From positions 360,363-424,362 of the forward strand of contig JAFYYH010000021.1 of assembly GCA_017557635.1 (NCBI GenBank): a DNA stretch of 64,000 nucleotides. Reading direction: 5' to 3'. This stretch comes from Bacteroidaceae bacterium (GTDB lineage Bacteria; Bacteroidota; Bacteroidia; Bacteroidales; Bacteroidaceae). How positions within the stretch are numbered: position 1 is the stretch's first letter; the number at the start of each line of letters is the position of its first letter. Positions 1 to 64,000 of the stretch are shown here, one piece after another. The notes under the pieces are model-generated. The model saw only the letters and a program-made list of their open reading frames with translations, did no database searches and was not told the origin of the DNA. A program made the position numbers and the translations under genes.

Positions 1-2
1 GC

Positions 3-497
3 ATCAATGCCATAGGTCTTACAGGTACCGACTGCAACGTAATGCAGTCCGATAAGCGTCCCGTCAAGGATATAGACTACGGCTTTGTAGGTGATGTCAA
101 GGCTGTCAATGCAGAGTTCCTGGCAAGCCTGATAGAGAAGGGTATTGTTCCTGTTCTGGCTCCGCTCACACATGACGGCAAGGGCCAGCTCCTTAATACC
201 AATGCCGATACCATTGCCGGTGAGGCAGCAAAGGCACTGGCATCATACTTTAAGGTGACTCTGATATTCTGCTTTGAGAAACCGGGCGTGCTGCTGCATG
301 AGGATGATGACAACAGCGTCATTCCTTACATCTCATACTATGATTTCCCGCGTCTGGTACAGGACGGCACCATAAGCGGCGGTATGATTCCCAAGATTCA
401 GAATGCGTTCAACGCATTGCAGGCCGGAGTGTCATCGGTCCTTATTACTAAGGCCGAGTCACTTGATAAGCTTACAGGTACTACTATCGCCCTGTAA
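3..497 (+). CDS. argB: Acetylglutamate kinase, C-terminal part (5' end outside window)
   Basis: The reading frame is open from the first bases of the window, so the gene starts upstream and only about 164 C-terminal residues are present. The product phosphorylates N-acetyl-L-glutamate in the second step of arginine synthesis in the cytoplasm. The visible part has amino acid kinase family features: the NAIGLTGTDCN segment at the left edge, the PVLAPLTHDGKGQLLNTNAD block that binds acetylglutamate, and the GGMIPKIQNA segment near the end that contacts nucleotide. The stop is followed after 6 bp by the converging CPBP protease gene. Identification rests on these family motifs. Whether the gene is joined to other arg genes cannot be seen. 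Confidence 0.93.
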   Translation: MNAIGLTGTDCNVMQSDKRPVKDIDYGFVGDVKAVNAEFLASLIEKGIVPVLAPLTHDGKGQLLNTNADTIAGEAAKALASYFKVTLIFCFEKPGVLLHEDDDNSVIPYISYYDFPRLVQDGTISGGMIPKIQNAFNALQAGVSSVLITKAESLDKLTGTTIAL

Positions 498-503
498 ACA
501 ATC

Positions 504-1340
504 TTATTTCTCGTAATTGTCTCCCTGGAAAGTGCCTGTTGAGGTGCTTTCAACGGGTTCAGCTTCGGCTTGCTGGAGCTGCTGCTGTTCTTTTACCTTG
601 TTGTAGTATCTGACAATCCAGATACCGGTACCTATTGATACAATGACGAATGACAGGAACAGAATCATGCCTAAAGTACTGTTCAGGGATATTTCGTCGC
701 CGGAACCGTAACTCATTGTAACGAATGAGATGGTGTTGTTGATGATATGGATGCAGATGGGAACAAGCAGGCTGCCGGTCTTGCAGTAGAGCCAGCCCAG
801 GAATATTCCTGCCGGCATTGCAAAAACCACCTGTATGGGATTGATATGGATGATTGCGAACAGGGCTGATGAGATGATGATACCCCACCACATGCTCTTG
901 GTCGCCTTGGCCATCTCTTTGAGTATGACACGGCGCATTATGATTTCCTCCATTATGGGACCTACAATGCAGATGCCCAGGAAACCGGATACTGTTCCGG
1001 CCATGGCCTCGAACTGTTCTGCAAGCGTGTTGGGTATTTCAACGGTCGAAGAGAGAAGTTCTACGGCAAACATACCGCACAGGGCAAATACTATTGAGAT
1101 CAGAAGAACGTCAAAAGGTACTTTCTTGAACAGTTCCTTGATGTGGCAATACTTCAGGAGCAGAAGTATCACAATAACCAGAAAATCCGATACCAGCAGA
1201 GCCTTTCCCATTGTTTGGGTTACAGCAGTCGCCATATCCATTCCCTGGACCATCCCGGCAATCAGGAATATGATAGTCACTACAATCTGTACGGCAACGA
1301 ATACGCCGATGGATACAAGTGTTCTTTTGATCTTTTCCAT
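504..1340 (-). CDS. CPBP family intramembrane metalloprotease
   Basis: A 278-residue multi-spanning membrane protein of the CPBP (CAAX protease and bacteriocin-processing) family. The three family motifs are present: EExxxR at residues 131-136, FxxxH ending at His165, and HxxxN at His198-Asn202, so the putative metal and catalytic residues are intact. About seven or eight hydrophobic segments are visible, and a charged Glu-rich tail follows the last one. It lies 2 bp downstream of ribF on the same strand and is probably co-transcribed with it. Members of the family act on prenylated or signal-like membrane substrates, but the substrate here is unknown and nothing nearby (no bacteriocin gene) suggests one. 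Confidence 0.85.
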   Translation of the reverse strand: MEKIKRTLVSIGVFVAVQIVVTIIFLIAGMVQGMDMATAVTQTMGKALLVSDFLVIVILLLLKYCHIKELFKKVPFDVLLISIVFALCGMFAVELLSSTVEIPNTLAEQFEAMAGTVSGFLGICIVGPIMEEIIMRRVILKEMAKATKSMWWGIIISSALFAIIHINPIQVVFAMPAGIFLGWLYCKTGSLLVPICIHIINNTISFVTMSYGSGDEISLNSTLGMILFLSFVIVSIGTGIWIVRYYNKVKEQQQLQQAEAEPVESTSTGTFQGDNYEK

Positions 1341-1342
1341 TT

Positions 1343-2257
1343 TTATCTGATATTGATGGTTTGTCTTACTTTTTCCCGGTCTGCCTCAAGTTGTGCGGCC
1401 AGTCCCTCGGGTGAGTCAAAGCGTCTTTCGGGACGCAGGAAATCCACGAATTCAAGTGTAAGTTCGTGGAAATAGATGTCGCGTTCAAATCCCAGCAGGT
1501 GGGCCTCGATGGTACGTGCCGTACCCTCGAATGTGGGGCGGAAACCTATGTTGAGCATGGCGGGCCATGTCTCGCCGTCAACTTTTGCCAGGGCCGAGTA
1601 AACACCGTCGGCCGGAATCTGCATGAATTCGCAGTAGGGGCCCAGGTTCGCGGTGGGGAATCCCATCTTCCGTCCGTTCTGCAGACCGTGGATGACCGTT
1701 CCGCTTATGGTGTAACGGTAGCCGAGCATGGCGTTTGCGGCTTTTACGTTTCCTGCCACCAGTTCGCGGCGAATTCTGGAACTGCTTACGGGAGTGCCTT
1801 CAAAGAGATATGCATCGGCCGGAATTACCTCCATGCCGATTCTTTCGCCTATGCGGCGGTAATCATCTATTCCTAAACTCGTGTCGTGACCGAAATGGTG
1901 GTCATGACCTACCAGCAGTGTGCTCACGCCCAGCTTCTTCTGTAGGAAGTCTGTCATGAACGTCTCTGCGTCCAGGGCGGCCAGTGCTGTGGTGAAGTGG
2001 AGCGGGAAGCAGTAGTCTATACCGGTCTCGGCGAGCAGTCGCATCTTGTCTTCGGGAGTGGAGAGCAGGCGCGGACGGTAATCGGACTGCAATATCTGGC
2101 GGGGATGTTCGGGGAATGTTATGGCCATACTTTTGAGTCCGCGCTCTGATGCGATGGATTTCAACTCCTCCAACAGATGCACGTGACCCAGGTGGACTCC
2201 GTCAAAGAATCCTATCGTAGCGGCATATCTGCCGGTGTCGGGAACAGGTATGGTCAT
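1343..2257 (-). CDS. ribF: Bifunctional riboflavin kinase / FMN adenylyltransferase
   Basis: A 304-residue enzyme that turns riboflavin into FMN and then FAD. The N-terminal half is the nucleotidyltransferase-type FAD synthetase domain, with the GFFDGVHLGH signature at residues 16-25 and the SSSRIR segment. The C-terminal half is the flavokinase barrel, with GRKMGFPTANL and the NIGFRPTFEG segment. Length is normal for the family. It is the first gene of a two-gene minus-strand unit with the CPBP protease. A TAnnTTTG -7 element about 20 bp upstream supports the ATG chosen. Confidence 0.95.
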   Translation of the reverse strand: MTIPVPDTGRYAATIGFFDGVHLGHVHLLEELKSIASERGLKSMAITFPEHPRQILQSDYRPRLLSTPEDKMRLLAETGIDYCFPLHFTTALAALDAETFMTDFLQKKLGVSTLLVGHDHHFGHDTSLGIDDYRRIGERIGMEVIPADAYLFEGTPVSSSRIRRELVAGNVKAANAMLGYRYTISGTVIHGLQNGRKMGFPTANLGPYCEFMQIPADGVYSALAKVDGETWPAMLNIGFRPTFEGTARTIEAHLLGFERDIYFHELTLEFVDFLRPERRFDSPEGLAAQLEADREKVRQTINIR

Positions 2258-2276
2258 GCGTTAAAGTTTTGGACTA

Positions 2277-2284
2277 CAAAAGTA
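2277..2284 (-). promoter_or_regulatory. -7 element (TACTTTTG) upstream of ribF
   Basis: Read on the minus strand this is TACTTTTG, a match to the Bacteroidota -7 consensus TAnnTTTG, ending 20 bp before the ribF start codon. I see no good TTTG at the expected -33 spacing, so the promoter is only partly supported. Confidence 0.45.
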
Positions 2285-2324
2285 GTGAAGATAGACGGGG
2301 ATTGGGAATTTTTTCTCCCAAATC

Positions 2325-2355
2325 TTTGTAAATACGGGTTTTTGGAGTACTTTTG
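2325..2355 (+). promoter_or_regulatory. Promoter of tRNA-Met
   Basis: TTTG at 2325-2328 and TACTTTTG at 2348-2355 are 19 bp apart, a full match to the Bacteroidota sigma-ABfr promoter (-33 TTTG, -7 TAnnTTTG). Transcription would start about 40 bp before the tRNA. Confidence 0.75.
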
Positions 2356-2399
2356 CACCCGAATGAAGCAGTCGGCTCAGGGCCGATGATTCTTTCTCC

Positions 2400-2473
2400 G
2401 GGCTTTTAGCTCAGTTGGTTAGAGCAACAGACTCATAATCTGGAGGTCCTAGGTTCAAGCCCTAGATGGCCCA
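2400..2473 (+). tRNA. tRNA-Met (anticodon CAT)
   Basis: A cloverleaf can be drawn by hand. The acceptor strands are GGGCTTT and ATGGCCC (one mismatch, one wobble pair). The D arm begins AGCTCAG, the anticodon loop is CTCATAA, and the T arm is CTAGG-TTCAAGC-CCTAG, with discriminator A at 2473. The anticodon is CAT. The anticodon stem lacks the three GC pairs of an initiator, so this is an elongator Met tRNA, or possibly an Ile tRNA whose C34 becomes lysidine. CCA is not encoded. Confidence 0.9.
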
Positions 2474-2475
2474 CT

Positions 2476-2503
2476 ACCACCCAAGAGAGGGTGGTTTTTT
2501 TTT
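2476..2503 (+). terminator. Intrinsic terminator after tRNA-Met
   Basis: The stem ACCACCC / GGGTGGT encloses a 6-nt loop and is followed by a run of nine T. It starts 3 bp after the tRNA. Confidence 0.85.
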
Positions 2504-2516
2504 AGTACAGAGCGTG

Positions 2517-2564
2517 CAACTAATAAAATTCGTTAATTAATTTGGAAACGAATGATTTTAGTTG
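2517..2564 (+). promoter_or_regulatory. Imperfect 18-bp inverted repeat over the blaI-like promoter (candidate operator)
   Basis: The arms at 2517-2534 and 2547-2564 pair at 15 of 18 positions around a 12-bp centre. The repeat covers the -33 element (2541-2544) and ends one base before the -7 element (2565-2572). BlaI/MecI-type repressors bind dyads in their own promoters, so this is the obvious autoregulatory operator. That role is an inference from position and symmetry. Confidence 0.6.
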
Positions 2565-2572
2565 TATGTTTG
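2541..2572 (+). promoter_or_regulatory. Promoter of the BlaI/M56 operon
   Basis: TTTG at 2541-2544 and TATGTTTG at 2565-2572 have 20-bp spacing, a full Bacteroidota consensus. The leader to the ATG at 2643 would be about 65 nt. Confidence 0.75.
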
Positions 2573-2642
2573 CGTCAGAACTTTGGTTATTTATTATTTA
2601 GAGTGACCAAATAGTGCGTGAAAACTTACATTATTCAGATAT

Positions 2643-3008
2643 ATGAAGAGACTTACTAAAAAAGAGGAGATCATCATGAACTGGTTCTGGGACAAGGGAC
2701 CTCTTTATGTAAAGGAGCTTCAGGAACTCTATCCTGATCCCCAGCCTCACTTCAACACCTTGTCAACACAAGTCCGTACACTGGAGGCCAACGGCTATCT
2801 GAAGCACAAGTCATTCAGCGGTTCGTTTCAGTACTATCCCGCATTGAGTCGTGACGAATACAACGGAATCAGCCTGGACTCTCTGATCGGCAAGTGTTTC
2901 AACAATTCATATCTGGGCGCCGTCTCGGCGTTGGTCAATGAGGAAAAGATTTCACTTGACGAACTCAAAGGACTGATAGAACAGATAGAACGGGGCAAAG
3001 AGCAATGA
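2643..3008 (+). CDS. BlaI/MecI/CopY family transcriptional repressor
   Basis: A 121-residue winged-helix repressor. The first 75 residues carry the family layout: LTKKEEIIMNWFWDKGPLYVKEL, then the recognition region HFNTLSTQVRTLEANGYLKHK. The C-terminal part (LVNEEKISLDELKGLIEQIE) is the usual dimerisation helix. Family members repress their own operon and are released when a partner M56 sensor protease is activated. That partner is encoded 53 bp downstream. A palindrome over the promoter is a likely operator. There is no beta-lactamase nearby, so a role in antibiotic resistance should not be assumed. In Bacteroidota such pairs are common and mostly uncharacterised. Confidence 0.9.
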   Translation: MKRLTKKEEIIMNWFWDKGPLYVKELQELYPDPQPHFNTLSTQVRTLEANGYLKHKSFSGSFQYYPALSRDEYNGISLDSLIGKCFNNSYLGAVSALVNEEKISLDELKGLIEQIERGKEQ

Positions 3009-3061
3009 GGACTGCAGCCAAGGACTAAACAATCTCAATAACCTACCTAATTACTTTTCCA

Positions 3062-5764
3062 ATGAATATCCTTTTTACATCAGAGACTACAATAGGAACA
3101 GCATTCCTGACCTACCAGTTTAAGGTTGCGCTGATTCTGATTTGCTTCTTCCTGTTTTACCGCCTGCTCATGAGCAAGGAGACGTTCCATAAGCTGAACC
3201 GATGCCTGCTCACGAGTATGCTTATGGTCTCTTTCATCCTGCCGTTCTGTGTGTTCACGATACACCGTTATGTTCCGGAGGATGTCCTGGCGGCAACCAT
3301 GACCGATGAGAGCGCTATTGCCTCAACTCCCATGGCGGAAATGCCTGAATTCCCTGTTCTGATGAACGTGGAAGAGCAGCCTGTTATGACTGAAACTCCG
3401 GTTGCCCAGGTTGATCAGCCGGCCAAGGTTGAAGCAGCGGCAGCGGCTCCCGCACCCGTGGAACCTGTTATGGAGATCAACTGGTGGATCGTGGCCCTTG
3501 TGATATGGTTCGCAGGATTCGTGTTCCATCTGTCCCGCACGATGCTCTCTGTCGTTCAGGTGCGTCGTCTCATCAGGACCGGCCGTGAGGTAAAGACCGA
3601 TGACAATATCCGTATATATGTCGTGGCAATGAACATTTCGCCGTTCAGTTGGATGAACAACATAGTCATGTCACGTGAGGACTATGAATCGGCCAACCGC
3701 GGGGTTATCATCGACCACGAGAAGACTCATGTACGTCTGGGTCACTCCTATGACCTTATAATGGTGGACATACTGTCAGCCATGCAGTGGTTCAACTTTG
3801 TTACCGTGATGCTGCGCAAGGACCTGCAGGATGTTCACGAGTATCAGGTTGACGGATGCGTATTGCGTGACGGTTTCGACGCCAAGGCATACCAGTACAT
3901 GCTGCTGGGTAAGATAGCTTCCCTTAGTGGTTACAGCGTAACAAACCACTTCAAAAAACAGAACCTTTCCAATAGAATAAATATGATGAACAGGAAGGAC
4001 TCCAAGTTTGCAAGAGCATTCAAGGCTCTTTATGCCCCCCTGTTGATGGGGTTGGTAATGTTTTCTTTCGCAGTTACCGTCTATGACTGCAAGCCGGAGC
4101 CACACTCCTCCCGTCGCGGTGACGGCAGGAATGTGGATGTACTCCGTGACTCCATGCAGATACTGGACGAAATGTACGGTCAGGGCAAGTTCAACCGTTT
4201 CCCTTGGGAGAACGGCGCCATCTGGCTCACCGAGGGTGATACTGTGATAGTACGTACCGGTGATTTCCGTCAGGAGGTAATGAAACCCGAGGAGGTGGCC
4301 GATTATCTTCTGGATTACAAAGGCTTCAGTTCACACCGTATGACCATAGTCCTGTCCAAGCTTGACGGTGACCAGACGGAGACCGGACTGAAACGCGCAC
4401 GTCCTCTCATTGATATGCTTAACGAGGTGGGCATCTACAGCCTGGTTGTAAAGACCGACGAAGAATACAGGGAGGCATATTACTCAACCTACAGATACGG
4501 CCGTATCTACACTTTTGAAAAGGGTGTTTATGAGCTTGACCACAACGGCTTGGTGGTACGCGGCACTGCACGTGAACTGGCAGACTGGATCAAGGCTGTC
4601 GACATTGAGTATATGTCGTTCTATCCAGATGAGATAATGCCATGGTCGGACGCATCGGTCATGATGAAAGCCGCTTATGAAAGAGGCAGCCGCACATTCT
4701 CAATCTGCGTATATGATCCTGTTAATGCCAAGTCAACTTTGGCCGGCATTCTTGAAGAGGAAAAGGACAAGGGCGAACTCAGCCGCCAGTACAAGGGTGA
4801 AGGTTATTACCGTATTACAGTCCTGCCTACAAAGCGTAATCTTGACAAGGATTTCAAGGGCAAGACCGTGATGGATGTGGAGCGCCGCATCAGGGGTGAA
4901 TACACTGATGATTATATTGACAGGGCAAAAAAGGTTGTCGATAATCCTCCCATATTCAGCGGCTCAAAGATTGATAAGGTTGTTTTCTGCGATGATGTCC
5001 TTGTGTTGTTTCACAAGACGTCCGGAATTGAACGTAACAACTGGATAAGACCCGATGGTCCCGATGGCCGTAAGGAGGTAATGATAGTAGCTGACGGCAA
5101 GGAGTACAAACTCCTGCGCGAAGAGGGATTCCAGAACTTTGCCGATTATCCTTACCGTTCTGAGTACAACTATGCAAACGGCAGCTATTTCTGGGCTCCT
5201 GATCCCGGATGCATGTATTTTGCCGATGTCTTTGAGGCAGTACCCGAGGACGTGAAATACTTTGACATCGTTGAAATTGATCCTGCAACGAAACAGAAGA
5301 ATTACGCTCAGCGCGGAGTGAACATTTCAGGTGACAAGCATCTTTTTGACAATATCAAGGTCATTCAGGCCGCTTGTATGACTGAGCTGGAACTTCCCGG
5401 AACCGGTGGCGGAAACATGGCTGTGGTACAGAGACTGGAGAGTACTCCCGATGCATTGGAAATCAATTTCCAGTTGTATGTTCGGGCCGGCAATTCATAT
5501 CCCGCTTACTTCGGCAGCGACATTACGCTCACTCTGACAGATGGAACGGAGCTGAAGATCAAGTCGGCCAATGTACCGCTTGATGAGGACTTTGACCGTG
5601 GCGGTGACCTTGTGATTACAAGTGCTACGCTTGTATTCCCTGCCGTTGATATTGACAAACTGCTCCCGGAACCTGAGAACCAGCGTTTCTCCAAACTGTC
5701 AGGAACCCTGTGCCATGAGCCGTTTGAACTTGTGTTGAACCAGATGGCGGTTCGCCGTCAATAA
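3062..5764 (+). CDS. BlaR1-type M56 family membrane metallopeptidase with a very long C-terminal region
   Basis: A 900-residue protein. The first 350 residues form the M56 module: transmembrane segments near residues 15-35, 48-67, 140-160 and 322-342, with the zinc-protease motif HEKTH at residues 219-223. The linker between the second and third membrane segments is rich in Pro, Ala and Val. After the last membrane segment comes about 550 residues with no domain I recognise; a beta-lactam-binding (transpeptidase SxxK) domain is not apparent. In BlaR1/MecR1 proteins the extracellular domain senses a ligand and the cytoplasmic protease inactivates the BlaI repressor. Here the sensor part is replaced by an unknown region, so the ligand is unknown. 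It sits between the repressor and a thioredoxin-like lipoprotein. Confidence 0.85.
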   Translation: MNILFTSETTIGTAFLTYQFKVALILICFFLFYRLLMSKETFHKLNRCLLTSMLMVSFILPFCVFTIHRYVPEDVLAATMTDESAIASTPMAEMPEFPVLMNVEEQPVMTETPVAQVDQPAKVEAAAAAPAPVEPVMEINWWIVALVIWFAGFVFHLSRTMLSVVQVRRLIRTGREVKTDDNIRIYVVAMNISPFSWMNNIVMSREDYESANRGVIIDHEKTHVRLGHSYDLIMVDILSAMQWFNFVTVMLRKDLQDVHEYQVDGCVLRDGFDAKAYQYMLLGKIASLSGYSVTNHFKKQNLSNRINMMNRKDSKFARAFKALYAPLLMGLVMFSFAVTVYDCKPEPHSSRRGDGRNVDVLRDSMQILDEMYGQGKFNRFPWENGAIWLTEGDTVIVRTGDFRQEVMKPEEVADYLLDYKGFSSHRMTIVLSKLDGDQTETGLKRARPLIDMLNEVGIYSLVVKTDEEYREAYYSTYRYGRIYTFEKGVYELDHNGLVVRGTARELADWIKAVDIEYMSFYPDEIMPWSDASVMMKAAYERGSRTFSICVYDPVNAKSTLAGILEEEKDKGELSRQYKGEGYYRITVLPTKRNLDKDFKGKTVMDVERRIRGEYTDDYIDRAKKVVDNPPIFSGSKIDKVVFCDDVLVLFHKTSGIERNNWIRPDGPDGRKEVMIVADGKEYKLLREEGFQNFADYPYRSEYNYANGSYFWAPDPGCMYFADVFEAVPEDVKYFDIVEIDPATKQKNYAQRGVNISGDKHLFDNIKVIQAACMTELELPGTGGGNMAVVQRLESTPDALEINFQLYVRAGNSYPAYFGSDITLTLTDGTELKIKSANVPLDEDFDRGGDLVITSATLVFPAVDIDKLLPEPENQRFSKLSGTLCHEPFELVLNQMAVRRQ

Positions 5765-5788
5765 ACTCAAAACCGAAAACTTGAGATT

Positions 5789-6853
5789 ATGAGAAGATTT
5801 ATTCTGATTGTGGCTGCTGTTGCAGCAATGTGCAGTTGTACAGCTGACAACAAGAGATATACCGTCAAAGGTCAGTTCGTTGATTGCAACAGTGACTCGG
5901 TTTGGCTTATAAGCAGTCTGAACGGATCCGTATTGACATCGGCCTCGATGACGGACGGGCGTTTTGAATTGTCAGGTGAGGTGGAGGTTCCCTTCATGGC
6001 AAGAATCACAACATCGCAGTTCGGGATAGGACCTGCCTGTGAGGTCGTTGTGGAACCTGGCGAAATGGAATTGTCCATGGCCACGGAAATGGATTCTGTT
6101 TATATGGTCAGCGGAACCAAGTCCAATGAAGGAATAAGTAATCTTAAGAAGATGACATTCCGGATCAACGAAAGGATTAGGGCTAATGACGGAATTATAG
6201 ACAACAGTATCAATGCTTTGATTGAGGACTACGAAAACAGTATCAAATCTGGTCTGAAGGATAATCTGGATAATTTCTTCGGCTTGATACTGGTGCAGTC
6301 ACTTGCTGACCCTGATGATCCGGAATCCACAAAAATATTCCTTGACAAGTTTCCTGCAAACCTGCAGAAGACCGAAGAGTGGCAGAGGTTGAACGACGAA
6401 GTGAACAAACTGCTTTCCTTCGGCGTTGGCAAGCCTTATCTGGATTTCACCCAGAACGATGCTGACGGAAATCCTGTAACTGCAAGCAAGGTTATTGCAG
6501 AATCAAAGAACCGTTATGTATTGGTTGATTTCTGGGCATCATGGTGCGGTCCCTGCATGCGTGAACTTCCTTACCTGAAGGAGGCCTACAGTCAATATTC
6601 ACCCAAGGGTTTCGAGATAATAGGAGTCTCTCTTGATCAGGACCGTGATTCATGGCTGGAGGCCATCAAGACCAATGAAATGAACTGGGTTCATGTGAGT
6701 GACCTCCAATATTGGAACAATGAAGTAGCACAACTATACAACATACACAGTATACCGGCAAATTACCTCATCGATTGCAAGACCGGACTTATAGTAGCGA
6801 AGGGTCTCAGAGGTAATCAACTGTCAGTTACACTGGCTGATCTTCTCAAATAG
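5789..6853 (+). CDS. TlpA-like thioredoxin-fold lipoprotein (DUF4369 N-terminal type)
   Basis: A 354-residue predicted lipoprotein. The N-terminal hydrophobic stretch ends at Cys17 (AMCSC lipobox-like). Residues 20-110 look like the DUF4369 beta-sandwich that precedes many Bacteroidota thioredoxins, residues 115-215 are helical, and the C-terminal third is an AhpC/TSA-Redoxin domain with WASWCGPC at residues 249-256, both redox cysteines present. Such proteins reduce or exchange disulfides in the periplasm. It starts 25 bp after the M56 protease and is probably the last gene of that operon, which suggests a link between the sensor and envelope redox state. The substrate is unknown. Confidence 0.85.
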   Translation: MRRFILIVAAVAAMCSCTADNKRYTVKGQFVDCNSDSVWLISSLNGSVLTSASMTDGRFELSGEVEVPFMARITTSQFGIGPACEVVVEPGEMELSMATEMDSVYMVSGTKSNEGISNLKKMTFRINERIRANDGIIDNSINALIEDYENSIKSGLKDNLDNFFGLILVQSLADPDDPESTKIFLDKFPANLQKTEEWQRLNDEVNKLLSFGVGKPYLDFTQNDADGNPVTASKVIAESKNRYVLVDFWASWCGPCMRELPYLKEAYSQYSPKGFEIIGVSLDQDRDSWLEAIKTNEMNWVHVSDLQYWNNEVAQLYNIHSIPANYLIDCKTGLIVAKGLRGNQLSVTLADLLK

Positions 6854-6881
6854 TTTGCAATAATAAGTCCTTGTTTTAACG

Positions 6882-6912
6882 CGGGCGCTGATGTATCATG
6901 CATTGGCGCCCG
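6882..6912 (+). terminator. Possible hairpin terminator after the thioredoxin-like gene
   Basis: CGGGCGC (6882-6888) and GCGCCCG (6906-6912) pair perfectly, but the loop is 17 nt and no T run follows, so the terminator call is weak. Confidence 0.35.
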
Positions 6913-6952
6913 TGTTGATAAATAACGCCGGAGCGATTGGGAAGACTGCCCA

Positions 6953-6960
6953 TAAATTTG
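6953..6960 (+). promoter_or_regulatory. -7 element (TAAATTTG) upstream of the GNAT-like gene
   Basis: Exact TAnnTTTG match 33 bp before the ATG at 6993. No matching -33 TTTG at normal spacing. Its position argues that the in-frame ATG at 6891 is not the start. Confidence 0.45.
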
Positions 6961-6992
6961 TATCTTCGCTGAATTTAAAATCAGTGGAGAGA

Positions 6993-8135
6993 ATGTCAGA
7001 AGAGAAGATATCCGTAATCGCGGTCAAGACGGCCAGAGACCTGCGCAGGTTCGCACGTTTCAATGTGCAGCTTTACAGGAATCACCCATATGCCGTACCG
7101 GATCTGATCAGCGATACCAAGAACTCTTTCAGACCCAAGCATAATGCCGCACTTGAATTCTGTGAGGCACAGCCGTTCATTGCCCTTAAGGACGGTAAGG
7201 TGGTGGGCCGTGTGGCCGCCATCATCAACGGCAAGGCCAATGAGGCGTGGAAGGTCAGGACGGTAAGGTTCGGATGGATAGATTTCATCGATGACATAAA
7301 CGTAAGCCGTGCTTTGCTTGATGCCGTATCAGCATGGGGTAAGGAACGTGGCATGGATCGTCTGGAGGGACCTTTCGGATTCACCGATTTTGATCCCGAG
7401 GGAATGCTTACCGAAGGCTTTGACCTGATAGGCACCATGGCCACCATCTACAACTATCCCTACTATCCGGTTCATATGGAGCAGTTGGGACTCAAGCCGT
7501 CGGCAGAGTGGGTGGAGAGGCATATCCCCTACAACACACTGCCCGAGAAGATGGAGCGCATAGGCAAGATTGTACTTGACCGCTACAATCTCCATATTGA
7601 CAAACTTGAGCACAGCAAGAATGTCGAGGCAAAGAAATACGCCCATAAACTGTTCCATCTGGTGAATGAGGCGTTTGCACCGTTGTACGGATATTCGGCA
7701 TTCTCCGATAAGCAGATTGATGACTTTGCACGCAAGTTCGTACCGCTTCTGGACAAGCGCTTTGCTGCGTTCGTGCTTGACAAGGATGACAATCTTGTAG
7801 CAGGAGCGCTTACAATGACATCAATCGCACGTGCACTGCAGAAGGCTAAAGGCCGTCTGTTCCCGTTTGGCTGGTGGCACATAATCAAGGCACTCAAAAT
7901 CAAGCGCTCTAATACGGTGGAGTTCCTGTTCATTGCCGTAAAGCCGGAGTATCAGAACAAGGGTATCAACGCAGTTCCGTTCACCATACTCAATCCCAAT
8001 CTGGTTGAACTGGGGTACAAGCTTGCCGAGACCAACCCGGAACTGGTTGACAATACCAAGGTACAAAGTCAGTGGTCGTACTATGAGGGTGTAAAGATAG
8101 TACGACGCAGGGCCGTCTTTTTCAAGCCCATCTGA
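6993..8135 (+). CDS. GNAT-fold acyltransferase-like protein (YghO-like)
   Basis: A 380-residue cytoplasmic protein of a family common in Bacteroidota and usually annotated as a GNAT N-acetyltransferase or hypothetical protein. Features seen are an N-terminal segment with FVxLYRNHPYAVPDL character, the LEGPFGFTDFDPEGML block, and a C-terminal GNAT-like portion with EFLFIAVKPEYQNKGINAVPF, which resembles the acetyl-CoA-binding motif A. The substrate is not known. I chose the ATG at 6993 (MSEEKISV) rather than the in-frame ATG at 6891, because the extra 34 residues span a hairpin and a -7 promoter element and are not protein-like. Confidence 0.75.
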   Translation: MSEEKISVIAVKTARDLRRFARFNVQLYRNHPYAVPDLISDTKNSFRPKHNAALEFCEAQPFIALKDGKVVGRVAAIINGKANEAWKVRTVRFGWIDFIDDINVSRALLDAVSAWGKERGMDRLEGPFGFTDFDPEGMLTEGFDLIGTMATIYNYPYYPVHMEQLGLKPSAEWVERHIPYNTLPEKMERIGKIVLDRYNLHIDKLEHSKNVEAKKYAHKLFHLVNEAFAPLYGYSAFSDKQIDDFARKFVPLLDKRFAAFVLDKDDNLVAGALTMTSIARALQKAKGRLFPFGWWHIIKALKIKRSNTVEFLFIAVKPEYQNKGINAVPFTILNPNLVELGYKLAETNPELVDNTKVQSQWSYYEGVKIVRRRAVFFKPI

Positions 8136-8171
8136 TTTAATTATGTTTTGAAATAAGTATAATAGATATAT

Positions 8172-10130
8172 ATGGCAGACACTGAAGAATTATTTGACCA
8201 GCAGACACCTCAGGTTCAGTACAACGAGGACAATATCCGTCACATGGACGATATGGAGCATATCCGTACCCGTCCGGGTATGTACATCGGTAAACTGGGT
8301 GACGGATCTGCAGCCGATGACGGAATCTACGTACTGCTCAAGGAGATCATAGACAACAGCGTCGATGAGTTCCGAATGAATACCGGCAAGCGCATCGAGA
8401 TTGACCTGGCCGATACCGGCCGTGTCATTGTTCGTGACTACGGACGCGGTATCCCTCAGGGTAAACTTGTCGAGGCGGTCAGCATGCTTAACACCGGCGG
8501 TAAGTTTGACAGCAAGGCGTTCAAGAAGAGCGTAGGTCTGAACGGTGTCGGTCTTAAGGCGGTTAACGCCCTCAGCCACCACTTTCAGGTGAGCAGCTGG
8601 CGTGACGGTCAGGTACGCACTCTCAAGTTCGAGCGCGGCAAACTGCAGTCCGATGAGACTCTTCCCAGTGCCGAGGAACACGGAACCCAGGTGATCTTTG
8701 AGCCTGACAACGACCTGTTTGTAGGCTATCAGTTCCGTCCTGCCATAATAGAGACCATGCTGCGTAACTACTCCTATCTGAACACCGGCCTTACAATCAT
8801 GTACAACGGCCAGCGTTTTGTGTCACGCAACGGTCTTGAGGATCTGCTTATGGAGCGTATGAGCGCCCAGAGCCTGTATCCCATCATCCACCTGCAGGGA
8901 ACTGACATAGAGATAGCATTCACCCATACCAACCAGTACGGCGAGGAGTACTACTCGTTCGTAAACGGTCAGTACACATCACAGGGCGGTACCCATCAGA
9001 GTGCATTCAAGGAGCATATAGCCCGTACCATCAAGGAGTTCTACGGTAAGAACTTTGAGTTGGGCGATGTCCGTAACGGCATTGTTGCAGCCATAGCGCT
9101 GAACGTAGAGGAGCCGGTGTTCGAGAGCCAGACCAAGATTAAGTTGGGCTCCACCACCATGAGCCCCAACGGCGGTGTGTCACTCAACAAGTTCGTGGGT
9201 GATTTCATCAAGAAAGAGGTCGATGACCTGCTTCATAAGGATCCTGAGGTGGCCGATGTCATCCTCAAGAAGATCCTGGAGTCAGAGAAGGAGCGCAAGG
9301 AGATAGCAGGTATAACCAAGCAGGCCCGTGAGCGCGCCAAGAAGGCCAACCTGCACAACCGCAAACTGGCTGACTGCCGTATCCACCTGAATGATGCACG
9401 TGGTGACCGTCAGGAGGAGAGCTGCATCTTCATAACCGAGGGTGACTCTGCGAGCGGATCAATCACCAAGAGCCGTGACGTGAACACCCAGGCGGTATTC
9501 AGTCTGCGCGGTAAACCTCTGAACTGCTATGGCCTGACCAAGAAGGTGGTTTATGAGAATGAGGAGTTTAACCTTTTGCAGGCAGCACTCAACATTGAGG
9601 AGGGTCTTGATGACCTTCGCTACAACAAGATAATCGTAGCAACCGATGCCGATGTGGACGGTATGCACATACGTTTGCTTATGATAACCTTCTTCCTGCA
9701 GTTCTTCCCCGAACTGATAAGGAAGGGACACGTTTATATACTTCAGACTCCGCTGTTCCGCGTGCGTAACAAGCGTAAGAAGAAGAAAGGTCCTGCCGGT
9801 CATGTGGACGGTGTGGTGACAGAAAAGGGTGAGTTCGAGACCATCTACTGCTACACCGATGAGGAGCGTAAGCAGGCAATAGAGAAACTGTCGCCGAACC
9901 CCGAGATCACCCGATTCAAAGGACTCGGTGAGATATCGCCCGATGAGTTTAAGAACTTCATCGGCCCCGACATGCGTCTGGAGATGGTGACACTCAAGAA
10001 GACCGATGCGGTTGATGACCTGCTTTCGTTCTACATGGGTAAGAACACCATGGAGCGTCAGAACTTCATCATTGACAACCTGGTTGTCGAGGAGGACAGG
10101 GTTGAAGAGGATGAAGGTGAGAAATTCTAA
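8172..10130 (+). CDS. parE: DNA topoisomerase IV subunit B (GyrB/ParE family)
   Basis: A 652-residue type IIA topoisomerase ATPase subunit. The GHKL ATPase region shows DNSVDEF, the RPGMYIG segment near residue 37 and [13 protein letters not shown]. The TOPRIM domain shows TEGDSASGS and the [12 protein letters not shown] metal-binding block, and the C-terminus has the [13 protein letters not shown] signature. ParE rather than GyrB is chosen for its short length, lack of the GyrB tail insertion and the parE-coaD-S41 protease order seen in Bacteroides. With ParA subunits (not in the window) it would decatenate chromosomes. Confidence 0.9.
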
Positions 10131-10132
10131 CT

Positions 10133-10139
10133 AAAGGAG
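10133..10139 (+). promoter_or_regulatory. Strong Shine-Dalgarno sequence before coaD
   Basis: AAAGGAG lies 7 bp before the coaD ATG. Most genes in this window have no recognisable ribosome binding site, so this purine-rich site is unusual here. Confidence 0.55.
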
Positions 10140-10146
10140 AGGTGTT

Positions 10147-10602
10147 ATGAAACTGTTTTTCCCGGGGTCATTCGACCCCTTCACGATAGGACATGCCGAC
10201 CTGGTGGAGCGTGCTTTGGATCTTGGATGTGAGGTGGTGATAGCCGTCGGCATTAATGAGGAGAAGAAGCCGATGTTCAGCAGCGAGCAGCGTCTTGAGG
10301 CAATCCGTGGTTACTATAAGGGTTACTCACGCGTTAGCGTCATAGAGTACAAGGGACTTACCGTGGATGCCGTGCGCGAAAACGGTTGTGACGCCATACT
10401 TCGCGGAATACGTTCCGTGACCGATTATGACAAGGAGCGTAATCTGGCAGACATAAACCGTTCCATTGAAGGTGTTGAGACAATTCTGCTCGTTTCCAGT
10501 CCTGCCGTGCAGCATGTAAGCAGCAGTCTGGTCCGTGAACTTATATCATTCGGCCGTAAAGCTGATGATCTGATGATTGATACATTCAAACCATATCTCT
10601 GA
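10147..10602 (+). CDS. coaD: Pantetheine-phosphate adenylyltransferase
   Basis: A 151-residue cytoplasmic enzyme that adenylates 4'-phosphopantetheine, the penultimate step of coenzyme A synthesis. The nucleotidyltransferase signature GSFDPFTIGH is at residues 7-16 (TxGH form, with Thr13 and His16). RGIRSVTDYDKERNLA and the late VSSSLVREL motif are also typical. Length is slightly shorter than E. coli CoaD. It follows parE by 16 bp and precedes the S41 protease by 5 bp, so the three are probably one transcript. Confidence 0.96.
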   Translation: MKLFFPGSFDPFTIGHADLVERALDLGCEVVIAVGINEEKKPMFSSEQRLEAIRGYYKGYSRVSVIEYKGLTVDAVRENGCDAILRGIRSVTDYDKERNLADINRSIEGVETILLVSSPAVQHVSSSLVRELISFGRKADDLMIDTFKPYL

Positions 10603-10607
10603 CTAAA

Positions 10608-12302
10608 ATGAAAAGAATACATATCGTACTTGCGGCCCTTGTTATGCCGTTGATGCTGATGGCTCAGCCGGGACGTATCGGCCAGCCTCAGATGCAACCT
10701 CAGCGTCAGCCGCAGATGACGCCTCAGATGACACCTCAGATGACACCGCAGATGACACCTCAGATGTCGCCGCAGCGTCAGCCTCAGATGCAGCCTCAGG
10801 CTACTTCCATTGATGCGGAACTGCAGAAACTGCTTGTGGCGGAGGGTGCCATATCGGCCCTCTATGTGGAGGATGTGGATGAAAAGAAGATAGTGGAGAA
10901 GGCTATCATCGGCATGCTCGAAGAGCTTGATCCGCACTCCACATATCTTACAGCCGAAGAGAATGACAAATCAAACGAGACTTTGATGGGTTCGTTTGAC
11001 GGCATAGGTGTCCAGTTCAATATGGTTGAGGACACACTGTTCATTGTACAGCCCATTCCTGACGGTCCGTCAGAGAGGGTGGGTATCCTGGCTGGTGACA
11101 GGATCATTACCGTTAACGATACCACCATAGCCGGTGTAAAGATGTCACAGGAGGCAATCATGAAACGTCTGCGCGGCCCCAGGGGTACCAAGGTCAATCT
11201 GGGAATCAGCCGTCGCGGAGTGAAAGAGATGCTGCGTTTTACCGTTATACGTGACAAGATTCCGGTTAACACTGTAGATGCCGCATACATGATCCGTCCG
11301 GGCGTGGGCTACATAAAGATCTCAGGTTTCGGCGCTACTACCGTCGATGAGTTCGAGGAGAAACTGACCGAACTCCGCGGCAAGGGAGCACAGTCGCTCA
11401 TCCTTGATCTGCAGGGTAACGGCGGCGGACTTCTGATGGCAGCCGTAGGTCTTGCCAACGAGTTCCTGAATCGTGACCAAATGGTGGTTTATACTGAAGG
11501 CCGCCGTTCACCCAAGAGCGGTTATCTGGCCGATGGCCGCGGACACTTCCGTGACGGCAAACTGGTGGTGCTCATTGACGAGTATTCAGCATCGGCCAGC
11601 GAGATTGTATCGGGTGCCGTTCAGGATTGGGACCGTGCCACCATCGTGGGCCGACGCTCATTCGGAAAGGGTCTTGTACAGCGCCCCATAGAGTTCCATG
11701 ACGGCTCGCTTATACGTCTTACCATCGCCAAGTACTATACTCCCGTGGGCCGATGCATACAGAAGCCCTACGGAAAGGACGTGGACTATGGTGATGACAT
11801 TGAAGAACGCCTGCGTCACGGTGAACTGACCAACAGGGACAGCATCCACTTCCCCGATTCACTCAAGTACAGCACCAAGATAAAACAACGTACCGTTTAC
11901 GGCGGCGGAGGTATCATGCCGGATATCTTTGTTCCTCTGGATACTACCAGAATCAACCAGTATTACAGGAATATTACCGCCAAGAATGTGGTGTTCAATA
12001 CGTCATTCAAATATGTCGAGCGTAACCGCCGCAGCCTCGAGCGCCGTTTCAAGTCGTTTGAGGAGTTCAACAGCGGATTCGAGGTGGGTCCCGATGTTCT
12101 CAAGATGTTCCTTGACAAGGCAAAGGAGGACAAAGTGGAGTATGATGAGGCTCAATATCTGGATCAACTACCCATTTTCAAGACTCAGTTGAAGGCCTCG
12201 ATCGCCCGTCTGCTGTGGGGAATGAACGCCTATTATCAGGTAATCCAGGACCTCGACGAGACTATACAGAGAGCCGTGGTCTTTATGGAAACGGGTCAAT
12301 AA
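10608..12302 (+). CDS. S41 family C-terminal processing peptidase with a PQMT repeat linker
   Basis: A 564-residue exported serine protease of the CtpA/Prc family. It has a signal peptide (cleavage probably after LMLMAQ, residue 20), then an unusual low-complexity stretch (residues 27-66) of ten four-residue units of PQMT type. A region with FDGIGVQFN and a PDZ domain follows (about residues 130-210), then the S41 catalytic domain. By alignment with E. coli Prc the catalytic Ser is the middle serine of SASAS (Ser329) and the Lys is in SFGKG (Lys354). Such proteases trim or degrade periplasmic proteins. It follows coaD by 5 bp. The repeat is not normal for the family. Confidence 0.92.
   Translation: MKRIHIVLAALVMPLMLMAQPGRIGQPQMQPQRQPQMTPQMTPQMTPQMTPQMSPQRQPQMQPQATSIDAELQKLLVAEGAISALYVEDVDEKKIVEKAIIGMLEELDPHSTYLTAEENDKSNETLMGSFDGIGVQFNMVEDTLFIVQPIPDGPSERVGILAGDRIITVNDTTIAGVKMSQEAIMKRLRGPRGTKVNLGISRRGVKEMLRFTVIRDKIPVNTVDAAYMIRPGVGYIKISGFGATTVDEFEEKLTELRGKGAQSLILDLQGNGGGLLMAAVGLANEFLNRDQMVVYTEGRRSPKSGYLADGRGHFRDGKLVVLIDEYSASASEIVSGAVQDWDRATIVGRRSFGKGLVQRPIEFHDGSLIRLTIAKYYTPVGRCIQKPYGKDVDYGDDIEERLRHGELTNRDSIHFPDSLKYSTKIKQRTVYGGGGIMPDIFVPLDTTRINQYYRNITAKNVVFNTSFKYVERNRRSLERRFKSFEEFNSGFEVGPDVLKMFLDKAKEDKVEYDEAQYLDQLPIFKTQLKASIARLLWGMNAYYQVIQDLDETIQRAVVFMETGQ
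10686..10805 (+). repeat. Ten tandem 12-bp units in the S41 protease gene (PQMT-type repeat)
   Basis: In-frame 12-bp units of the form CCnCAGatGacn run from 10686 to 10805. In order they encode PQMQ, PQRQ, four PQMT, PQMS, PQRQ, PQMQ and PQAT. The central five units are nearly identical in DNA. Unit length is a multiple of three, so copy-number change would not shift the frame. Confidence 0.85.
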
Positions 12303-12338
12303 ATGACAGGCCTATACATTAAAAACCGATTTTTTGTG

Positions 12339-12346
12339 TAAGTTTG
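12339..12346 (+). promoter_or_regulatory. -7 element (TAAGTTTG) before the MFS transporter
   Basis: Exact TAnnTTTG match 52 bp upstream of the start codon. No clear TTTG at -33 spacing. Confidence 0.45.
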
Positions 12347-12397
12347 TGGGCCGAAATAACAGATAACCAATAATTATTAATCAATAAAATCATCTTT

Positions 12398-13798
12398 ATG
12401 GCAAACGAAGTTAACAACGGTTATTACAAACTGAGTTGGGGACAGAGAATCGGTTTCGGTTCAGGTGACCTTGCCCAGAATCTTATTTTCCAGACGGTTG
12501 CATGCTTTTTGATGCTGTATCTGTGTACAGTATTGAAAATCAACCCCGGCTTTGTAAGTGGACTTATCCTTGGAGTAAGACTCCTTGACTGTTTCTGGAG
12601 CCCTGTAGTAGGAAAATACATTGATAACCACAATCCCAAGCTCGGTAAGTATCGTACATATCTTCTTTACGGTGGTATACCTCTCACAGTTGCCGCTTGC
12701 TTCCTGATGCTTCCCGCAGTTGCTACATGGGGTATGACATGGAAGATTGTATATGCCACTGTCAGCTATACTCTGCTTAGCATGATCTACTCAGTAGTGA
12801 ATATACCTTACGGCTCTATCATGGCCTCTATGACCCGTGATAACGATGAGGTTCTTATTCTTACTTCAACCCGTATGGTTTGCGCCAACATCGGTCAGAT
12901 CATCGTTCAGGCCGGCTTCCCTATCGGACTTGCTATGACCGTAGGTATTGCAGTAGACTGGAACCAGGCTGTATTCATGGCTATCGGTACCATTCCTGCC
13001 TTCATTATCCTGCCTTTGCTTCCCGTTTTAAAGAAACTGTTCGGTAAGAAGGGACTTTATTACCTGCTTCTCTGTGTAGGTCTTGTAGGATTCATCACAC
13101 TGTTCATCATCGGTAAGTTCTTTGATGTTCAGAAATGCAATGTAATCGTTCAGGGCGCAAAGGTTCTGACCGGTGTAGGTCTGCTTGTAGGTTCACTCAT
13201 GTGGGCTCTTGTTCCTGAGGTTATCACTGATGCCGAGTATCGTACCGGCAACCGTCCTGCCGCTACCGTTAACGCTCTGGCCGGTGTGGCTTTCAAGGCC
13301 GGTTTCTCACTTGCAGGTTTCATCACTCCTTGGGTAATGAATCTGATTGGCTTTAATCTTGCCAGCGAAGAGTCTTCACTGCCTACTGATCCTAAGGCTT
13401 GGTTCACTGTAACATGCATCTTTGCAGTAGTAGGTTTTGTTCTGCTGACACTCTGCTTCCTGGGCAGTAAGGAGAACATCACCACCACTCCTGAGAAACC
13501 CGTTTCATTCAAGGAGATGTGGGAGGAGTTCAAGGCAAACAAGTGCCTGCAGCTGGTACTGAGCATCTTTATCGTTGTGTTCCTGGCATCATTCATCAGC
13601 GCTCCGGTAAATGCTTATTACACTCACATCGCTGATTATAATCCTACTGTTCAGAATGCAATCCTTGTATTCACCACCATCATCCCGGCTATCCTGCTGG
13701 TTGTTGTAGGATATCTGGTATTCAAGTATCCTCTTACTGATGAGAGACTTGACGAGATGAACAAGGAGATCGAGGCAAGACATAATGCTGCCAAGTAA
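12398..13798 (+). CDS. MFS transporter, GPH (glycoside-pentoside-hexuronide:cation symporter) type
   Basis: A 466-residue integral membrane protein with about 11-12 hydrophobic segments. The N-terminal GFGSGDLAQNLIFQT, the LDCFWSPVVGKYIDNHNPKLGKYR loop between helices 2 and 3, and the later EVITDAEYRTGNRP loop are characteristic of the MelB/GPH branch. Members import sugars or glycosides with Na+ or H+. No glycoside hydrolase or sugar-sensing gene adjoins it, so the substrate is unknown. It has its own -7 element and is closed by a strong terminator, so it is probably monocistronic. Confidence 0.85.
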   Translation: MANEVNNGYYKLSWGQRIGFGSGDLAQNLIFQTVACFLMLYLCTVLKINPGFVSGLILGVRLLDCFWSPVVGKYIDNHNPKLGKYRTYLLYGGIPLTVAACFLMLPAVATWGMTWKIVYATVSYTLLSMIYSVVNIPYGSIMASMTRDNDEVLILTSTRMVCANIGQIIVQAGFPIGLAMTVGIAVDWNQAVFMAIGTIPAFIILPLLPVLKKLFGKKGLYYLLLCVGLVGFITLFIIGKFFDVQKCNVIVQGAKVLTGVGLLVGSLMWALVPEVITDAEYRTGNRPAATVNALAGVAFKAGFSLAGFITPWVMNLIGFNLASEESSLPTDPKAWFTVTCIFAVVGFVLLTLCFLGSKENITTTPEKPVSFKEMWEEFKANKCLQLVLSIFIVVFLASFISAPVNAYYTHIADYNPTVQNAILVFTTIIPAILLVVVGYLVFKYPLTDERLDEMNKEIEARHNAAK

Positions 13799-13824
13799 GT
13801 AATACAGCTTATTAAATGCACAAT

Positions 13825-13857
13825 AAAGCCGGTTCTGAGAAGGACCGGCTTTTTTTT
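13825..13857 (+). terminator. Intrinsic terminator after the MFS transporter
   Basis: The stem AAAGCCGGTtC / GgACCGGCTTT has a 4-nt loop of TGAG type and is followed by eight T. Strong. Confidence 0.9.
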
Positions 13858-13890
13858 GAAAAAAATTGTTAATTATTGCGTATGGTTGTG

Positions 13891-13898
13891 TAACTTTG
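13891..13898 (+). promoter_or_regulatory. -7 element (TAACTTTG) of the beta-propeller lipoprotein gene
   Basis: Exact TAnnTTTG match. An ATTG at 13865-13868 could serve as -33 with 22-bp spacing. The predicted start point near 13904 favours ATG 13919 over the upstream in-frame ATGs. Confidence 0.5.
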
Positions 13899-13918
13899 CA
13901 CTGCAAATGAAGATAGGT

Positions 13919-15058
13919 ATGCCAACAAACGTGAAAAAAGCACTAGGCTTTTGCTCATTTCTGCTTGTCCTTTTCCTTCTGCCCTGTTGCAAGGGTAAAC
14001 AGAAGGTATGTGACACCTGTCTTCATGAAATCTCCGCTCCTCTGCTTCACGATGATCCCACCGAATATCCCATCATGTCGAGTATGTTCGCCCGTGTTGA
14101 CACCGTGTATCTGGAGTATGCAGGTGTAGAGAGCATAGTTCCGTCTGTTGACGAGGTGGTTTCATTCGGTGACACCATCATTGTCCGTTCATCCAACACA
14201 CTCTACTTCTTTAACAGCAAAGGCAAGTTCCTGAGCCGTTTTGACCGTCAGGGCAAAGGTACCGGCAACTACCGTACCATCGATCGTATTGATGTACTCC
14301 CGCAACGTGATGAACTCTTCATCATGGACGGCCACAACAATAAGATATTTGTCTATGGCATGGACGGCAGTTATAAGAGGGGAGTGCTGATTGATGATTT
14401 CGTGACGGACTTTGCTGTACTGCCTGAGGGAGATTTCCTGTTTGCCAATCCGATTGTGTATTCAGGCAGACCTTATCACAGAGGTCTTTGGAAAACAACA
14501 CCCGATGGCAAGTTCAAGGAGCAGCTCGTGCGGTTTGATCCTGAGTTCGCTCATGTCAGCATAAACAATCCGTATATCAACCATATCAGTCCGGGAGTGA
14601 TTGGATTCATGGGCATTGAGGACAATGATAAGTTCTACCACTATTCGGCAGATACCGTCAGCGTTACATGCCGTATGGTTACGGATATTGTAATACCCGA
14701 TGAACTCAGGCGCAGTGACAAGGTTTTCACCAATCCTGCAAGAGAATATACCAAGTGCGGTTATCTGGAGACTCCCCGTTTCCTCTACTTTGTCAACACC
14801 AATTACGGCGCCAACCTGATGATGGTGTTCGTTGACAAGAGTACCTGGACCACATACCGCATGTATGTCCTGACAGGTGAGTTCAATGAGGACAAGATGA
14901 CACGTGAGCCATTCCCATTCCTGGTAAGTTCATATAACGGAACATTCGTGGGCTTCTATGATTCAGGCATGATCCTGGACAACCCGCGCTTCAAGTCTCT
15001 GTTCCCAACCATAACGGCGGAGTCCAATCCGGTCCTGCTGTTCTTCAGAGAAGAATAA
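13919..15058 (+). CDS. 6-bladed beta-propeller lipoprotein
   Basis: A 379-residue predicted lipoprotein with an N-terminal hydrophobic stretch ending LLPCC (Cys23/Cys24). The rest is a repeated beta pattern of the six-bladed propeller (NHL/DUF4934-like) proteins abundant in Bacteroidota: short strands such as NTLYFFNSKGKFLSRFDRQGKGTGNY and DELFIMDGHNNKIFVYGMDG. They are thought to bind ligands or proteins at the cell surface; none is well characterised. The frame is open back to 13856, but the -7 element at 13891-13898 puts the likely start at 13919. It stands alone between two terminators. Confidence 0.75.
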   Translation: MPTNVKKALGFCSFLLVLFLLPCCKGKQKVCDTCLHEISAPLLHDDPTEYPIMSSMFARVDTVYLEYAGVESIVPSVDEVVSFGDTIIVRSSNTLYFFNSKGKFLSRFDRQGKGTGNYRTIDRIDVLPQRDELFIMDGHNNKIFVYGMDGSYKRGVLIDDFVTDFAVLPEGDFLFANPIVYSGRPYHRGLWKTTPDGKFKEQLVRFDPEFAHVSINNPYINHISPGVIGFMGIEDNDKFYHYSADTVSVTCRMVTDIVIPDELRRSDKVFTNPAREYTKCGYLETPRFLYFVNTNYGANLMMVFVDKSTWTTYRMYVLTGEFNEDKMTREPFPFLVSSYNGTFVGFYDSGMILDNPRFKSLFPTITAESNPVLLFFREE

Positions 15059-15064
15059 AAAAAG

Positions 15065-15097
15065 AATGCTTGCCGGATTTGGCAAGCATTTCTTTTT
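15065..15097. terminator. Bidirectional terminator between convergent genes
   Basis: AATGCTTGCC (15065-15074) and GGCAAGCATT (15081-15090) form a perfect 10-bp stem with T-rich DNA after it. An A run precedes it, so it can act on both the propeller gene and the converging polyferredoxin gene. Confidence 0.88.
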
Positions 15098-15098
15098 A

Positions 15099-16577
15099 TC
15101 AGAAACCGAAGTCGAAATCGTCGGTTTGAATGTTTGTATCCTGCTCGGGGGCCTTGGCTTCCAGGTGGACCGGATTGCCTTCAATGTGTACGGCCTTGAC
15201 AGGGCAGATGTATTCACAGCCGCCGCAACCTACGCAAAGATCCGGAGTGGTTTCGGGAATGGTCAGTCCACCCTCGAACGGAACCATGTGAATGGCCTGT
15301 ACGGGACAGTGCTCGGCGCATGCACCGCAACTGGTACGGTTTACATTAACCACGCAGATATCTTTGTTGAATACTACGCGTCCTGGCTGGGTGCGGTGTT
15401 TCTCCTCGACTGTAAGCGGGCGGATGGCGCCGGCGGGGCATACCTGGCTGCAGAGGTTGCAGTCGTAGTTGCAATAACCGTCATCAAATTTCATGACAGG
15501 CTGCATCAAGCCTCCAAGGCCGTATTCCATACCTGCGGGCTTGAGCACATGTGACGGACACTTGCTTACGCAGAGGTGACATGCGGTGCAGTGCTGGAGC
15601 AGGTTCTTATGGCTCTTGGATCCCGGAGGAGACATGGGTACACGGTCGTCTTTGCGTCCTGTAACTTTGGCCTCAATGGCAGCGGGAGCAAGGGCGGCGA
15701 TAACCAGTGAAGACTTGAGGAACTGGCGCTTTGACTCGTCAACAGTCTGGCTCTGGCTCTTCTTAGGTGCCAGGCCAAAGCTTATTGCCTTCTGCCTGCA
15801 AGAGTCTATGCAGTCGAAACAGTCTATGCAACGGGAGTAGTCAATCTGCTGATTTGCAGAGTCTATGCAGTATGCCTTGCACTTGCGCTGGCATGCCAGA
15901 CAATGGTTGCACTTGTCCTTGTCTATGCGTATGCGCAAGAGTGAGAATCTTGAGAAAAATCCCAACAAAGTACCAACCGGGCAGATGGTGTTGCACCAAG
16001 TACGTCCATGATGATACGAGAGGTGTCCGATAACCAGCAGAGTGAGTACTGCCACCACAAATGCCGATATGGACTTGAGGGATATGAGAACCTTGAAGAA
16101 ACGGTAACTGCCTGTCTTCTCAGAAATGGCTGCCAGCAGGTTGTTACCAAAGAGATAGACGGGACGGAACAGCTCGTCAGCCATGCGGCCGTAGGCGCTG
16201 TAAGGCTCGACCAGACCTACCAGAAACGTAAATCCCAGCAGCCATGCTATAATCAGAACTGCCAGGACTCCCCAGCGGAGCCACGGCTTTTCAGGCTTGA
16301 ATCCGTACTTTTTCTTTTTATCAAATTTCTTTGACAACCAGTTGAAGAAATCCTGGAATATTCCAAGCGGGCAGATGACTGAACAGTAAAGTCTTCCAAG
16401 CAAAAGCGTGGCGGCGATGAGGCACACCAGCGTTACTATGCTGAGTGACAGCAGTGCCGGACCGAACTGTATCTTCTGTAACAGCGGGTTGTCAATGAAT
16501 CCCGCAAAATCAATGAATCCGAATGTGAGTATGGCGATGACGGCAACGGCCACCGCAATTCTTATCTTCCGTAACAT
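15099..16577 (-). CDS. Membrane polyferredoxin (NapH/YccM-like 4Fe-4S protein)
   Basis: A 492-residue protein. The first 200 residues hold about five membrane helices and two CxxxCP motifs of the NapH type (CSVICPLG and CNTICPVG). After these come many ferredoxin-type cysteine clusters: CNHCLACQRKC, CIDCFDCIDSC, CTACHLCVSKCP, CNYDCNLCSQVCP, SCGACAEHCP and CVGCGGCEYICP. A Lys/Ser-rich segment and a hydrophobic stretch (LVIAALAPAAIEA) near the middle resemble a second export or anchor segment. It should carry electrons across or along the membrane. The start overlaps the stop of the upstream DUF362 gene by one base, so the two are translationally coupled. Donor and acceptor are unknown. Confidence 0.85.
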   Translation of the reverse strand: MLRKIRIAVAVAVIAILTFGFIDFAGFIDNPLLQKIQFGPALLSLSIVTLVCLIAATLLLGRLYCSVICPLGIFQDFFNWLSKKFDKKKKYGFKPEKPWLRWGVLAVLIIAWLLGFTFLVGLVEPYSAYGRMADELFRPVYLFGNNLLAAISEKTGSYRFFKVLISLKSISAFVVAVLTLLVIGHLSYHHGRTWCNTICPVGTLLGFFSRFSLLRIRIDKDKCNHCLACQRKCKAYCIDSANQQIDYSRCIDCFDCIDSCRQKAISFGLAPKKSQSQTVDESKRQFLKSSLVIAALAPAAIEAKVTGRKDDRVPMSPPGSKSHKNLLQHCTACHLCVSKCPSHVLKPAGMEYGLGGLMQPVMKFDDGYCNYDCNLCSQVCPAGAIRPLTVEEKHRTQPGRVVFNKDICVVNVNRTSCGACAEHCPVQAIHMVPFEGGLTIPETTPDLCVGCGGCEYICPVKAVHIEGNPVHLEAKAPEQDTNIQTDDFDFGF

Positions 16578-17524
16578 CAGAGTCTTATTCTCTTAACATT
16601 AATGGCATCCAGATCCATTGTTCCCAGTCCGAGTTTCTGAGCGTCGGGAATATGCTCGATGTCTTCGAACTTGATGCTCTTGTTGATGTTCGTGAAGAAC
16701 TTGCCGGCAGCGGTATCGACTGCTACGATATCGGCCGATGCGAACAGAGCCTTGGTGAGTACCACGTCACTTGCGCTGCGTCCCTGCGGACCGTTGGTTG
16801 CGAGGGTACGGTATGCGTCAACTATATGGAGCACTGCGGGTTTGTATGTGCAGACATCGGCGATGCACTGGTGCAGGCCGCGTGAATGGAATGCGCGGCG
16901 GTCCCATACTATACCCATGTGATTCTTCATGGCGCATGTCATAAGGGCACCTCCGTGGTTTTTGAGAACAGGTACGTTTATCCACTTGTCACACTCTATG
17001 ATTGCCTTGTGTATCTCGGCACTCTTGAGAGTCTTTGCGTTGGGGATATCAACCTGTTGGTAGGATGAACGTTCATGGGCATATACCATTGTGGCTCCGG
17101 CTTTCTTTACGGCAGCTTCGATTCCACTGTGGTCGTAACAACGGCTCCAGTTGTCACAGGTATGGTCGAACACCTTGATTTCGGCGGCTCCGGCATCCTG
17201 GCACATCTTGATGAGTGCGGTGAGCAGGTCAGGATTGGTGTTGCCTGCAAGTTCCGGGGTACGGTCCCAGCCGATATTGGGTTTGATTACGATCTTGTCG
17301 CCTTTCTTGATGAAACGGCCTATGCCGCCCAACTCTTTCATTGCAGCCTCGAGCATATCGGCGGGTTCGCCGTTCATTACAGCTGCGAGGTCGGCGTTAT
17401 CTGATGCAGGGGCCTGACTGCCTGACGGAACTGTGGAAGCCATGACATCCATCATTCCGCTGGTCTTTACGGTCACTAATGCTCCGGCTGCCGCCAAAGT
17501 CTTGAGAAAGTCTCTTCTATCCAT
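16577..17524 (-). CDS. DUF362 domain protein with Tat signal
   Basis: A 315-residue protein. The N-terminus MDRRDFLKTLAAAGALV is a twin-arginine (RRxFLK) export signal, which implies export in a folded state. The body has DUF362 features: VIKPNIGWDRTPELAGNTNPDLL, EIKVFDHTCDNWSRCY, NVPVLKNHGGALMTCAMKNHMGI and a C-terminal AVDTAAGKFF block. I see no ferredoxin cluster in it. DUF362 proteins are often fused to or encoded with ferredoxins, as here. The biochemical function is unknown. The frame is open to 17602, but the ATG at 17524 begins exactly at the Tat motif. Confidence 0.82.
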   Translation of the reverse strand: MDRRDFLKTLAAAGALVTVKTSGMMDVMASTVPSGSQAPASDNADLAAVMNGEPADMLEAAMKELGGIGRFIKKGDKIVIKPNIGWDRTPELAGNTNPDLLTALIKMCQDAGAAEIKVFDHTCDNWSRCYDHSGIEAAVKKAGATMVYAHERSSYQQVDIPNAKTLKSAEIHKAIIECDKWINVPVLKNHGGALMTCAMKNHMGIVWDRRAFHSRGLHQCIADVCTYKPAVLHIVDAYRTLATNGPQGRSASDVVLTKALFASADIVAVDTAAGKFFTNINKSIKFEDIEHIPDAQKLGLGTMDLDAINVKRIRL

Positions 17525-17658
17525 GATAATTGCTGTAAAAAAACAATGGTTAGTAATGTAACTGTGCGCTAAGGTATAGTTTTTATCGGGAAAAAGCGAC
17601 ACAGCGGGAGCGCTTTTAGTTTTATTATATATTTTATTTGCTATTTGCAGTGTATAAT

Positions 17659-17690
17659 CTTGCAGCAGTAGGCGGAATTTGTTAATTTCG
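17659..17690 (+). promoter_or_regulatory. Possible promoter of purH
   Basis: CTTG at 17659-17662 and TAATTTCG at 17683-17690 are 20 bp apart. Each differs by one base from TTTG and TAnnTTTG. The leader would be about 35 nt. Confidence 0.4.
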
Positions 17691-17728
17691 CGGAAAATTA
17701 TTCAGATAAACCGATAACCCGTAAAAAT

Positions 17729-19255
17729 ATGTCCGAGACAAAGAGAATTTCATCAGCTCTGATTTCGGTCTTCCATAAGGATGGCCTTGACGAGATAATC
17801 AACAAACTCCACCAGGAGGGTGTCAAACTCATTTCAACCGGCGGTACCCAGCGCTTCATCGAGTCGCTTGGAGTTCCCTGCCAGGCAGTTGAAGAACTTA
17901 CAGGATATCCGTCAATCCTGGGCGGTCGCGTCAAGACCCTTCATCCTAAAGTTTTCGGCGGCATTCTTGCCCGTCGTGAAGAAGATAACGACATGGCTCA
18001 GATGGCCAGTTATGATATTCCGGAAATCGATCTCGTGATTGTTGACCTCTATCCTTTCGAGGACACTGTTAAGTCCGGTGCCGAGGATGCCGACATCATT
18101 GAGAAAATAGATATAGGCGGTATCTCACTTATCCGTGCAGGTGCCAAGAACTTCAAGGATGCCGTGATTGTTGCCAGCAAGGATCAGTACAAGCCCCTGC
18201 TTGACATTCTGAACGAGCGCGGTGCCGAGACTACTCTCGAGGAGCGCCGCTGGTTTGCCAAGGAGGCATTCGCAGTTTCTTCATACTATGACAGCTGCAT
18301 CTACAACTGGTTTGCAGGTGATGAAGAGGAGGATCATTTCCGTCTGGCGCTGGACGGCCACAAGGCAATGCGCTATGGTGAGAATCCTCATCAGAAGGGC
18401 GTATTCCACGGTGACCTGGATGCCATGTTTGACCAGGTTCACGGTAAGGAGATCTCTTACAACAACCTGCTTGACATCAACGCAGCCGTTGACCTGATCG
18501 ACGAGTTCAACGAGACCACATTCGCCATCCTCAAGCACAACAACGCATGCGGCGTGGCTTCACGTCCTACACTGCTCGAGGCTTGGAAGGACGCTCTTGC
18601 AGGTGATCCCGTATCGGCCTTCGGCGGAGTCCTGGTTGCAAACGCTCCCGTTGACAAGGCTACAGCCGAGGAGATAAACAAGATATTCTTCGAGGTAATC
18701 ATTGCTCCGGACTATGACTTTGACGCCCTGGAGATCCTGGGTCAGAAGAAGAACCGCATCATCCTGGTCCGCAAGGATCAGAAGCTGCCAGTCAAACTGG
18801 TTCGCTCAGCCTTGAACGGTGTGCTTGTTCAGGATAAGGATACCAAGATCGAGACTCCCGATGAGCTCAAGCTGGTAACCTCACGCAAGCCCAGTGATGA
18901 TGAGATTGAGGATATGCTTTTTGCAAACAAGATCGTAAAGAACAGCAAGAGTAACTCGATAGTATTTGCACGCGGCAAGCAGCTGCTGGCAAGCGGTGTG
19001 GGTCAGACCTCACGCGTGGATGCTCTCAAGCAGGCTGTAGAAAAGGCACACGGATTCGGATTTACTCTGGAGGGTGCAGCAATGGCAAGTGACGCCTTCT
19101 TCCCATTCCCCGACTGCGTGGAACTGGCCGATAAGGCAGGCGTCAAGAACGTAATACATCCGGGAGGTTCAGTTCGTGACCAGGAGTCAATCGACTACTG
19201 CGAGCAGAACGGCATGACCATGGTCATTACCGGATTCCGTCATTTCAAACATTGA
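17729..19255 (+). CDS. purH: Bifunctional AICAR transformylase / IMP cyclohydrolase
   Basis: A 508-residue enzyme for the last two steps of IMP synthesis. The N-terminal MGS-like cyclohydrolase domain (about residues 1-150) shows LISTGGTQRFIE and LTGYPSILGGRVKTLHPKVFGGIL. The C-terminal transformylase domain shows LRYGENPHQ-type MRYGENPHQKG, KHNNACG and SDAFFPFPDCVE, and a GGSVRDQESI end. All motifs are intact and the length is normal. It precedes mreB by 26 bp, so the cell-shape genes may be co-transcribed with it. Confidence 0.96.
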   Translation: MSETKRISSALISVFHKDGLDEIINKLHQEGVKLISTGGTQRFIESLGVPCQAVEELTGYPSILGGRVKTLHPKVFGGILARREEDNDMAQMASYDIPEIDLVIVDLYPFEDTVKSGAEDADIIEKIDIGGISLIRAGAKNFKDAVIVASKDQYKPLLDILNERGAETTLEERRWFAKEAFAVSSYYDSCIYNWFAGDEEEDHFRLALDGHKAMRYGENPHQKGVFHGDLDAMFDQVHGKEISYNNLLDINAAVDLIDEFNETTFAILKHNNACGVASRPTLLEAWKDALAGDPVSAFGGVLVANAPVDKATAEEINKIFFEVIIAPDYDFDALEILGQKKNRIILVRKDQKLPVKLVRSALNGVLVQDKDTKIETPDELKLVTSRKPSDDEIEDMLFANKIVKNSKSNSIVFARGKQLLASGVGQTSRVDALKQAVEKAHGFGFTLEGAAMASDAFFPFPDCVELADKAGVKNVIHPGGSVRDQESIDYCEQNGMTMVITGFRHFKH

Positions 19256-19281
19256 TTTCTAACTAATTACTTGATATTAAA

Positions 19282-20304
19282 GTGGGACTGTTTTCATTAA
19301 CACAAGAGTTGTCGATGGACCTTGGCACCGCCAATACCATCATAATGCACAACGATAAGATTGTAGTTAACGAGCCTTCAATCGTTGCCCTTGATAACCG
19401 CACCGACAAGATGGTTGCAGTGGGTAACCAGGCCAAGATGATGTATGAGAAGACCAACAAGGATATTCGCGTGGTCCGTCCTTTGAGAAACGGTGTTATA
19501 GCCGACTTCGATGCCTGCGAGCAGATGATGCGCGGTCTGATAGGCATGGTAGATACCGGTCGCCGTCTCTTCTCACCTTCACTCAAGATGGTGATAGGTG
19601 TTCCTTCAGGAAGTACTGAGGTTGAGCTCCGTGCCGTACGTGACTCTGCAGAGCACGCCGGCGGACGTGAAGTATATATGCTGTTCGAGCCGATGGCCGC
19701 CGCAATAGGTATCGGCATTGACGTGCTTGCCCCCGAGGGTAACATGATCGTCGATATAGGCGGTGGTACAACCGAGATCGCAGTTATCTCACTTGGCGGT
19801 CTGGTATCCAACAACTCCGTAAAGGTTGCCGGTGATGATTTCACTGCCGATATCCAGGAGTACATGGGTCGTCAGCACAACGTCAAGGTATCAGAGCGTA
19901 TGGCCGAGCGTATCAAGATAAGCGTAGGTGCCGCTCTTACCGAACTGGGTGACGAGGCCCCCGAGGATTACATTGTGAACGGTCCTAACAAGATCACCGC
20001 TCTGCCTATGTCAATCCCCGTATGCTATCAGGAGATTGCACACTGCCTTGACCGTTCAATCGCAAAGATTGAGTCTGCTGTGCTGAACGCTCTTGAGAAC
20101 ACTCCTCCTGAACTGTATGCCGATATCCTCAAGAACGGTATCTATCTTTCAGGTGGCGGTTCAATGCTCCGCGGTATCAGCAAGCGTCTGGCCGATAAGA
20201 TAGGAATTGAGTTCCATGTGGCTGACGAGCCTCTGCTCAGTGTTGCCAAGGGAACAGGTGTAGCTCTCAAGAACGTTGACCGTTTCTCATTCCTGATGAG
20301 ATAA
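19282..20304 (+). CDS. mreB: Rod shape-determining protein MreB
   Basis: A 340-residue bacterial actin. Actin-fold nucleotide motifs are visible: SMDLGTANTI (phosphate 1), DIGGGTTEIAVI (phosphate 2) and LSGGGSMLRGI (adenosine). It polymerises under the membrane and guides the elongasome. The start is GTG at 19282, at the conserved MGLFSLTQE N-terminus. It is the first gene of the mreB-mreC-mreD-mrdA-rodA cluster. Confidence 0.96.
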   Translation: MGLFSLTQELSMDLGTANTIIMHNDKIVVNEPSIVALDNRTDKMVAVGNQAKMMYEKTNKDIRVVRPLRNGVIADFDACEQMMRGLIGMVDTGRRLFSPSLKMVIGVPSGSTEVELRAVRDSAEHAGGREVYMLFEPMAAAIGIGIDVLAPEGNMIVDIGGGTTEIAVISLGGLVSNNSVKVAGDDFTADIQEYMGRQHNVKVSERMAERIKISVGAALTELGDEAPEDYIVNGPNKITALPMSIPVCYQEIAHCLDRSIAKIESAVLNALENTPPELYADILKNGIYLSGGGSMLRGISKRLADKIGIEFHVADEPLLSVAKGTGVALKNVDRFSFLMR

Positions 20305-20319
20305 AACTGAAGGATAGCC

Positions 20320-21132
20320 GTGCGTTCACTGCTTGACTTTATAGTAAAGCACAGCTACGTTTTCCTTTTCATACTTCTGGAGATATTGTCGCTGGTGCTT
20401 CTGTTCGGTTTCAACGACCGGCAGAAGGAGGCCTTTTTGACCTCGGCAAACTCCTTTTCAGGAACACTGCTGGAATGGCGTTCGGGAGTTGACCAGTTCT
20501 TTTCAATCCGCAAGGAGAATGCGCGGTTGGTAGATGAGAACACCAGACTCCGTGAGATGCTCTATGAACTGACCGACAGCCAGTATGTCGAACAGGAGAG
20601 GGCATTGTCATCGTCCAGAGTCGTTGCCGCCCGCGTGGTGGACAACTCGATCCGCAAGGATGACAATTATCTGACCATAAACAAAGGAAGCCGCGACGGA
20701 ATCAGTCCGGGTATGGGTGTCTACAACCCGGACGGTGTCGTAGGTGTTGTCATGGTCACTGGTAAGCGATACTCAATAGTCCTGCCGGTGTTGAACGGCA
20801 GCTCAAGCATAAGTTGCAAGAAAAAAGGAAGTGACAGTTTCGGTTTCCTGGAGTGGGCAGGGGGGAATCCCTATGTCGCCCAACTTAAGGATATGCCTTA
20901 CCACTCTGCAGTGGAGATAGGAGATACCATTGTCACTACCGGTTTTTCATCGGTTTTTCCGGAGGATGTCCCTGTAGGAACCGTAGCCGGTGTTGAACGC
21001 TCCAAGAACGGTTACACTTTGAAGATCCAGGTTAACCTTGCATGCGACTTGTCCGATTTGGGCTGGGTGTATGTCCATACATTGACCAGTGACGATGAGA
21101 TAGATTCTCTTTACGAACAGATTTCGGATTAG
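20320..21132 (+). CDS. mreC: Rod shape-determining protein MreC
   Basis: A 270-residue bitopic protein. One membrane segment (about residues 12-32) is followed by a coiled-coil stretch (IRKENARLVDENTRLREML) and the two beta-barrel domains, with VDNSIRKDDNYLTINKGSRDGI and the DTIVTTGFSSVFPEDVPVG motif. It links MreB to PBP2 in the periplasm. The start codon is GTG. It is 15 bp after mreB and 4 bp before mreD. Confidence 0.94.
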   Translation: MRSLLDFIVKHSYVFLFILLEILSLVLLFGFNDRQKEAFLTSANSFSGTLLEWRSGVDQFFSIRKENARLVDENTRLREMLYELTDSQYVEQERALSSSRVVAARVVDNSIRKDDNYLTINKGSRDGISPGMGVYNPDGVVGVVMVTGKRYSIVLPVLNGSSSISCKKKGSDSFGFLEWAGGNPYVAQLKDMPYHSAVEIGDTIVTTGFSSVFPEDVPVGTVAGVERSKNGYTLKIQVNLACDLSDLGWVYVHTLTSDDEIDSLYEQISD

Positions 21133-21136
21133 AAGT

Positions 21137-21655
21137 ATGGATAAGGGATCAATCGCTAACAGGTTTTTCTTATTGTTGGGACTGGCATTGCTTCAGGTTC
21201 TATTCCTGAACCGTATATGTCTGTTCGGGTACGTCACCCCTCTGTTCTATATCTGGATGATTATCAGGTTTGACAGTTCGATGAAACGTTACGGCATATT
21301 GCTGTGGGCGTTCTTCCTTGGACTCCTGATTGATATTTTCTCCGGTACCCCCGGCCTGAATGCGGCATCGGCTACTTTGCTTGCCATGTTACAGCCATCA
21401 ATCGTAAAACTGTTCGTACCTCTGGACCGTCATGATGTGCTGGTTCCGTGTTCAGCCTCCATGGGCGGCAGACCGTTTGCCGGTTATCTGCTGCTTATGA
21501 CGGTGCTTCATCATACTGTCTATTTCATACTGCGCAGTATTCCTCTCGGCGACTGGACAGTGCTGGTTCTGAAGATTGTATTCAGCACTCTCCTGACATT
21601 CGTTCTTATGCTCGTGACGGAAAGCGTCACCAAGTCATCAGGTTACAAACGTTGA
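21137..21655 (+). CDS. mreD: Rod shape-determining protein MreD
   Basis: A 172-residue membrane protein with about five helices; the FLGLLIDIFSGTPGLNAASATLLA segment is typical of MreD. Sequence conservation in this family is low, so the call leans on topology, size and its place between mreC and mrdA. It is a scaffold of the elongasome. Confidence 0.9.
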   Translation: MDKGSIANRFFLLLGLALLQVLFLNRICLFGYVTPLFYIWMIIRFDSSMKRYGILLWAFFLGLLIDIFSGTPGLNAASATLLAMLQPSIVKLFVPLDRHDVLVPCSASMGGRPFAGYLLLMTVLHHTVYFILRSIPLGDWTVLVLKIVFSTLLTFVLMLVTESVTKSSGYKR

Positions 21656-21662
21656 TAGGGCT

Positions 21663-23507
21663 GTGAAGAACCACAGATTTGATAACAGGAAATACGCCAT
21701 CGGTCTGATGGTGGTATCCGTCGTGCTCCTGTATATCATCCGCCTGGTTCAGATTCAGCTGATCGATACCCGTTACCGCAATTCGGCCGATAACAACGCA
21801 CTCTACTACCGCACGGTATATCCCACACGCGGCGTCATCTATGACCGCCAGGGCCGTATGATCGTAAGCAACCAGCCATCATTTGACGTGACGGTGGTAA
21901 TGCGTAATATCCGTAATCTGGATACTCTTGCCTTCTGTCAGTCACTTGACATTACCCGGGAATTCTTTGATACCCGTATGGCTGATATACGTAACCGTCG
22001 CAAGAACCCCGGTTACTCCCCTTATACGGAACAGACATTCCTGGCCCAACTCTCATTTGAGGAGATATCGGAATTCAGGGAGAAACTCTACAGGTTTGAC
22101 GGATTCGGCATAACACAGCGTCAGCAGCGCAAGTACAGTTATGAAGCCGGAGCACATCTGTTGGGAGATCTGGGTGAGGTTTCAAAGAGTGAGATTGAGG
22201 AGGACAGCTGGTACGTTCAGGGTGATGTCATCGGCAAACAGGGTGTAGAAAAATACTATGAATCTCAGTTGCGTGGAGAGAAGGGCACCGAGGTGCTGCT
22301 TAAGGATGCCTATGGACGTATTCAGGGCAGTTACTATGACGGAGAGTTTGACAAGGAGGCTGTACCCGGACGTAATCTGGAACTGGGCCTTGACATAGAA
22401 CTGCAGATGCTGGGTGAGAAACTGATGCAGAACAAGATTGGCAGCATTGTGGCTATCGAACCCAAGACGGGTGAGATACTGTGCATGGTATCGGCTCCCT
22501 CATTCAATCCTTCGGAACTGTCGGGGCGTCATCGCGGTGAGCACTACCAGGAGTTGCAGGCCAGACCGGACAAACCGCTGTTGAACCGTCCCATTCAGGG
22601 AACCTATCCTCCGGGATCTACATTCAAGACATCACAGGCGCTGACATTCCTTCAGGAGGGAATCATTGACACCCAGACAAAATATACCTGCAATGACGGA
22701 TTCTCGTTCCGCGGACTCAGGGTGGGATGCCATTCACATTCATCACCTCTGTCGCTCAATTTTGCCATTGCAACCTCATGTAACGGATATTTCTGCTGGG
22801 GCTATTACTATATGATAGGTGCATACAAGTACGGCACTCCGCAGAAGGCACTTACTGTATGGAAGGATTACATGGTGGATATGGGGTTCGGTTATACTCT
22901 TGGAGTTGACCTGCCCAGTGAGGCGCGCGGTATGATTCCCAATTCGGATTATTATGACCGTCATTACAACGGTTCCTGGAACGGTCTTACAACAATCAGT
23001 AATGCCATAGGTCAGGGTGAAGTTACCCTTACGCCGCTTCAGATAGCCAATCTTGGAGCTACTATAGCCAACCGCGGTTATTACATCACTCCCCACGTAG
23101 TCAGGGCTGTTGACGGCCAGGAACTGGATACGGCTTATACCACTCCCCATTATGTTAAGGTTGACAAGGAGAACTATGAGATAGTGGTACAGGGTATGCG
23201 CCAGTCTGTAATAGACGGTACATGCCGTGCAGCCAATAACCGTGACTATCTGGTATGCGGTAAGACCGGTACGGCGCAGAACCGCGGCATTGACCATTCT
23301 GTATTCATGGGATTCGCTCCCATGGATGATCCCAAGATTGCCATTGCAGTCTATGTGGAGAACGGCGGATTCGGAGCGGTTTACGGTGTGCCTATAGGTG
23401 CTCTGATGATGGAGCAGTACATAAACGGCTGCCTGTCGGAGGCAAGCCAGCGTAAGGTCGAGGATTATTCAAGTCGTGTGATTGATTATGGAGAGGAGGA
23501 ACGTTGA
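21663..23507 (+). CDS. mrdA: Penicillin-binding protein 2 (elongation transpeptidase)
   Basis: A 614-residue class B penicillin-binding protein. There is one N-terminal membrane helix (about residues 11-30), then the PBP dimerisation domain with YPTRGVIYDRQGRMIVSNQP. The transpeptidase domain has all three active-site motifs: STFK (Ser319-Lys322), SCN (372-374) and KTG (534-536). It cross-links peptidoglycan during side-wall growth with RodA. The start is GTG, 7 bp after mreD. The stop lies 4 bp before the rodA start. Confidence 0.95.
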   Translation: MKNHRFDNRKYAIGLMVVSVVLLYIIRLVQIQLIDTRYRNSADNNALYYRTVYPTRGVIYDRQGRMIVSNQPSFDVTVVMRNIRNLDTLAFCQSLDITREFFDTRMADIRNRRKNPGYSPYTEQTFLAQLSFEEISEFREKLYRFDGFGITQRQQRKYSYEAGAHLLGDLGEVSKSEIEEDSWYVQGDVIGKQGVEKYYESQLRGEKGTEVLLKDAYGRIQGSYYDGEFDKEAVPGRNLELGLDIELQMLGEKLMQNKIGSIVAIEPKTGEILCMVSAPSFNPSELSGRHRGEHYQELQARPDKPLLNRPIQGTYPPGSTFKTSQALTFLQEGIIDTQTKYTCNDGFSFRGLRVGCHSHSSPLSLNFAIATSCNGYFCWGYYYMIGAYKYGTPQKALTVWKDYMVDMGFGYTLGVDLPSEARGMIPNSDYYDRHYNGSWNGLTTISNAIGQGEVTLTPLQIANLGATIANRGYYITPHVVRAVDGQELDTAYTTPHYVKVDKENYEIVVQGMRQSVIDGTCRAANNRDYLVCGKTGTAQNRGIDHSVFMGFAPMDDPKIAIAVYVENGGFGAVYGVPIGALMMEQYINGCLSEASQRKVEDYSSRVIDYGEEER

Positions 23508-23511
23508 CATA

Positions 23512-24945
23512 ATGGGTAAACTTGACTGGTTCACGGTACTGCTGGTGCTGGTCATCATGGTCTGCGGCTGGTTCAGCATCTGCGGAGCAAGCGCCAATGT
23601 GGAGAACGTGGATCTCTTCTCGTTCGCTACACGTCCGGGTAAGCAGATGGTATGGATTATCTGTGCTTTGGTATTGGGGGCTGTGGTTATGTTTATCAAC
23701 CAGAACTTCCTGAACTCAAATGCCTATATCATATACATTGCGTTCCTTCTGTTGCTGATTTTCACCATATTCGTGGCAAAGGATACCAAGGGTTCGCGCT
23801 CTTGGCTTAACCTGGGTCCGGTGAGCCTGCAGCCGGCGGAGTTTGCAAAGTTCGCCACGGCACTGGCATTGGCCAAGTTCGTTGACCGGTTTGATTTCAA
23901 TCCCGCACATTTGGGTGACCTGCTCAAGGCTTGCGCCGTGTTTGTGGTGCCCATGTTCCTAATCATCTGTCAGAACGAGACCGGATCGGCCCTTGTATAT
24001 ATGGCTTTCCTGCTTGTGTTGTACCGTGAGGGAATGACAGGAAGCGTTCTGTTCCTGGGATTCTGCGCCATAGTGTTCTTTATTCTGGAGATAAAGTTCA
24101 GTCCGGTCAATTTCGGCGACCAGCCTTTCCAGGTTGGCACATGGCTGGTTCTGACAATAATCCAGCTTCTTGAACCGCTTATCCTATGGTTCATGTCCAA
24201 GAACCGCAATTTCACTCTTACCGTGGGCGGAATAGGACTGGGCGGTATGCTCATCGGACTGGCCGTATCACTTTCAATCGTACCGTTCAAGGTGACCTGG
24301 CTGCAGATAGGGCTTATTATCCTGACCAGTGCCTACATATTCTTCCGAGCTGTAAAGGATATGGCCCGCAAGTACATTCTGGTAGCCCTGTTTGCCATCG
24401 GCTCCGTAGGCTATCTGCTCTCAGTCGATTATGCCTTCAACAAGATCTTGCAACCACACCAGCGTACCCGTATCAACGTAACGCTCGGCCTGGAGGATGA
24501 TCCCCAGGGAACCGGCTACAACGTAAACCAGTCACTCATTGCCATCGGCTCAGGCGGTCTTACCGGAAAGGGATTCATGAAAGGAACCCAAACCAAACTG
24601 AAATACGTCCCCGAACAGGACACCGACTTCATCTTCTGCACCGTGGGCGAGGAGCAGGGTTTCAAGGGCTCTGTATTTGTACTGCTGCTCTATCTTGGTT
24701 TGCTACTACGTCTCATCGTGCTTGCTGAACGGCAATCGTCAGTCTTCGGCCGCGTCTACGGCTACTCAGTAGTATGCATCCTATTGTTCCACCTATTTAT
24801 TAATATAGGAATGGTACTGGGCATTACCCCCGTAATCGGCATCCCCCTGCCGTTCTTCAGCTACGGAGGCTCCTCCCTCTGGGGTTTCACCATCCTCCTT
24901 GCAGTCTTCCTCCGCATAGACTGCGAACGCACCACCAGTTACTGA
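23512..24945 (+). CDS. rodA: Rod shape-determining protein RodA (SEDS glycosyltransferase)
   Basis: A 477-residue SEDS-family polytopic protein with about ten membrane segments. Family motifs are GSRSWLNLGPVSLQPAEFAK and the C-terminal VIGIPLPFFSYGGSS. It polymerises lipid II as the partner of PBP2. It is longer than E. coli RodA because of an extra membrane pair in the middle (about residues 195-300). The frame extends back to 23482 inside mrdA, but ATG 23512 gives the typical MGKLDWFTVLL start. Its last 7 bp overlap the convergent ricT. Confidence 0.95.
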   Translation: MGKLDWFTVLLVLVIMVCGWFSICGASANVENVDLFSFATRPGKQMVWIICALVLGAVVMFINQNFLNSNAYIIYIAFLLLLIFTIFVAKDTKGSRSWLNLGPVSLQPAEFAKFATALALAKFVDRFDFNPAHLGDLLKACAVFVVPMFLIICQNETGSALVYMAFLLVLYREGMTGSVLFLGFCAIVFFILEIKFSPVNFGDQPFQVGTWLVLTIIQLLEPLILWFMSKNRNFTLTVGGIGLGGMLIGLAVSLSIVPFKVTWLQIGLIILTSAYIFFRAVKDMARKYILVALFAIGSVGYLLSVDYAFNKILQPHQRTRINVTLGLEDDPQGTGYNVNQSLIAIGSGGLTGKGFMKGTQTKLKYVPEQDTDFIFCTVGEEQGFKGSVFVLLLYLGLLLRLIVLAERQSSVFGRVYGYSVVCILLFHLFINIGMVLGITPVIGIPLPFFSYGGSSLWGFTILLAVFLRIDCERTTSY

Positions 24946-26078
24946 TTCTGCTGGTTTTGCTGCGGACGTTGTCCGTCACCCGGACGATGGTTGCGGTTGT
25001 GGTGTTTTTTCTTCTTTTTCTTTTTGTCGAAACGTGAAAGGTCGCCGTCGGTAAGGATGTCGTTCTCTATGCGGGAATCGGTCTTGACTACTGTCTCATC
25101 CAGACTCAACGGTTTCTGACCCTTGCGGTTCATGCCGATTATCTCAAGTGCACGCTCCGGAGTGATTGTCTCCACGTTGGCTGCGAATACCTTATCGGTT
25201 GAGTATGATATCTGACCGTTAAGGATATCGGCCTTGAAGAAATAATATGTACTGTCTTTGGTCTCCAGAGGAATGTCGCGTGAGGGGAATCCCTTCTGCG
25301 CCTCTACATAAGCATCCACCTCGTAGTTGAGGCAGCACTTGAGCTTGGCGCACTGGCCAGCCAGTTTCTGCGGGTTCATGGAGAGGTCCTGGAAACGTGC
25401 GGCACCGGTTGATACCGATACGAAACTGGTCATCCAGGTGGTGCAGCATAGTTCACGTCCGCAGGGGCCGATGCCACCGATGCGGCCTGCTTCCTGACGG
25501 GCACCGATCTGCTTCATCTCAATACGAACGTGGAAGGCATCGGCCAGCACCTTGATGAGCTGGCGGAAATCCACACGGCCATCGGCAATGTAGTAGAAGA
25601 TGGCCTTGAGTCCGTCGCCCTGGTACTCCACGTCACCAATCTTCATCTCCAGACCCAGGTCCTTGGCTATCTGTCGTGAGCGGATCATGGTGTCATGCTC
25701 GCGGGCCTTTGCCTCGGCATACTTCTCCATGTCAACCTCACGTGCCTTACGGTAGATGCGCTTGATCTCAATGTCGGGGCGCAGGTTGGCTTTCTTCATC
25801 TGGAGCTGTACCAGACGGCCGGTCATGGTGACCGTGCCTATGTCATGTCCGGGATTGGATTCCACAGCCACAATATCGCCCTTTTCAAGAGGGATCTTGT
25901 TGGAGTTGATGAAGAATCCCTTGCGGGTGTTCTTGAACTGGACCTCAACATAGTCGCCCTCATCGGCCCCGGGCACACCGGCCAGGTAGTCAAATGAGTG
26001 GAGTTGTCCCATTCCGCGACCGCATCCCTTGCAGCATATACCGCCGCTTCCGTTATTGAGTATGAAATCCTGATCCAT
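24939..26078 (-). CDS. ricT: RicT/YaaT-like PSP1 domain protein
   Basis: A 379-residue cytoplasmic protein of the PSP1/YaaT family. It has an N-terminal cysteine group (CCKGCGRGMG), the PSP1 C-terminal domain with GRVDFRQLIKVLADAFHVRIEMKQIG, and conserved cysteine pairs in GPCGRELCC and GQCAKLKCC. The C-terminal 35 residues are a Lys/His/Gln/Asn-rich tail, probably disordered. In Bacillus, RicT forms an iron-sulfur complex with RicA and RicF that affects RNA processing, and its gene is also next to holB. The function in Bacteroidota is unknown. It follows holB by 6 bp. Confidence 0.85.
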   Translation of the reverse strand: MDQDFILNNGSGGICCKGCGRGMGQLHSFDYLAGVPGADEGDYVEVQFKNTRKGFFINSNKIPLEKGDIVAVESNPGHDIGTVTMTGRLVQLQMKKANLRPDIEIKRIYRKAREVDMEKYAEAKAREHDTMIRSRQIAKDLGLEMKIGDVEYQGDGLKAIFYYIADGRVDFRQLIKVLADAFHVRIEMKQIGARQEAGRIGGIGPCGRELCCTTWMTSFVSVSTGAARFQDLSMNPQKLAGQCAKLKCCLNYEVDAYVEAQKGFPSRDIPLETKDSTYYFFKADILNGQISYSTDKVFAANVETITPERALEIIGMNRKGQKPLSLDETVVKTDSRIENDILTDGDLSRFDKKKKKKKHHNRNHRPGDGQRPQQNQQNQ

Positions 26079-26084
26079 TCCTTT

Positions 26085-27221
26085 TTATTGTTTCATTAGC
26101 ATGATGGTCTTGAGTGACAGGTCAAAGAAAACCATCTTGGAGTTTACATTCTGTTCTATATCGCGCTGGGCCTCGGACAGCGTGTCCATAAGCCCGATGA
26201 TGTTGTTTTCGTTCACGAACGGGGCGAACTTTACCGAGAACTGCCGTTCCTGCTCAGTCATGTAATTGAGTTCGGGAAGGTGGAAGTTGCAGATAAAGTT
26301 CTCGCGTATCATGCGCTGGCAATATGCCAGGAAACGTTTCTGCCATTCACGTCCTTGAGCGGCAATACTCTCCGACCAACGTTTCAGGTCCTTGAGACGA
26401 CGGCCGTATGAGAGCCTCATGAGTTGCATGAAGTAGTCCAGGAACTCATCACTCTCGGTATTGATCCTCAGGGTGCTTATGGCCTTGAGCCAGCTGCCTG
26501 CGCTCAGATGCGCAATCTTGGCGGCGGTGTCGGCGTCCAGCATGTATCCCGGTCCGGTCAGCCTCTGCTCTATCAGCTCTGACGGGATGCACTTGAAGTC
26601 TATGCGCTGGGTGCGGCTCAGTATGGTCTCGAGCATCTGCTCGGGGGTGTCGGTGGTGAGTATGAAGATTGTACCGGCAGGGGGTTCCTCCAGCAGTTTG
26701 AGCAGGGAGTTGGCGCACTGCTGGTTCATCTTCTCGGCATGCCAGATTATCATGATCTTGTAACCGCCCTCTACTGATTTGAGTGACAGCTTGGATGTGA
26801 TGGACTCGCTTTCAGTTACGAATATGCTGGCCTGCTTGTTCTCGGCATCAAGGGCCGATAACCACTCCTCGAATCCGAAGTAATGGTTCTCAGTGACCAT
26901 CTCACGCCAGGTCTTTATCTCGTCGTCCGATACGGTGGAGCGTTCCGAGCTCTTGCTTTTGTTTATTACGGGGAAGACAAAGTGCAGGTCGGGGTGGACC
27001 AGTTTGTCCATCTTGACGCATGACGGGCACTGCCCGCATGAGTCTGTACCTGTGCCTTTGTCACGGCAGAGCAGATAGCGTGCAAAAGCGATGGCTGTCT
27101 GCAGTTTGCCGGTACCTTCAGGACCTGTGAACAGCAGAGCGTGGGGCACAGTACCCGTCTGAGCGTCCTTTACGAGACGCTCAATCACCTCCTGCTGTCC
27201 TATTATGTCCTTAAAGTACAT
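26085..27221 (-). CDS. holB: DNA polymerase III subunit delta' (clamp loader)
   Basis: A 378-residue clamp-loader ATPase-fold protein. Visible features are the P-loop region (TGPEGTGKLQTA), a zinc-type cysteine group (CRDKG...CGQCPSC), a sensor region and the LLKLLEEPP motif, then SRTQRIDFKCIP. Walker A ends in Lys-Leu rather than Lys-Thr/Ser, in line with delta' being a non-hydrolysing subunit in many bacteria. The C-terminal collar half is poorly conserved. The start codon directly abuts the fumarase stop. The neighbour ricT repeats a synteny known in Firmicutes. Confidence 0.88.
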   Translation of the reverse strand: MYFKDIIGQQEVIERLVKDAQTGTVPHALLFTGPEGTGKLQTAIAFARYLLCRDKGTGTDSCGQCPSCVKMDKLVHPDLHFVFPVINKSKSSERSTVSDDEIKTWREMVTENHYFGFEEWLSALDAENKQASIFVTESESITSKLSLKSVEGGYKIMIIWHAEKMNQQCANSLLKLLEEPPAGTIFILTTDTPEQMLETILSRTQRIDFKCIPSELIEQRLTGPGYMLDADTAAKIAHLSAGSWLKAISTLRINTESDEFLDYFMQLMRLSYGRRLKDLKRWSESIAAQGREWQKRFLAYCQRMIRENFICNFHLPELNYMTEQERQFSVKFAPFVNENNIIGLMDTLSEAQRDIEQNVNSKMVFFDLSLKTIMLMKQ

Positions 27222-28862
27222 TTAGAGAATTGTGCAACCTGTGCAGGGTTTTAATTGCTTGAAGAAGTCATTTCCTTTGTCATCCACCAAAATGAAGGCG
27301 GGGAAGTCCTCAACCTCAATCTTCCAGATGGCCTCCATGCCAAGCTCGGGATACTCAACGCACTCGATTGACTTGATGTTGTTCTGGGCCAGGATGGCAG
27401 CGGGGCCGCCTATTGAACCCAGGTAGAAACCGCCGTGTTTCTTGCAGGCATCGGTAACAGCCTGTGAGCGGTTACCCTTGGCCAGCATGATCATTGAGCC
27501 GCCGTTGTCCTGGAACTCGTCTACATAGGGATCCATACGTCCTGCAGTGGTGGGGCCCATTGAGCCGCAAGCCATGCCGGCAGGTGTCTTGGCGGGACCA
27601 GCGTAGTAGATGGGGTGCTCCTTGAGGTACTGAGGCATGGGCTCGCCGGCGTCAAGGCGTGCCTTGATCTTGGCGTGGGCTATGTCACGACCTACTATGA
27701 TTGTGCCGTTAAGGCTCAGACGTGTGCTAACGGGATACTGTGAGAGCTGCTTGCAGACCTCAGCCATGGGACGGTTCAGGTCAACCTTTACTGCATCGCC
27801 CTCGCCGGCCTGACGGAGCTCCTCAGGAATCAGCTCGTATGGTTTGTCATCCATCTTCTCAATCCATATACCGTCCTTGTTGATCTTGGCCTTGATGTTA
27901 CGGTCAGCTGAGCAGCTTACGCCCAGACCTATGGGGCAGCTTGCGCCGTGGCGCGGCAGACGGATAACACGAACGTCATGTGCCATATACTTACCGCCGA
28001 ACTGGGCACCCAGACCGATCTTGTAAGCCTCCTGCAGGAGCTGCTTCTCAAGCTCGACGTCACGGAATGCGCGGCCAGTCTCGTCACCGGTGGTGGGCAG
28101 CGAGTCATAGTAGTGGGTTGATGCCAGCTTTACAGTGAGAAGGTTCTTCTCAGCGCTGGTACCACCAATTACGAATGCGATGTGATAGGGAGGGCAGGCT
28201 GCTGTACCCAGGCTCTTCATCTTCTCAACCAGGAAGGGAATCAGTGTGCCGGGGTTCTGGATACGTGCCTTGGTCTCCTGATAGAGGTATGTCTTGTTGG
28301 CAGAGCCGCCGCCCTTGGTAACCATAAGGAAGCGGTACTCCATGCCCTCGGTAGCCTCGATGTCAATCTGGGCGGGCAGGTTGCACTTGGTGTTCACCTC
28401 ATTGTACATATCCAGGGGAGCGTTCTGGCTGTAGCGCAGGTTCTCCTCGGTATAAGTCTTGTAAACGCCCTCTGACAGAGCCTCCTCATCACAGAAACCG
28501 GTCCATACCTGCTGGCCCTTCTCACCGTGGATGATGGCGGTACCGGTATCCTGGCACAGAGGGAGCTTACCCTTGGCCGATACCTCTGCGTTGCGCAGGA
28601 ATGTCAGTGCTACATACTTATCGTTGTCTGATGCCTCGGGGTCACGCAGAATCTTGGCCACCTGCTCGTTGTGTGAACGGCGCAGCAGGAAGCTTACATC
28701 GCGGAATGCGGCGTTGGCCATCTTGGTCAGACCCTCCTTCTGAACCTTCAGAATGGGCTTGCCTTCAAACTCGCTTACGCTTACGTAATCCTTGGTGAGC
28801 AGATAGTACTCTGTCTCGTCCTTGCCCAACTGGAACATTGGGGCATACTTGAAATTTGCCAT
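27222..28862 (-). CDS. Fumarate hydratase, class I (iron-sulfur, single-chain)
   Basis: A 546-residue class I fumarase that interconverts fumarate and malate. The alpha-type part has [39 protein letters not shown] and [18 protein letters not shown]. The beta-type part has [31 protein letters not shown] and [17 protein letters not shown]. The conserved cysteines expected to hold the 4Fe-4S cluster are present. In Bacteroidota this enzyme serves the reductive branch that makes succinate. It is 2 bp after hflX in a packed minus-strand operon with no metabolic partner. Confidence 0.93.
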
Positions 28863-28864
28863 TT

Positions 28865-30139
28865 TTATATGTTTTGATTTTCTGAATTATCCATATCGGG
28901 GTAGAGGAAGTCGTTGTAGGGGTACTTCTGTACGTGCAACTGCTTTACTCTATCGTATAATACCTTTCTCATGTTCTCAACACCTGTCTTCTTGAGGGCC
29001 GATACGAACAGGCACTCACCGTTCAGGCGTCCCATCCACGTGCGCTGCAGTTCCTCCATCGTGATGTTCTCACGGGTGGCGGGTGTCAGGTCATCGGCCT
29101 CCTTCTCAATCCAGGTGTAGGCATCGGTCTTGTTAAAGAGTACGATGGTGGGCTTCTCGCCGGCGCCGAGGTCGGCCAGGGTCTTGTCTACCACCTTCAT
29201 CTGGTCTTCAAAGTCGGGGTGCGATATATCTACCACATGTATAAGAAGGTCTGCCTCGCGGACCTCGTCAAGGGTTGACTTGAATGACTCAACAAGGTCA
29301 GTGGGGAGTTTGCGGATGAATCCTACGGTATCTGAAAGCAGGAACGGAAGGTTGTCTACAACGACCTTGCGCACCGTTGTATCAAGGGTTGCAAAGAGCT
29401 TGTTCTCAGCAAAGACATCGCTCTTGGAGAGCAGGTTCATAAGGGTTGACTTGCCTACGTTGGTGTAACCTACCAGGGCAACGCGGATAAGACGGCCGCG
29501 GTTCTTGCGCATGGTGGATTTCTGGCGGTCAATATCGGCCAGCTGTTCCTTGAGCCAGCTTATGCGCTTGGTGATGATACGGCGGTCCATCTCAAGCTGG
29601 GTTTCACCAGGTCCGCGAAGACCTACCGAACCCTTTCCGCCGCCGGCACCGGATCCGCCTCCCTGACGCTCCAGGTGAGTCCACATTCGCTGCAGACGGG
29701 GCAGCAGATAGCGGTACTGCGCCAGCTCGACCTGCGTCTTGGCGTGGGCTGTCTGGGCGCGCATGGCGAATATATCCAGAATCAGCGAGGTGCGGTCCAG
29801 AACCTTTACGTTCAGCACGCTCTCGATGGCTGACATCTGCTTGGCTGTGAGTTCATCATCGAATATGGCCATACCAACCTCGTTCTCCATGTCCTCCATG
29901 CGCTTTATGTAATCACGCATCTCCTCAAGCTTACCTTTACCTACATAGGTGGCGGCAAGTGCCTGGGGTATCTTCTGTGTGAAACGGCGCATCACGCGGA
30001 CGCCGGCGGTATCGGCCAGGAATTCAAGTTCGTCAAGATACTCGTTTGTCTTGCGCTCGTCCTGATCCTGTGTGATGATACCTACCAGAATGGCGGTCTC
30101 GGCCTTCTTCTCGGTTATGACTTGGAACTCTTCCTTCAT
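28865..30139 (-). CDS. hflX: GTPase HflX
   Basis: A 424-residue ribosome-associated GTPase. The N-terminal HflX domain contains [11 protein letters not shown] and the [17 protein letters not shown] helical part, then the glycine-rich [24 protein letters not shown] linker. The G domain has GYTNVGKST (G1), [10 protein letters not shown] (G3) and NKTD (G4). It is known to split stalled ribosomes in other bacteria. Its start overlaps the rsmI stop by 4 bp. Confidence 0.95.
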
Positions 30140-30813
30140 TTATCTGCTCCTCCCAATACTATTACTATCTCACCCTTGGGCTCGTGGGCCTTGAAGTGAG
30201 CAAGTACTTCTGTTAATGATCCGCGCACGCAATCCTCATGCACCTTTGATATCTCACGGCATACCGCAACCTGACGGTCCGGGCCGAAGACTTCGATGAA
30301 CTGCTCCAGCGCCTTTACCAGACGGAACGGTGATTCATAGAAGATAATGGTCCGCGGCTCATCTTTGAGTGCGGCGATACGGCTCTGACGGCCTTTCTTC
30401 TGGGGCAGGAATCCCTCAAAGAGGAACCTGTCGCAAGGCAGTCCGGAGTCAATCAGTGCAGGCACGAATGCCGTTGCACCCGGCAGGCACTCCACGTCAA
30501 TGCCCTGCTGTACGCACTCCCTTACCAGCATGAATCCGGGGTCCGATATGCCCGGAGTGCCTGCATCGCTTATGAGTGCGACAGACTCACCGGCCTGGAT
30601 GCGTTTTGCCATCTGGGCCGATGTCTCATGCTCGTTGAACTTGTGGTGTGACTGCAGCGGCTTGTGGATGTCATAGTGTTTGAGCAACACAGAACTGGTT
30701 CTGGTATCCTCGGCCAGAATAAGGTCAACCTCCTTGAGGATGCGTATGGCCCTCAAGGTAATATCCTCAAGATTTCCCACCGGTGTGGGTACCAGATATA
30801 GTTTTCCTGCCAT
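30136..30813 (-). CDS. rsmI: 16S rRNA (cytidine(1402)-2'-O)-methyltransferase
   Basis: A 225-residue tetrapyrrole-methylase-fold enzyme. Motifs are LYLVPTPVGNLEDITLRAI at the N-terminus, AEDTRTSSVLLKHYDI, ALISDAGTPGISDPG and the FYESPFRL segment. It methylates C1402 in the ribosomal decoding centre. It is the first gene of the five-gene minus-strand operon rsmI-hflX-fumarase-holB-ricT. The C-terminus is shorter than in E. coli RsmI, as is usual in this phylum. Confidence 0.94.
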   Translation of the reverse strand: MAGKLYLVPTPVGNLEDITLRAIRILKEVDLILAEDTRTSSVLLKHYDIHKPLQSHHKFNEHETSAQMAKRIQAGESVALISDAGTPGISDPGFMLVRECVQQGIDVECLPGATAFVPALIDSGLPCDRFLFEGFLPQKKGRQSRIAALKDEPRTIIFYESPFRLVKALEQFIEVFGPDRQVAVCREISKVHEDCVRGSLTEVLAHFKAHEPKGEIVIVLGGADK

Positions 30814-30841
30814 CGTATGTGCGCGCGTGCGTTGTAAGAGA

Positions 30842-30849
30842 CAAAAGTA
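30842..30849 (-). promoter_or_regulatory. -7 element (TACTTTTG) of the rsmI operon
   Basis: Minus-strand TACTTTTG, an exact TAnnTTTG match 28 bp before the rsmI start. No clear -33 element. Confidence 0.45.
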
Positions 30850-30882
30850 GTCAAAATCCCCGTATCAACCGCTTTTTTTCAT

Positions 30883-30890
30883 TATGTTTG
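30883..30890 (+). promoter_or_regulatory. -7 element (TATGTTTG) of the DUF6057/radical SAM operon
   Basis: Exact TAnnTTTG match 24 bp before the ATG at 30915. No TTTG at -33 spacing. It excludes the upstream in-frame start at 30783. Confidence 0.5.
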
Positions 30891-30914
30891 CATTTACAAA
30901 ACCAAGAATGTGAT

Positions 30915-32669
30915 ATGATGAGAAGATATAGAATTGCTGATGTTGCTCTGGCAGGGTTTACGTTGGTGGGTTTATGGATCATTTTCTCGGTTCAAGCACC
31001 TTACCGCCTGGAATTCAAAGAGCAGATCAGCATATTCCTTTTTGGCGCCGACCGTATCAGCTGGTATTTGTCAAACCCGGGAATCATTTCTTCTGTTACT
31101 GGTGACTGGCTGACTCAGTTCTACATCAACGGAAGGATTGCCGCCGCTCTGAGTTGCCTGCTTTTGCTGCTGATTACAGCCGGACTCGTCCGATTCCACC
31201 GGCTGGCCGGTTCAAAGCATAAGTTGGTTCTTATGTTCCTTATGATTCCGGTGGCTTTGGAAGGTTATTTCATAACATTTCCCGATTATCCCGTATCGGC
31301 CGCTTTAGGACTTGCCGTTGCCGTATGGTCGGCCTGTGCACTGGCTCATATCAAAGACTCAAGACTATCACCATGGATATACGGCCTCTCCGTTCCGGTA
31401 ATGTTCGTGATAGCCGGCGGACACGCTTTCACCATGGCCCTGTTACTGGGCTATCTGAAAAGAAAGGATGCTGCAGCAACCGTGATATGCCTTGTTGCGG
31501 GACTGATTGCAATGGCGCTGTGCGGAAGGTTTTATAATCTGACGCTGCTGCACACTTTCATCTGGCCCGTCTATCCCAAACATATTATCCCCGATAAAGG
31601 ACTGCTCATACTGCAGCCGTTGCTGATACTGGCCGTGATGTCACTGAACCATCTGTTCTTCAGGATAGGTAAGGAACGCATTATGGTGGGTGTCTTATTG
31701 GGTATGGCGTTTTTAATTCAGGTGTTGTTTATAACCACTCGTGACAAGGAGTTGGAGAATGTGGTCAAGATAGGCACATTGGCATACAGAAATGAATGGA
31801 AAGAGGTGAAGGAAATGGCGGGTTCGAACGAGCCCAATATGTACCGTAACTTCTACTGGAATCTCTGTGGTGCACGTGAGGGCCGTCTTGCTGATGACCT
31901 GCTCAAAGGCCGATGGGGTTCCTCTTCCAGCAGCCTGTTCCTTTCAACCGGCAGGAATGACCCCTATTTCTCAATGATGTATTTTACCGATGCACTGCTG
32001 GAGATAGGCGATGTATCTCAGGCTACTGACTGCGCCCTTCTGGCACAGACCGTAATGCCGGGCCATTATTCCACACGTATGTTGCGAAGACTGGCCGAGA
32101 TAGCGGTAGTGACAGGTGATTACGCAGTGGCTTCGAAATACCTTGACATCCTGTCCCGCACAAGGAATCACAGAGAGTGGGCCCGGGATTTGCAGGAGAG
32201 CATAAACCGTGATGAAATCCCGGAGCAGTATCTTATCTGGCGTTCCCGCACAGCTTCCAAGGACCATTTCTTCGGTCAGGGCGACATAAGGTCATCACTC
32301 AAGATAATAGCACAGGAGTCACCGTACAACAGGACTGCCATAGATTATCTGCTCTGTTCATTGCTCCTTGACAAGAATTTAAACTCGTTCATTGACTACT
32401 ATGACAGGTATTACCTCAATGCGCTTGATCGAATTGTCAGAGTCCCCGATCTTTATCAGGAGGCTTTGATGGTTAATGTGAATTCCGACGAGTCGTTGAG
32501 GGCTACGGTAGAGAAATACCATATATCGCAGGAGGTGGTAGAAAAATTCATGAACCTGATGGCGGCCAGGGCAAGGTCCGAAAATGGAGAAGTACTTACC
32601 GAAGAGTCGGTTGGTACGTATTGGAACTATATCATGGCTGTCAAATTAATCAGCGGAAACCAGAGATGA
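30915..32669 (+). CDS. DUF6057-type membrane protein with a TPR-like C-terminus
   Basis: A 584-residue protein. Residues 10-275 hold about eight to ten hydrophobic segments. The remaining 300 residues are soluble and helical, with TPR-like pairs (for example the segments around DVSQATDCALLAQTVMPGHYS and DYAVASKYLDILSR). The layout fits the DUF6057 family of Bacteroidales, whose function is unknown. It is the first of four co-directional genes; its stop overlaps the next start by 4 bp. The downstream genes encode two lipoproteins and a radical SAM/SPASM enzyme, so a role in exporting or handling a modified envelope protein is a reasonable guess, no more. Confidence 0.7.
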   Translation: MMRRYRIADVALAGFTLVGLWIIFSVQAPYRLEFKEQISIFLFGADRISWYLSNPGIISSVTGDWLTQFYINGRIAAALSCLLLLLITAGLVRFHRLAGSKHKLVLMFLMIPVALEGYFITFPDYPVSAALGLAVAVWSACALAHIKDSRLSPWIYGLSVPVMFVIAGGHAFTMALLLGYLKRKDAAATVICLVAGLIAMALCGRFYNLTLLHTFIWPVYPKHIIPDKGLLILQPLLILAVMSLNHLFFRIGKERIMVGVLLGMAFLIQVLFITTRDKELENVVKIGTLAYRNEWKEVKEMAGSNEPNMYRNFYWNLCGAREGRLADDLLKGRWGSSSSSLFLSTGRNDPYFSMMYFTDALLEIGDVSQATDCALLAQTVMPGHYSTRMLRRLAEIAVVTGDYAVASKYLDILSRTRNHREWARDLQESINRDEIPEQYLIWRSRTASKDHFFGQGDIRSSLKIIAQESPYNRTAIDYLLCSLLLDKNLNSFIDYYDRYYLNALDRIVRVPDLYQEALMVNVNSDESLRATVEKYHISQEVVEKFMNLMAARARSENGEVLTEESVGTYWNYIMAVKLISGNQR

Positions 32670-34102
32670 GATACAGGATTATCATAATATCGGCTATTGC
32701 GGCATTTGTATTTGCAGGTTGTTCAAAAAGGGTGGCCGACACAGGTGCGGGCATGTTTCCGGATTACCGAGATGTCACCGTCCCCTGCAATATCGCACCG
32801 CTGAATTTCAGGACGGCCGGTTACAACAGCTCGGTCGTTGTCCGGGGAAGCAATGACAGCTATGAATTCAAGGGTCATAAAGGACTGGTAAAGTTTCCCC
32901 TGAAGAAATGGCGCAGAATGATGGAAGCCGAAAAAGGCAATACCGTGACTGTCACCGTAACGCCCCAAGGAAACGGCTATGGCGAATCCGACAAGATGGA
33001 GTTTACATGGACGATATCGCCTGAGCCGATAGACAAATATCTGAGTTACCGACTGATAGAACCTGCATATGAGGTTTGGAGCGGAATCCAGATTGAACAG
33101 CGTGACATGGAGAGTTTCGGCACCGTTCTGTTGGGTGACAACCGTAATGCGGAACTCTGCTGCATGAACTGTCACACTTCAAACCGTAATGGAACTACTT
33201 TCATGCACCTTCGCGGTTCAAAGGGCGGCACCATACTCAACCGTAACGGCAAACTGCAGAAACTGAACACCCGTACCGAGAATACAGGTAATACCGTCTA
33301 TGGTGACATATCGGCCGACGGCCGTTACGGAGTGTTCACTACCGCCGACATTACATTTGCCATACACAGCCGGGTTGATATGAGAATGGAGGTGTATGAC
33401 AAGCGCAGTGACCTGGTGGTGGTTGATTTTGACAACCTGACCGTTACCGAAAGTCCGGCCACTACAGGCGATGAGTATCAGGAGACATTCCCCTGCTTCT
33501 CGGCCGACGGAAAGATCATCTTCTTCTGCCGTGCCAGTCATCATGAACAACCGGACAGCATATCCGATATGCATTATGACATAGCGGTCATGCAGTTTGA
33601 TCCTGAAACCGGAAAGATGGGAGACAGGGTGATTACCATTGTCCCCGCCGGCGAGAACCTGTCGTTCAGTCATCTCAAGACTTCACCCGACGGCCGCTGG
33701 CTCATGGCGACTGCAGCCAAGTACGGCACATTCCCGGTATGGCATAAGGAGAGTGACCTCTGGCTCATAGACCTGGAAACTCAGAAGATCGATCCTCTGG
33801 CCGGGGTCAATGCATACGGTGCCGATACCTATCACAGTTGGAGCAGTAACAGCCGCTGGGTGGTATTTGCATCCAAGCGTGATGATCTGGTGTACGGCCG
33901 TCCCTACATCGCGTATATCGGCCCGGACGGAACGACCGGAAAACCGTTCCTGCTTCCGCAAGAGGATCCGGACAAGTACACCACGACCCTCAAGTCGTTT
34001 AACCTTCCGGAGCTGTATCCTATATCAGAAGTGTATAGTTCACGCACTGTGGCTTCATTCTACAAGGATGTTGAAACAGAGCAGGTTCAATATAAACCAT
34101 AA
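32666..34102 (+). CDS. PD40-repeat lipoprotein with a CxxCH motif
   Basis: A 478-residue predicted lipoprotein with a clear lipobox (FAGC, Cys19). The second half is a TolB-like beta-propeller built from PD40-type repeats (DISADGRYGVFT, FSADGKIIFFCRASH, TSPDGRWLMATAAKYG, WSSNSRWVVFASKRD). Before it, at residues 165-170, lies CCMNCH, which includes a CxxCH haem c attachment motif followed by TSNRNG. If haem is attached the protein would be a periplasmic or surface cytochrome; otherwise the cysteines may bind metal. It overlaps the DUF6057 gene by 4 bp and precedes the small lipoprotein by 5 bp. Confidence 0.75.
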   Translation: MRYRIIIISAIAAFVFAGCSKRVADTGAGMFPDYRDVTVPCNIAPLNFRTAGYNSSVVVRGSNDSYEFKGHKGLVKFPLKKWRRMMEAEKGNTVTVTVTPQGNGYGESDKMEFTWTISPEPIDKYLSYRLIEPAYEVWSGIQIEQRDMESFGTVLLGDNRNAELCCMNCHTSNRNGTTFMHLRGSKGGTILNRNGKLQKLNTRTENTGNTVYGDISADGRYGVFTTADITFAIHSRVDMRMEVYDKRSDLVVVDFDNLTVTESPATTGDEYQETFPCFSADGKIIFFCRASHHEQPDSISDMHYDIAVMQFDPETGKMGDRVITIVPAGENLSFSHLKTSPDGRWLMATAAKYGTFPVWHKESDLWLIDLETQKIDPLAGVNAYGADTYHSWSSNSRWVVFASKRDDLVYGRPYIAYIGPDGTTGKPFLLPQEDPDKYTTTLKSFNLPELYPISEVYSSRTVASFYKDVETEQVQYKP

Positions 34103-34107
34103 TTATC

Positions 34108-34515
34108 ATGGCTTACAAAAGATTCAGAATAGTTCTGTCCAAAGGGTGGACCCTGCTGGTCTGCACCTTTTCAGTAGCAGTCCTTGCCCTGACCGTTTCA
34201 TGCCGTAGCAAAAAGGTAAACAAACAGGCAGAACCGGAACCCTCCGGTGACGAGCCGCCACGGGAAGCGGAAGATGTGAATATCCGCAGATCGGCCGATG
34301 ATCTGGCTCCCATGCTCACCCTGCCCGGTGATTCAAAGGAGGTCAAGGATATGATTAATCAGGTCAATTCACTTAAAGATGAGTTGTCCGGCCGTATGAG
34401 TTCCGTTATCTACGGTCCTCCTGAAGTCATGCAGCGTCGCGCCCAGGAGAACAGGGATATGCGTGCCAGGATCGATTCACTCTCAAACGAAATAAACAAG
34501 GCCCGTAACAAGTAA
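34108..34515 (+). CDS. Small lipoprotein of a radical SAM/lipoprotein system
   Basis: A 135-residue predicted lipoprotein. The hydrophobic segment (residues 15-31) ends LTVSC at Cys32, then RSKK. A Pro/Glu-rich stretch follows, then a coiled-coil-like C-terminal half containing the motif SSVIYGPPEVMQRRA. From memory it fits the small lipoprotein family (TIGR04134-like) found beside TIGR04133 radical SAM enzymes in Bacteroidales. Its stop codon overlaps the start of the radical SAM gene by one base, so the two are translationally coupled, and the lipoprotein is the likely substrate. The site of any modification is not known; the conserved-looking YGPPE is a candidate. Confidence 0.7.
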   Translation: MAYKRFRIVLSKGWTLLVCTFSVAVLALTVSCRSKKVNKQAEPEPSGDEPPREAEDVNIRRSADDLAPMLTLPGDSKEVKDMINQVNSLKDELSGRMSSVIYGPPEVMQRRAQENRDMRARIDSLSNEINKARNK

Positions 34516-35597
34516 TGGATTGCAAACTCTCTCTCCCCAAAAGACTTATTCTTGAAACCGGCAGGGCTGCACTCAGGACCGAGGCGTTGGAGCATAAACT
34601 GACCCAACTCTTCTGGGAGTGTACTCTACGCTGTAATTTAAGCTGCCGTCATTGCGGAAGTGACTGCCGCAAGACCGCCGGAATGGAAGATCCTCCTATG
34701 AGCGATCTGCTGGGGGTGCTTGACAGTTGTCCCAAGGATTTTGACCGTGGCCGATGCGTAATCATTACAACCGGCGGTGAGCCGATGGTCCGCAAGGATA
34801 TTCTCCAGGTGGGAGCCGAGATAAAGAAACGCGGTTTCCTGTGGGGAATGGTCTCCAACGGCATGCTGCTTACCCGTGAGAAGGTAAACGAACTTGTGGA
34901 GACAGGTCTTGACACCATAGGAATGAGTTTTGACGGATTTGAGGAGGAACATAACTGGATGCGTGGCAGTGACCTGAGTTTCAAGCGTGCCGATGCCGCC
35001 ATCGACTGGTTCAAAGAACACAAGGGTCTTACCTGGGACCTTATCACTTGCGTGAACAAGCGTAACTTTGCATATCTGGATAAGTTCAAGGAGTATCTGA
35101 TAAGCCGTGGAGTGAGACAGTGGCGAATCTTTACCGTAGCGCCTATGGGACGTGCCGCCGGTGATGATGACCTGATGATTTCCAACGAGCAGTACGTGCA
35201 GCTTATGAATTACATAGCATCCGTACGTCGTGAAGGCCGAATCCGTCTCAACTACTCTTGTGAAGGATTCCTGGGACCCTATGAAGGTGTGGTCCGCGAC
35301 CATGTGTTCCGCTGTGTGGCCGGACTGTCGGTCGCTTCAATCAGATATGACGGCGCCATCTCCGGTTGCCTGAGCATACGCAGCGACTACAATCAGGGTA
35401 ATATCCATACAGATAATTTCTGGGATCTGTGGGAGAACAGTTTCAAACTGTACCGCGACCGCAAGTGGATGAAAAAGGATGAGTGCCGCGACTGCAAGGT
35501 TTGGCGTTACTGCCAGGGCGGTGCCATGCACCTTCGTGACGGCGAAGGCAAGATTCTGACCTGCAATTACCTTAAGATCAAAAACGCTGGCGAATAA
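34515..35597 (+). CDS. Radical SAM/SPASM enzyme of the rSAM/lipoprotein system (TIGR04133-like)
   Basis: A 360-residue radical SAM protein. The canonical CxxxCxxC motif is at Cys40, Cys44 and Cys47 (CNLSCRHC). The TTGGEPMVRKD segment supplies the GGE-type SAM contact. The C-terminal SPASM domain has cysteines at 267, 285, 324, 327, 333 and 350, enough for two auxiliary 4Fe-4S clusters. SPASM enzymes usually modify a peptide encoded nearby by thioether or carbon-carbon crosslinks or side-chain oxidation. Here the coupled gene encodes a 135-residue lipoprotein rather than a short precursor peptide. The chemistry is unknown. It is the last gene of the operon. Confidence 0.85.
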   Translation: MDCKLSLPKRLILETGRAALRTEALEHKLTQLFWECTLRCNLSCRHCGSDCRKTAGMEDPPMSDLLGVLDSCPKDFDRGRCVIITTGGEPMVRKDILQVGAEIKKRGFLWGMVSNGMLLTREKVNELVETGLDTIGMSFDGFEEEHNWMRGSDLSFKRADAAIDWFKEHKGLTWDLITCVNKRNFAYLDKFKEYLISRGVRQWRIFTVAPMGRAAGDDDLMISNEQYVQLMNYIASVRREGRIRLNYSCEGFLGPYEGVVRDHVFRCVAGLSVASIRYDGAISGCLSIRSDYNQGNIHTDNFWDLWENSFKLYRDRKWMKKDECRDCKVWRYCQGGAMHLRDGEGKILTCNYLKIKNAGE

Positions 35598-35630
35598 AAG
35601 GAAGTGATTTCCAAAAAATCGAAGTAAAAG

Positions 35631-35662
35631 TTTGCCTACATCCGCAAAAAGGCATAATTTTG
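35631..35662 (+). promoter_or_regulatory. Promoter of tRNA-Lys
   Basis: TTTG at 35631-35634 and TAATTTTG at 35655-35662 have 20-bp spacing, a full Bacteroidota consensus, 26 bp before the tRNA. Confidence 0.8.
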
Positions 35663-35688
35663 CACCCGCTTAACAGCAATTAGAGGTA

Positions 35689-35764
35689 GATCCGCTAGCT
35701 CAGCAGGTAGAGCACATCCCTTTTAAGGATGGGGTCTCGGGTTCGAACCCCGAGCGGATCACCA
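35689..35764 (+). tRNA. tRNA-Lys (anticodon TTT)
   Basis: Perfect acceptor GATCCGC / GCGGATC, D arm AGCTCAGCAGGTAGAGC, anticodon stem ATCCC / GGGAT-type with loop CTTTTAA (anticodon TTT), T arm with GTTCGAA and discriminator A followed by an encoded CCA. Confidence 0.96.
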
Positions 35765-35830
35765 ACAAAAAAGGAATCCAAAATCATCTGAAAGCTCGCT
35801 TTCAAGGGATTTTGGATTCCTTTTTTGTTG
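35763..35830 (+). terminator. Large hairpin terminator after tRNA-Lys
   Basis: A perfect 23-bp inverted repeat (35763-35785 and 35808-35830), with an inner stem TGAAAG / CTTTCA around a CTCG loop and six T in the right arm. It begins inside the encoded CCA end. Because the stem includes A6/T6 it could work on both strands. Confidence 0.85.
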
Positions 35831-35866
35831 TTTGATGTCCCGTGGCAGGGCAAGGGGTCATCAAAT

Positions 35867-35895
35867 AAATGTGGGCTGATTTTCAGCCCACATTT
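35867..35895 (-). terminator. Terminator of the DUF3853 gene
   Basis: A perfect 13-bp stem (35867-35879 with 35883-35895) around a 3-nt loop, 19 bp after the stop of the minus-strand DUF3853 gene. Confidence 0.7.
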
Positions 35896-35913
35896 GGTGA
35901 TAACTCCAAGTAT

Positions 35914-36237
35914 CTAATCCATATCCAAACCCAAATTGTAACGTTTATAAACTTTATAGGGCCACTTGGTCTTAAACAAAAGTCTCGCGTATTCCACATC
36001 AACTACAATCTTGCGTCCACGCTGACTCACTGCATCTTTGATTACATTAGACTTCAAGTAAGACGCTGTGGTTTTGCTACAATGGAACATTTCCATAATA
36101 CCCGAGAGTCCGAATACGTATGTATGAGGTTTCTCTTCCTCTTCTTTTTCCTTCCTTTTTTTGTAAATTTCATCCATTACCTCTTTGAACTCGCCTACAG
36201 AGAGTGTGGCAAGTATCCTACTGTTTTTAACTTCCAT
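35914..36237 (-). CDS. DUF3853-like small DNA-binding protein
   Basis: A 107-residue basic protein. The N-terminal half is charged and helical (KEVMDEIYKKRKEKEEEE). The C-terminal half, FGLSGIMEMFHCSKTTASYLK then DAVSQRGRKIVVDVEYARLL, fits the helix-turn-helix of the DUF3853 family. In Bacteroidota this family is typical of integrative and mobilisable elements, where it sits with excision and mobilisation genes. Here it is alone, next to a tRNA gene, with no integrase or relaxase. It may be the remnant of an excised or decayed element, or a domesticated regulator. Confidence 0.7.
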   Translation of the reverse strand: MEVKNSRILATLSVGEFKEVMDEIYKKRKEKEEEEKPHTYVFGLSGIMEMFHCSKTTASYLKSNVIKDAVSQRGRKIVVDVEYARLLFKTKWPYKVYKRYNLGLDMD

Positions 36238-36309
36238 TTTTCAAAATAGTTAATCGTTAATAATGTATATTGCTAACAGTTGGTAAGGCCTTTCCATTCC
36301 GTAACAATG

Positions 36310-36317
36310 CAAATATA
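36310..36317 (-). promoter_or_regulatory. -7 element (TATATTTG) upstream of DUF3853
   Basis: Exact TAnnTTTG on the minus strand, 72 bp before the start codon. No matching -33 seen. Confidence 0.4.
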
Positions 36318-36350
36318 AATAAAAAGCCGGTGCCACGCAGGCATCCGGCC
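36318..36350 (-). terminator. Terminator of the VTC/DUF4956 operon
   Basis: On the minus strand a GC-rich imperfect stem (GGCCGGATGCC / GGCACCGGC) is followed by TTTTTATTT. It lies about 60 bp after the last gene of the operon. Confidence 0.65.
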
Positions 36351-36408
36351 TTGTTCCAACTTCATGTTCTTTTAATTAATTGTCGAAATTTTATGGGTGA
36401 AGCGGAAC

Positions 36409-36771
36409 CTATTTTACAATCTTGATGGTGCGGTTGCCGGTTTTCAGCAGATAGATACCCGGTGTAAGGTCATTCAGGTCGAATGGCTTGTCACAACTGA
36501 TGTTGGTGTGGGTCTTGACGGGGCGACCGCTCAGATCGTAGATGGTGTATGTGTCTTCAAACTGAAGTTTCTCTGCTTCAGAGAGCTTAAGGCTCTTGGT
36601 TGAACCGTCGGAATAGGTGGTAACGACGTTGCCGTCCTTGAATGCTATCTTGCGGAGATTGTCAAGTTCCAGATTCTGCGTGAGGCTGTCTTTGGCTGCA
36701 GACGCGGTATCCTGACTGAATGAAGGTACAGTCAGAAGGGCAGTCAGAGCAAAAAGGAGCAGCCTTCTCAT
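36409..36771 (-). CDS. Small exported protein with a T9SS type A-like C-terminal domain
   Basis: A 120-residue protein with a signal peptide (MRRLLLFALTALLTVPSFSQ). The last 45 residues match the pattern of the type IX secretion C-terminal domain: YTIYDLSGRPVKTHTN, then LTPGIYLLKTGNRTIKIVK. Between them is a short KDG/YSDG segment (IAFKDGNVVTTYSDG) typical of Bacteroidota secretion tails. There is almost no cargo, so it looks like a sorting domain with a short head. An in-frame ATG at 36786 would overlap the DUF2490 gene; 36771 avoids this. It is the last gene of the VTC operon. T9SS genes porW and porX are in the same window. Confidence 0.7.
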   Translation of the reverse strand: MRRLLLFALTALLTVPSFSQDTASAAKDSLTQNLELDNLRKIAFKDGNVVTTYSDGSTKSLKLSEAEKLQFEDTYTIYDLSGRPVKTHTNISCDKPFDLNDLTPGIYLLKTGNRTIKIVK

Positions 36772-36775
36772 AAGG

Positions 36776-37648
36776 TCAGAAATCAAATTTGTAACTCAGG
36801 CAGATGAATGAACCCGCAGGCTCGTCATCATCATGTTGGTTCTGCCACATGTACGCCACCTCAAAGTTATGCATTTTCTTGAAACTGAATTCAACACCTG
36901 CTGTTAATCTTGATTTTTGGGCAGTGAAGCCGTTGTCAAGGCCGTGGAACAGTTCATATGACACAAACGGGTCATACTTCCAGTGAGGAATGTCGTAATC
37001 CAGGCTTACCTTTGAACGGAGTACTCTCTTGTCGGATGCCGCTTTGACGGTTACATCGTTACGGATATAATAGTCAGTTCCGGTTATGTTGCGGTAACCT
37101 TTGCCCGCCCAGTTTGTCTGACCGTCATCATACCTGTATTTGTCAACATTATAACTCGCACTGTCAGTGTGGGTGAACTGGTAAGACTCACGCAGTGAAA
37201 TCTTGAAACGTCCCACCTCCAAAGCAGCCTGCACTGAGGCCGATATGCGGTGACGCTTGTCAACATATGAGTCCTTCAGGTTGAAGTCATATTTGTTGTC
37301 CAGATAGTACTGGGGCTCCAACTTGTTTTCAACGCCTTCATCATCATCCTTGTACTTGGTTGACCAGTCGTTGTAGACGTTCATGAACTTGTATCCCAGA
37401 CCGGCCTTTACGGTAAAGGTCTTGGCTTCGTTACGGTACAGGCGCTTGTCCAAAGAGAGACCTATGCTCCAACGGTCTGTATTCTTGAAATTGTCAGTCT
37501 GATAGTATTTGGCCTCGACTCCTGCGTCAAGACCTTTGGTTATCTTCTTCTCGACTCCTATGCTGCTGCGCAAGCCCCAGTTGGACTGGGCCGATATGGA
37601 CGCAGACAAAACAAGCATGCTTACGGCTGTAAGAAATAGCTTTTTCAT
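36776..37648 (-). CDS. DUF2490 outer-membrane beta-barrel-like protein
   Basis: A 290-residue exported protein (signal peptide ending SISAQ). The body alternates in a beta-barrel pattern (WSIGLSLDKRLY, FTVKAGLGYKFMNVY, KISLRESYQFTH, AGVEFSFKKMHNFEVAYMW) and ends in the aromatic CLSYKFDF, typical of an outer-membrane barrel. The family has no known function. Its start overlaps the DUF4956 stop by 4 bp. Confidence 0.8.
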   Translation of the reverse strand: MKKLFLTAVSMLVLSASISAQSNWGLRSSIGVEKKITKGLDAGVEAKYYQTDNFKNTDRWSIGLSLDKRLYRNEAKTFTVKAGLGYKFMNVYNDWSTKYKDDDEGVENKLEPQYYLDNKYDFNLKDSYVDKRHRISASVQAALEVGRFKISLRESYQFTHTDSASYNVDKYRYDDGQTNWAGKGYRNITGTDYYIRNDVTVKAASDKRVLRSKVSLDYDIPHWKYDPFVSYELFHGLDNGFTAQKSRLTAGVEFSFKKMHNFEVAYMWQNQHDDDEPAGSFICLSYKFDF

Positions 37649-38403
37649 TTGATCTTACCGGTTTTCATTACAGAATCGATGGTGCCGAACTCATCCATGA
37701 TGGGCTCGTAGTAGATCTTGATGATTGCCGAGTCCTTAAGGAAATCCACGTTACCAACCTCAATGCGGATGATCTTGAGGCCAAGACGTTTTTCCAGGTC
37801 GGCCTTGAGTTCATCCTCCTTTCCGTGTGCAACAAGTTTTACATTGTCATACTTGATGAGTTTGGAGGGAACATGCTTCATCCACTTGGTGTTCTCGCAG
37901 ATGGCCAGGGCGATGATGAAAATCAGATTGGTGCCCAGGAGCTCGAAATAACTTACGCTCGTGGCCAGTCCGTTGATTGCCGCTACGGCAATGATTACGA
38001 ACATATAGGTCATCTCACGGATGGGAACCTGTTCGGTTCGGTACTTGATAATGCCGAAAATGGCAAACAGACCCAGCGCGAATCCGATCTTGAGTTTTAC
38101 TCCGCCCATCAGATAGATGAGCAGGAATATGCTCACTCCGATGATTGAGAATGTAAAGTAATAGTCACGTCTTTTGGCCTTGGGGTAATAGAATGCGTGA
38201 ACGATGATTCCGATGGTAATCACGTTGATGAGGAGACGCATTACCATCTCCCATACGCTTGACCATGCAGGCCAGAACGGGGTTGCACCGAGTGATGAGA
38301 ACAGGCCTTCGGCCTCATCGCCGAACAGCTCTTCCTCCTCGGATGCTGCTGCAGCCAGCTGGCTAAGTCCGCCCGCCAGCGGGGCTAAAAAATTCAAAAG
38401 CAT
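37645..38403 (-). CDS. DUF4956 membrane protein
   Basis: A 252-residue protein. After an acidic N-terminal stretch come about four or five membrane helices (residues 50-170), then a soluble alpha/beta domain of about 80 residues (KLVAHGKEDELKADLEKRLGLKIIRIEVGNVDFLKDSA). This matches DUF4956, which is widely encoded beside VTC-domain proteins. It is presumed to be the membrane partner of the VTC catalytic protein. Its start overlaps the VTC gene by 10 bp. Confidence 0.82.
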   Translation of the reverse strand: MLLNFLAPLAGGLSQLAAAASEEEELFGDEAEGLFSSLGATPFWPAWSSVWEMVMRLLINVITIGIIVHAFYYPKAKRRDYYFTFSIIGVSIFLLIYLMGGVKLKIGFALGLFAIFGIIKYRTEQVPIREMTYMFVIIAVAAINGLATSVSYFELLGTNLIFIIALAICENTKWMKHVPSKLIKYDNVKLVAHGKEDELKADLEKRLGLKIIRIEVGNVDFLKDSAIIKIYYEPIMDEFGTIDSVMKTGKIK

Positions 38404-39164
38404 ATTGATGTCAGTTTTTCTATTTTCCTTATTCTTTCATTGAACATGTTGCGCTTGATTCCTGGTGTTGTCAGCGCCATTCCGATGCAGTACTTGCTGA
38501 ATCCGCTCGGGAAGATACGGAGTTCACGCAACAGGTCCTGTATGGGTGAGTATGTATTGCCGTCACGTTTTACTTCAATCACCACCAGATTGTCCATGCT
38601 TTTATCCAGGCCGGTCTCCACATTATGGAACGATAGTTCGCGGTCTATGGTCAGGCGCTCTGTCTTGGCATTGTTCACCAGGGTTATACGCTTGAAGTGG
38701 TTTGCCACTTTCGGCATCATGTCACTAAGCGGTATGGGAAGCATTGCATGCTCCTGCAGGAACTCTGCAGCGCCCTCCTGCACGTATGTATCGGCCCCTG
38801 TCAGGTGGATGCGTTTTTTCTTGGTGCGTCCGTGGTTGTTCTTGAGTTTTACCTCAAAGAAATTGTCTCCGGTGTCAACATAAGTGCGGATGCGGACCTT
38901 CTGTCTTGTAAGACGTCCGTTATGGTGGTTCAGGTACATGGTGTTGAACCTGTCATCAAGATACTGGGTGGAATACTCCGACTGCCTGATTCCGTTTATG
39001 GACTGAACCATATACTGGTCCCTGGCCAGTTCAAGCAGCCTGCCAAGTTGATGTTCATTGGCCAGGTACTTGCTGTCAATCCTGTTCATGAGACGTATGG
39101 AAGACATCTCATCAAGGGATATGGTGTTGAATCCTTCAAGAATTTTTGCACAATCGGTCAGCAT
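38394..39164 (-). CDS. VTC domain polyphosphate polymerase-like protein
   Basis: A 256-residue protein of the VTC/triphosphate tunnel fold. Tunnel residues expected for polyphosphate synthesis are visible: RIDSKY (28-33), VRIRTY (Arg91, Arg93), EVKLKNNHGRTKKKR (Glu104, Lys106 and the basic run) and IEVKRD (Glu197, Lys199). Yeast Vtc4 uses such a tunnel to build polyphosphate from ATP. Activity in this bacterial form is inferred. It heads an operon with DUF4956, DUF2490 and a T9SS-tailed small protein. Confidence 0.82.
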   Translation of the reverse strand: MLTDCAKILEGFNTISLDEMSSIRLMNRIDSKYLANEHQLGRLLELARDQYMVQSINGIRQSEYSTQYLDDRFNTMYLNHHNGRLTRQKVRIRTYVDTGDNFFEVKLKNNHGRTKKKRIHLTGADTYVQEGAAEFLQEHAMLPIPLSDMMPKVANHFKRITLVNNAKTERLTIDRELSFHNVETGLDKSMDNLVVIEVKRDGNTYSPIQDLLRELRIFPSGFSKYCIGMALTTPGIKRNMFNERIRKIEKLTSICF

Positions 39165-39190
39165 CAGGTCATTCTAATTTTATGGTGACG

Positions 39191-39222
39191 CAAATTTACT
39201 AATTAAATGCGGTTAATTGAAA
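39191..39222 (-). promoter_or_regulatory. Probable promoter of the VTC operon
   Basis: On the minus strand TAAATTTG (39198-39191) is an exact -7 match, with TTTC at 39222-39219 as a one-off -33 at 20-bp spacing. It overlaps the frr promoter region on the other strand. Confidence 0.5.
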
Positions 39223-39232
39223 GAAAATGGTT

Positions 39233-39240
39233 TATCTTTG
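39233..39240 (+). promoter_or_regulatory. -7 element (TATCTTTG) of frr
   Basis: Exact TAnnTTTG match, 24 bp before the frr ATG at 39265. It rules out the earlier in-frame ATG at 39217. Confidence 0.5.
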
Positions 39241-39264
39241 CTTTATCGTAATAAAGTCAAAGTT

Positions 39265-39825
39265 ATGTTAGATGTAAATATTTGTCTCAGCGAAGCTGAG
39301 GAGCAGATGGAAATGGCCATCATGCATCTTGAGGATGAGTTCGCCCATATCCGTGCCGGCAAGGCCAATATCCGCATCCTGGATGATATCCGTGTTGACT
39401 CTTACGGATCAATGGTTGCGCTCAACAACGTTGCAGCGCTTTCCACTCCTGATCCCCGTACCATCGCAATCCGCCCCTGGGACAAGAACATGATCAAGGT
39501 AATTGAGAAGGCTATCATCGACTCTGCAGTAGGAATCATGCCCACCAACAACGGTGAGGTTATCCGTCTGGCCATTCCCCCTCTCACAGAGGAGCGCCGT
39601 CGTGACCTGGTAAAGCAGAGCGGTAAGGTTAATGAGGAGTCCAAGATCTCCATCCGCAACAGCCGTCGTAACACTCTTGATATTCTCAAGAAGGCTCAGA
39701 AGGACGGACTCCCCGAGGATGCCGAGAAGGATGCCGAGGAGAAGCTCCAGAAACTTCACGACAAGTACATCAAGAAGGCCGATGAGCTCTTTGCCGAGAA
39801 GGAAAAGGAGATCATGACCGTCTAA
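39265..39825 (+). CDS. frr: Ribosome recycling factor
   Basis: A 186-residue protein that frees ribosomes after termination together with EF-G. Family signatures are [29 protein letters not shown], the [12 protein letters not shown] segment and [17 protein letters not shown]. Length is exactly normal. The start at 39265 (MLDVNICL) is chosen over 39217 because of the -7 element between them. rsgA follows after 7 bp. Confidence 0.95.
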
Positions 39826-39832
39826 GCTGCCC

Positions 39833-40768
39833 ATGCGCGGATTAGTTATTCGTAATACAGGCAGCAGTTATCTGGTACGTTCAGATGACGGACGAGACCA
39901 GGAGTGCCGTATAAAGGGAACATTCCGCATCAAAGGCATAAAAAGTACAAACCCCGTAGCCGTCGGCGACTATGTGGAGTATGCTCCGGCACGTGAAGGC
40001 GAGCCGGCATACATAACAAATATTGAGGAACGCAGGAACTACATAATCCGGCGTTCCTCTAATCTTTCCAAACAGTCACACATACTGGCCTGCAACCTGG
40101 ACCAGTGCATGCTGGTGGTTACCGTCAACCATCCGGTGACATCGACCGTTTTCATCGACAGATTCCTGGCATCGGCCTGGGCATACAGAGTACCGGTTAT
40201 ACTGGTATTCAATAAGTCGGACCTGCTGAATGAAGAGGATAAGGCAACATTGCAGGAGCTGTTCACGCTTTATAGGGAGATTGGTTATGACTGCATCCAG
40301 TGTGACGCCCTTCACGGTGACGGAACCGAAAACGTCCGTGCCGCCCTGAAGGACAAAGTCACTCTGATAGCAGGCAACTCGGGAGTCGGCAAGAGCACGC
40401 TCGTTAACCGCATATTGCCCGAACTCAACCAGCGCACCGGTGAGATATCCGAAAAACACGACACAGGTATGCACACCACCACATTCTCTGAAATGTTCCC
40501 CCTGCCGGAGGGAGGTTGGATAATCGATACTCCGGGCATCAAGGGATTCGGAACCTTTGACATGGAGCATGAGGAGATCAGCCACTATTTCCCCGAGATA
40601 TTCAAATACTCAGCTGACTGCCGCTACGGCAACTGCATGCATACGAACGAGCCCGACTGCGCCGTGAAACGTGCGGTGGAAACGGGAAAGATACATATAT
40701 CCCGATACACAAGCTATCTTAGCATGCTTGAGGATGAGGATGAAGGAAAGTATAGGAAGGATCTTTAA
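39833..40768 (+). CDS. rsgA: Ribosome small subunit-dependent GTPase A
   Basis: A 311-residue circularly permuted GTPase that helps mature the 30S subunit. Domain order is an OB fold at the N-terminus, then G4 (NKSD), G1 ([10 protein letters not shown]) and G3 (DTPG), and a C-terminal zinc domain with [17 protein letters not shown]. All motifs are intact. It is 7 bp after frr and probably co-transcribed with it. Confidence 0.95.
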
Positions 40769-40771
40769 GAC

Positions 40772-41215
40772 TTATCTTTTTTTGCGGAAGAATTCCTGCA
40801 CAAATTCTGCGCATTCATCGGCCATTATACCTGATGTCACTTCTGTTTTGGGATGAAGTGCTTTGGGTGCAAAGAGCGAATATCCGCGTTTCTCGTCACT
40901 TGCTCCGTAAACCAGACGCTGTAACTGGGACCAGCCTATGGCTCCTGCGCACATGGTGCAGGGCTCAAGGGTTACATAAAGTGTGCATTGATCGAGATAT
41001 TTGCCTCCAAGATATGAGGCGGCGGCTGTGATAGCCTGCATCTCGGCGTGGGCAGTGACATCAGTGAGAGTCTCTGTGAGGTTATGTGCACGGGCTATCA
41101 CCATACCCTTGCATACCACCACGGCTCCTACCGGTATCTCACCTTCGGAGGCAGCGGTCTTTGCCTCATCCAAGGCCATTTTCATGAACCTGATATCCTG
41201 CTCCTCCTGTGTCAT
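40772..41215 (-). CDS. tadA: tRNA-specific adenosine deaminase (nucleoside deaminase)
   Basis: A 147-residue zinc deaminase with HAEMQAI and PCTMCAGAI, the two metal and catalytic motifs. It is expected to convert A34 to inosine in tRNA-Arg. Its start overlaps the stop of the small upstream gene by 4 bp, and it ends 4 bp from the convergent rsgA stop. Confidence 0.92.
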   Translation of the reverse strand: MTQEEQDIRFMKMALDEAKTAASEGEIPVGAVVVCKGMVIARAHNLTETLTDVTAHAEMQAITAAASYLGGKYLDQCTLYVTLEPCTMCAGAIGWSQLQRLVYGASDEKRGYSLFAPKALHPKTEVTSGIMADECAEFVQEFFRKKR

Positions 41216-41418
41216 CGGCGCATCTCCTGTTCGTTGAACAGAGTAGGATAATCCTGATCCAGATTCTTGATGATGAAAGTGATGAGAGTCTCTCTCATCC
41301 AGCGGCTACGGTTTCCTATCCTGTATTTACGCAGATAATTTTCAATTGTCTGCTTCTCGTCGGCATTGACCAGGAAACTGTAACGCTCGTTTCTTACAGA
41401 ATGTTCCTTCTTATCCAT
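41212..41418 (-). CDS. Small uncharacterised protein, possibly ribbon-helix-helix
   Basis: A 68-residue protein rich in charged residues. It has a short strand-like segment (RYSFLVNADEKQ), two helices, then NRSRWMRETLITFIIKN, which resembles the second helix of Arc/MetJ-type ribbon-helix-helix proteins. I do not recognise the family with certainty. It overlaps tadA by 4 bp and so is translationally coupled to it. A DNA- or RNA-binding role is possible. Confidence 0.6.
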   Translation of the reverse strand: MDKKEHSVRNERYSFLVNADEKQTIENYLRKYRIGNRSRWMRETLITFIIKNLDQDYPTLFNEQEMRR

Positions 41419-41468
41419 AATTACCTACGAAGATATTGATTTTAAGCCACAATGCCACAGATTATCGT

Positions 41469-41476
41469 TAAATTTG
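41469..41476 (+). promoter_or_regulatory. -7 element (TAAATTTG) of the yraN operon
   Basis: Exact TAnnTTTG match 20 bp before the yraN start. No -33 match. Confidence 0.45.
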
Positions 41477-41496
41477 CGTTATAAAACCTATAGGCT

Positions 41497-41865
41497 ATGG
41501 CAAAACACAACATTTTGGGAAAAGAAGGCGAGAACTATGCGGCCGACTACCTTGACGAGCAGGGTTATGAGATTCTGGATCGCAACTGGATGTGCGGGCA
41601 CAAGGACCTGGACATAGTGGCATCCAAGGAAGGAACGCTGGTGTTCGTCGAGGTCAAAACACGAAGCACCATGGATTGGGGAGACCCTGAGGAGGCGGTA
41701 AATGAAAAGAAGATAAGGAATCTGGTTCATGCGGCCGATGCCTACATACGTTACAACCGCCTTGACATGGATGTGAGGTTTGACATTATATCCATCATAA
41801 TGGATGACACGGGATTTTATAGAGTTGAACATATAGAACAGGCGTTTTTTCCGCCGGTGGAATGA
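41497..41865 (+). CDS. YraN family (UPF0102) endonuclease-fold protein
   Basis: A 122-residue protein with the PD-(D/E)XK-like pattern of UPF0102: GEnYAADYLDEQGYEILDRNW, then HKDLDIVASKEGTLVFVEVKTRS. The Asp, Glu and Lys of the nuclease core are present. The cellular role is unknown. It overlaps birA by 4 bp. Confidence 0.88.
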   Translation: MAKHNILGKEGENYAADYLDEQGYEILDRNWMCGHKDLDIVASKEGTLVFVEVKTRSTMDWGDPEEAVNEKKIRNLVHAADAYIRYNRLDMDVRFDIISIIMDDTGFYRVEHIEQAFFPPVE

Positions 41866-42623
41866 TGAAAAATATCAAATGGCACAGGAGTGACAGCATA
41901 GGTTCTACCAACACCTATCTGCGAGAGTTGAAGGGCGGTGATCCCGCTTTTGAATATGAGGTGGCTGTATCCTCTTTCCAGACTGCGGGACGTGGCCAGA
42001 AGGGCAATACCTGGGAGTCTGAGGCCGGAAAGAACCTGCTGTTCAGCATACTTGCACATCCGGGAAACCTTAAGGTCCAGGAACAGTTCTACATCTCTGA
42101 GGCTATAGCACTTGCGGTATCGGACAGCGTGATGGAGGCCATCGGCCCCGAGTATGCCGGCGATGTATCGGTGAAATGGTCAAATGATGTCTATTGGAAG
42201 GACTACAAGATGGCTGGTATTCTGATTGAGAACACGCTACAGGGCAGCTCCATCCTGGATACGGTTGCAGGTGTAGGACTGGATGTCAATCAGGAGGTTT
42301 TTGTAAGTGATGCCCCCAACCCTATATCACTTAAGAACATCACAGGTAAAGAGTTTGACCTGGAGGCACTTTTAAATGACATAATTTCCCGTTTCATCGG
42401 CTATATGGAGCTCCCGGCCGGCAGGCGTCCTGAGGTGGACCGTCTGTACCGAAGCCGTCTTTACCGTCGCGAAGGAATTCACGGATTCCGCGATGGAAAC
42501 GGCGAATTCAGAGCCTCGATAGAGGGCATCCGTCCCGACGGCTGTCTGATGCTGCTGACTGACGACGGTGAACACAGGGTATATGAATTCAAGCAGGTTC
42601 AGTTCATCCTGAATGAAAAATGA
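41862..42623 (+). CDS. birA: Biotin--[acetyl-CoA-carboxylase] ligase
   Basis: A 253-residue single-domain biotin protein ligase. Motifs are SIGSTNTYLRE, FQTAGRGQKGNTWESEAGKNLLFS (biotinyl-AMP loop) and KWSNDVYWKDYKMAGILIEN. There is no N-terminal winged helix, so it cannot act as the BirA repressor of E. coli. It attaches biotin to carboxylase carrier proteins. It overlaps yraN and precedes pyrH by 30 bp. Confidence 0.92.
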   Translation: MMKNIKWHRSDSIGSTNTYLRELKGGDPAFEYEVAVSSFQTAGRGQKGNTWESEAGKNLLFSILAHPGNLKVQEQFYISEAIALAVSDSVMEAIGPEYAGDVSVKWSNDVYWKDYKMAGILIENTLQGSSILDTVAGVGLDVNQEVFVSDAPNPISLKNITGKEFDLEALLNDIISRFIGYMELPAGRRPEVDRLYRSRLYRREGIHGFRDGNGEFRASIEGIRPDGCLMLLTDDGEHRVYEFKQVQFILNEK

Positions 42624-42653
42624 CTACATTCGCACAACGAAACAACTTATAAT

Positions 42654-43364
42654 ATGGCAAGGTTTAAAAGGATATTGCTCAAGCTCAGCGGCGAGAGCCT
42701 GATGGGTGAGCAGAAATACGGAATAGACGAGAAACGTCTGGGTGAGTATGCACAGCAGATAAAGGAGATTCACGACATGGGCGTGCAGATAGGCATCGTG
42801 ATTGGCGGCGGTAACATTTTCCGCGGTCTCAAGGGTGCAGGTAAGGGCTTTGACCGTGTCAAGGGTGACCAGATGGGTATGCTGGCAACCGTAATCAACG
42901 GTCTGGGACTGAGTTCGGCACTGACATCAATTGACTGCCCCAACAAGGTGCTCACCGCCATCCGCATGGAGCCCATCGGGGAGCTCTACTCAAAGTGGAA
43001 AGCCATTGACGCAATGGAGCAGGGACAGGTAGCCATCCTGGTTGGAGGTACCGGCAATCCTTACTTCACCACCGATACCGGTTCATCACTGCGCGGAATT
43101 GAGATCGAGGCCGATGTAATGCTCAAGGGTACCCGCGTGGACGGTGTTTACACCGCAGATCCCGAGAAGGATCCCACAGCTGTAAAGTTCGATGAAATCA
43201 CATTTGATGAGATTTACAACCGTAACCTCAAGGTGATGGACCTTACCGCCACCACAATGTGTAAGGAGAACGGTCTGTCAATCTACGTCTTCAACATGGA
43301 TATACCCGGTAACCTCAAGAAGGTGATAGCGGGTGAGCCGATAGGCACTCTGGTGCACAAGTAA
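42654..43364 (+). CDS. pyrH: UMP kinase
   Basis: A 236-residue amino acid kinase-fold enzyme that phosphorylates UMP to UDP. Motifs are RILLKLSGESLMG at the N-terminus, GIVIGGGNIFRG, GTGNPYFTTDT and the DGVYTADPEKDP segment near residue 165. Length and motifs are normal. It ends at a strong bidirectional terminator. Confidence 0.96.
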   Translation: MARFKRILLKLSGESLMGEQKYGIDEKRLGEYAQQIKEIHDMGVQIGIVIGGGNIFRGLKGAGKGFDRVKGDQMGMLATVINGLGLSSALTSIDCPNKVLTAIRMEPIGELYSKWKAIDAMEQGQVAILVGGTGNPYFTTDTGSSLRGIEIEADVMLKGTRVDGVYTADPEKDPTAVKFDEITFDEIYNRNLKVMDLTATTMCKENGLSIYVFNMDIPGNLKKVIAGEPIGTLVHK

Positions 43365-43369
43365 AAATG

Positions 43370-43394
43370 AAGGGGAGCCCGATCGGCTCCCCTT
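43370..43394. terminator. Bidirectional terminator between pyrH and the DUF4834 gene
   Basis: A perfect 10-bp stem AAGGGGAGCC / GGCTCCCCTT with a 5-nt loop, followed by TTCTTTTATTT. It lies between two converging genes. Confidence 0.88.
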
Positions 43395-43398
43395 TCTT

Positions 43399-43632
43399 TT
43401 ATTTCTTCTTTACCTCTTCAAAATCCACATACTCTCCGTCGGAGTCTGAGTAGACTTTCTTTTTCTTGCGGTCCCGACGGCGAATGGTCTGCTCTCCCTG
43501 CGAACGGTCTCCTTTGCGGAATAATCCTACTACTGCGTTAAGGAATGATGCCAAAAGGTCGCGCGCAAACGTGAGTACTGCAAGCAGCACAAACATCAGG
43601 ATGAAAAGTATTATGAGAGCTAATGTAACCAT
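43399..43632 (-). CDS. DUF4834 family small membrane protein
   Basis: A 77-residue protein with one N-terminal membrane helix (residues 3-24), a second amphipathic stretch (FARDLLASFLNAVVGLFRKG), then a strongly basic run (RRRDRKKKKVY) and the SDGEYVDFEEVKKK end. This matches DUF4834, found across Bacteroidota. The function is unknown. It converges on pyrH. Confidence 0.8.
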   Translation of the reverse strand: MVTLALIILFILMFVLLAVLTFARDLLASFLNAVVGLFRKGDRSQGEQTIRRRDRKKKKVYSDSDGEYVDFEEVKKK

Positions 43633-43677
43633 CTGTATCCGTTTTCAACTATGACGGCAAAAAGCTTGCCTTGTTAA

Positions 43678-44370
43678 TCAATGCTGACCTTTTGTCAGAA
43701 TTGACAGTATGATATACCAGCCTATTACTGCGGCAAGTCCTCTTTCCTGAAGCAGGACGATGATAACGACGGAAACGATCAGGAATATGAATCGGATCTT
43801 GTTGTCGGCCCATTTGAGACTCTTGAACTTGAGTGAGAACATGGGAATCTCACTTACCATAAGTCCTGCAAACACTATAACGAGAATGCCTACAATCCAA
43901 GGTGCAGCGGGTACTGCGCTAAGGTCAAGCTGGAACAGACCGCACCAGAAAAGGGCGTTGGCGGGAACTGCCAGACCCAGGAACGATGATGTCTGGCGTT
44001 CGTCTATATTGAACTTGGCAAGACGGAGTGCTGCGAACACTACCAGTGCCAATCCTATGTACGGATAGATGGTTTCAAGAGCCTGACAGCCATAATTGAA
44101 CTGGCGCAGTGTCATAAGACATAACATGGCTGGAGCCAGGCCGAATGTGACAAGGTCTGCCAGTGAATCCAGCTCTTTGCCTAACGGGGAGTATGCCTTG
44201 ATGAGTCTGGCGGACAGGCCGTCGCAGAAATCAAAAAGCGCACCGGCAACAACCCAGATCAGGGTGTGCCATGCGTCGGCATGGAATGCGGCCATCACAG
44301 CCATGCATCCTGAAAGCAGGTTGCAGCATGTAATGGTATTGGGAATATGTCTTGTAATGCGGTTTGCCAT
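43678..44370 (-). CDS. pssA: CDP-diacylglycerol--serine O-phosphatidyltransferase
   Basis: A 230-residue membrane enzyme making phosphatidylserine. The CDP-alcohol phosphotransferase motif DFCDGLSAR...GKELDSLAD is present (about residues 47-72), with all its Asp residues. About six to eight membrane helices follow. It is 3 bp after psd, so both steps of phosphatidylethanolamine synthesis are encoded together. Confidence 0.94.
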   Translation of the reverse strand: MANRITRHIPNTITCCNLLSGCMAVMAAFHADAWHTLIWVVAGALFDFCDGLSARLIKAYSPLGKELDSLADLVTFGLAPAMLCLMTLRQFNYGCQALETIYPYIGLALVVFAALRLAKFNIDERQTSSFLGLAVPANALFWCGLFQLDLSAVPAAPWIVGILVIVFAGLMVSEIPMFSLKFKSLKWADNKIRFIFLIVSVVIIVLLQERGLAAVIGWYIILSILTKGQH

Positions 44371-44373
44371 TTC

Positions 44374-45063
44374 TTACGATAGTTTTGCCAGGATGGTGAT
44401 ATCGGCCGTAACCTTCTGGTTCAGTTTTACGCAGACCAGAGAATCAACGGGGAGATATACGTCAACCCTGGAACCGAATTTTATGAATCCCATGTGGCGG
44501 TCAATCCTGGCCTCGTCACCGGGTTTGCAGTATGTTACCACTCTGCGTGCAAGGGCGCCGGCTATCTGGCGGAGCATGATCTCCTTGCCTTCGGGGGTCT
44601 TGATGACTACCAGCGAACGCTCGTTCTCTGTGCTTGCCTTGGGCTTGAAGGCGGCATGGAAATTACCGTCCTGATGCTCGGATTTGATGACTGTTCCGTT
44701 TACGGGGAACCAGTTGGCATGAACGCTGTAGATGCTCATGAAAATGGACACTACTATGCGGCGGTCATTGAAATAGTCAGTCTCGTCAACCTCCTCAATA
44801 GCCACGATTGTACCGTCGGCGGGTACTACAACGACCTTCTCCTGATCATCGCTGGGGAAACGTCTGACGGGGTTCCTGAAAAAATTAAGAAAAAACCAGA
44901 CAAACAGAAGTGTTATGCCAAGTGCCACGTATGACCACCAGCCTACTATAGGCGGTATCAGAAACAGCGGCAGGTTGATTACGAAGAAAAGGATTGCCAC
45001 GATAGTGAGTGTGGTCTTTCCTTCGGGATTTATTGTGGTATGTTTTCCGTTGTTTTCGGCCAT
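44374..45063 (-). CDS. psd: Phosphatidylserine decarboxylase family protein
   Basis: A 229-residue proenzyme that decarboxylates phosphatidylserine. Two membrane helices lie near residues 20-65. The VVPADGTIVAIEEV, VHANWFPVNG and FIKFGSRVDVYLP segments follow; the Gly-Ser of FGSRVD is the expected self-cleavage site that creates the pyruvoyl group. The frame is open to 45117, but a -7 promoter element at 45086-45093 lies inside that extension, so ATG 45063 is chosen. It is followed by pssA. Confidence 0.92.
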   Translation of the reverse strand: MAENNGKHTTINPEGKTTLTIVAILFFVINLPLFLIPPIVGWWSYVALGITLLFVWFFLNFFRNPVRRFPSDDQEKVVVVPADGTIVAIEEVDETDYFNDRRIVVSIFMSIYSVHANWFPVNGTVIKSEHQDGNFHAAFKPKASTENERSLVVIKTPEGKEIMLRQIAGALARRVVTYCKPGDEARIDRHMGFIKFGSRVDVYLPVDSLVCVKLNQKVTADITILAKLS

Positions 45064-45085
45064 ATCATATATCTGTGTTGACTGA

Positions 45086-45093
45086 CAAAGATA
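45086..45093 (-). promoter_or_regulatory. -7 element (TATCTTTG) of the psd-pssA operon
   Basis: Exact minus-strand TAnnTTTG match, 22 bp before the psd ATG. No clear -33. Confidence 0.5.
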
Positions 45094-45232
45094 GGACATT
45101 TCAGTAAATAATGGCATACTTATTGTATTGTATTTTTAAGCGGGGTTTTTTGTTGAAAACTTTGAGGTGCTCTTGATGGTCTCGCTTTTCAAATGAAAGT
45201 AACTTTAAAAAAATTTTCAGTTCGCAGGCATT

Positions 45233-48200
45233 ATGCAGGAATTCGTCCATCTTCACGTCCATACGCAGTACTCTCTGCTTGACGGCCAGACTAACATTAA
45301 AAAGTTGGTTGACAAGGCTATAGCAGATGGTATGAAGGGCGTTGCCGTAACTGATCACGGCAACATGATGGGCATTAAGGAGTTCAAGAACTACTGCGAC
45401 AAGGTGAATGAAAAACTAAAGGAGGAGGGCAAGCATTTCAAACCCATCATAGGCTGCGAGGTCTATGTGGCACCCCGCCGCAAGGAGCAGCGTGACAGCA
45501 AGGAACTGGACGGCGTCAACTACCACCTTATACTTCTTGCCAAGAACGAGAAGGGCTACCATAACCTGATCAAGATTGTGTCACGTGCCTGGATGGACGG
45601 TTTCTACTTTCATCCCCGTACAGACAAGTATGATCTGGAGAAGTACCACGAAGGCATAATATGCTGCTCTGCATGTCTGGGCGGTGAGGTACCCAAACTC
45701 ATCACCGCAGGTAAGTTAGAGGAGGCCGAGAAGACGATCCAGTGGTTCCACAACCTTTTCGGTGAGGACTACTATCTGGAACTTCAGCGTCACAAGGCCA
45801 CCGTACCCAACGCCAACCATGAGACATTCCCCCTGCAGCAGAACGTGAACAGGCATCTCATTGAGATGTCACGCAAGTTCGGCATCAAGCTGGTCTGCAC
45901 CAACGACGTCCATTTCCTGGATGAGGAGAATGCCGATGCCCACGAACTGCTCATCTGCCTATCTACCGGACGTACTCCCGATGACCCCAACCTGATGCGC
46001 TATTCAAAACAGGAGTGGTTCAAGACCACAGAGGAGATGAACGCACTGTTTGAGGATGTGCCTGAAGCGCTAGCCGGAACCGTCGAGATTCTGGACAAGG
46101 TCGAGGAGTACTCCATCAACCATCCGCCCATTATGCCGAACTTTGCCATCCCTGTGGAGTTCGGAACAGAAGATGAGTACCGTCAGCGTCTAACCGAGGA
46201 GGACCTCTTCAAGGAGTTCACCTGCAATGAGCATGGCGAGACCGTCATGTCCAAGGAGGATGCCGACAAGAAGATCAAGAAACTGGGCGGCTATGACAAA
46301 CTGTACCGTATCAAACTGGAGGCCGACTATCTGGCCGAACTCACCTTCAAGGGAGCCAAGGTCCGTTACGGTGACCCCATACCCGAGAGCGTGATGGAGC
46401 AGCTCAAGTTCGAGCTCCACATCATGAAGACCATGGGTTTCCCGGGATACTTCCTCATTGTGCAGGACTTTATCAATGCAGCCCGTACTGAGTTGGGAGT
46501 TTCGGTAGGACCGGGTCGTGGATCGGCCGCCGGATCGGCTGTTGCATATTGCCTTGGAATCACCCAGATAGACCCCATCAAGTACGACCTGCTGTTTGAG
46601 CGTTTCCTCAACCCTGACCGTATATCACTTCCTGATATCGACGTTGACTTTGATGATGACGGCCGCGGACGTGTGCTCCAGTGGGTTACTGAGAAATACG
46701 GCAAGGAGAAGGTTGCCCATATCATCACTTACGGCACCATGGCTACCAAGATGGCCATCAAGGATGTAGCCCGTGTGCTTGAGGTTCCGCTGGATATATC
46801 CAACAACCTCTGCAAGGCTATCCCTGACCGTCTGCCCGATGATGCCAACGGCAAGCCCCGCAAGATGAACCTGAGCAATGTGCTGGACTGTGTCCCTGAA
46901 TTGCAGCAGGCAGCCGCATCGTCCGATGAGAAACTGCGCAAGACCATCCAGTTTGCCAAAATGCTTGAGGGTAACGTACGCGGCACAGGCGTTCATGCCT
47001 GCGGTACCATTATTTGCCGTGATGACGTGACTGACTGGGTGCCTGTATCGTGGGCTACCGATAAGGATACCGGTGACCGTCTGCTGGTAACACAGTATGA
47101 GGGCAGCGTGATTGAGGATACCGGTCTTATCAAGATGGACTTCCTGGGACTTAAGACCCTCTCCATCATCAAGGAGGCCGTTGAAAACATAAAGACAAGT
47201 CTTGGTATCGACCTCAACATTGATACCATACCCATTGATGACAAGAAGACCTTCCAGCTCTATTGCGAGGGCCGCACCATAGGAACATTCCAGTTTGAAT
47301 CGCCCGGAATGCAGAAATACCTGCGTGAATTGCAGCCGTCAGTGTTTGAGGACCTGATAGCCATGAATGCCCTCTACCGTCCGGGCCCCATGGATTATAT
47401 TCCTGACTTCATTGACCGTAAGCTGGGCCGCAAGCCTATTGAGTACGATATCCCCGTAATGGACCGATACCTCAAGGATACCTACGGCATCACTGTTTAT
47501 CAGGAGCAGGTCATGCTGCTGTCACGTCTGCTGGCCAACTTCACCCGCGGTGAGAGTGATACCCTGCGTAAGGCCATGGGTAAGAAACTCAAGGACAAGC
47601 TGGATCATCTCAAACCCAAGTTCATTGAGGGCGGTAAGGCCAACGGCCATGACCCGCAGGTACTCGAGAAGATATGGGCCGACTGGGAGAAGTTCGCATC
47701 ATACGCGTTCAACAAGTCTCATGCCACATGCTACTCATGGGTGGCTTACCAGACCGCATACCTCAAGGCAAACTATCCGTCACAATACATGGCAGCGGTT
47801 CTTAGCCGTGCGGGTGATATCACTGAAGTCACCAAACTGATGGACGAGTGCAAGGCCATGGGTATAAACGTACTCGGACCCGATGTGAACGAGAGTGTGC
47901 CGCGCTTCGGTGTCAACGCCAAGGGTGATATCCGATTCGGCATGGCATCGGTCAAGGGCGTGGGCGAGAATGCGGTATCGGCCATTGTAAGCGAGCGTAA
48001 GGCTAACGGTCCGTACAAGAGCATATTCGACTTTGTACAGCGCGTGAACCTGAGCGCCTGCAACCGTAAGAATATCGAGAACCTGGCCATGGCAGGAGCG
48101 TTTGACTGCTTCCCCGAGATAAGGCGTGAGCAGTTTGTACAGCCCTGCGGCAAGAACGAGGTGTTCAGTGATGTACTGGTGCGTTACGGTACCAAGTACC

Positions 48201-48946
48201 AGACAGACCGTATGGAGTCACAGTTCTCTCTGTTCGGTGATATGGGTCATACCGATCTGATTGCCACACCTGCCATCCCCGATGCACCGGAGTGGCCGCT
48301 ACTGGAGCGTCTCAACAAGGAGAAGGAACTGGTGGGTATCTATCTGTCGGCTCATCCTCTGGACGAGTACAGGGTTATTCTTGAGAATGTATGCAACGTC
48401 AGCGTAACCCAGCTCGAGGACCGTCAGGCCCTGGTTAACAAGGATCTGATAATGGGCGGAGTGGTGACCGGTGTCCGTGAGACCCGTACCAAGACAGGCA
48501 AGCCATGCGGATTTACTCGTATTGAGGATTTTACGGGTTCATCTGAGATAGCACTGTTCGGAGAGCCCTGGCTTAAGTGGGCCAACATGATGAAGGAGGG
48601 TAACTACCTCTTCATCAAGGCCAAGTGCCAGCCCTACAAGTACAATCCAGAGAGGGTGGACTTTGTAATCAACTCCATCGAACTGCTGCAGGATGTCAAA
48701 GATGACGCGATAAGTTCGTTGACACTGACCATGCCGGTATCGGAGCTTGACAAGGAGTTTGTAAGTGATCTGGACACACTTACCGGAACAGAAGGCAAGA
48801 CTATGCTGAAATTCGTGCTGACAGACCTGACATCACCGGACAACAAGGTGTCGCTGTCATCGGCCACAAGGAAAATAACCGTGACGCAGGAGCTCATGGA
48901 TTATTTGAAAAAGAGAGAATCAATCAATTATTCATTCAATCAATAA
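45233..48946 (+). CDS. dnaE: DNA polymerase III subunit alpha
   Basis: A 1237-residue replicative polymerase. The N-terminal PHP domain shows HLHVHTQYSLLDG and VTDHGNMMG. The polymerase core shows GPGRGSAAGSAVAYCLGITQIDP and the catalytic aspartates in PDIDVDFDDDGR (about residue 465). Later come the NALYRPGPMDYIPDFI and SHATCYSWVAYQTAYLKA segments. An OB-fold region (LIMGGVVTGVRETRTKTG) lies near residue 1080. Length and domain order are normal for DnaE1 of this phylum. It leads an operon with trxA and a small acidic protein. Confidence 0.97.
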   Translation: MQEFVHLHVHTQYSLLDGQTNIKKLVDKAIADGMKGVAVTDHGNMMGIKEFKNYCDKVNEKLKEEGKHFKPIIGCEVYVAPRRKEQRDSKELDGVNYHLILLAKNEKGYHNLIKIVSRAWMDGFYFHPRTDKYDLEKYHEGIICCSACLGGEVPKLITAGKLEEAEKTIQWFHNLFGEDYYLELQRHKATVPNANHETFPLQQNVNRHLIEMSRKFGIKLVCTNDVHFLDEENADAHELLICLSTGRTPDDPNLMRYSKQEWFKTTEEMNALFEDVPEALAGTVEILDKVEEYSINHPPIMPNFAIPVEFGTEDEYRQRLTEEDLFKEFTCNEHGETVMSKEDADKKIKKLGGYDKLYRIKLEADYLAELTFKGAKVRYGDPIPESVMEQLKFELHIMKTMGFPGYFLIVQDFINAARTELGVSVGPGRGSAAGSAVAYCLGITQIDPIKYDLLFERFLNPDRISLPDIDVDFDDDGRGRVLQWVTEKYGKEKVAHIITYGTMATKMAIKDVARVLEVPLDISNNLCKAIPDRLPDDANGKPRKMNLSNVLDCVPELQQAAASSDEKLRKTIQFAKMLEGNVRGTGVHACGTIICRDDVTDWVPVSWATDKDTGDRLLVTQYEGSVIEDTGLIKMDFLGLKTLSIIKEAVENIKTSLGIDLNIDTIPIDDKKTFQLYCEGRTIGTFQFESPGMQKYLRELQPSVFEDLIAMNALYRPGPMDYIPDFIDRKLGRKPIEYDIPVMDRYLKDTYGITVYQEQVMLLSRLLANFTRGESDTLRKAMGKKLKDKLDHLKPKFIEGGKANGHDPQVLEKIWADWEKFASYAFNKSHATCYSWVAYQTAYLKANYPSQYMAAVLSRAGDITEVTKLMDECKAMGINVLGPDVNESVPRFGVNAKGDIRFGMASVKGVGENAVSAIVSERKANGPYKSIFDFVQRVNLSACNRKNIENLAMAGAFDCFPEIRREQFVQPCGKNEVFSDVLVRYGTKYQTDRMESQFSLFGDMGHTDLIATPAIPDAPEWPLLERLNKEKELVGIYLSAHPLDEYRVILENVCNVSVTQLEDRQALVNKDLIMGGVVTGVRETRTKTGKPCGFTRIEDFTGSSEIALFGEPWLKWANMMKEGNYLFIKAKCQPYKYNPERVDFVINSIELLQDVKDDAISSLTLTMPVSELDKEFVSDLDTLTGTEGKTMLKFVLTDLTSPDNKVSLSSATRKITVTQELMDYLKKRESINYSFNQ

Positions 48947-48956
48947 ACATCAGATT

Positions 48957-49271
48957 ATGGAATTGGAAATCACCAGTCAGAATTTTGATGAGATCAAGCA
49001 GCAGGGCAAACCCGTGCTGGTTGATTTCTGGGCAACATGGTGCGGACCCTGCAAGCGTCTGGGACCCATCATCGAGGAATTGGCTGCCGAATATGACGGC
49101 AAGGCTATCATCGGCAAATGCGATATAGAGGAGAACGATGAACTTACCGAGCAGTTCGGTATCATGAACGTTCCTACCGTAGTGTTCCTGAAGGATGGCA
49201 AGGAGGTTGACCGCGTTGTCGGCCTGGCCATGAAGAACGTTTATCAGGATAAACTTAACGCTCTGCTCTGA
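48957..49271 (+). CDS. trxA: Thioredoxin
   Basis: A 104-residue cytoplasmic thioredoxin with the classical WCGPC site (Cys29 and Cys32), cis-Pro in NVPTVVFLKDG and no signal peptide. It reduces protein disulfides and donates electrons to reductases. It is 10 bp after dnaE and 2 bp before the next gene, an arrangement I associate with Bacteroides. Confidence 0.95.
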   Translation: MELEITSQNFDEIKQQGKPVLVDFWATWCGPCKRLGPIIEELAAEYDGKAIIGKCDIEENDELTEQFGIMNVPTVVFLKDGKEVDRVVGLAMKNVYQDKLNALL

Positions 49272-49273
49272 TT

Positions 49274-49600
49274 ATGGCACAGGATGAATTCCTTGAGGAT
49301 GACCTTGACGATCAGAAGACCGTCGAGTACATCAAGAACACGCTGCCTCAGGACCTGAAGGACAAGTACACCGATGACATCCTCTTTTACATACTGGATG
49401 TAATCAACGACTACTTCACCACCAGTGGCGTGTTGGACCAGGAGCCCGATGCAGACGGCTGCATTGACATTGACAATGATGCACTTGTTGCATATATAAT
49501 CAAAGAGGCCAAGAAGGACAAGATTGGTTCCTTCCCGGCCGATGAGATCATCCTCATTGTCGAGGCTGAAGCCGACTACGTTGACTCCTTAGGGGAATAA
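49274..49600 (+). CDS. Small acidic protein of unknown function
   Basis: A 108-residue, very acidic, apparently all-helical protein (many Asp/Glu; motifs DDLDDQKTVEYIKNTLPQDLKDKY and YIIKEAKKDKIGSFPADEI). There is no signal peptide, membrane segment or cysteine. It is 2 bp downstream of trxA and thus in the dnaE operon. I do not recognise a characterised family. Confidence 0.65.
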   Translation: MAQDEFLEDDLDDQKTVEYIKNTLPQDLKDKYTDDILFYILDVINDYFTTSGVLDQEPDADGCIDIDNDALVAYIIKEAKKDKIGSFPADEIILIVEAEADYVDSLGE

Positions 49601-49606
49601 TCTGTA

Positions 49607-50023
49607 TTACAGAGTAATAGTACGTGAACCATCACTGTTTTCGGTGATGGTTACTTTTTTTGCGTCCAGCGGAAGGAGTTCCTCAACCAGTTCGGGCCAC
49701 TCGATGAAGCAGAGTGCTCCGCTGTAGAAATAATCCTCATAACCCAGGTCATAGACCTCCTCCAGTTTCTTGATGCGGTAGAAGTCAAAGTGGTAGATGA
49801 GTTCGGCGGTAGTTTCGGAACGGTATTCGTTGATGATGGCAAAAGTAGGGGAGTTGACCTCATCCTCTACGCCCAGCAGTTTGCACAGGGCCTTGATGAA
49901 TGTGGTCTTGCCGGCTCCCATCTTGCCGTAGAATGCGAATACGGTATCGTCGCCCATCACCTTTATGAACTCACGGGCTGCCTCTTCTATATGATCAAGA
50001 TCCTTTATGGTTATTGTGGTCAT
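49607..50023 (-). CDS. tsaE: tRNA threonylcarbamoyladenosine biosynthesis ATPase TsaE
   Basis: A 138-residue ATPase for the t6A modification of ANN-decoding tRNAs. It has the P-loop [25 protein letters not shown] and the [13 protein letters not shown] region. Its start overlaps the porX stop by 4 bp. The final 15 codons are read through a perfect hairpin plus T run that looks like the terminator of the converging dnaE operon. Confidence 0.94.
49627..49661 (+). terminator. Intrinsic terminator of the dnaE-trxA operon, inside the 3' end of tsaE
   Basis: AACCATCAC (49627-49635) and GTGATGGTT (49644-49652) form a perfect 9-bp stem, followed by AC and seven T. It is 27 bp after the small acidic protein gene, within the antisense coding end of tsaE. 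Confidence 0.8.
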
Positions 50024-51585
50024 TTCTTTTTGGGGTTAAGTGTTATGAAAGGTATTATCATCTCCTCAAGCGAGACGCCTCCGTGCTGGAATGTCTCCTT
50101 GTAGAACGATGCGTAGTTATTGAAGTTGTTCTGATATACAAAATAGTCATCCTCGGTGCAGAAGATGTATGATGTGCTCACGTTGGGTGAGGGCAGGTGG
50201 GCCTTGAGGGGCTCGCTTATCTCATACACTTCCTTGGGGTTGAATCCCAGGTTCTTGCCCAGCTTGTAGCGCAGGTTGGTGTTTGTGGTGCGGTCACCGG
50301 CAATCTTGACGGCATGACCAACCATTATACTGCCGTGATCTGTCGTGATCATCACCTTACGTCCTGTGGCAGCCATTGAACGGAACAGTTCACGTATTGA
50401 TGAGTGGCGGAACCAGGACAGGATAAGACTGCGGTAGGCGGCCTCGTCATTTGCCAGTTCACGCATCATGCGCGAATCGGTCTTGGCGTGTGACAGTATG
50501 TCAATGAAGTTCACAACAACCACGTTCAGGTCATTCTGAAGCAGATTGTTGAACTGGCCTATCAGTTTATCGGCCGATGCGGAATCATTTACCTTGTTAT
50601 AAGAGAAGGTGTCCTTGCGGCGGTAACGGTCTATCTGGGTCTGAATAAGCGGTGACTCGTTGATGTTCTTACCCTCCTCGGAGTCTTCATCGACCCACAG
50701 TTCCGGGAACATACGGCTTATCTGCTCAGGCATGAGTCCTGAGAATATGGCATTACGTGAGTACTGTGTGGCAGTGGGCAGAATGCTGTAGTAAAGCTGC
50801 TCATCAAAGGTGAACAGTTCGGCAAGTTCCTGGCTCAGGATTTTCCACTGGTCATAACGGAAGTTGTCCATCACTATCAGGAACAGTTTCTCGCCGCTGT
50901 CCAGAGTGGGAAATATGAATTTCTTGAACAGGTCCGGACTCATGACGGGACTCTTCTCACGGTCATTCATCCAATCCATGTAGTTGCGCTTGATGAACTT
51001 GGCGAAGGCGGCGTTGGCCTCGGTCTTCTGCATCTTGAGCATATCGTGCATGGAGCTGTCGGCCTCTTTGAGTTCGAGTTCCCAATAAACCAACTGGCGA
51101 TAGACCTCTATCCAGTCATCGGCCGTCAGTGAGTCGTTGATCTGCATGCTCAGGCGGCCGAAACTCTGCTGGTAGTTGCGGTCTGTCTCGGCAGTGACTA
51201 TATCACGTTTGTGGATATTCTTCTTGAGTGACAGGAGTATCTGGTTGGGGTGGACGGGTTTGATGAGGTAATCGGCAATCTTGGAGCCGATGGCCTGGTC
51301 CATGATGTTCTCCTCCTCACTTTTGGTTACCATCACGACGGGGATGTTGGGATCCATCTCCTTGATGTGCGACAGAGTCTCCAGTCCGCTCATGCCCACC
51401 ATGTGCTCATCGAGCAGTACCAGGTCATACTGGCGCTGACGGCACATGTCCAATGCGTCATGACCGTTGGTTACGGTATCCACCTCATATCCCTTGTTCT
51501 CAAGGAACATGATGTGAGCCCTGAGCAGGTCGATCTCATCGTCGACCCAGAGCAGTGTCCCGCTTTTATTCTCCGTCTTCTCCAT
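50020..51585 (-). CDS. porX: Type IX secretion response regulator PorX
   Basis: A 521-residue protein. The N-terminal receiver domain has WVDDE, the phospho-acceptor Asp59 in [10 protein letters not shown] and Lys in the LIKPVHPNQ segment. The long C-terminal part is a PglZ domain of the alkaline phosphatase superfamily, with [19 protein letters not shown] and [17 protein letters not shown] holding metal ligands. This fusion is PorX, which regulates T9SS genes with PorY and sigma P and has nucleotide phosphodiesterase activity. The frame is open to 51627; ATG 51585 is chosen. It overlaps porW by 20 bp and tsaE by 4 bp. Confidence 0.93.
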
Positions 51586-54367
51586 CGTCGGTATATTCTT
51601 CAAAGAGTGTGGCTCCGTCAATGTCAAACTCCGGTATGTTCAGGAAATGCTCCTCATAGAACTCCTGATAGTCGTTGAAACTGAAGTGCTTGAGAAGTGT
51701 CTCCAGGTTCTTGCGCGTTATCACGACTGCCTTTATTCCGCTCAGCTTGCTGGCCATATCGGCGTCGTCATACAGGTTGCGTTGATAGACGTAAGCCTCG
51801 TCAAAGTTAAGAAATTCTCCGACTATCATCATGCCAATTCCCTGCTGAGTTTCAAAACTGATGTCAAAGTTACGCATCATGTAGTTCGTGAAGTTGAAAC
51901 GGGCCACCTCAAACAGCAGTTGATTCTGGTTGAGTTCTCCCTCCGGATATGCCAACAGGAATATGAACGGCTCGTATCGTTCGTCGCTGAACTGGGGCAG
52001 CAGGCTGTCCGGCTGGCTCTCTTCGGCCGTACCGTTACGGCGGTCCCAGATTGAACTGAATGATGTGGACTGGAGTATCTTTCCGTTCTGAATGCCTTGT
52101 GCAATCAGACCTGCAAGTTCACTTATCTCGTTCTGCGGATATTTGTTTACTATCTCTTTGAGTTTGACAAGGAATGTGTCAGTCTGTCCCTCCTGAAGGT
52201 CGACTGCGGCATCCAGGAACATGAACTTGGCGCGGTGCTGTCCCTTGGGATATCTGCCGGCCGATATGTCGCAGTTGTTCCTTACGGTCATACGGTCACC
52301 GTTACGGAATGCGTCATAAGTGACAACATAGATTGAATCCTCGCGGTGCTTTCCGTAGCGGGCGTTGTCAATATAGTCGGGATCACATACCATGATGGTA
52401 TAGTCACTCTCGGGGTACAGCCTCTGCATGCGGCTGCGGCAACTGTCGGCCTGGTCGAACCTGCCCCACAGTGAGTACATGAGGTATAGGTTGTACATTG
52501 CCTCGGGGGCCTCCTGTGCCTGAGGATAATCATTGGTGATGCGTGTGAGTGATGACTCTGCATCCGGGTATTCGGTAAGACGGTCCTTGTAGATGATTCC
52601 CTGCTGAAGTAGTGCCTCTGTTATGAGTTCATCGGACTTGATCCTGTCCTCCTCGGAATAGGGAATCTGCTGCAGGTAATACTCCCGTTTGTACGGGTCA
52701 GTCTCCTGCTCTACATAACTCAGTGAGTCCACAATGATGTCACCCAAGGTGTCTGGTTCCAAGTCATAAATACCGTCAGGGCCGATGTCGGCAGTCTGGT
52801 CCATGGGCGCGAGAGTGGTCTTGTTGGACCTGCGCCAGTTGTCCTCCAGCTTGCGGTCACCCCACTGCTTTATGAACTCTTTCTTTCCGCGAGTGACGGC
52901 ATTGGTGTTATAGAAATACCACTGTCCTGCCTGGGCATCGTCATCAGTCTGTAATGAGAGTTCCGATGAGGCACCTTTGCGTGCGGCTTCCTTCTCTTCC
53001 TTTTTACGGCGTTCCTCCTCAAGGCGGTCCTGCTCTTTGACATCTTCAATCACTTTGTCGATGATGGCGTAGAGCCTCTCTTCAGGGAGTGTGGAGAGCC
53101 ATTGCAGACTATCCTGGAGTTTGATGGTCTCGGAACATCCCACCAGATCCTCCAATACCTCGGAGCGTAGTTTAACGGTCGGGTACTCCTTATGTGTATT
53201 ACCAATCATTCCGACAGCCTGTGAATAGCAGCGGGACGCGTTGGGATAATCCTTCATGTTCCAGTAGAGGTTTGCCATGGTGAGCAGGAGAATTCCCTTC
53301 TCCGGCGATGCCTTCTCACCCTTTTCGGCACCCTCGTTGTACAGACGCAGGGCACTCACGGTATCACCGCGCATAAGATGGATGTTACCCATCGCATAAT
53401 AGACCTGATCCAGTTTCTCCTTGTTGTTGGGATCACGCTCCATGCGCCTGAGCTTCTTCATGATCTTGCGCAGGTTGCCGTTTTCGGCCATGGTCTCGGT
53501 CTGTTGTATGCGGGCGTGGAAGGCAATCTCATGAGGCGGGCTCATGCGGATGACCTTGCCGAACATACGGTATGCGTCATCATTGCGGTCAGTGGTCTTG
53601 TAAAGCTGTGCAAGCAGGTATCTTTCACGTATGCGTTGCAACTTGCTCACTCCCTTGCGGTTTATGGCCTCTTCCAACAGCGGTATGCCCTCCTCGTAAC
53701 GCTCCTGATTCAACAGATGTGACGCGTAACGGGTCTGATAATCCAGGTGTCGGGCAAGGTTAGTCTTGGTCTGACCTGAACGCTGGAACAGTTCTTCGGC
53801 CTCATAGTTCCAACCCAGCTCGGAATAGCACTGGGCCATCTTGTACTGTGCCTCGGCTACAATCTCCGGCTCGTCAAAATAGAGTTTGGTGATGTATGAG
53901 TAGGTGCTTGCGGCCTCAATGAAATCACCCTTCTGGCGCTGGGCATCGGCCATGAGGAACCATGCATGCCACAGGAAAGGATTGTATTCGTTCTTGTTCT
54001 GGAACGCTTTCTCGGATTCGGTTGGCGTGCCTTTCTTTTTCTTGGGCTTTGCGGTAATGGAATGCAGTTTGATGCCCTTTTGTGCCTTCTCTATGGCAAT
54101 GTCATAATTTGAGGAGCCGCGGCCGCGGATTCTCTGGTCACTTATGGGATCAAGGTCAAGAATTTCCAGCAGATTGTCCTGCTTGCCTTTTTCCTGTGAC
54201 TCGAATGCTTTCTGATAGGCTTGGCTGCCGTTGAAATAGACGTTGTACTTGGTTACCATTGCCTGGTAAGAACGCGAGGCGGAAGTGTTGCGGGATGTGG
54301 AACAGCCGGTCACCACTGCAAGCAGCGGTAACATAAATATGAATATGGCTGTCCTGGTCCTTGTCAT
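51566..54367 (-). CDS. porW: Type IX secretion/gliding TPR lipoprotein PorW (SprE)
   Basis: A 933-residue lipoprotein (VVTGC lipobox, Cys22). It has a conserved N-terminal YQAMVTKYNVYFNGSQAYQKAFES segment and many TPR-like repeats (for example residues 130-400 and 600-700). A charged coiled-coil-like linker (LEEERRKKEEKEAARKG) lies near residue 460, and the family C-terminus contains FVARFNFTNYMMRNFDIS-like sequence. In Porphyromonas and Flavobacterium, PorW/SprE is required for type IX secretion. It is followed by porX and tsaE in one overlapping unit. Confidence 0.92.
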   Translation of the reverse strand: MTRTRTAIFIFMLPLLAVVTGCSTSRNTSASRSYQAMVTKYNVYFNGSQAYQKAFESQEKGKQDNLLEILDLDPISDQRIRGRGSSNYDIAIEKAQKGIKLHSITAKPKKKKGTPTESEKAFQNKNEYNPFLWHAWFLMADAQRQKGDFIEAASTYSYITKLYFDEPEIVAEAQYKMAQCYSELGWNYEAEELFQRSGQTKTNLARHLDYQTRYASHLLNQERYEEGIPLLEEAINRKGVSKLQRIRERYLLAQLYKTTDRNDDAYRMFGKVIRMSPPHEIAFHARIQQTETMAENGNLRKIMKKLRRMERDPNNKEKLDQVYYAMGNIHLMRGDTVSALRLYNEGAEKGEKASPEKGILLLTMANLYWNMKDYPNASRCYSQAVGMIGNTHKEYPTVKLRSEVLEDLVGCSETIKLQDSLQWLSTLPEERLYAIIDKVIEDVKEQDRLEEERRKKEEKEAARKGASSELSLQTDDDAQAGQWYFYNTNAVTRGKKEFIKQWGDRKLEDNWRRSNKTTLAPMDQTADIGPDGIYDLEPDTLGDIIVDSLSYVEQETDPYKREYYLQQIPYSEEDRIKSDELITEALLQQGIIYKDRLTEYPDAESSLTRITNDYPQAQEAPEAMYNLYLMYSLWGRFDQADSCRSRMQRLYPESDYTIMVCDPDYIDNARYGKHREDSIYVVTYDAFRNGDRMTVRNNCDISAGRYPKGQHRAKFMFLDAAVDLQEGQTDTFLVKLKEIVNKYPQNEISELAGLIAQGIQNGKILQSTSFSSIWDRRNGTAEESQPDSLLPQFSDERYEPFIFLLAYPEGELNQNQLLFEVARFNFTNYMMRNFDISFETQQGIGMMIVGEFLNFDEAYVYQRNLYDDADMASKLSGIKAVVITRKNLETLLKHFSFNDYQEFYEEHFLNIPEFDIDGATLFEEYTDDGEDGE

Positions 54368-54371
54368 CCGG

Positions 54372-54773
54372 TTATACTTCGTTCATCATGGAGTAGCACT
54401 CCTCCTTAAGTTCGTCAGGCAGTTCTATCTCCCTGGCCTGGAGGCATTCCATCCACTCTCTGACCTCTTCCTGCTGCATGGTATACATGACGTACCGGAA
54501 CTCTTCGACCTCCTGGTCAGTGTATCCGTCTGAACTGCGTCCCTTGAAGCGGTCCAGGTCCTCGTCGTCAAAATACTGTGCACTGCGCAAACGGGCTTCG
54601 GCCAGTTTCTGCTTCTCACATACCGCATGCTTGCCGCAGCACTCACCTGCAGGTATTTCCTGCTCGGGCTGCTGAGCCTGTTCCTGGTTGAGTCCACGTG
54701 TCTTGTTCCACCTGTCAAGATAAAACAGAACAAACATAAGAAGCAGTACAACTGCACAGATATAGTATATCAT
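54372..54773 (-). CDS. Small membrane-anchored protein with a CCGKHAVC motif
   Basis: A 133-residue protein with one N-terminal membrane helix (residues 2-19), a Gln/Glu-rich linker and then ECCGKHAVCEKQK, a compact cysteine/histidine motif that could bind a metal or be redox-active. The rest is acidic and helical (YTDQEVEEFRYVMYTMQQEEVREWMECLQ). It is 4 bp upstream of porW, so it is likely co-transcribed with the T9SS genes. I recall similar genes in this position in Bacteroidales, but no function is known. Confidence 0.7.
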   Translation of the reverse strand: MIYYICAVVLLLMFVLFYLDRWNKTRGLNQEQAQQPEQEIPAGECCGKHAVCEKQKLAEARLRSAQYFDDEDLDRFKGRSSDGYTDQEVEEFRYVMYTMQQEEVREWMECLQAREIELPDELKEECYSMMNEV

Positions 54774-54825
54774 ACTATTATAACGAAATACTTGATGCTA
54801 AATTGCGAAAGTACAAAATCAAATT

Positions 54826-54859
54826 AAAAAACGAGGACGATTTCTCGTTCTCGTTTTTT
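54826..54859 (-). terminator. Second copy of the tRNA-Pro terminator
   Basis: The hairpin AACGAGGACGA / TCGTTCTCGTT has a TTTC loop and A/T flanks. It matches the copy at 54882-54915 and lies distal to tRNA-Pro on the minus strand. Confidence 0.75.
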
Positions 54860-54881
54860 CTTCCAGTCGAAAAATCGAATT

Positions 54882-54915
54882 AAAAAACGAGGACGATTTC
54901 TCGTTCTCGTTTTTT
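54882..54915 (-). terminator. First terminator after tRNA-Pro
   Basis: An 11-bp stem with one wobble pair and a 4-nt loop, flanked by A6 and T7, so it would also work on the plus strand. It lies 8 bp after the tRNA-Pro 3' end. Confidence 0.8.
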
Positions 54916-54922
54916 TAACCAG

Positions 54923-54998
54923 TCGGGGTGACTGGATTCGAACCAGCGACCACACGCCCCCCAGACGCGTACTCTAAACCGGGCTGAGCTACACCCCG
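54923..54998 (-). tRNA. tRNA-Pro (anticodon GGG)
   Basis: On the minus strand: perfect acceptor CGGGGTG / CACCCCG, D arm GCTC...GAGT, anticodon stem CGCGT / GCGTG (two wobble pairs) with loop CTGGGGG, T arm GCTGG-TTCGAAT-CCAGT and discriminator A. The anticodon is read as GGG. The run of G makes the exact loop register slightly uncertain. CCA is not encoded. Confidence 0.88.
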
Positions 54999-55035
54999 CT
55001 GACGGTTTCAGGCCTTACGGCTTTCAAAACCGGCG

Positions 55036-55067
55036 CAAAGGTATCTCTTTTTATGATATTATCCAAT
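55036..55067 (-). promoter_or_regulatory. Promoter of tRNA-Pro
   Basis: Minus-strand TACCTTTG (55043-55036) with ATTG at 55067-55064, 20 bp apart. The -7 match is exact and the -33 match is 3 of 4. Confidence 0.6.
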
Positions 55068-55080
55068 AAATCCCACAATT

Positions 55081-55581
55081 TTATTTTGAAGATTTCTTAA
55101 TCTCCTTAATCTTGGCTTTAACGGGTGCCTTTTTTCCGGGGTCATTGATGATGGCAGGCAGCAACATGAAGTTCTCCAAAGGCTTGGCCTCGGTGAATCC
55201 CATGGGCACCGTATGGCCGTTCTCATTGTACTCAAAGCCTACAAAATATCTGGCAAAGGGGTTCAGACGCTCAGTTGAAAACACCGTTGTGATGGAGTAT
55301 GTCTGGCCCGGCTTGATCTTTATCTTCTTTGCGGCCAGAACCTGAGCGCTTGATTCACGCTCTACGATTCGGAGGAATATCGGACCTACGTAGACGCTGT
55401 CTCCCTCATTGGTTACCTGAAAGGTTACATAACCTTCATCACCGACGTGGAGTCCGTCAAGACCTAATTCAGGGTCACTGCACATCTTGAGGTTCTTGCC
55501 GAAACTGGGAAAACTGATGAATTGGGCATTAGCTGTGACTGCAATCATAGCGGTCAGCAGAAGTGAAAACAACTTCTTCAT
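55081..55581 (-). CDS. Exported protein of unknown function
   Basis: A 166-residue protein with a signal peptide (MKKLFSLLLTAMIAVTANAQ). The mature part has beta-rich segments (EGYVTFQVTNEGDSVYVGPIFLRIVE, KPGQTYSITTVFST) that look like an Ig-like or CARDB-type fold, and a Lys-rich C-terminus (KAKIKEIKKSSK). I do not recognise a named family. Two upstream in-frame ATGs (55587, 55638) exist; the one at 55581 gives the cleanest signal peptide. Confidence 0.65.
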   Translation of the reverse strand: MKKLFSLLLTAMIAVTANAQFISFPSFGKNLKMCSDPELGLDGLHVGDEGYVTFQVTNEGDSVYVGPIFLRIVERESSAQVLAAKKIKIKPGQTYSITTVFSTERLNPFARYFVGFEYNENGHTVPMGFTEAKPLENFMLLPAIINDPGKKAPVKAKIKEIKKSSK

Positions 55582-55607
55582 AAGCATAATCGACAGATAG
55601 TTCTTAT

Positions 55608-55639
55608 CAAAGATATTGCAAAGATTTGCAATTGTCAAG
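55608..55639 (-). promoter_or_regulatory. Probable promoter of the exported-protein gene
   Basis: Minus-strand TATCTTTG (55615-55608) is an exact -7 match, with CTTG (55639-55636) at 20-bp spacing as a 3-of-4 -33 match. Confidence 0.5.
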
Positions 55640-55652
55640 AAAACGGAGGTTT

Positions 55653-56012
55653 TTAACCTTCGCGGCAGAAATCAAGCATTTCCAGAAACAGGTGGGCGCT
55701 GACACGGCATTGGCAAAGAGAACCGTCCGGGCCGGGGAGCAGGGCATCGGCCTCATCCTGTCCGTTCAGGCACTCCTCTTTGAGACTGTCATACCATTTG
55801 CAGTCAAGGATTACAGGGCCGAACTGCTCTCGGGCGGAATACTGGATGCTACGCAGTTCCGATGAACTGAGACCGCATAGGGCAAATCCAAGGTATGATG
55901 CGCCAACCGCACCCCATGCACAGGCTGCGCCGTCCGGGTAGGTGCGGCCGTGTTCAGCTGCTGCCTTGCTGAAGGCCTGCTGGAGAACCGTAGAGAACCT
56001 TATTGCTTCCAT
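55653..56012 (-). CDS. Cysteine-containing small protein of unknown function
   Basis: A 119-residue protein from the ATG at 56012, or 132 residues from 56051. It has ACAWGAVGASYLGFALCG and, later, LDCKWYDSLKEECLNG and SLCQCRVSA. The spaced cysteines are somewhat reminiscent of the C_GCAxxG_C_C redox family, but the match is not good enough to name. There is no clear membrane segment if the 56012 start is right; the longer form adds a hydrophobic stretch. It is divergent from the outer-membrane barrel gene. Confidence 0.55.
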   Translation of the reverse strand: MEAIRFSTVLQQAFSKAAAEHGRTYPDGAACAWGAVGASYLGFALCGLSSSELRSIQYSAREQFGPVILDCKWYDSLKEECLNGQDEADALLPGPDGSLCQCRVSAHLFLEMLDFCREG

Positions 56013-56066
56013 TGAGTGCAAAAATAATATAAATGAAGTGAGTATGTGCATGTTCCGATTAAACCA

Positions 56067-56099
56067 TTTGATAACTCTAATGTCAAAAAGTTACACTTC
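56067..56099 (+). promoter_or_regulatory. Possible promoter of the beta-barrel gene
   Basis: TTTG at 56067-56070 and TACACTTC at 56092-56099, 21-bp spacing. The -7 element has two mismatches, so this is weak. Confidence 0.35.
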
Positions 56100-56105
56100 G
56101 CGCTT

Positions 56106-59100
56106 ATGAGGAAAGCATTTCTGTTACTGACCATATTTTCACTGCTCATACCGACGGTATGTGCCGCTCAGAAAGAGAAAACCAAACTGGACGGAAAGGT
56201 GTCTGTCAATGCCCATATCATTGACGGCTCTACCACTGAGAATATGCCTCAGGTGACTGTCCAACTCTTTGAATTACCCGATACCACTTTTTTATATGGA
56301 ACCGTAACCGACAATGAGGGATGGTTCAATATCAAGAAGGTTCCAGTAGGTGAGTTCCTGCTGCGCTATTCATTCATGGGCTATTCAACCCAGGAGTTCA
56401 GTTTCAAGACTGTCAAGGAGGACCGCGAGCGTGCACTTGGCGTTTTCAGGTTGTATGAACAGAGCATCATGCTGACAGAGGCCGTCATTGAGGACGCTCT
56501 CCCGCCTACCCAGGTGGTAGATGATACGCTGATGTTCAACGTGAGCGCATTCCGTGTACCGGAAGGATCGGTACTTGAGGAACTTATCAAGCGTCTTCCG
56601 GGTGTCGAGGTCGATGAGAACGGAGGTATCACGGTAAACGGCCGCCGCGTATCACGTATCCTTGTGGACGGTCAGGAATATTTCGGCAATGACCAGCAGA
56701 TGGCTACCAAGAACCTCCCGGTAAATATCATACGCAGAATCAAGACATACCAGCGTCAGAGTGACCTGGCCCGTATAACCGGTATCGATGACGGCGAGGA
56801 AGAGACGGTCATGGACCTTGAGATAAAACCCAATATGCGTAACGGCTGGCTGCATAACATTGACGGTGGCATAGGAAAGCCGGTGGGCAAGAACGACTAT
56901 GGAGAGTGGGTCAAATATCTCTATTCGGGCCGATACACGCTCAACCGTTTCCAGGCCAACACACAGTTCTCGGTCAATGCCAACACCCAGAACTCCGGCC
57001 GCGGCAACGGCGTGGGTTACAACCATCAGTTGGGTATCAACTTCTCCAAGAACATAGGTGAGCCCTATCCGCGTCGCCGTAATGAGTTCCCCTTGGTGAT
57101 AGGAGGTAATATAAGGTATAACGGTTCGACATCACGTTCACTCAGCGAGTCTGAGTCCGAGACATTCACCACCCAGTATCAGTCAGCTTCGTTCCGTAAC
57201 AACCGCTCCAACAGCAGCAGCGGCAACAACAGTGTGAACGGTGAGTTCCGTATGGAGTGGATGCCGGATTCATCACTCAACATCATATTCCGTCCCAGTT
57301 TCCAGATCAGCCGTAACCACAGCAACTCCAACAGCGGGTCAGTGACGTTCAATGAGGATCCGTATATTGCCACTGACATGGTCAACGTACTGGATGAATA
57401 CGGAAACCTGCCGTCTGATGTGATGGATTCAATCGGTGTAAACTCACAGCGAAGCAACAACCACAGCATAACAGGAAACAACCAGTTGAGCGGAGAGTTC
57501 CAGTTCAACAAGAGGTTCAATGACGAGGGCCGAAACTTCACGATTCGCTTTACTTTCAGCAGTACCAAGGGTACCAATGACAGTTACTCATACTCTGACC
57601 AGAAATACTATCAGGACCACAGACGTGATACGGTGATGAACCGTTTCAATGCCAGTCCTACAGACAACAGCAGCTGGTCGGGCCGCGTCATGTGGAGTGA
57701 GCCCATTGACTCGGGCCGCGGAAACCTGCAGCTGAGTTACCAGATTCAGGTGAACAACCGTAACCAGAACAGGGAGACTTACGTTTTCTGGGGTGATGAT
57801 TTCAACAACTGGTATGAGACATGGAATCTGCCGGCAGAACTGCAGCCTTACCGTGACGACAGGCTTAGCCGTTCAGCAACCAATGTTTCACGTAACCATA
57901 CGCTGACTCTTCAGTTCCGGTACAATTTTGTGAACTCCAACATAAACATAGGTGTGAACTTCATGCCGCAGTATACCGGAATGGACAACTTCCAGTATAT
58001 GGGTAAGGTGATAGGTGATACTTCACGAGTGGTCTACAACTGGAGTCCTTCAATCAACTACCGTTACAGGTTTGACCGTCAGAAGAGCCTGCAGTTTACA
58101 GTGCGCACCAACACCAGTCAGCCCAGCATGGAGGATATGATGGATATCACCGATGACAGCAACCCGCTGAATATCCGTAAGGGTAATCCCGGACTGCTGC
58201 CCACCCTGCGCAATACAGCCGAGGTCAATTACCAGAACTATATAACTGAGACTCAGAAGACCATCAACATTCGTCTTTCACTTGAGAACTCACTCAGGAA
58301 CGTGACTCAGAAGACAGACTATGATCCGTCGACAGGCGTTTCTGTGACCCAGCCTATCAATATGGATGGATTCTGGACAAACTGGAGCGCATCGACAAAC
58401 CTGACATACAATCAGACCATTCCCAATACAAAGTGGCGTTACAATGCCAGTGCCAACGGTTCATACCGTCATCAGGAGAGTTATATGCGTACCGGTAGCA
58501 TCGGCCAGTATAATCCCGGCGCAGGTACGGGAGGTACCGCAGTGCTGAGTGCCACCAATACAATATCGGCCGGCGAGAACGCATCGGTCACCTACCGTAA
58601 CAACTGGCTGGAAGTAACGGCTAACGGCCGATTCACATACAACCATTCAGAGAACAACCAGCGTCAGAACCAGAACATGGATACCTATACGTTCAGTTAT
58701 GGTGGCCGTGCAAATGCACGTCTGCCCTGGCGTAACCTGAATTTCGGTACTGACCTGACAATGCAGAGCCGTCGCGGTTACAGCGGATCATATAACCGCA
58801 ATGACCTTATCTGGAATGCCAATGCATCATTCAGTTTCCTGAAGGGTAATGCAGGTACACTTCAGATTCAGTACTACGATATTCTGAATGACGAATCAAA
58901 CGTAACCCGTTCAGTTTCGACCACGGGCCGTACCGATACCAAGAACAACAGTATCCACAGTTACATAATGGTACACTTCATACTGCGTGCCAATGTATTC
59001 GGAACACGTGCAGCCCGTCAGGAGATGCGTGCTGAGAACCGCGCCCTTATGGGCCGTGGCGGTGGATTCGGCGGCGGCATGGGTGGCCCCGGTGGCGGAA

Positions 59101-59120
59101 TGCGCGGAGGCAGACCTTAA
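56106..59120 (+). CDS. Outer-membrane beta-barrel protein, carboxypeptidase-regulatory/TonB-receptor-like
   Basis: A 1004-residue outer-membrane protein. It has a signal peptide (ending CAAQ near residue 22), then a carboxypeptidase-regulatory-like domain (residues 30-120, with GWFNIKKVPVGEFLLRYSFMGYSTQEF). A plug-like region follows with LIKRLPGVEVDENGGITVNGRRVSRILVDGQEYFG. Then comes a long barrel rich in Asn, Ser, Arg and aromatic residues. This is the outer membrane beta-barrel family (OMP_b-brl_3) seen beside TonB receptors, without a SusD partner. The C-terminus is a Gly/Arg/Met tail (residues 982-1004, GRGGGFGGGMGG...), which is odd because a barrel normally ends in an aromatic residue. 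Start 56106 gives a proper signal peptide; the frame is open to 56046. Confidence 0.82.
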   Translation: MRKAFLLLTIFSLLIPTVCAAQKEKTKLDGKVSVNAHIIDGSTTENMPQVTVQLFELPDTTFLYGTVTDNEGWFNIKKVPVGEFLLRYSFMGYSTQEFSFKTVKEDRERALGVFRLYEQSIMLTEAVIEDALPPTQVVDDTLMFNVSAFRVPEGSVLEELIKRLPGVEVDENGGITVNGRRVSRILVDGQEYFGNDQQMATKNLPVNIIRRIKTYQRQSDLARITGIDDGEEETVMDLEIKPNMRNGWLHNIDGGIGKPVGKNDYGEWVKYLYSGRYTLNRFQANTQFSVNANTQNSGRGNGVGYNHQLGINFSKNIGEPYPRRRNEFPLVIGGNIRYNGSTSRSLSESESETFTTQYQSASFRNNRSNSSSGNNSVNGEFRMEWMPDSSLNIIFRPSFQISRNHSNSNSGSVTFNEDPYIATDMVNVLDEYGNLPSDVMDSIGVNSQRSNNHSITGNNQLSGEFQFNKRFNDEGRNFTIRFTFSSTKGTNDSYSYSDQKYYQDHRRDTVMNRFNASPTDNSSWSGRVMWSEPIDSGRGNLQLSYQIQVNNRNQNRETYVFWGDDFNNWYETWNLPAELQPYRDDRLSRSATNVSRNHTLTLQFRYNFVNSNINIGVNFMPQYTGMDNFQYMGKVIGDTSRVVYNWSPSINYRYRFDRQKSLQFTVRTNTSQPSMEDMMDITDDSNPLNIRKGNPGLLPTLRNTAEVNYQNYITETQKTINIRLSLENSLRNVTQKTDYDPSTGVSVTQPINMDGFWTNWSASTNLTYNQTIPNTKWRYNASANGSYRHQESYMRTGSIGQYNPGAGTGGTAVLSATNTISAGENASVTYRNNWLEVTANGRFTYNHSENNQRQNQNMDTYTFSYGGRANARLPWRNLNFGTDLTMQSRRGYSGSYNRNDLIWNANASFSFLKGNAGTLQIQYYDILNDESNVTRSVSTTGRTDTKNNSIHSYIMVHFILRANVFGTRAARQEMRAENRALMGRGGGFGGGMGGPGGGMRGGRP

Positions 59121-59684
59121 TTACTTGAAGAAAGAGAAGTGTACTGATCCGTACACCTTCATATCGGTGAAGCGAGGATGATCCTTAAAGTCATTCTTGC
59201 TTCCGTGTTCTAATACGAATATGCCGTCGGGAGCAAGGATGTTTGCTTCAAAAACAATGTCGGGGATATCGGCCAGATTCTCCAACTGATAGGGAGGATC
59301 GGCGAATATGAAGTCGAACTGTGTGCTGCAACCGGCAATATACTTGAATACGTCACCTTTCACGGGAAGACATTTGTCTGTCTTGACGGTATCCATTACT
59401 TTACATATGAAGGCGTGGTGGGCGGGATCTTTCTCTACGCTTACCACATGGGCGCATCCTCTTGATACCAGTTCAATGCTTATGCTGCCCGTGCCGGAAA
59501 AGAGGTCGAGTGCGGTTGCGTCCTCAAGGTCTATCCGGTTTGCCAGGATGTTGAAGAGACTCTCCTTGGCAAAATCAGTGGTGGGACGTGCACTGAATGT
59601 TCTAGGCACGTCCCACCTTCTGTGTTTGTATATACCGCTTATTACTCGCAAGGTATTACTCCCAGTTACCTGAGTTGTTATCAA
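59121..59684 (-). CDS. rsmD: 16S rRNA (guanine(966)-N(2))-methyltransferase RsmD
   Basis: A 187-residue SAM-dependent methyltransferase. Motifs are LRVISGIYKHRRWDVP at the N-terminus, ARPTTDFAKESLFNIL, LDLFSGTGSISIEL (SAM site) and FADPPYQ (catalytic). It methylates G966 of 16S rRNA. The ATG at 59684 overlaps the upstream gene by 29 bp. A TTG at 59651 would start exactly at the conserved LRVISG and avoid the overlap, so the true start is open. Confidence 0.92.
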   Translation of the reverse strand: MITTQVTGSNTLRVISGIYKHRRWDVPRTFSARPTTDFAKESLFNILANRIDLEDATALDLFSGTGSISIELVSRGCAHVVSVEKDPAHHAFICKVMDTVKTDKCLPVKGDVFKYIAGCSTQFDFIFADPPYQLENLADIPDIVFEANILAPDGIFVLEHGSKNDFKDHPRFTDMKVYGSVHFSFFK

Positions 59685-60429
59685 CCTTCATACCACGGTA
59701 ACGGCCACGGTCGTCGCAGTCCTCGAGGAGGTTGATGATCTCCTGCTTGTCAAGACCGCCGCCCTCGCTCTCAGCACCAAGATAGTTGATGAAGAGTGTC
59801 TTGGCCTCGAAGGTGTGGGTGATTACATTGGTCTTGGATGTATCGGATGAAACAGACAACTCAAACTCCTTGCCGTTGCTGAAAGGAACATAACGGAGTG
59901 AATCGGGATCGATGCGGCCCTTGTAGAGAGAATCGTAAAGGCTTACGAACTCAGTCTCACGGCTGAAGAGGAAGTTCTTTGTTCCGTCCTCAAGGATCTC
60001 AATGAAACCCTCAGTAGCAGCTCTCTGCCAGAGAGTATCAGCTTCGATCTGCTTCTGTGCAGCTTTGCGGCCGGTGAGTTTCTTTGCATCTATCTCGGCT
60101 GCCTGTGCCTTGGCATAGAGTCTAAGAACCTTATCCTCGGTCCAGTTGTTCTCGAGCTGGTCATCGGTAAGTTCACCGATCTTCTTGGTAATGGGCAGCT
60201 GACCGTTTCTGATGAATGCTGCCAGGGTATCGAAGTTGTCGCAGTAACCGCCGTGCTGGTAGTTATACTCAGTCTGTGCAGCCTTGATATCCATAAGTCT
60301 CTGAATAACAGCCTTGTCACGGATCTTCTTCTCATTCTCAAATCTGATAGGATTCATGATACTACCATAGACAATGTAGATGAGTGCTACAATGCAGATT
60401 GCAAGAAGAATGTTGATGACTTTTTTCAT
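59656..60429 (-). CDS. Membrane-anchored protein of unknown function
   Basis: A 257-residue protein with one N-terminal membrane helix (residues 5-24), followed by a helical region (IRDKAVIQRLMDIKAAQTEYNYQHGGYCDNFDTLAAFIRNG) reminiscent of pilin-like or pseudopilin N-terminal domains. A Lys/Ala-rich helix comes next, and then a beta-rich C-terminus. I do not recognise a characterised family; it seems confined to Bacteroidota. It overlaps rsmD and is likely co-transcribed with it. Confidence 0.65.
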   Translation of the reverse strand: MKKVINILLAICIVALIYIVYGSIMNPIRFENEKKIRDKAVIQRLMDIKAAQTEYNYQHGGYCDNFDTLAAFIRNGQLPITKKIGELTDDQLENNWTEDKVLRLYAKAQAAEIDAKKLTGRKAAQKQIEADTLWQRAATEGFIEILEDGTKNFLFSRETEFVSLYDSLYKGRIDPDSLRYVPFSNGKEFELSVSSDTSKTNVITHTFEAKTLFINYLGAESEGGGLDKQEIINLLEDCDDRGRYRGMKVDNNSGNWE

Positions 60430-60458
60430 ATTGGGATGTTTTTTTTATTTTCGCATCG

Positions 60459-60466
60459 CAAAAATA
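60459..60466 (-). promoter_or_regulatory. -7 element (TATTTTTG) of the membrane protein-rsmD unit
   Basis: Exact minus-strand TAnnTTTG match, 29 bp before the start. No -33 match seen. Confidence 0.4.
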
Positions 60467-60519
60467 GAACATTTATCCGTATTAAATAATAAAACAACAT
60501 TTTTTTGCTTTTCGGAGCA

Positions 60520-61950
60520 ATGATTGACCCTCTCTTTCAGGATATTGCCGCGCATTTCCCCTTTGAACCCACTTCTGAACAGACTGTGGCCATGAATCGT
60601 TTGGCAATATTTGTGAATGATCCGGCTCCCCGGCAGGTTTTTCTGTTAAAGGGTTACGCCGGTACGGGCAAGACGGCTATTATCAGCGCTCTGGTGCGTG
60701 CTCTTGTAAGTCACAGAAAGCGGGTTGTTCTGATGGCTCCCACCGGGCGTGCGGCCAAGGTCTTTTCCAATACATCGGGATTCCCGGCATGCACCATCCA
60801 TAAGAAGATCTATCGGCAGAAATCCATTGTCGATATGGGCAGTTTCCAGCTTGACAGGAATCAGCATGAGCACACGGTATTCCTGGTTGATGAGGCGTCG
60901 ATGATATCAAATGAGGGTCTGTCCGGGACCACATTCGGTACCGGCCGTCTTCTGGATGACCTGATTCAGTACGTTTACTCGGGTGTTGACTGCCGCCTGC
61001 TCATGCTGGGTGACCAGGCTCAGCTGCCTCCTGTGGGAGAGCATGAGAGTCCGGGCTTATCGGCCCAGGTCATTTCAACGTACGGGCTCAACGTTTCGGA
61101 ATTCTGTCTTGAGAACGTGATGCGTCAGATGCAGGAATCGGGAATTCTGCACAATGCTACTGCGCTTAGGGATTATGCCCGTGGACAGGGAGAGCCCGGC
61201 GGTTTCCGGTTCAAGCTGGAGGGGTTCAAGGATGTAATCAAAATTTCGGGCAGTGACCTGATTGAGACTCTTAGCGGATGTTACAGCCGTGACGGTATCG
61301 ATGAGACCATGGTTCTGTGCCGTTCAAATAAGCGTGCAAACATTTACAACAACGGAATACGCAGTCAGATACTGGACCGTGAGGATGAACTGAACCGCGG
61401 CGACAGCATAATGATTGTCAAGAACAATTACTATTGGACCGAGAAACTTATGGCCGATGAGGGGGCCGATTCTTACATGAATCTGCCGTCATTCATAGCC
61501 AACGGAGACATTGCGGTGATACGTCGCGTGCGCCGCATGCGTGAGATGTACGGCTTCCGTTTTGAGGACGCGGTGCTTTCATTCCCCGACTACGATGACC
61601 TGGAGATGGATGTCACGCTTCTGCTTGATACCCTTCACAGCGAGTCGCCTTCACTCACCCGTGAGGAGAGTGACAAACTGTTCAGCGCCGTAATGGAGGA
61701 TTATGCCGAAATCCCCGATAAAAAGGAGAGAATGAAACAGTTGCGCGAGAATCCTCACTTCAACGCCCTACAGATTAAATACGCTTACGCTGTCACCTGT
61801 CACAAGGCTCAGGGCGGACAATGGAAGAACATCTTCATAGACCAGGGCTATATCCCAGAGGATGGCCGCGATGAAGATTATTACCGTTGGTTATACACCG
61901 CTCTCACCCGCGCCACCCAAACAGTGTATTTGGTAAACTGGCCGGAATAA
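60520..61950 (+). CDS. RecD-like AAA-family DNA helicase
   Basis: A 476-residue superfamily 1 helicase of the RecD/TraA-like branch. Walker A is GYAGTGKTA (residues 45-53), then APTGRAAKVFS (motif Ia), FLVDEASMIS (motif II), LMLGDQAQLPPVG (motif III), and near the end YAVTCHKAQGGQW and YTALTRA (motifs V-VI). It lacks the N-terminal HhH domain of RecD2 and stands alone without RecB/RecC. Such single-domain helicases are common in Bacteroidota, and their role in repair or recombination is presumed. The ATG at 60520 fits the family start (MIDPLF) better than 60505. It ends 4 bp before the large inverted repeat. Confidence 0.85.
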   Translation: MIDPLFQDIAAHFPFEPTSEQTVAMNRLAIFVNDPAPRQVFLLKGYAGTGKTAIISALVRALVSHRKRVVLMAPTGRAAKVFSNTSGFPACTIHKKIYRQKSIVDMGSFQLDRNQHEHTVFLVDEASMISNEGLSGTTFGTGRLLDDLIQYVYSGVDCRLLMLGDQAQLPPVGEHESPGLSAQVISTYGLNVSEFCLENVMRQMQESGILHNATALRDYARGQGEPGGFRFKLEGFKDVIKISGSDLIETLSGCYSRDGIDETMVLCRSNKRANIYNNGIRSQILDREDELNRGDSIMIVKNNYYWTEKLMADEGADSYMNLPSFIANGDIAVIRRVRRMREMYGFRFEDAVLSFPDYDDLEMDVTLLLDTLHSESPSLTREESDKLFSAVMEDYAEIPDKKERMKQLRENPHFNALQIKYAYAVTCHKAQGGQWKNIFIDQGYIPEDGRDEDYYRWLYTALTRATQTVYLVNWPE

Positions 61951-61954
61951 TCAG

Positions 61955-62130
61955 AATTAAGAATAGACCATAGGGTCTCTGGGAGAATGCCCTCCCACAA
62001 CAAATTATATCGATTCCGAAACTACTGAGCTAGCTCAGCGTTCCAGAATCGATACAATTTGTCGCGGGCCCCTCCCACTGGTCACGCGTGGGTGCGAGAC
62101 TCCCAGAGACCCTATGGTCTATTCTTAATT
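61955..62130. repeat. 176-bp nested inverted-repeat element (MITE-like or structured RNA)
   Basis: The outer arms at 61955-61985 and 62100-62130 are a perfect 31-bp inverted repeat. Inside, 62000-62016 and 62046-62062 form a second stem (16 of 17 pairs) capped by the 14-bp palindrome CTGAGCTAGCTCAG (62025-62038). A third GC-rich hairpin uses CCCAC (62074-62078) and GTGGG (62088-62092). The octamer CCTCCCAC occurs twice (61991, 62071). As RNA it would fold into a long stem with a multi-way junction. The right arm contains the alaS stop codon; the left arm starts 4 bp after the helicase stop. No open reading frame lies inside. Two readings are a miniature mobile element or a bidirectional transcription end structure; I cannot decide between them. 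Confidence 0.8.
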
Positions 62131-64000
62131 GATAGCCTTGGTGATGGCTTCGACAGCCTGATGTAAGCCTTCGGGGTTTTTACCTCCGGCGGTGGCGAAG
62201 TGGGGCTGACCGCCTCCGCCTCCCTGGATCAGTTTGGCGGCTTCGCGGACCATCTGGCCGGCGTTGTAGCGTGAGGTGAGGTCCTCGCTGACGCTTACGG
62301 TGAGCATGGGCTTGCCGGCTTCCTCACTACCTATTACAACGATTGTTGATGTGGGCAGTTCGGCGCGGATTCCGAATACCAGATCCTTGACCATTGCGGC
62401 CGATGCGGGCATAACGTTGCTGATTACCTTGATGCCGTTTACGTCCTTGGCCTGGCTGATGAGCTTGCTCTTATATTGTGCTGTCTTTTCCTTAACGAAC
62501 TCCTCAATCTGTTTCTTGAGAGCTGTGTTCTCCTCAAGTGCTTTCTTTGCGGCAACCTCAACTGAAGAACCGGGAAGTATAGCCTTGAGAGTTGTCATGG
62601 CATCCTGCAGAGAGTAAATCATGTTCTCTACAGCTTCACCGGTGATAGCCTCGATACGGCGTACTCCGGCTGCGATTGAGCTCTCAGACAGGATCTTGAA
62701 CATACCGATGCGACCGGTTGATGAGGCGTGTACGCCGCCGCAGAACTCGATTGAGTTACCGAACTGTACTACACGTACCTTGTCGCCGTACTTCTCACCG
62801 AAAAGTGCGATTGCACCGAGTTTTTTGGCCTCCTCGATGGGAAGGTCGCGATGCTCCTGCAGGGGCAGGTCCATGCGGATCTTCTCATTTACCAGACGCT
62901 CTACCTGACGCAGCTCCTCATCAGTTACCTTCTGGAAGTGTGAGAAGTCAAAGCGCAGGCCGTCGGGGCTTACCAGTGAACCCTTCTGCTCTACATGTGT
63001 GCCAAGTACCTCGCGCAGGGCCTCGTCAACCAGGTGGGTTGCGGTGTGGTTGGCCTCGCAGGCACGACGCTTGTCGATGTCGACGCAAGCCATCATGGGA
63101 GCCTCGGGATGCTCTGGCAGTTTCTTGCAGATATGCACGGGCAGACCGTTCTCCTTCTTGGTGTCAATTATCTCGATTGTCTCGAATTCGCTTACAATAA
63201 CGCCCTGGTCACCTACCTGACCACCCATCTCGGCATAGAACGGAGTCTTGTCAAGAACGATCTGGTAGATCACGCCGCTCTTCTGCTTAACCTCGCGGTA
63301 GCGCAGGATAGAGGTCTCATACTCTGTGAAGTCATAACCAACGAACTCGGTCTCGCCCTCCCCCAGAACAACCCAGTCACCGTTTTCAACGGCGGCGGCG
63401 TTGCGGGCGCGTGCCTTCTGCTTGCCCATCTCCTCATTGAATTCGTCAATGTTCACGGTCATGCCGTTCTCACGCAGGATAAGTTCGGTAAGGTCAAGCG
63501 GGAATCCGTAGGTATCGTAGAGTGTGAAAGCGTTAACACCGCTGATGACGGTTGTCTTGGCTGCCTTGGCATCGGCCATAACCTTGTCAAGGAGTTTGAT
63601 ACCGGTCTCAAGGGTACGCAGGAATGACTCCTCTTCCTCGATGATAACCTTCTCGATGAGGGTCTTCTGCTGACCGAGTTCGGGATAAGCGTCACCCATG
63701 TTGTTTATGAGTGCGGGCAGCAGTTTGTAGAGGAATGCCTCCTTCTGGCCCAGGAATGTGTATGCGTAACGTACTGCGCGACGCAGGATACGGCGGATTA
63801 CATAACCGGCCTTTGCGTTGGAGGGCAGCTGGCCGTCGGTGATTGAGAAGGCGATGGTACGGATGTGGTCGGCAACAACGCGCATTGCGATGTCTACCTT
63901 CTCATCCTTGCCGTACTGCTTGCCAGTCAGTGTGCCGATCTCCTTGATGATGGGCTGGAATACGTCGGTGTCATAGTTTGACTGCTTGCCCTGCAGGGTG
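62125..64000 (-). CDS. alaS: Alanine--tRNA ligase, C-terminal two-thirds (5' end outside window)
   Basis: The frame is open to the window edge, about 625 residues being visible. The catalytic core end shows [17 protein letters not shown] and [23 protein letters not shown]. The editing domain shows [13 protein letters not shown] (HxxxH) and [14 protein letters not shown] (CxxxH), the four zinc ligands that clear mischarged Ser/Gly. The C-Ala end has [14 protein letters not shown] near the C-terminus. It charges tRNA-Ala. Its last codon and stop (AAT TAA on the minus strand) lie within the outer arm of the 176-bp inverted repeat. Confidence 0.96.

Follow-up and report, generated by a model that had tools for sequence, protein, structure and literature searches.

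Among the closest described counterparts of the locus analysed here are the PlpX-type spliceases: the PlpXY splicease targets X-Tyr-Gly (XYG) sites, of which MYG and LYG are natural ones, and excises tyramine (PMC10533398, PMC11002830, PMC9415263). FtsZ tags built on RPGYGLPI were accepted at two of the sites tried and failed at others, and the tetrazine chemistry used in that work to label the ketoamide was shown for the GYG-derived product; this tag carries a proline two residues after YG, like lipoprotein C below, whereas other PlpXY tags do without that proline (PMC10533398). Reviews present the splicease reaction as widespread in bacteria and its products as inhibitors of proteases (PMC11002830, PMC9415263, PMC8326336); PMC10373908 and PMC11117315 were also consulted.

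A second related system pairs the radical SAM enzyme family TIGR04133 with the lipoprotein family TIGR04134; NCBIfam names both families and states no function for either, and the enzyme is uncharacterised. Morinaka 2018 and the splicease survey of Scott et al. 2022 are cited in the splicease literature. In the collection searched, no paper turned up on TIGR04133 with radical SAM and lipoprotein, on TIGR04134, on DUF6057 or on a SAM-associated putative lipoprotein; the Scott et al. 2022 survey may cover such enzymes. Among the matches listed, no splicease paper dealt by title with Bacteroidota lipoproteins, and 'lipoprotein' and 'splice' have 0 occurrences in the main text of a Bacteroidales RiPP survey (PMC10352776).

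Operon layout, enzyme D and gene neighbourhoods

The window, a stretch of 64,000 nucleotides from a Bacteroidaceae bacterium (assembly GCA_017557635.1, contig JAFYYH010000021.1, positions 360,363 to 424,362), holds a four-gene operon, A to D, with these features:

30883..30890, + strand: Bacteroidetes-type -7 element TATGTTTG (TAnnTTTG), candidate operon promoter, weak
30915..32669, + strand: gene A, DUF6057 membrane protein, 584 aa (ORF and PF19529 match)
32666..34102, + strand: gene B, PD40-repeat lipoprotein, 478 aa, one CxxCH (ORF, PD40 match and motif)
33161..33175, + strand: CxxCH of B, which may bind c-type haem (motif)
34108..34515, + strand: gene C, lipoprotein of 135 aa, predicted to be modified by D, not in TIGR04134 (ORF, profile search, alignment)
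34108..34221, + strand: leader of C, a signal peptide in which S-K-G-W is conserved, common to unlinked XYG proteins
34408..34422, + strand: I-Y-G-P-P, predicted modification site Y102-G103, at the turn between the two helices of a predicted hairpin
34515..35597, + strand: gene D, TIGR04133 radical SAM/SPASM enzyme, 360 aa (ORF and profile matches)
34632..34655, + strand: radical SAM CxxxCxxC of D, C40, C44 and C47, conserved in alignment
35259..35564, + strand: SPASM region of D, seven conserved Cys (249, 267, 285, 324, 327, 333, 350)

These coordinates confirm the head-to-tail arrangement given in the original prediction: A and B overlap by 4 bp (ATGA), B and C lie 5 bp apart, and C, a 135-residue lipoprotein (lipobox Cys32), overlaps D by 1 bp (TAATG). 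The broad protein classes also stand, with A scoring 326.5 bits against DUF6057 (PF19529; Pfam gathering score 29.8), B combining PD40 repeats with a single CxxCH at residues 166-170, C bearing a lipobox and D being a radical SAM/SPASM protein. The -7 element proposed ahead of the operon does read TAnnTTTG, but 8-mers of this pattern are frequent in the window (39 vs. 25.75 expected) and a promoter pattern with an upstream TTTG has no match at 30883-30890. Downstream of the operon lies a tRNA-Lys gene (35689-35764).

Enzyme D passes TIGR04133 with 491.7 bits against a curated cut-off of 425 and scores 122.5 bits against TIGR04103, which we take to be the PlpX family, 121 against AhbD, 119.4 against NirJ2, 114 against TIGR04053 and 111 against TIGR03913. 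Its three radical SAM cysteines are as first described, whereas the conserved cysteines of the C-terminal region number seven, not six; judged by eye, the protein has no signal peptide. C, on the other hand, gives no match to TIGR04134 at E values up to 10 (curated cut-off 39.8), and the named, uncharacterised enzyme-lipoprotein pair named in the original prediction therefore holds for the enzyme only. Three weak TIGR04134 matches in genome G000 are sited elsewhere and all fall below the cut-off, and the C relatives at L166 and L171 match no NCBIfam model at E ≤ 0.001.

Outside TIGR04133, the best E-values of a 37-row alignment (A2) rank TIGR04053, AhbD and TIGR04103 in that order, and in a tree of 43 sequences (with long branches, and AhbD and NirJ not among them) the 27 TIGR04133 rows group together with support 100/100 and join the TIGR04103/GDL group, not PqqE, MftC, TIGR04053 or TIGR04347, with support 88/79. 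Given the similar scores against several SPASM families and the sampling of this tree, sequence similarity was rejected as proof of splicease chemistry in D; the case for tyramine excision rests on the motif described below, because sequence alone does not decide among SPASM families.

Gene neighbourhoods were compared in two locus sets. In the first (80 stretches fetched, 75 holding D), both A and B adjoin D at 3 of the 75 D loci (L121, L122 and L123), all of the window's genus; a B-profile match without A appears at two further loci, L157 (22 bits) and L194 (336 bits), the latter a protein of 696 aa that has no CxxCH and resembles a peptidase by its look. The second set comprises 76 loci; of these we used the 13 closest that carry a complete D (66-94% identical) and dropped L268, whose D is partial. 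Five of the 13 have A-B-C-D, four A-B-D, three C-D without A-B and one D alone. Counted over 15 window-type loci, namely the window, L121 and L212-L224 (L122 and L123 were left out because they are the same contigs as L215 and L224), the full order occurs at 7, A-B-D with C missing at 4, C-D without A-B at 3 and D alone at 1; in L214 the stretch covers about 2.8 kb upstream of C. These mixed neighbourhoods lead us to regard A-B and C-D as two modules, joined in the window's locus: A-B is a separate pair, which in the loci examined adjoins D only in the window's own group.

The original prediction of a dedicated four-gene machine that modifies and places a lipoprotein thus survives in part: modification of C by D is the best reading, but the four genes are not kept together in related genomes, the full order occurring at fewer than half of the window-type loci and A-B being found also without C-D. 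That all four proteins form one machine, with the modified lipoprotein placed in the envelope or matured there by A and B, strikes us as very improbable. The tight spacing in the window and at 7 of the 15 window-type loci speaks for it, as does a cytochrome c assembly gene in the window's genome, on account of which the CxxCH of B could carry haem; A-B pairs without C-D speak against it, however, occurring at L125, L126, L127, L199 and L200, twice in tandem in Parabacteroides distasonis, and at L199 (genome G266) and L200 (G171) even though the genome carries D elsewhere, and so does L225-L287, where a search at E ≤ 1e-20 detected neither A nor B in the covered stretches, several of which cover little upstream of D. 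A is a companion of B, probably accessory to the modification or unrelated to it; its family, DUF6057, is large and paralogous and present in 93 of 121 genomes of the taxonomic family. B was also considered as a substrate at loci without C and rejected, its VYGRP sitting in the PD40 part and being unspecific, because it also occurs in the B copy at L126, from a genome (G235) without D at E ≤ 1e-60.

The X-Tyr-Gly-x-Pro motif in C and beside D

Across 15 aligned C proteins, the window's included, mean column identity is 31% and the only invariant columns are M1, W14, C32, Y102, G103, P105 and E114. Past the signal peptide, which was judged by pattern, invariance is thus confined to the lipobox cysteine and to Y102, G103, P105 and E114, and Y102 is the sole Tyr of C outside the signal peptide. 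The local sequence around the site is SSVIYGPPEVM, and the corresponding tryptic peptide MSSVIYGPPEVMQR has a calculated mass of 1592.769 Da. In the AlphaFold2 model, Y102-G103 falls between two helices (77-98 and 105-134) within a block of pLDDT >90; mean pLDDT is 72, and residues 33-60 lie below 50.

The ORFs that precede D are of very different lengths and types, but many keep X-Tyr-Gly-x-Pro. In a first count, restricted to lipobox-filtered ORFs ≤260 bp upstream of D (found at 41 of 75 loci), YG.P is present in 36/41 and YG in 39/41, compared with 1/128 and 20/128 for lipobox ORFs at other places in these stretches; among the 33 lipobox ORFs that follow D downstream, 6 have YG.P. A second count added the second-set loci and two plasmid loci (156 loci, 152 with D; 112 left at 85% identity, 108 with >300 bp upstream), and an ORF ≤300 bp upstream of D carries YG.P at 70 of the 108 loci and YG at 86, against YG.P in 16 of 2013 mechanical ORFs >3 kb away, many of which are no genes. 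When the longest adjacent ORF was picked blind to the motif, YG.P was found in 64 of 99, with 1.6 expected from shuffles. Adjacent upstream YG.P is missing at 38 of the 108 loci and YG at 22; at several of the 38, L241, L249, L251, L262 and L281 among them, YG is followed by Pro at another spacing, or a YG.P protein lies downstream or further up instead (L144, L150, L152, L264, L265 and L272), and L290 was scored as a miss, probably through the ORF length limit of the count, yet has an annotated lipoprotein with CEYGSP. At others no motif was found.

The setting of the motif differs from protein to protein: it precedes carboxypeptidase-regulatory-like domains, sits in a helical protein or occurs in proteins without a lipobox, and in 17 of 61 lipobox proteins, the CYGxP class, the lipobox Cys is followed directly by YG. 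Signal-peptide Trp was tried as a general mark of these lipoproteins and dropped as weak (32/61 vs. 29/91 controls).

A counterpart of the C-D arrangement is found on a Nostoc plasmid, where an enzyme that scores 853 bits against TIGR04103 (cut-off 725) adjoins a Nif11 precursor ending in GGRGSIALYGLPPELF, its end reading ALYGLPPELF against VIYGPPEVM in C. The YGLPPE of this precursor thus resembles the YGPPE of C, which argues against a reading that we hold to be doubtful, namely that D acts at the same Tyr or its neighbours by other radical SAM chemistry and excises nothing, yielding a side-chain or backbone crosslink, an oxidative decarboxylation-like product or an epimer. SPASM enzymes in general carry out several different peptide reactions, D scores about equally against AhbD, NirJ2, TIGR04053 and TIGR04103, and YG-bearing small proteins also accompany GDL-motif enzymes; but XYG is the published tyramine-excision motif, and the RPGYGLPI tags in FtsZ were modified at two of the tested sites (PMC10533398).

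A shared leader on dispersed exported proteins

A search of 15 genomes with the C alignment returned, besides C, partial matches on unlinked genes, mostly to the first ~50 residues, in the window's genome and in relatives. Most of these are differing exported proteins that start M-x-x-R-x-[RK]-[IV]-x-x-[SA]-[KR]-G-W and contain XYG; the weakest match, L307, has no XYG. A leader profile of 38 residues was made from 14 sequences, 8 of whose rows are not blind because they came from an ORF list made partly by YG, and in the same 15 genomes it gave 51 matches at E ≤ 1e-6, 7 of them C. Such matches occur in all 12 D-carrying genomes; in the three that lack D, the best match has E=0.007.

All 44 non-C matches were read, and 42 have ≥40 aa past the leader. 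YG is present in 41 of the 42 (14.3 expected from shuffles) and is followed by Pro within 5 residues in 38 (4.1 expected), under a rule on Pro spacing that was chosen after the motifs were seen; with the 8 seed rows removed, the figures are 33/34 and 30/34. The four misses are a broken copy without YG (L369), two proteins whose YG has no Pro at that spacing (L344, L372) and one in which YG sits inside another domain (L366). An example of an unlinked leader protein is L342:5222-5512, with the site RLMYGVQIPP. Some leader proteins have no lipobox, and of 7 that were scanned, 2 pass the Pfam carboxypeptidase-regulatory-like cut-off and 1 falls 0.2 bits short. Genomes with D and no adjacent C (G251 and G561-G564) each carry 2 to 6 unlinked leader genes.

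Co-occurrence was assessed in 37 genomes of the genus at a leader threshold of E ≤ 1e-4, a sample in which some genomes supplied profile rows, relatives are not independent and many assemblies are incomplete. D is found in 22 and the leader in 25, the latter in 20 of 22 genomes with D vs. 5 of 15 without (Fisher p=0.0007, kinship between genomes ignored). G574 and G578 have D without the leader and 10 genomes have neither, while the five with the leader and no D (G571, G575, G582, G588 and G591) are assemblies 62-87% complete. With leader matches beside D excluded, the contrast is 18/22 vs. 5/15 (p=0.005), and unlinked leader genes number 66 in genomes with D vs. 6 in those without (Mann-Whitney p=7e-5), 1 of the 66 (G266, contig 2) adjoining a partial second copy of D. 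Neither the XYG motif nor the unlinked leader-sharing proteins figured in the original prediction, and the dispersed leader-bearing substrates are the newest element of the system.

These dispersed proteins also bear on the view, in our judgement improbable, that D does not modify C, XYGxP being a structural or sorting motif, C merely co-transcribed and the target of D another. The absence of C beside D at 4 window-type loci, with D alone at 1, would fit it; the variable position of the motif, +1 to >+100 from the lipid Cys, and its varied surroundings do not, nor does the fact that leader and motif together also mark unlinked proteins tracking D.

Proposed action of D and comparison with known systems

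On the gene order, families, motif, leader sharing and co-occurrence established here, we think it rather probable, reading from sequence, that D is a splicease-like enzyme with several exported substrates, C-D forming a module like the PlpX type and A-B a separate pair. D would meet its substrate in the cytoplasm ahead of export, because by eye it has no signal peptide of its own, and would recognise the signal-peptide region, doubling as leader, because this leader is conserved on otherwise different proteins. The motif suggests that D would then act by radical SAM chemistry at the Tyr-Gly of X-Tyr-Gly-x-Pro; by analogy with PlpX-type spliceases it would excise tyramine, the least certain step of the proposal. 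The modified protein would subsequently be exported, and lipidated where a lipobox is present, and D may also serve several unlinked leader-bearing XYG proteins of the same genome, while A and B would be a separate envelope pair that joined the locus in the window's group. In the CYGxP class, X would be the lipid-bearing Cys itself, whose lipidation seems possible because the amine and thiol of the Cys would remain.

More tentatively, one TIGR04133 enzyme might splice dispersed exported proteins through a signal-peptide leader, so that proteins of the periplasm or cell surface in Bacteroidota would display alpha-ketoamide (beta-amino acid) sites, which might for example trap proteases covalently, with the lipid-bearing Cys itself converted in the CYGxP class; we give this extended version not quite an even chance. 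If true, it would take radical SAM protein splicing beyond natural products, to the alteration of many exported proteins of gut and rumen Bacteroidota, and in one gut bacterium a single enzyme may be altering the backbones of numerous exported proteins. The reaction would leave electrophilic ketoamides able to inhibit proteases, as is reported for spliceotides (PMC11002830, PMC9415263, PMC8326336). The proposed site and reaction make TIGR04133/TIGR04134 directly testable.

In comparison with PlpX-type spliceases, the likeness lies in a SPASM radical SAM enzyme beside an X-Tyr-Gly-x-Pro protein (IYG in C), whereas D falls far below the TIGR04103 cut-off (122.5 vs. 725 bits) and C has no Nif11 leader, the predicted substrates of D being lipoproteins or secreted proteins whose signal peptide apparently acts as the leader. 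PlpX moreover works with a partner, PlpY, and no PlpY-like (RRE-type) partner is seen in the A-D operon, a domain search of A-D finding no PqqD/RRE-type domain; a PqqD-domain gene was considered as the partner of D and set aside, the single one found in the genome sitting in another cluster.

The TIGR04133/TIGR04134 system (rSAM_w_lipo/lipo_with_rSAM) shares with our locus the enzyme family, which D passes, and a lipoprotein gene directly upstream, an arrangement also found in Treponema saccharophilum and Parabacteroides distasonis; it differs in its lipoprotein, C being of a helical-hairpin type that does not match TIGR04134 and sharing its leader with unlinked genes. The GDL-motif system (TIGR03913 + DUF1843) likewise sets a related SPASM enzyme, at 111 bits to D, beside small proteins, several of which have YG near the N-terminus, but these partners are short and without a lipobox, and their motif runs on differently (LYGGAM, PYGVAI).

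Neighbourhoods of the operon genes

Just downstream of D, the TIGR04133 radical SAM/SPASM enzyme that closes the operon, the following feature is found:
35655-35764, TAATTTTG element with TTTG upstream, followed by tRNA-Lys(ttt)

In relatives that lack D, homologues of the DUF6057 membrane protein (A) and of the PD40-repeat lipoprotein (B) are encoded convergently and overlap at their 3′ ends (L125:4265-7419 and L126:4335-10767); they are not in one operon. At three Muribaculaceae and Prevotellaceae loci (L235, L236, and L245), the ORFs upstream of D carry CVYGPP near their N-terminus, with no lipobox detected in them by our pattern, and the L245 ORF features a hydrophobic, tail-anchor-like segment at its C-terminal end.

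Leader-bearing XYG genes and their neighbors

Genes combining the signal-peptide leader of the 135-residue lipoprotein (C) with an X-Tyr-Gly (XYG) motif occur in several settings. On contig 21 of the window's own genome, four of them surround a protein with YVDLGLSVKWATCNVGA (L342:4630-8499), and the same kind of protein is found again next to leader genes in L350 and L361. In genome G562 (L351:259-4997), leader-bearing XYG genes sit just downstream of two genes that, judged by sequence, look like an ECF sigma factor and its anti-sigma partner. A partial second copy of D at a contig edge (G266, contig 2; L124:1-1210) is immediately followed by a leader-bearing XYG gene (KQLYGPAA).

Wider distribution and related systems

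The plasmid pTS1 of the spirochaete Treponema saccharophilum carries a TIGR04133/TIGR04134 enzyme-lipoprotein pair (L289:3806-6098) adjoined by an Mpi-type DNA invertase gene, which together suggest transfer between phyla. In a genome of the same family as the window (G179, L205:1468-3599), a radical SAM enzyme resembling the TIGR04103 and GDL groups of SPASM enzymes precedes a 214-residue protein with repeated K-Y-G-Y-P motifs, five as KYGYPC and the last as KYGYPGC, an apparent multi-site YG substrate. On contig 15 of the window's own genome (L378:108-1704), an 89-residue PqqD-domain protein is encoded behind genes that by their look are signal-peptidase-like and HPr-kinase-like, giving the cluster a lasso-type appearance.
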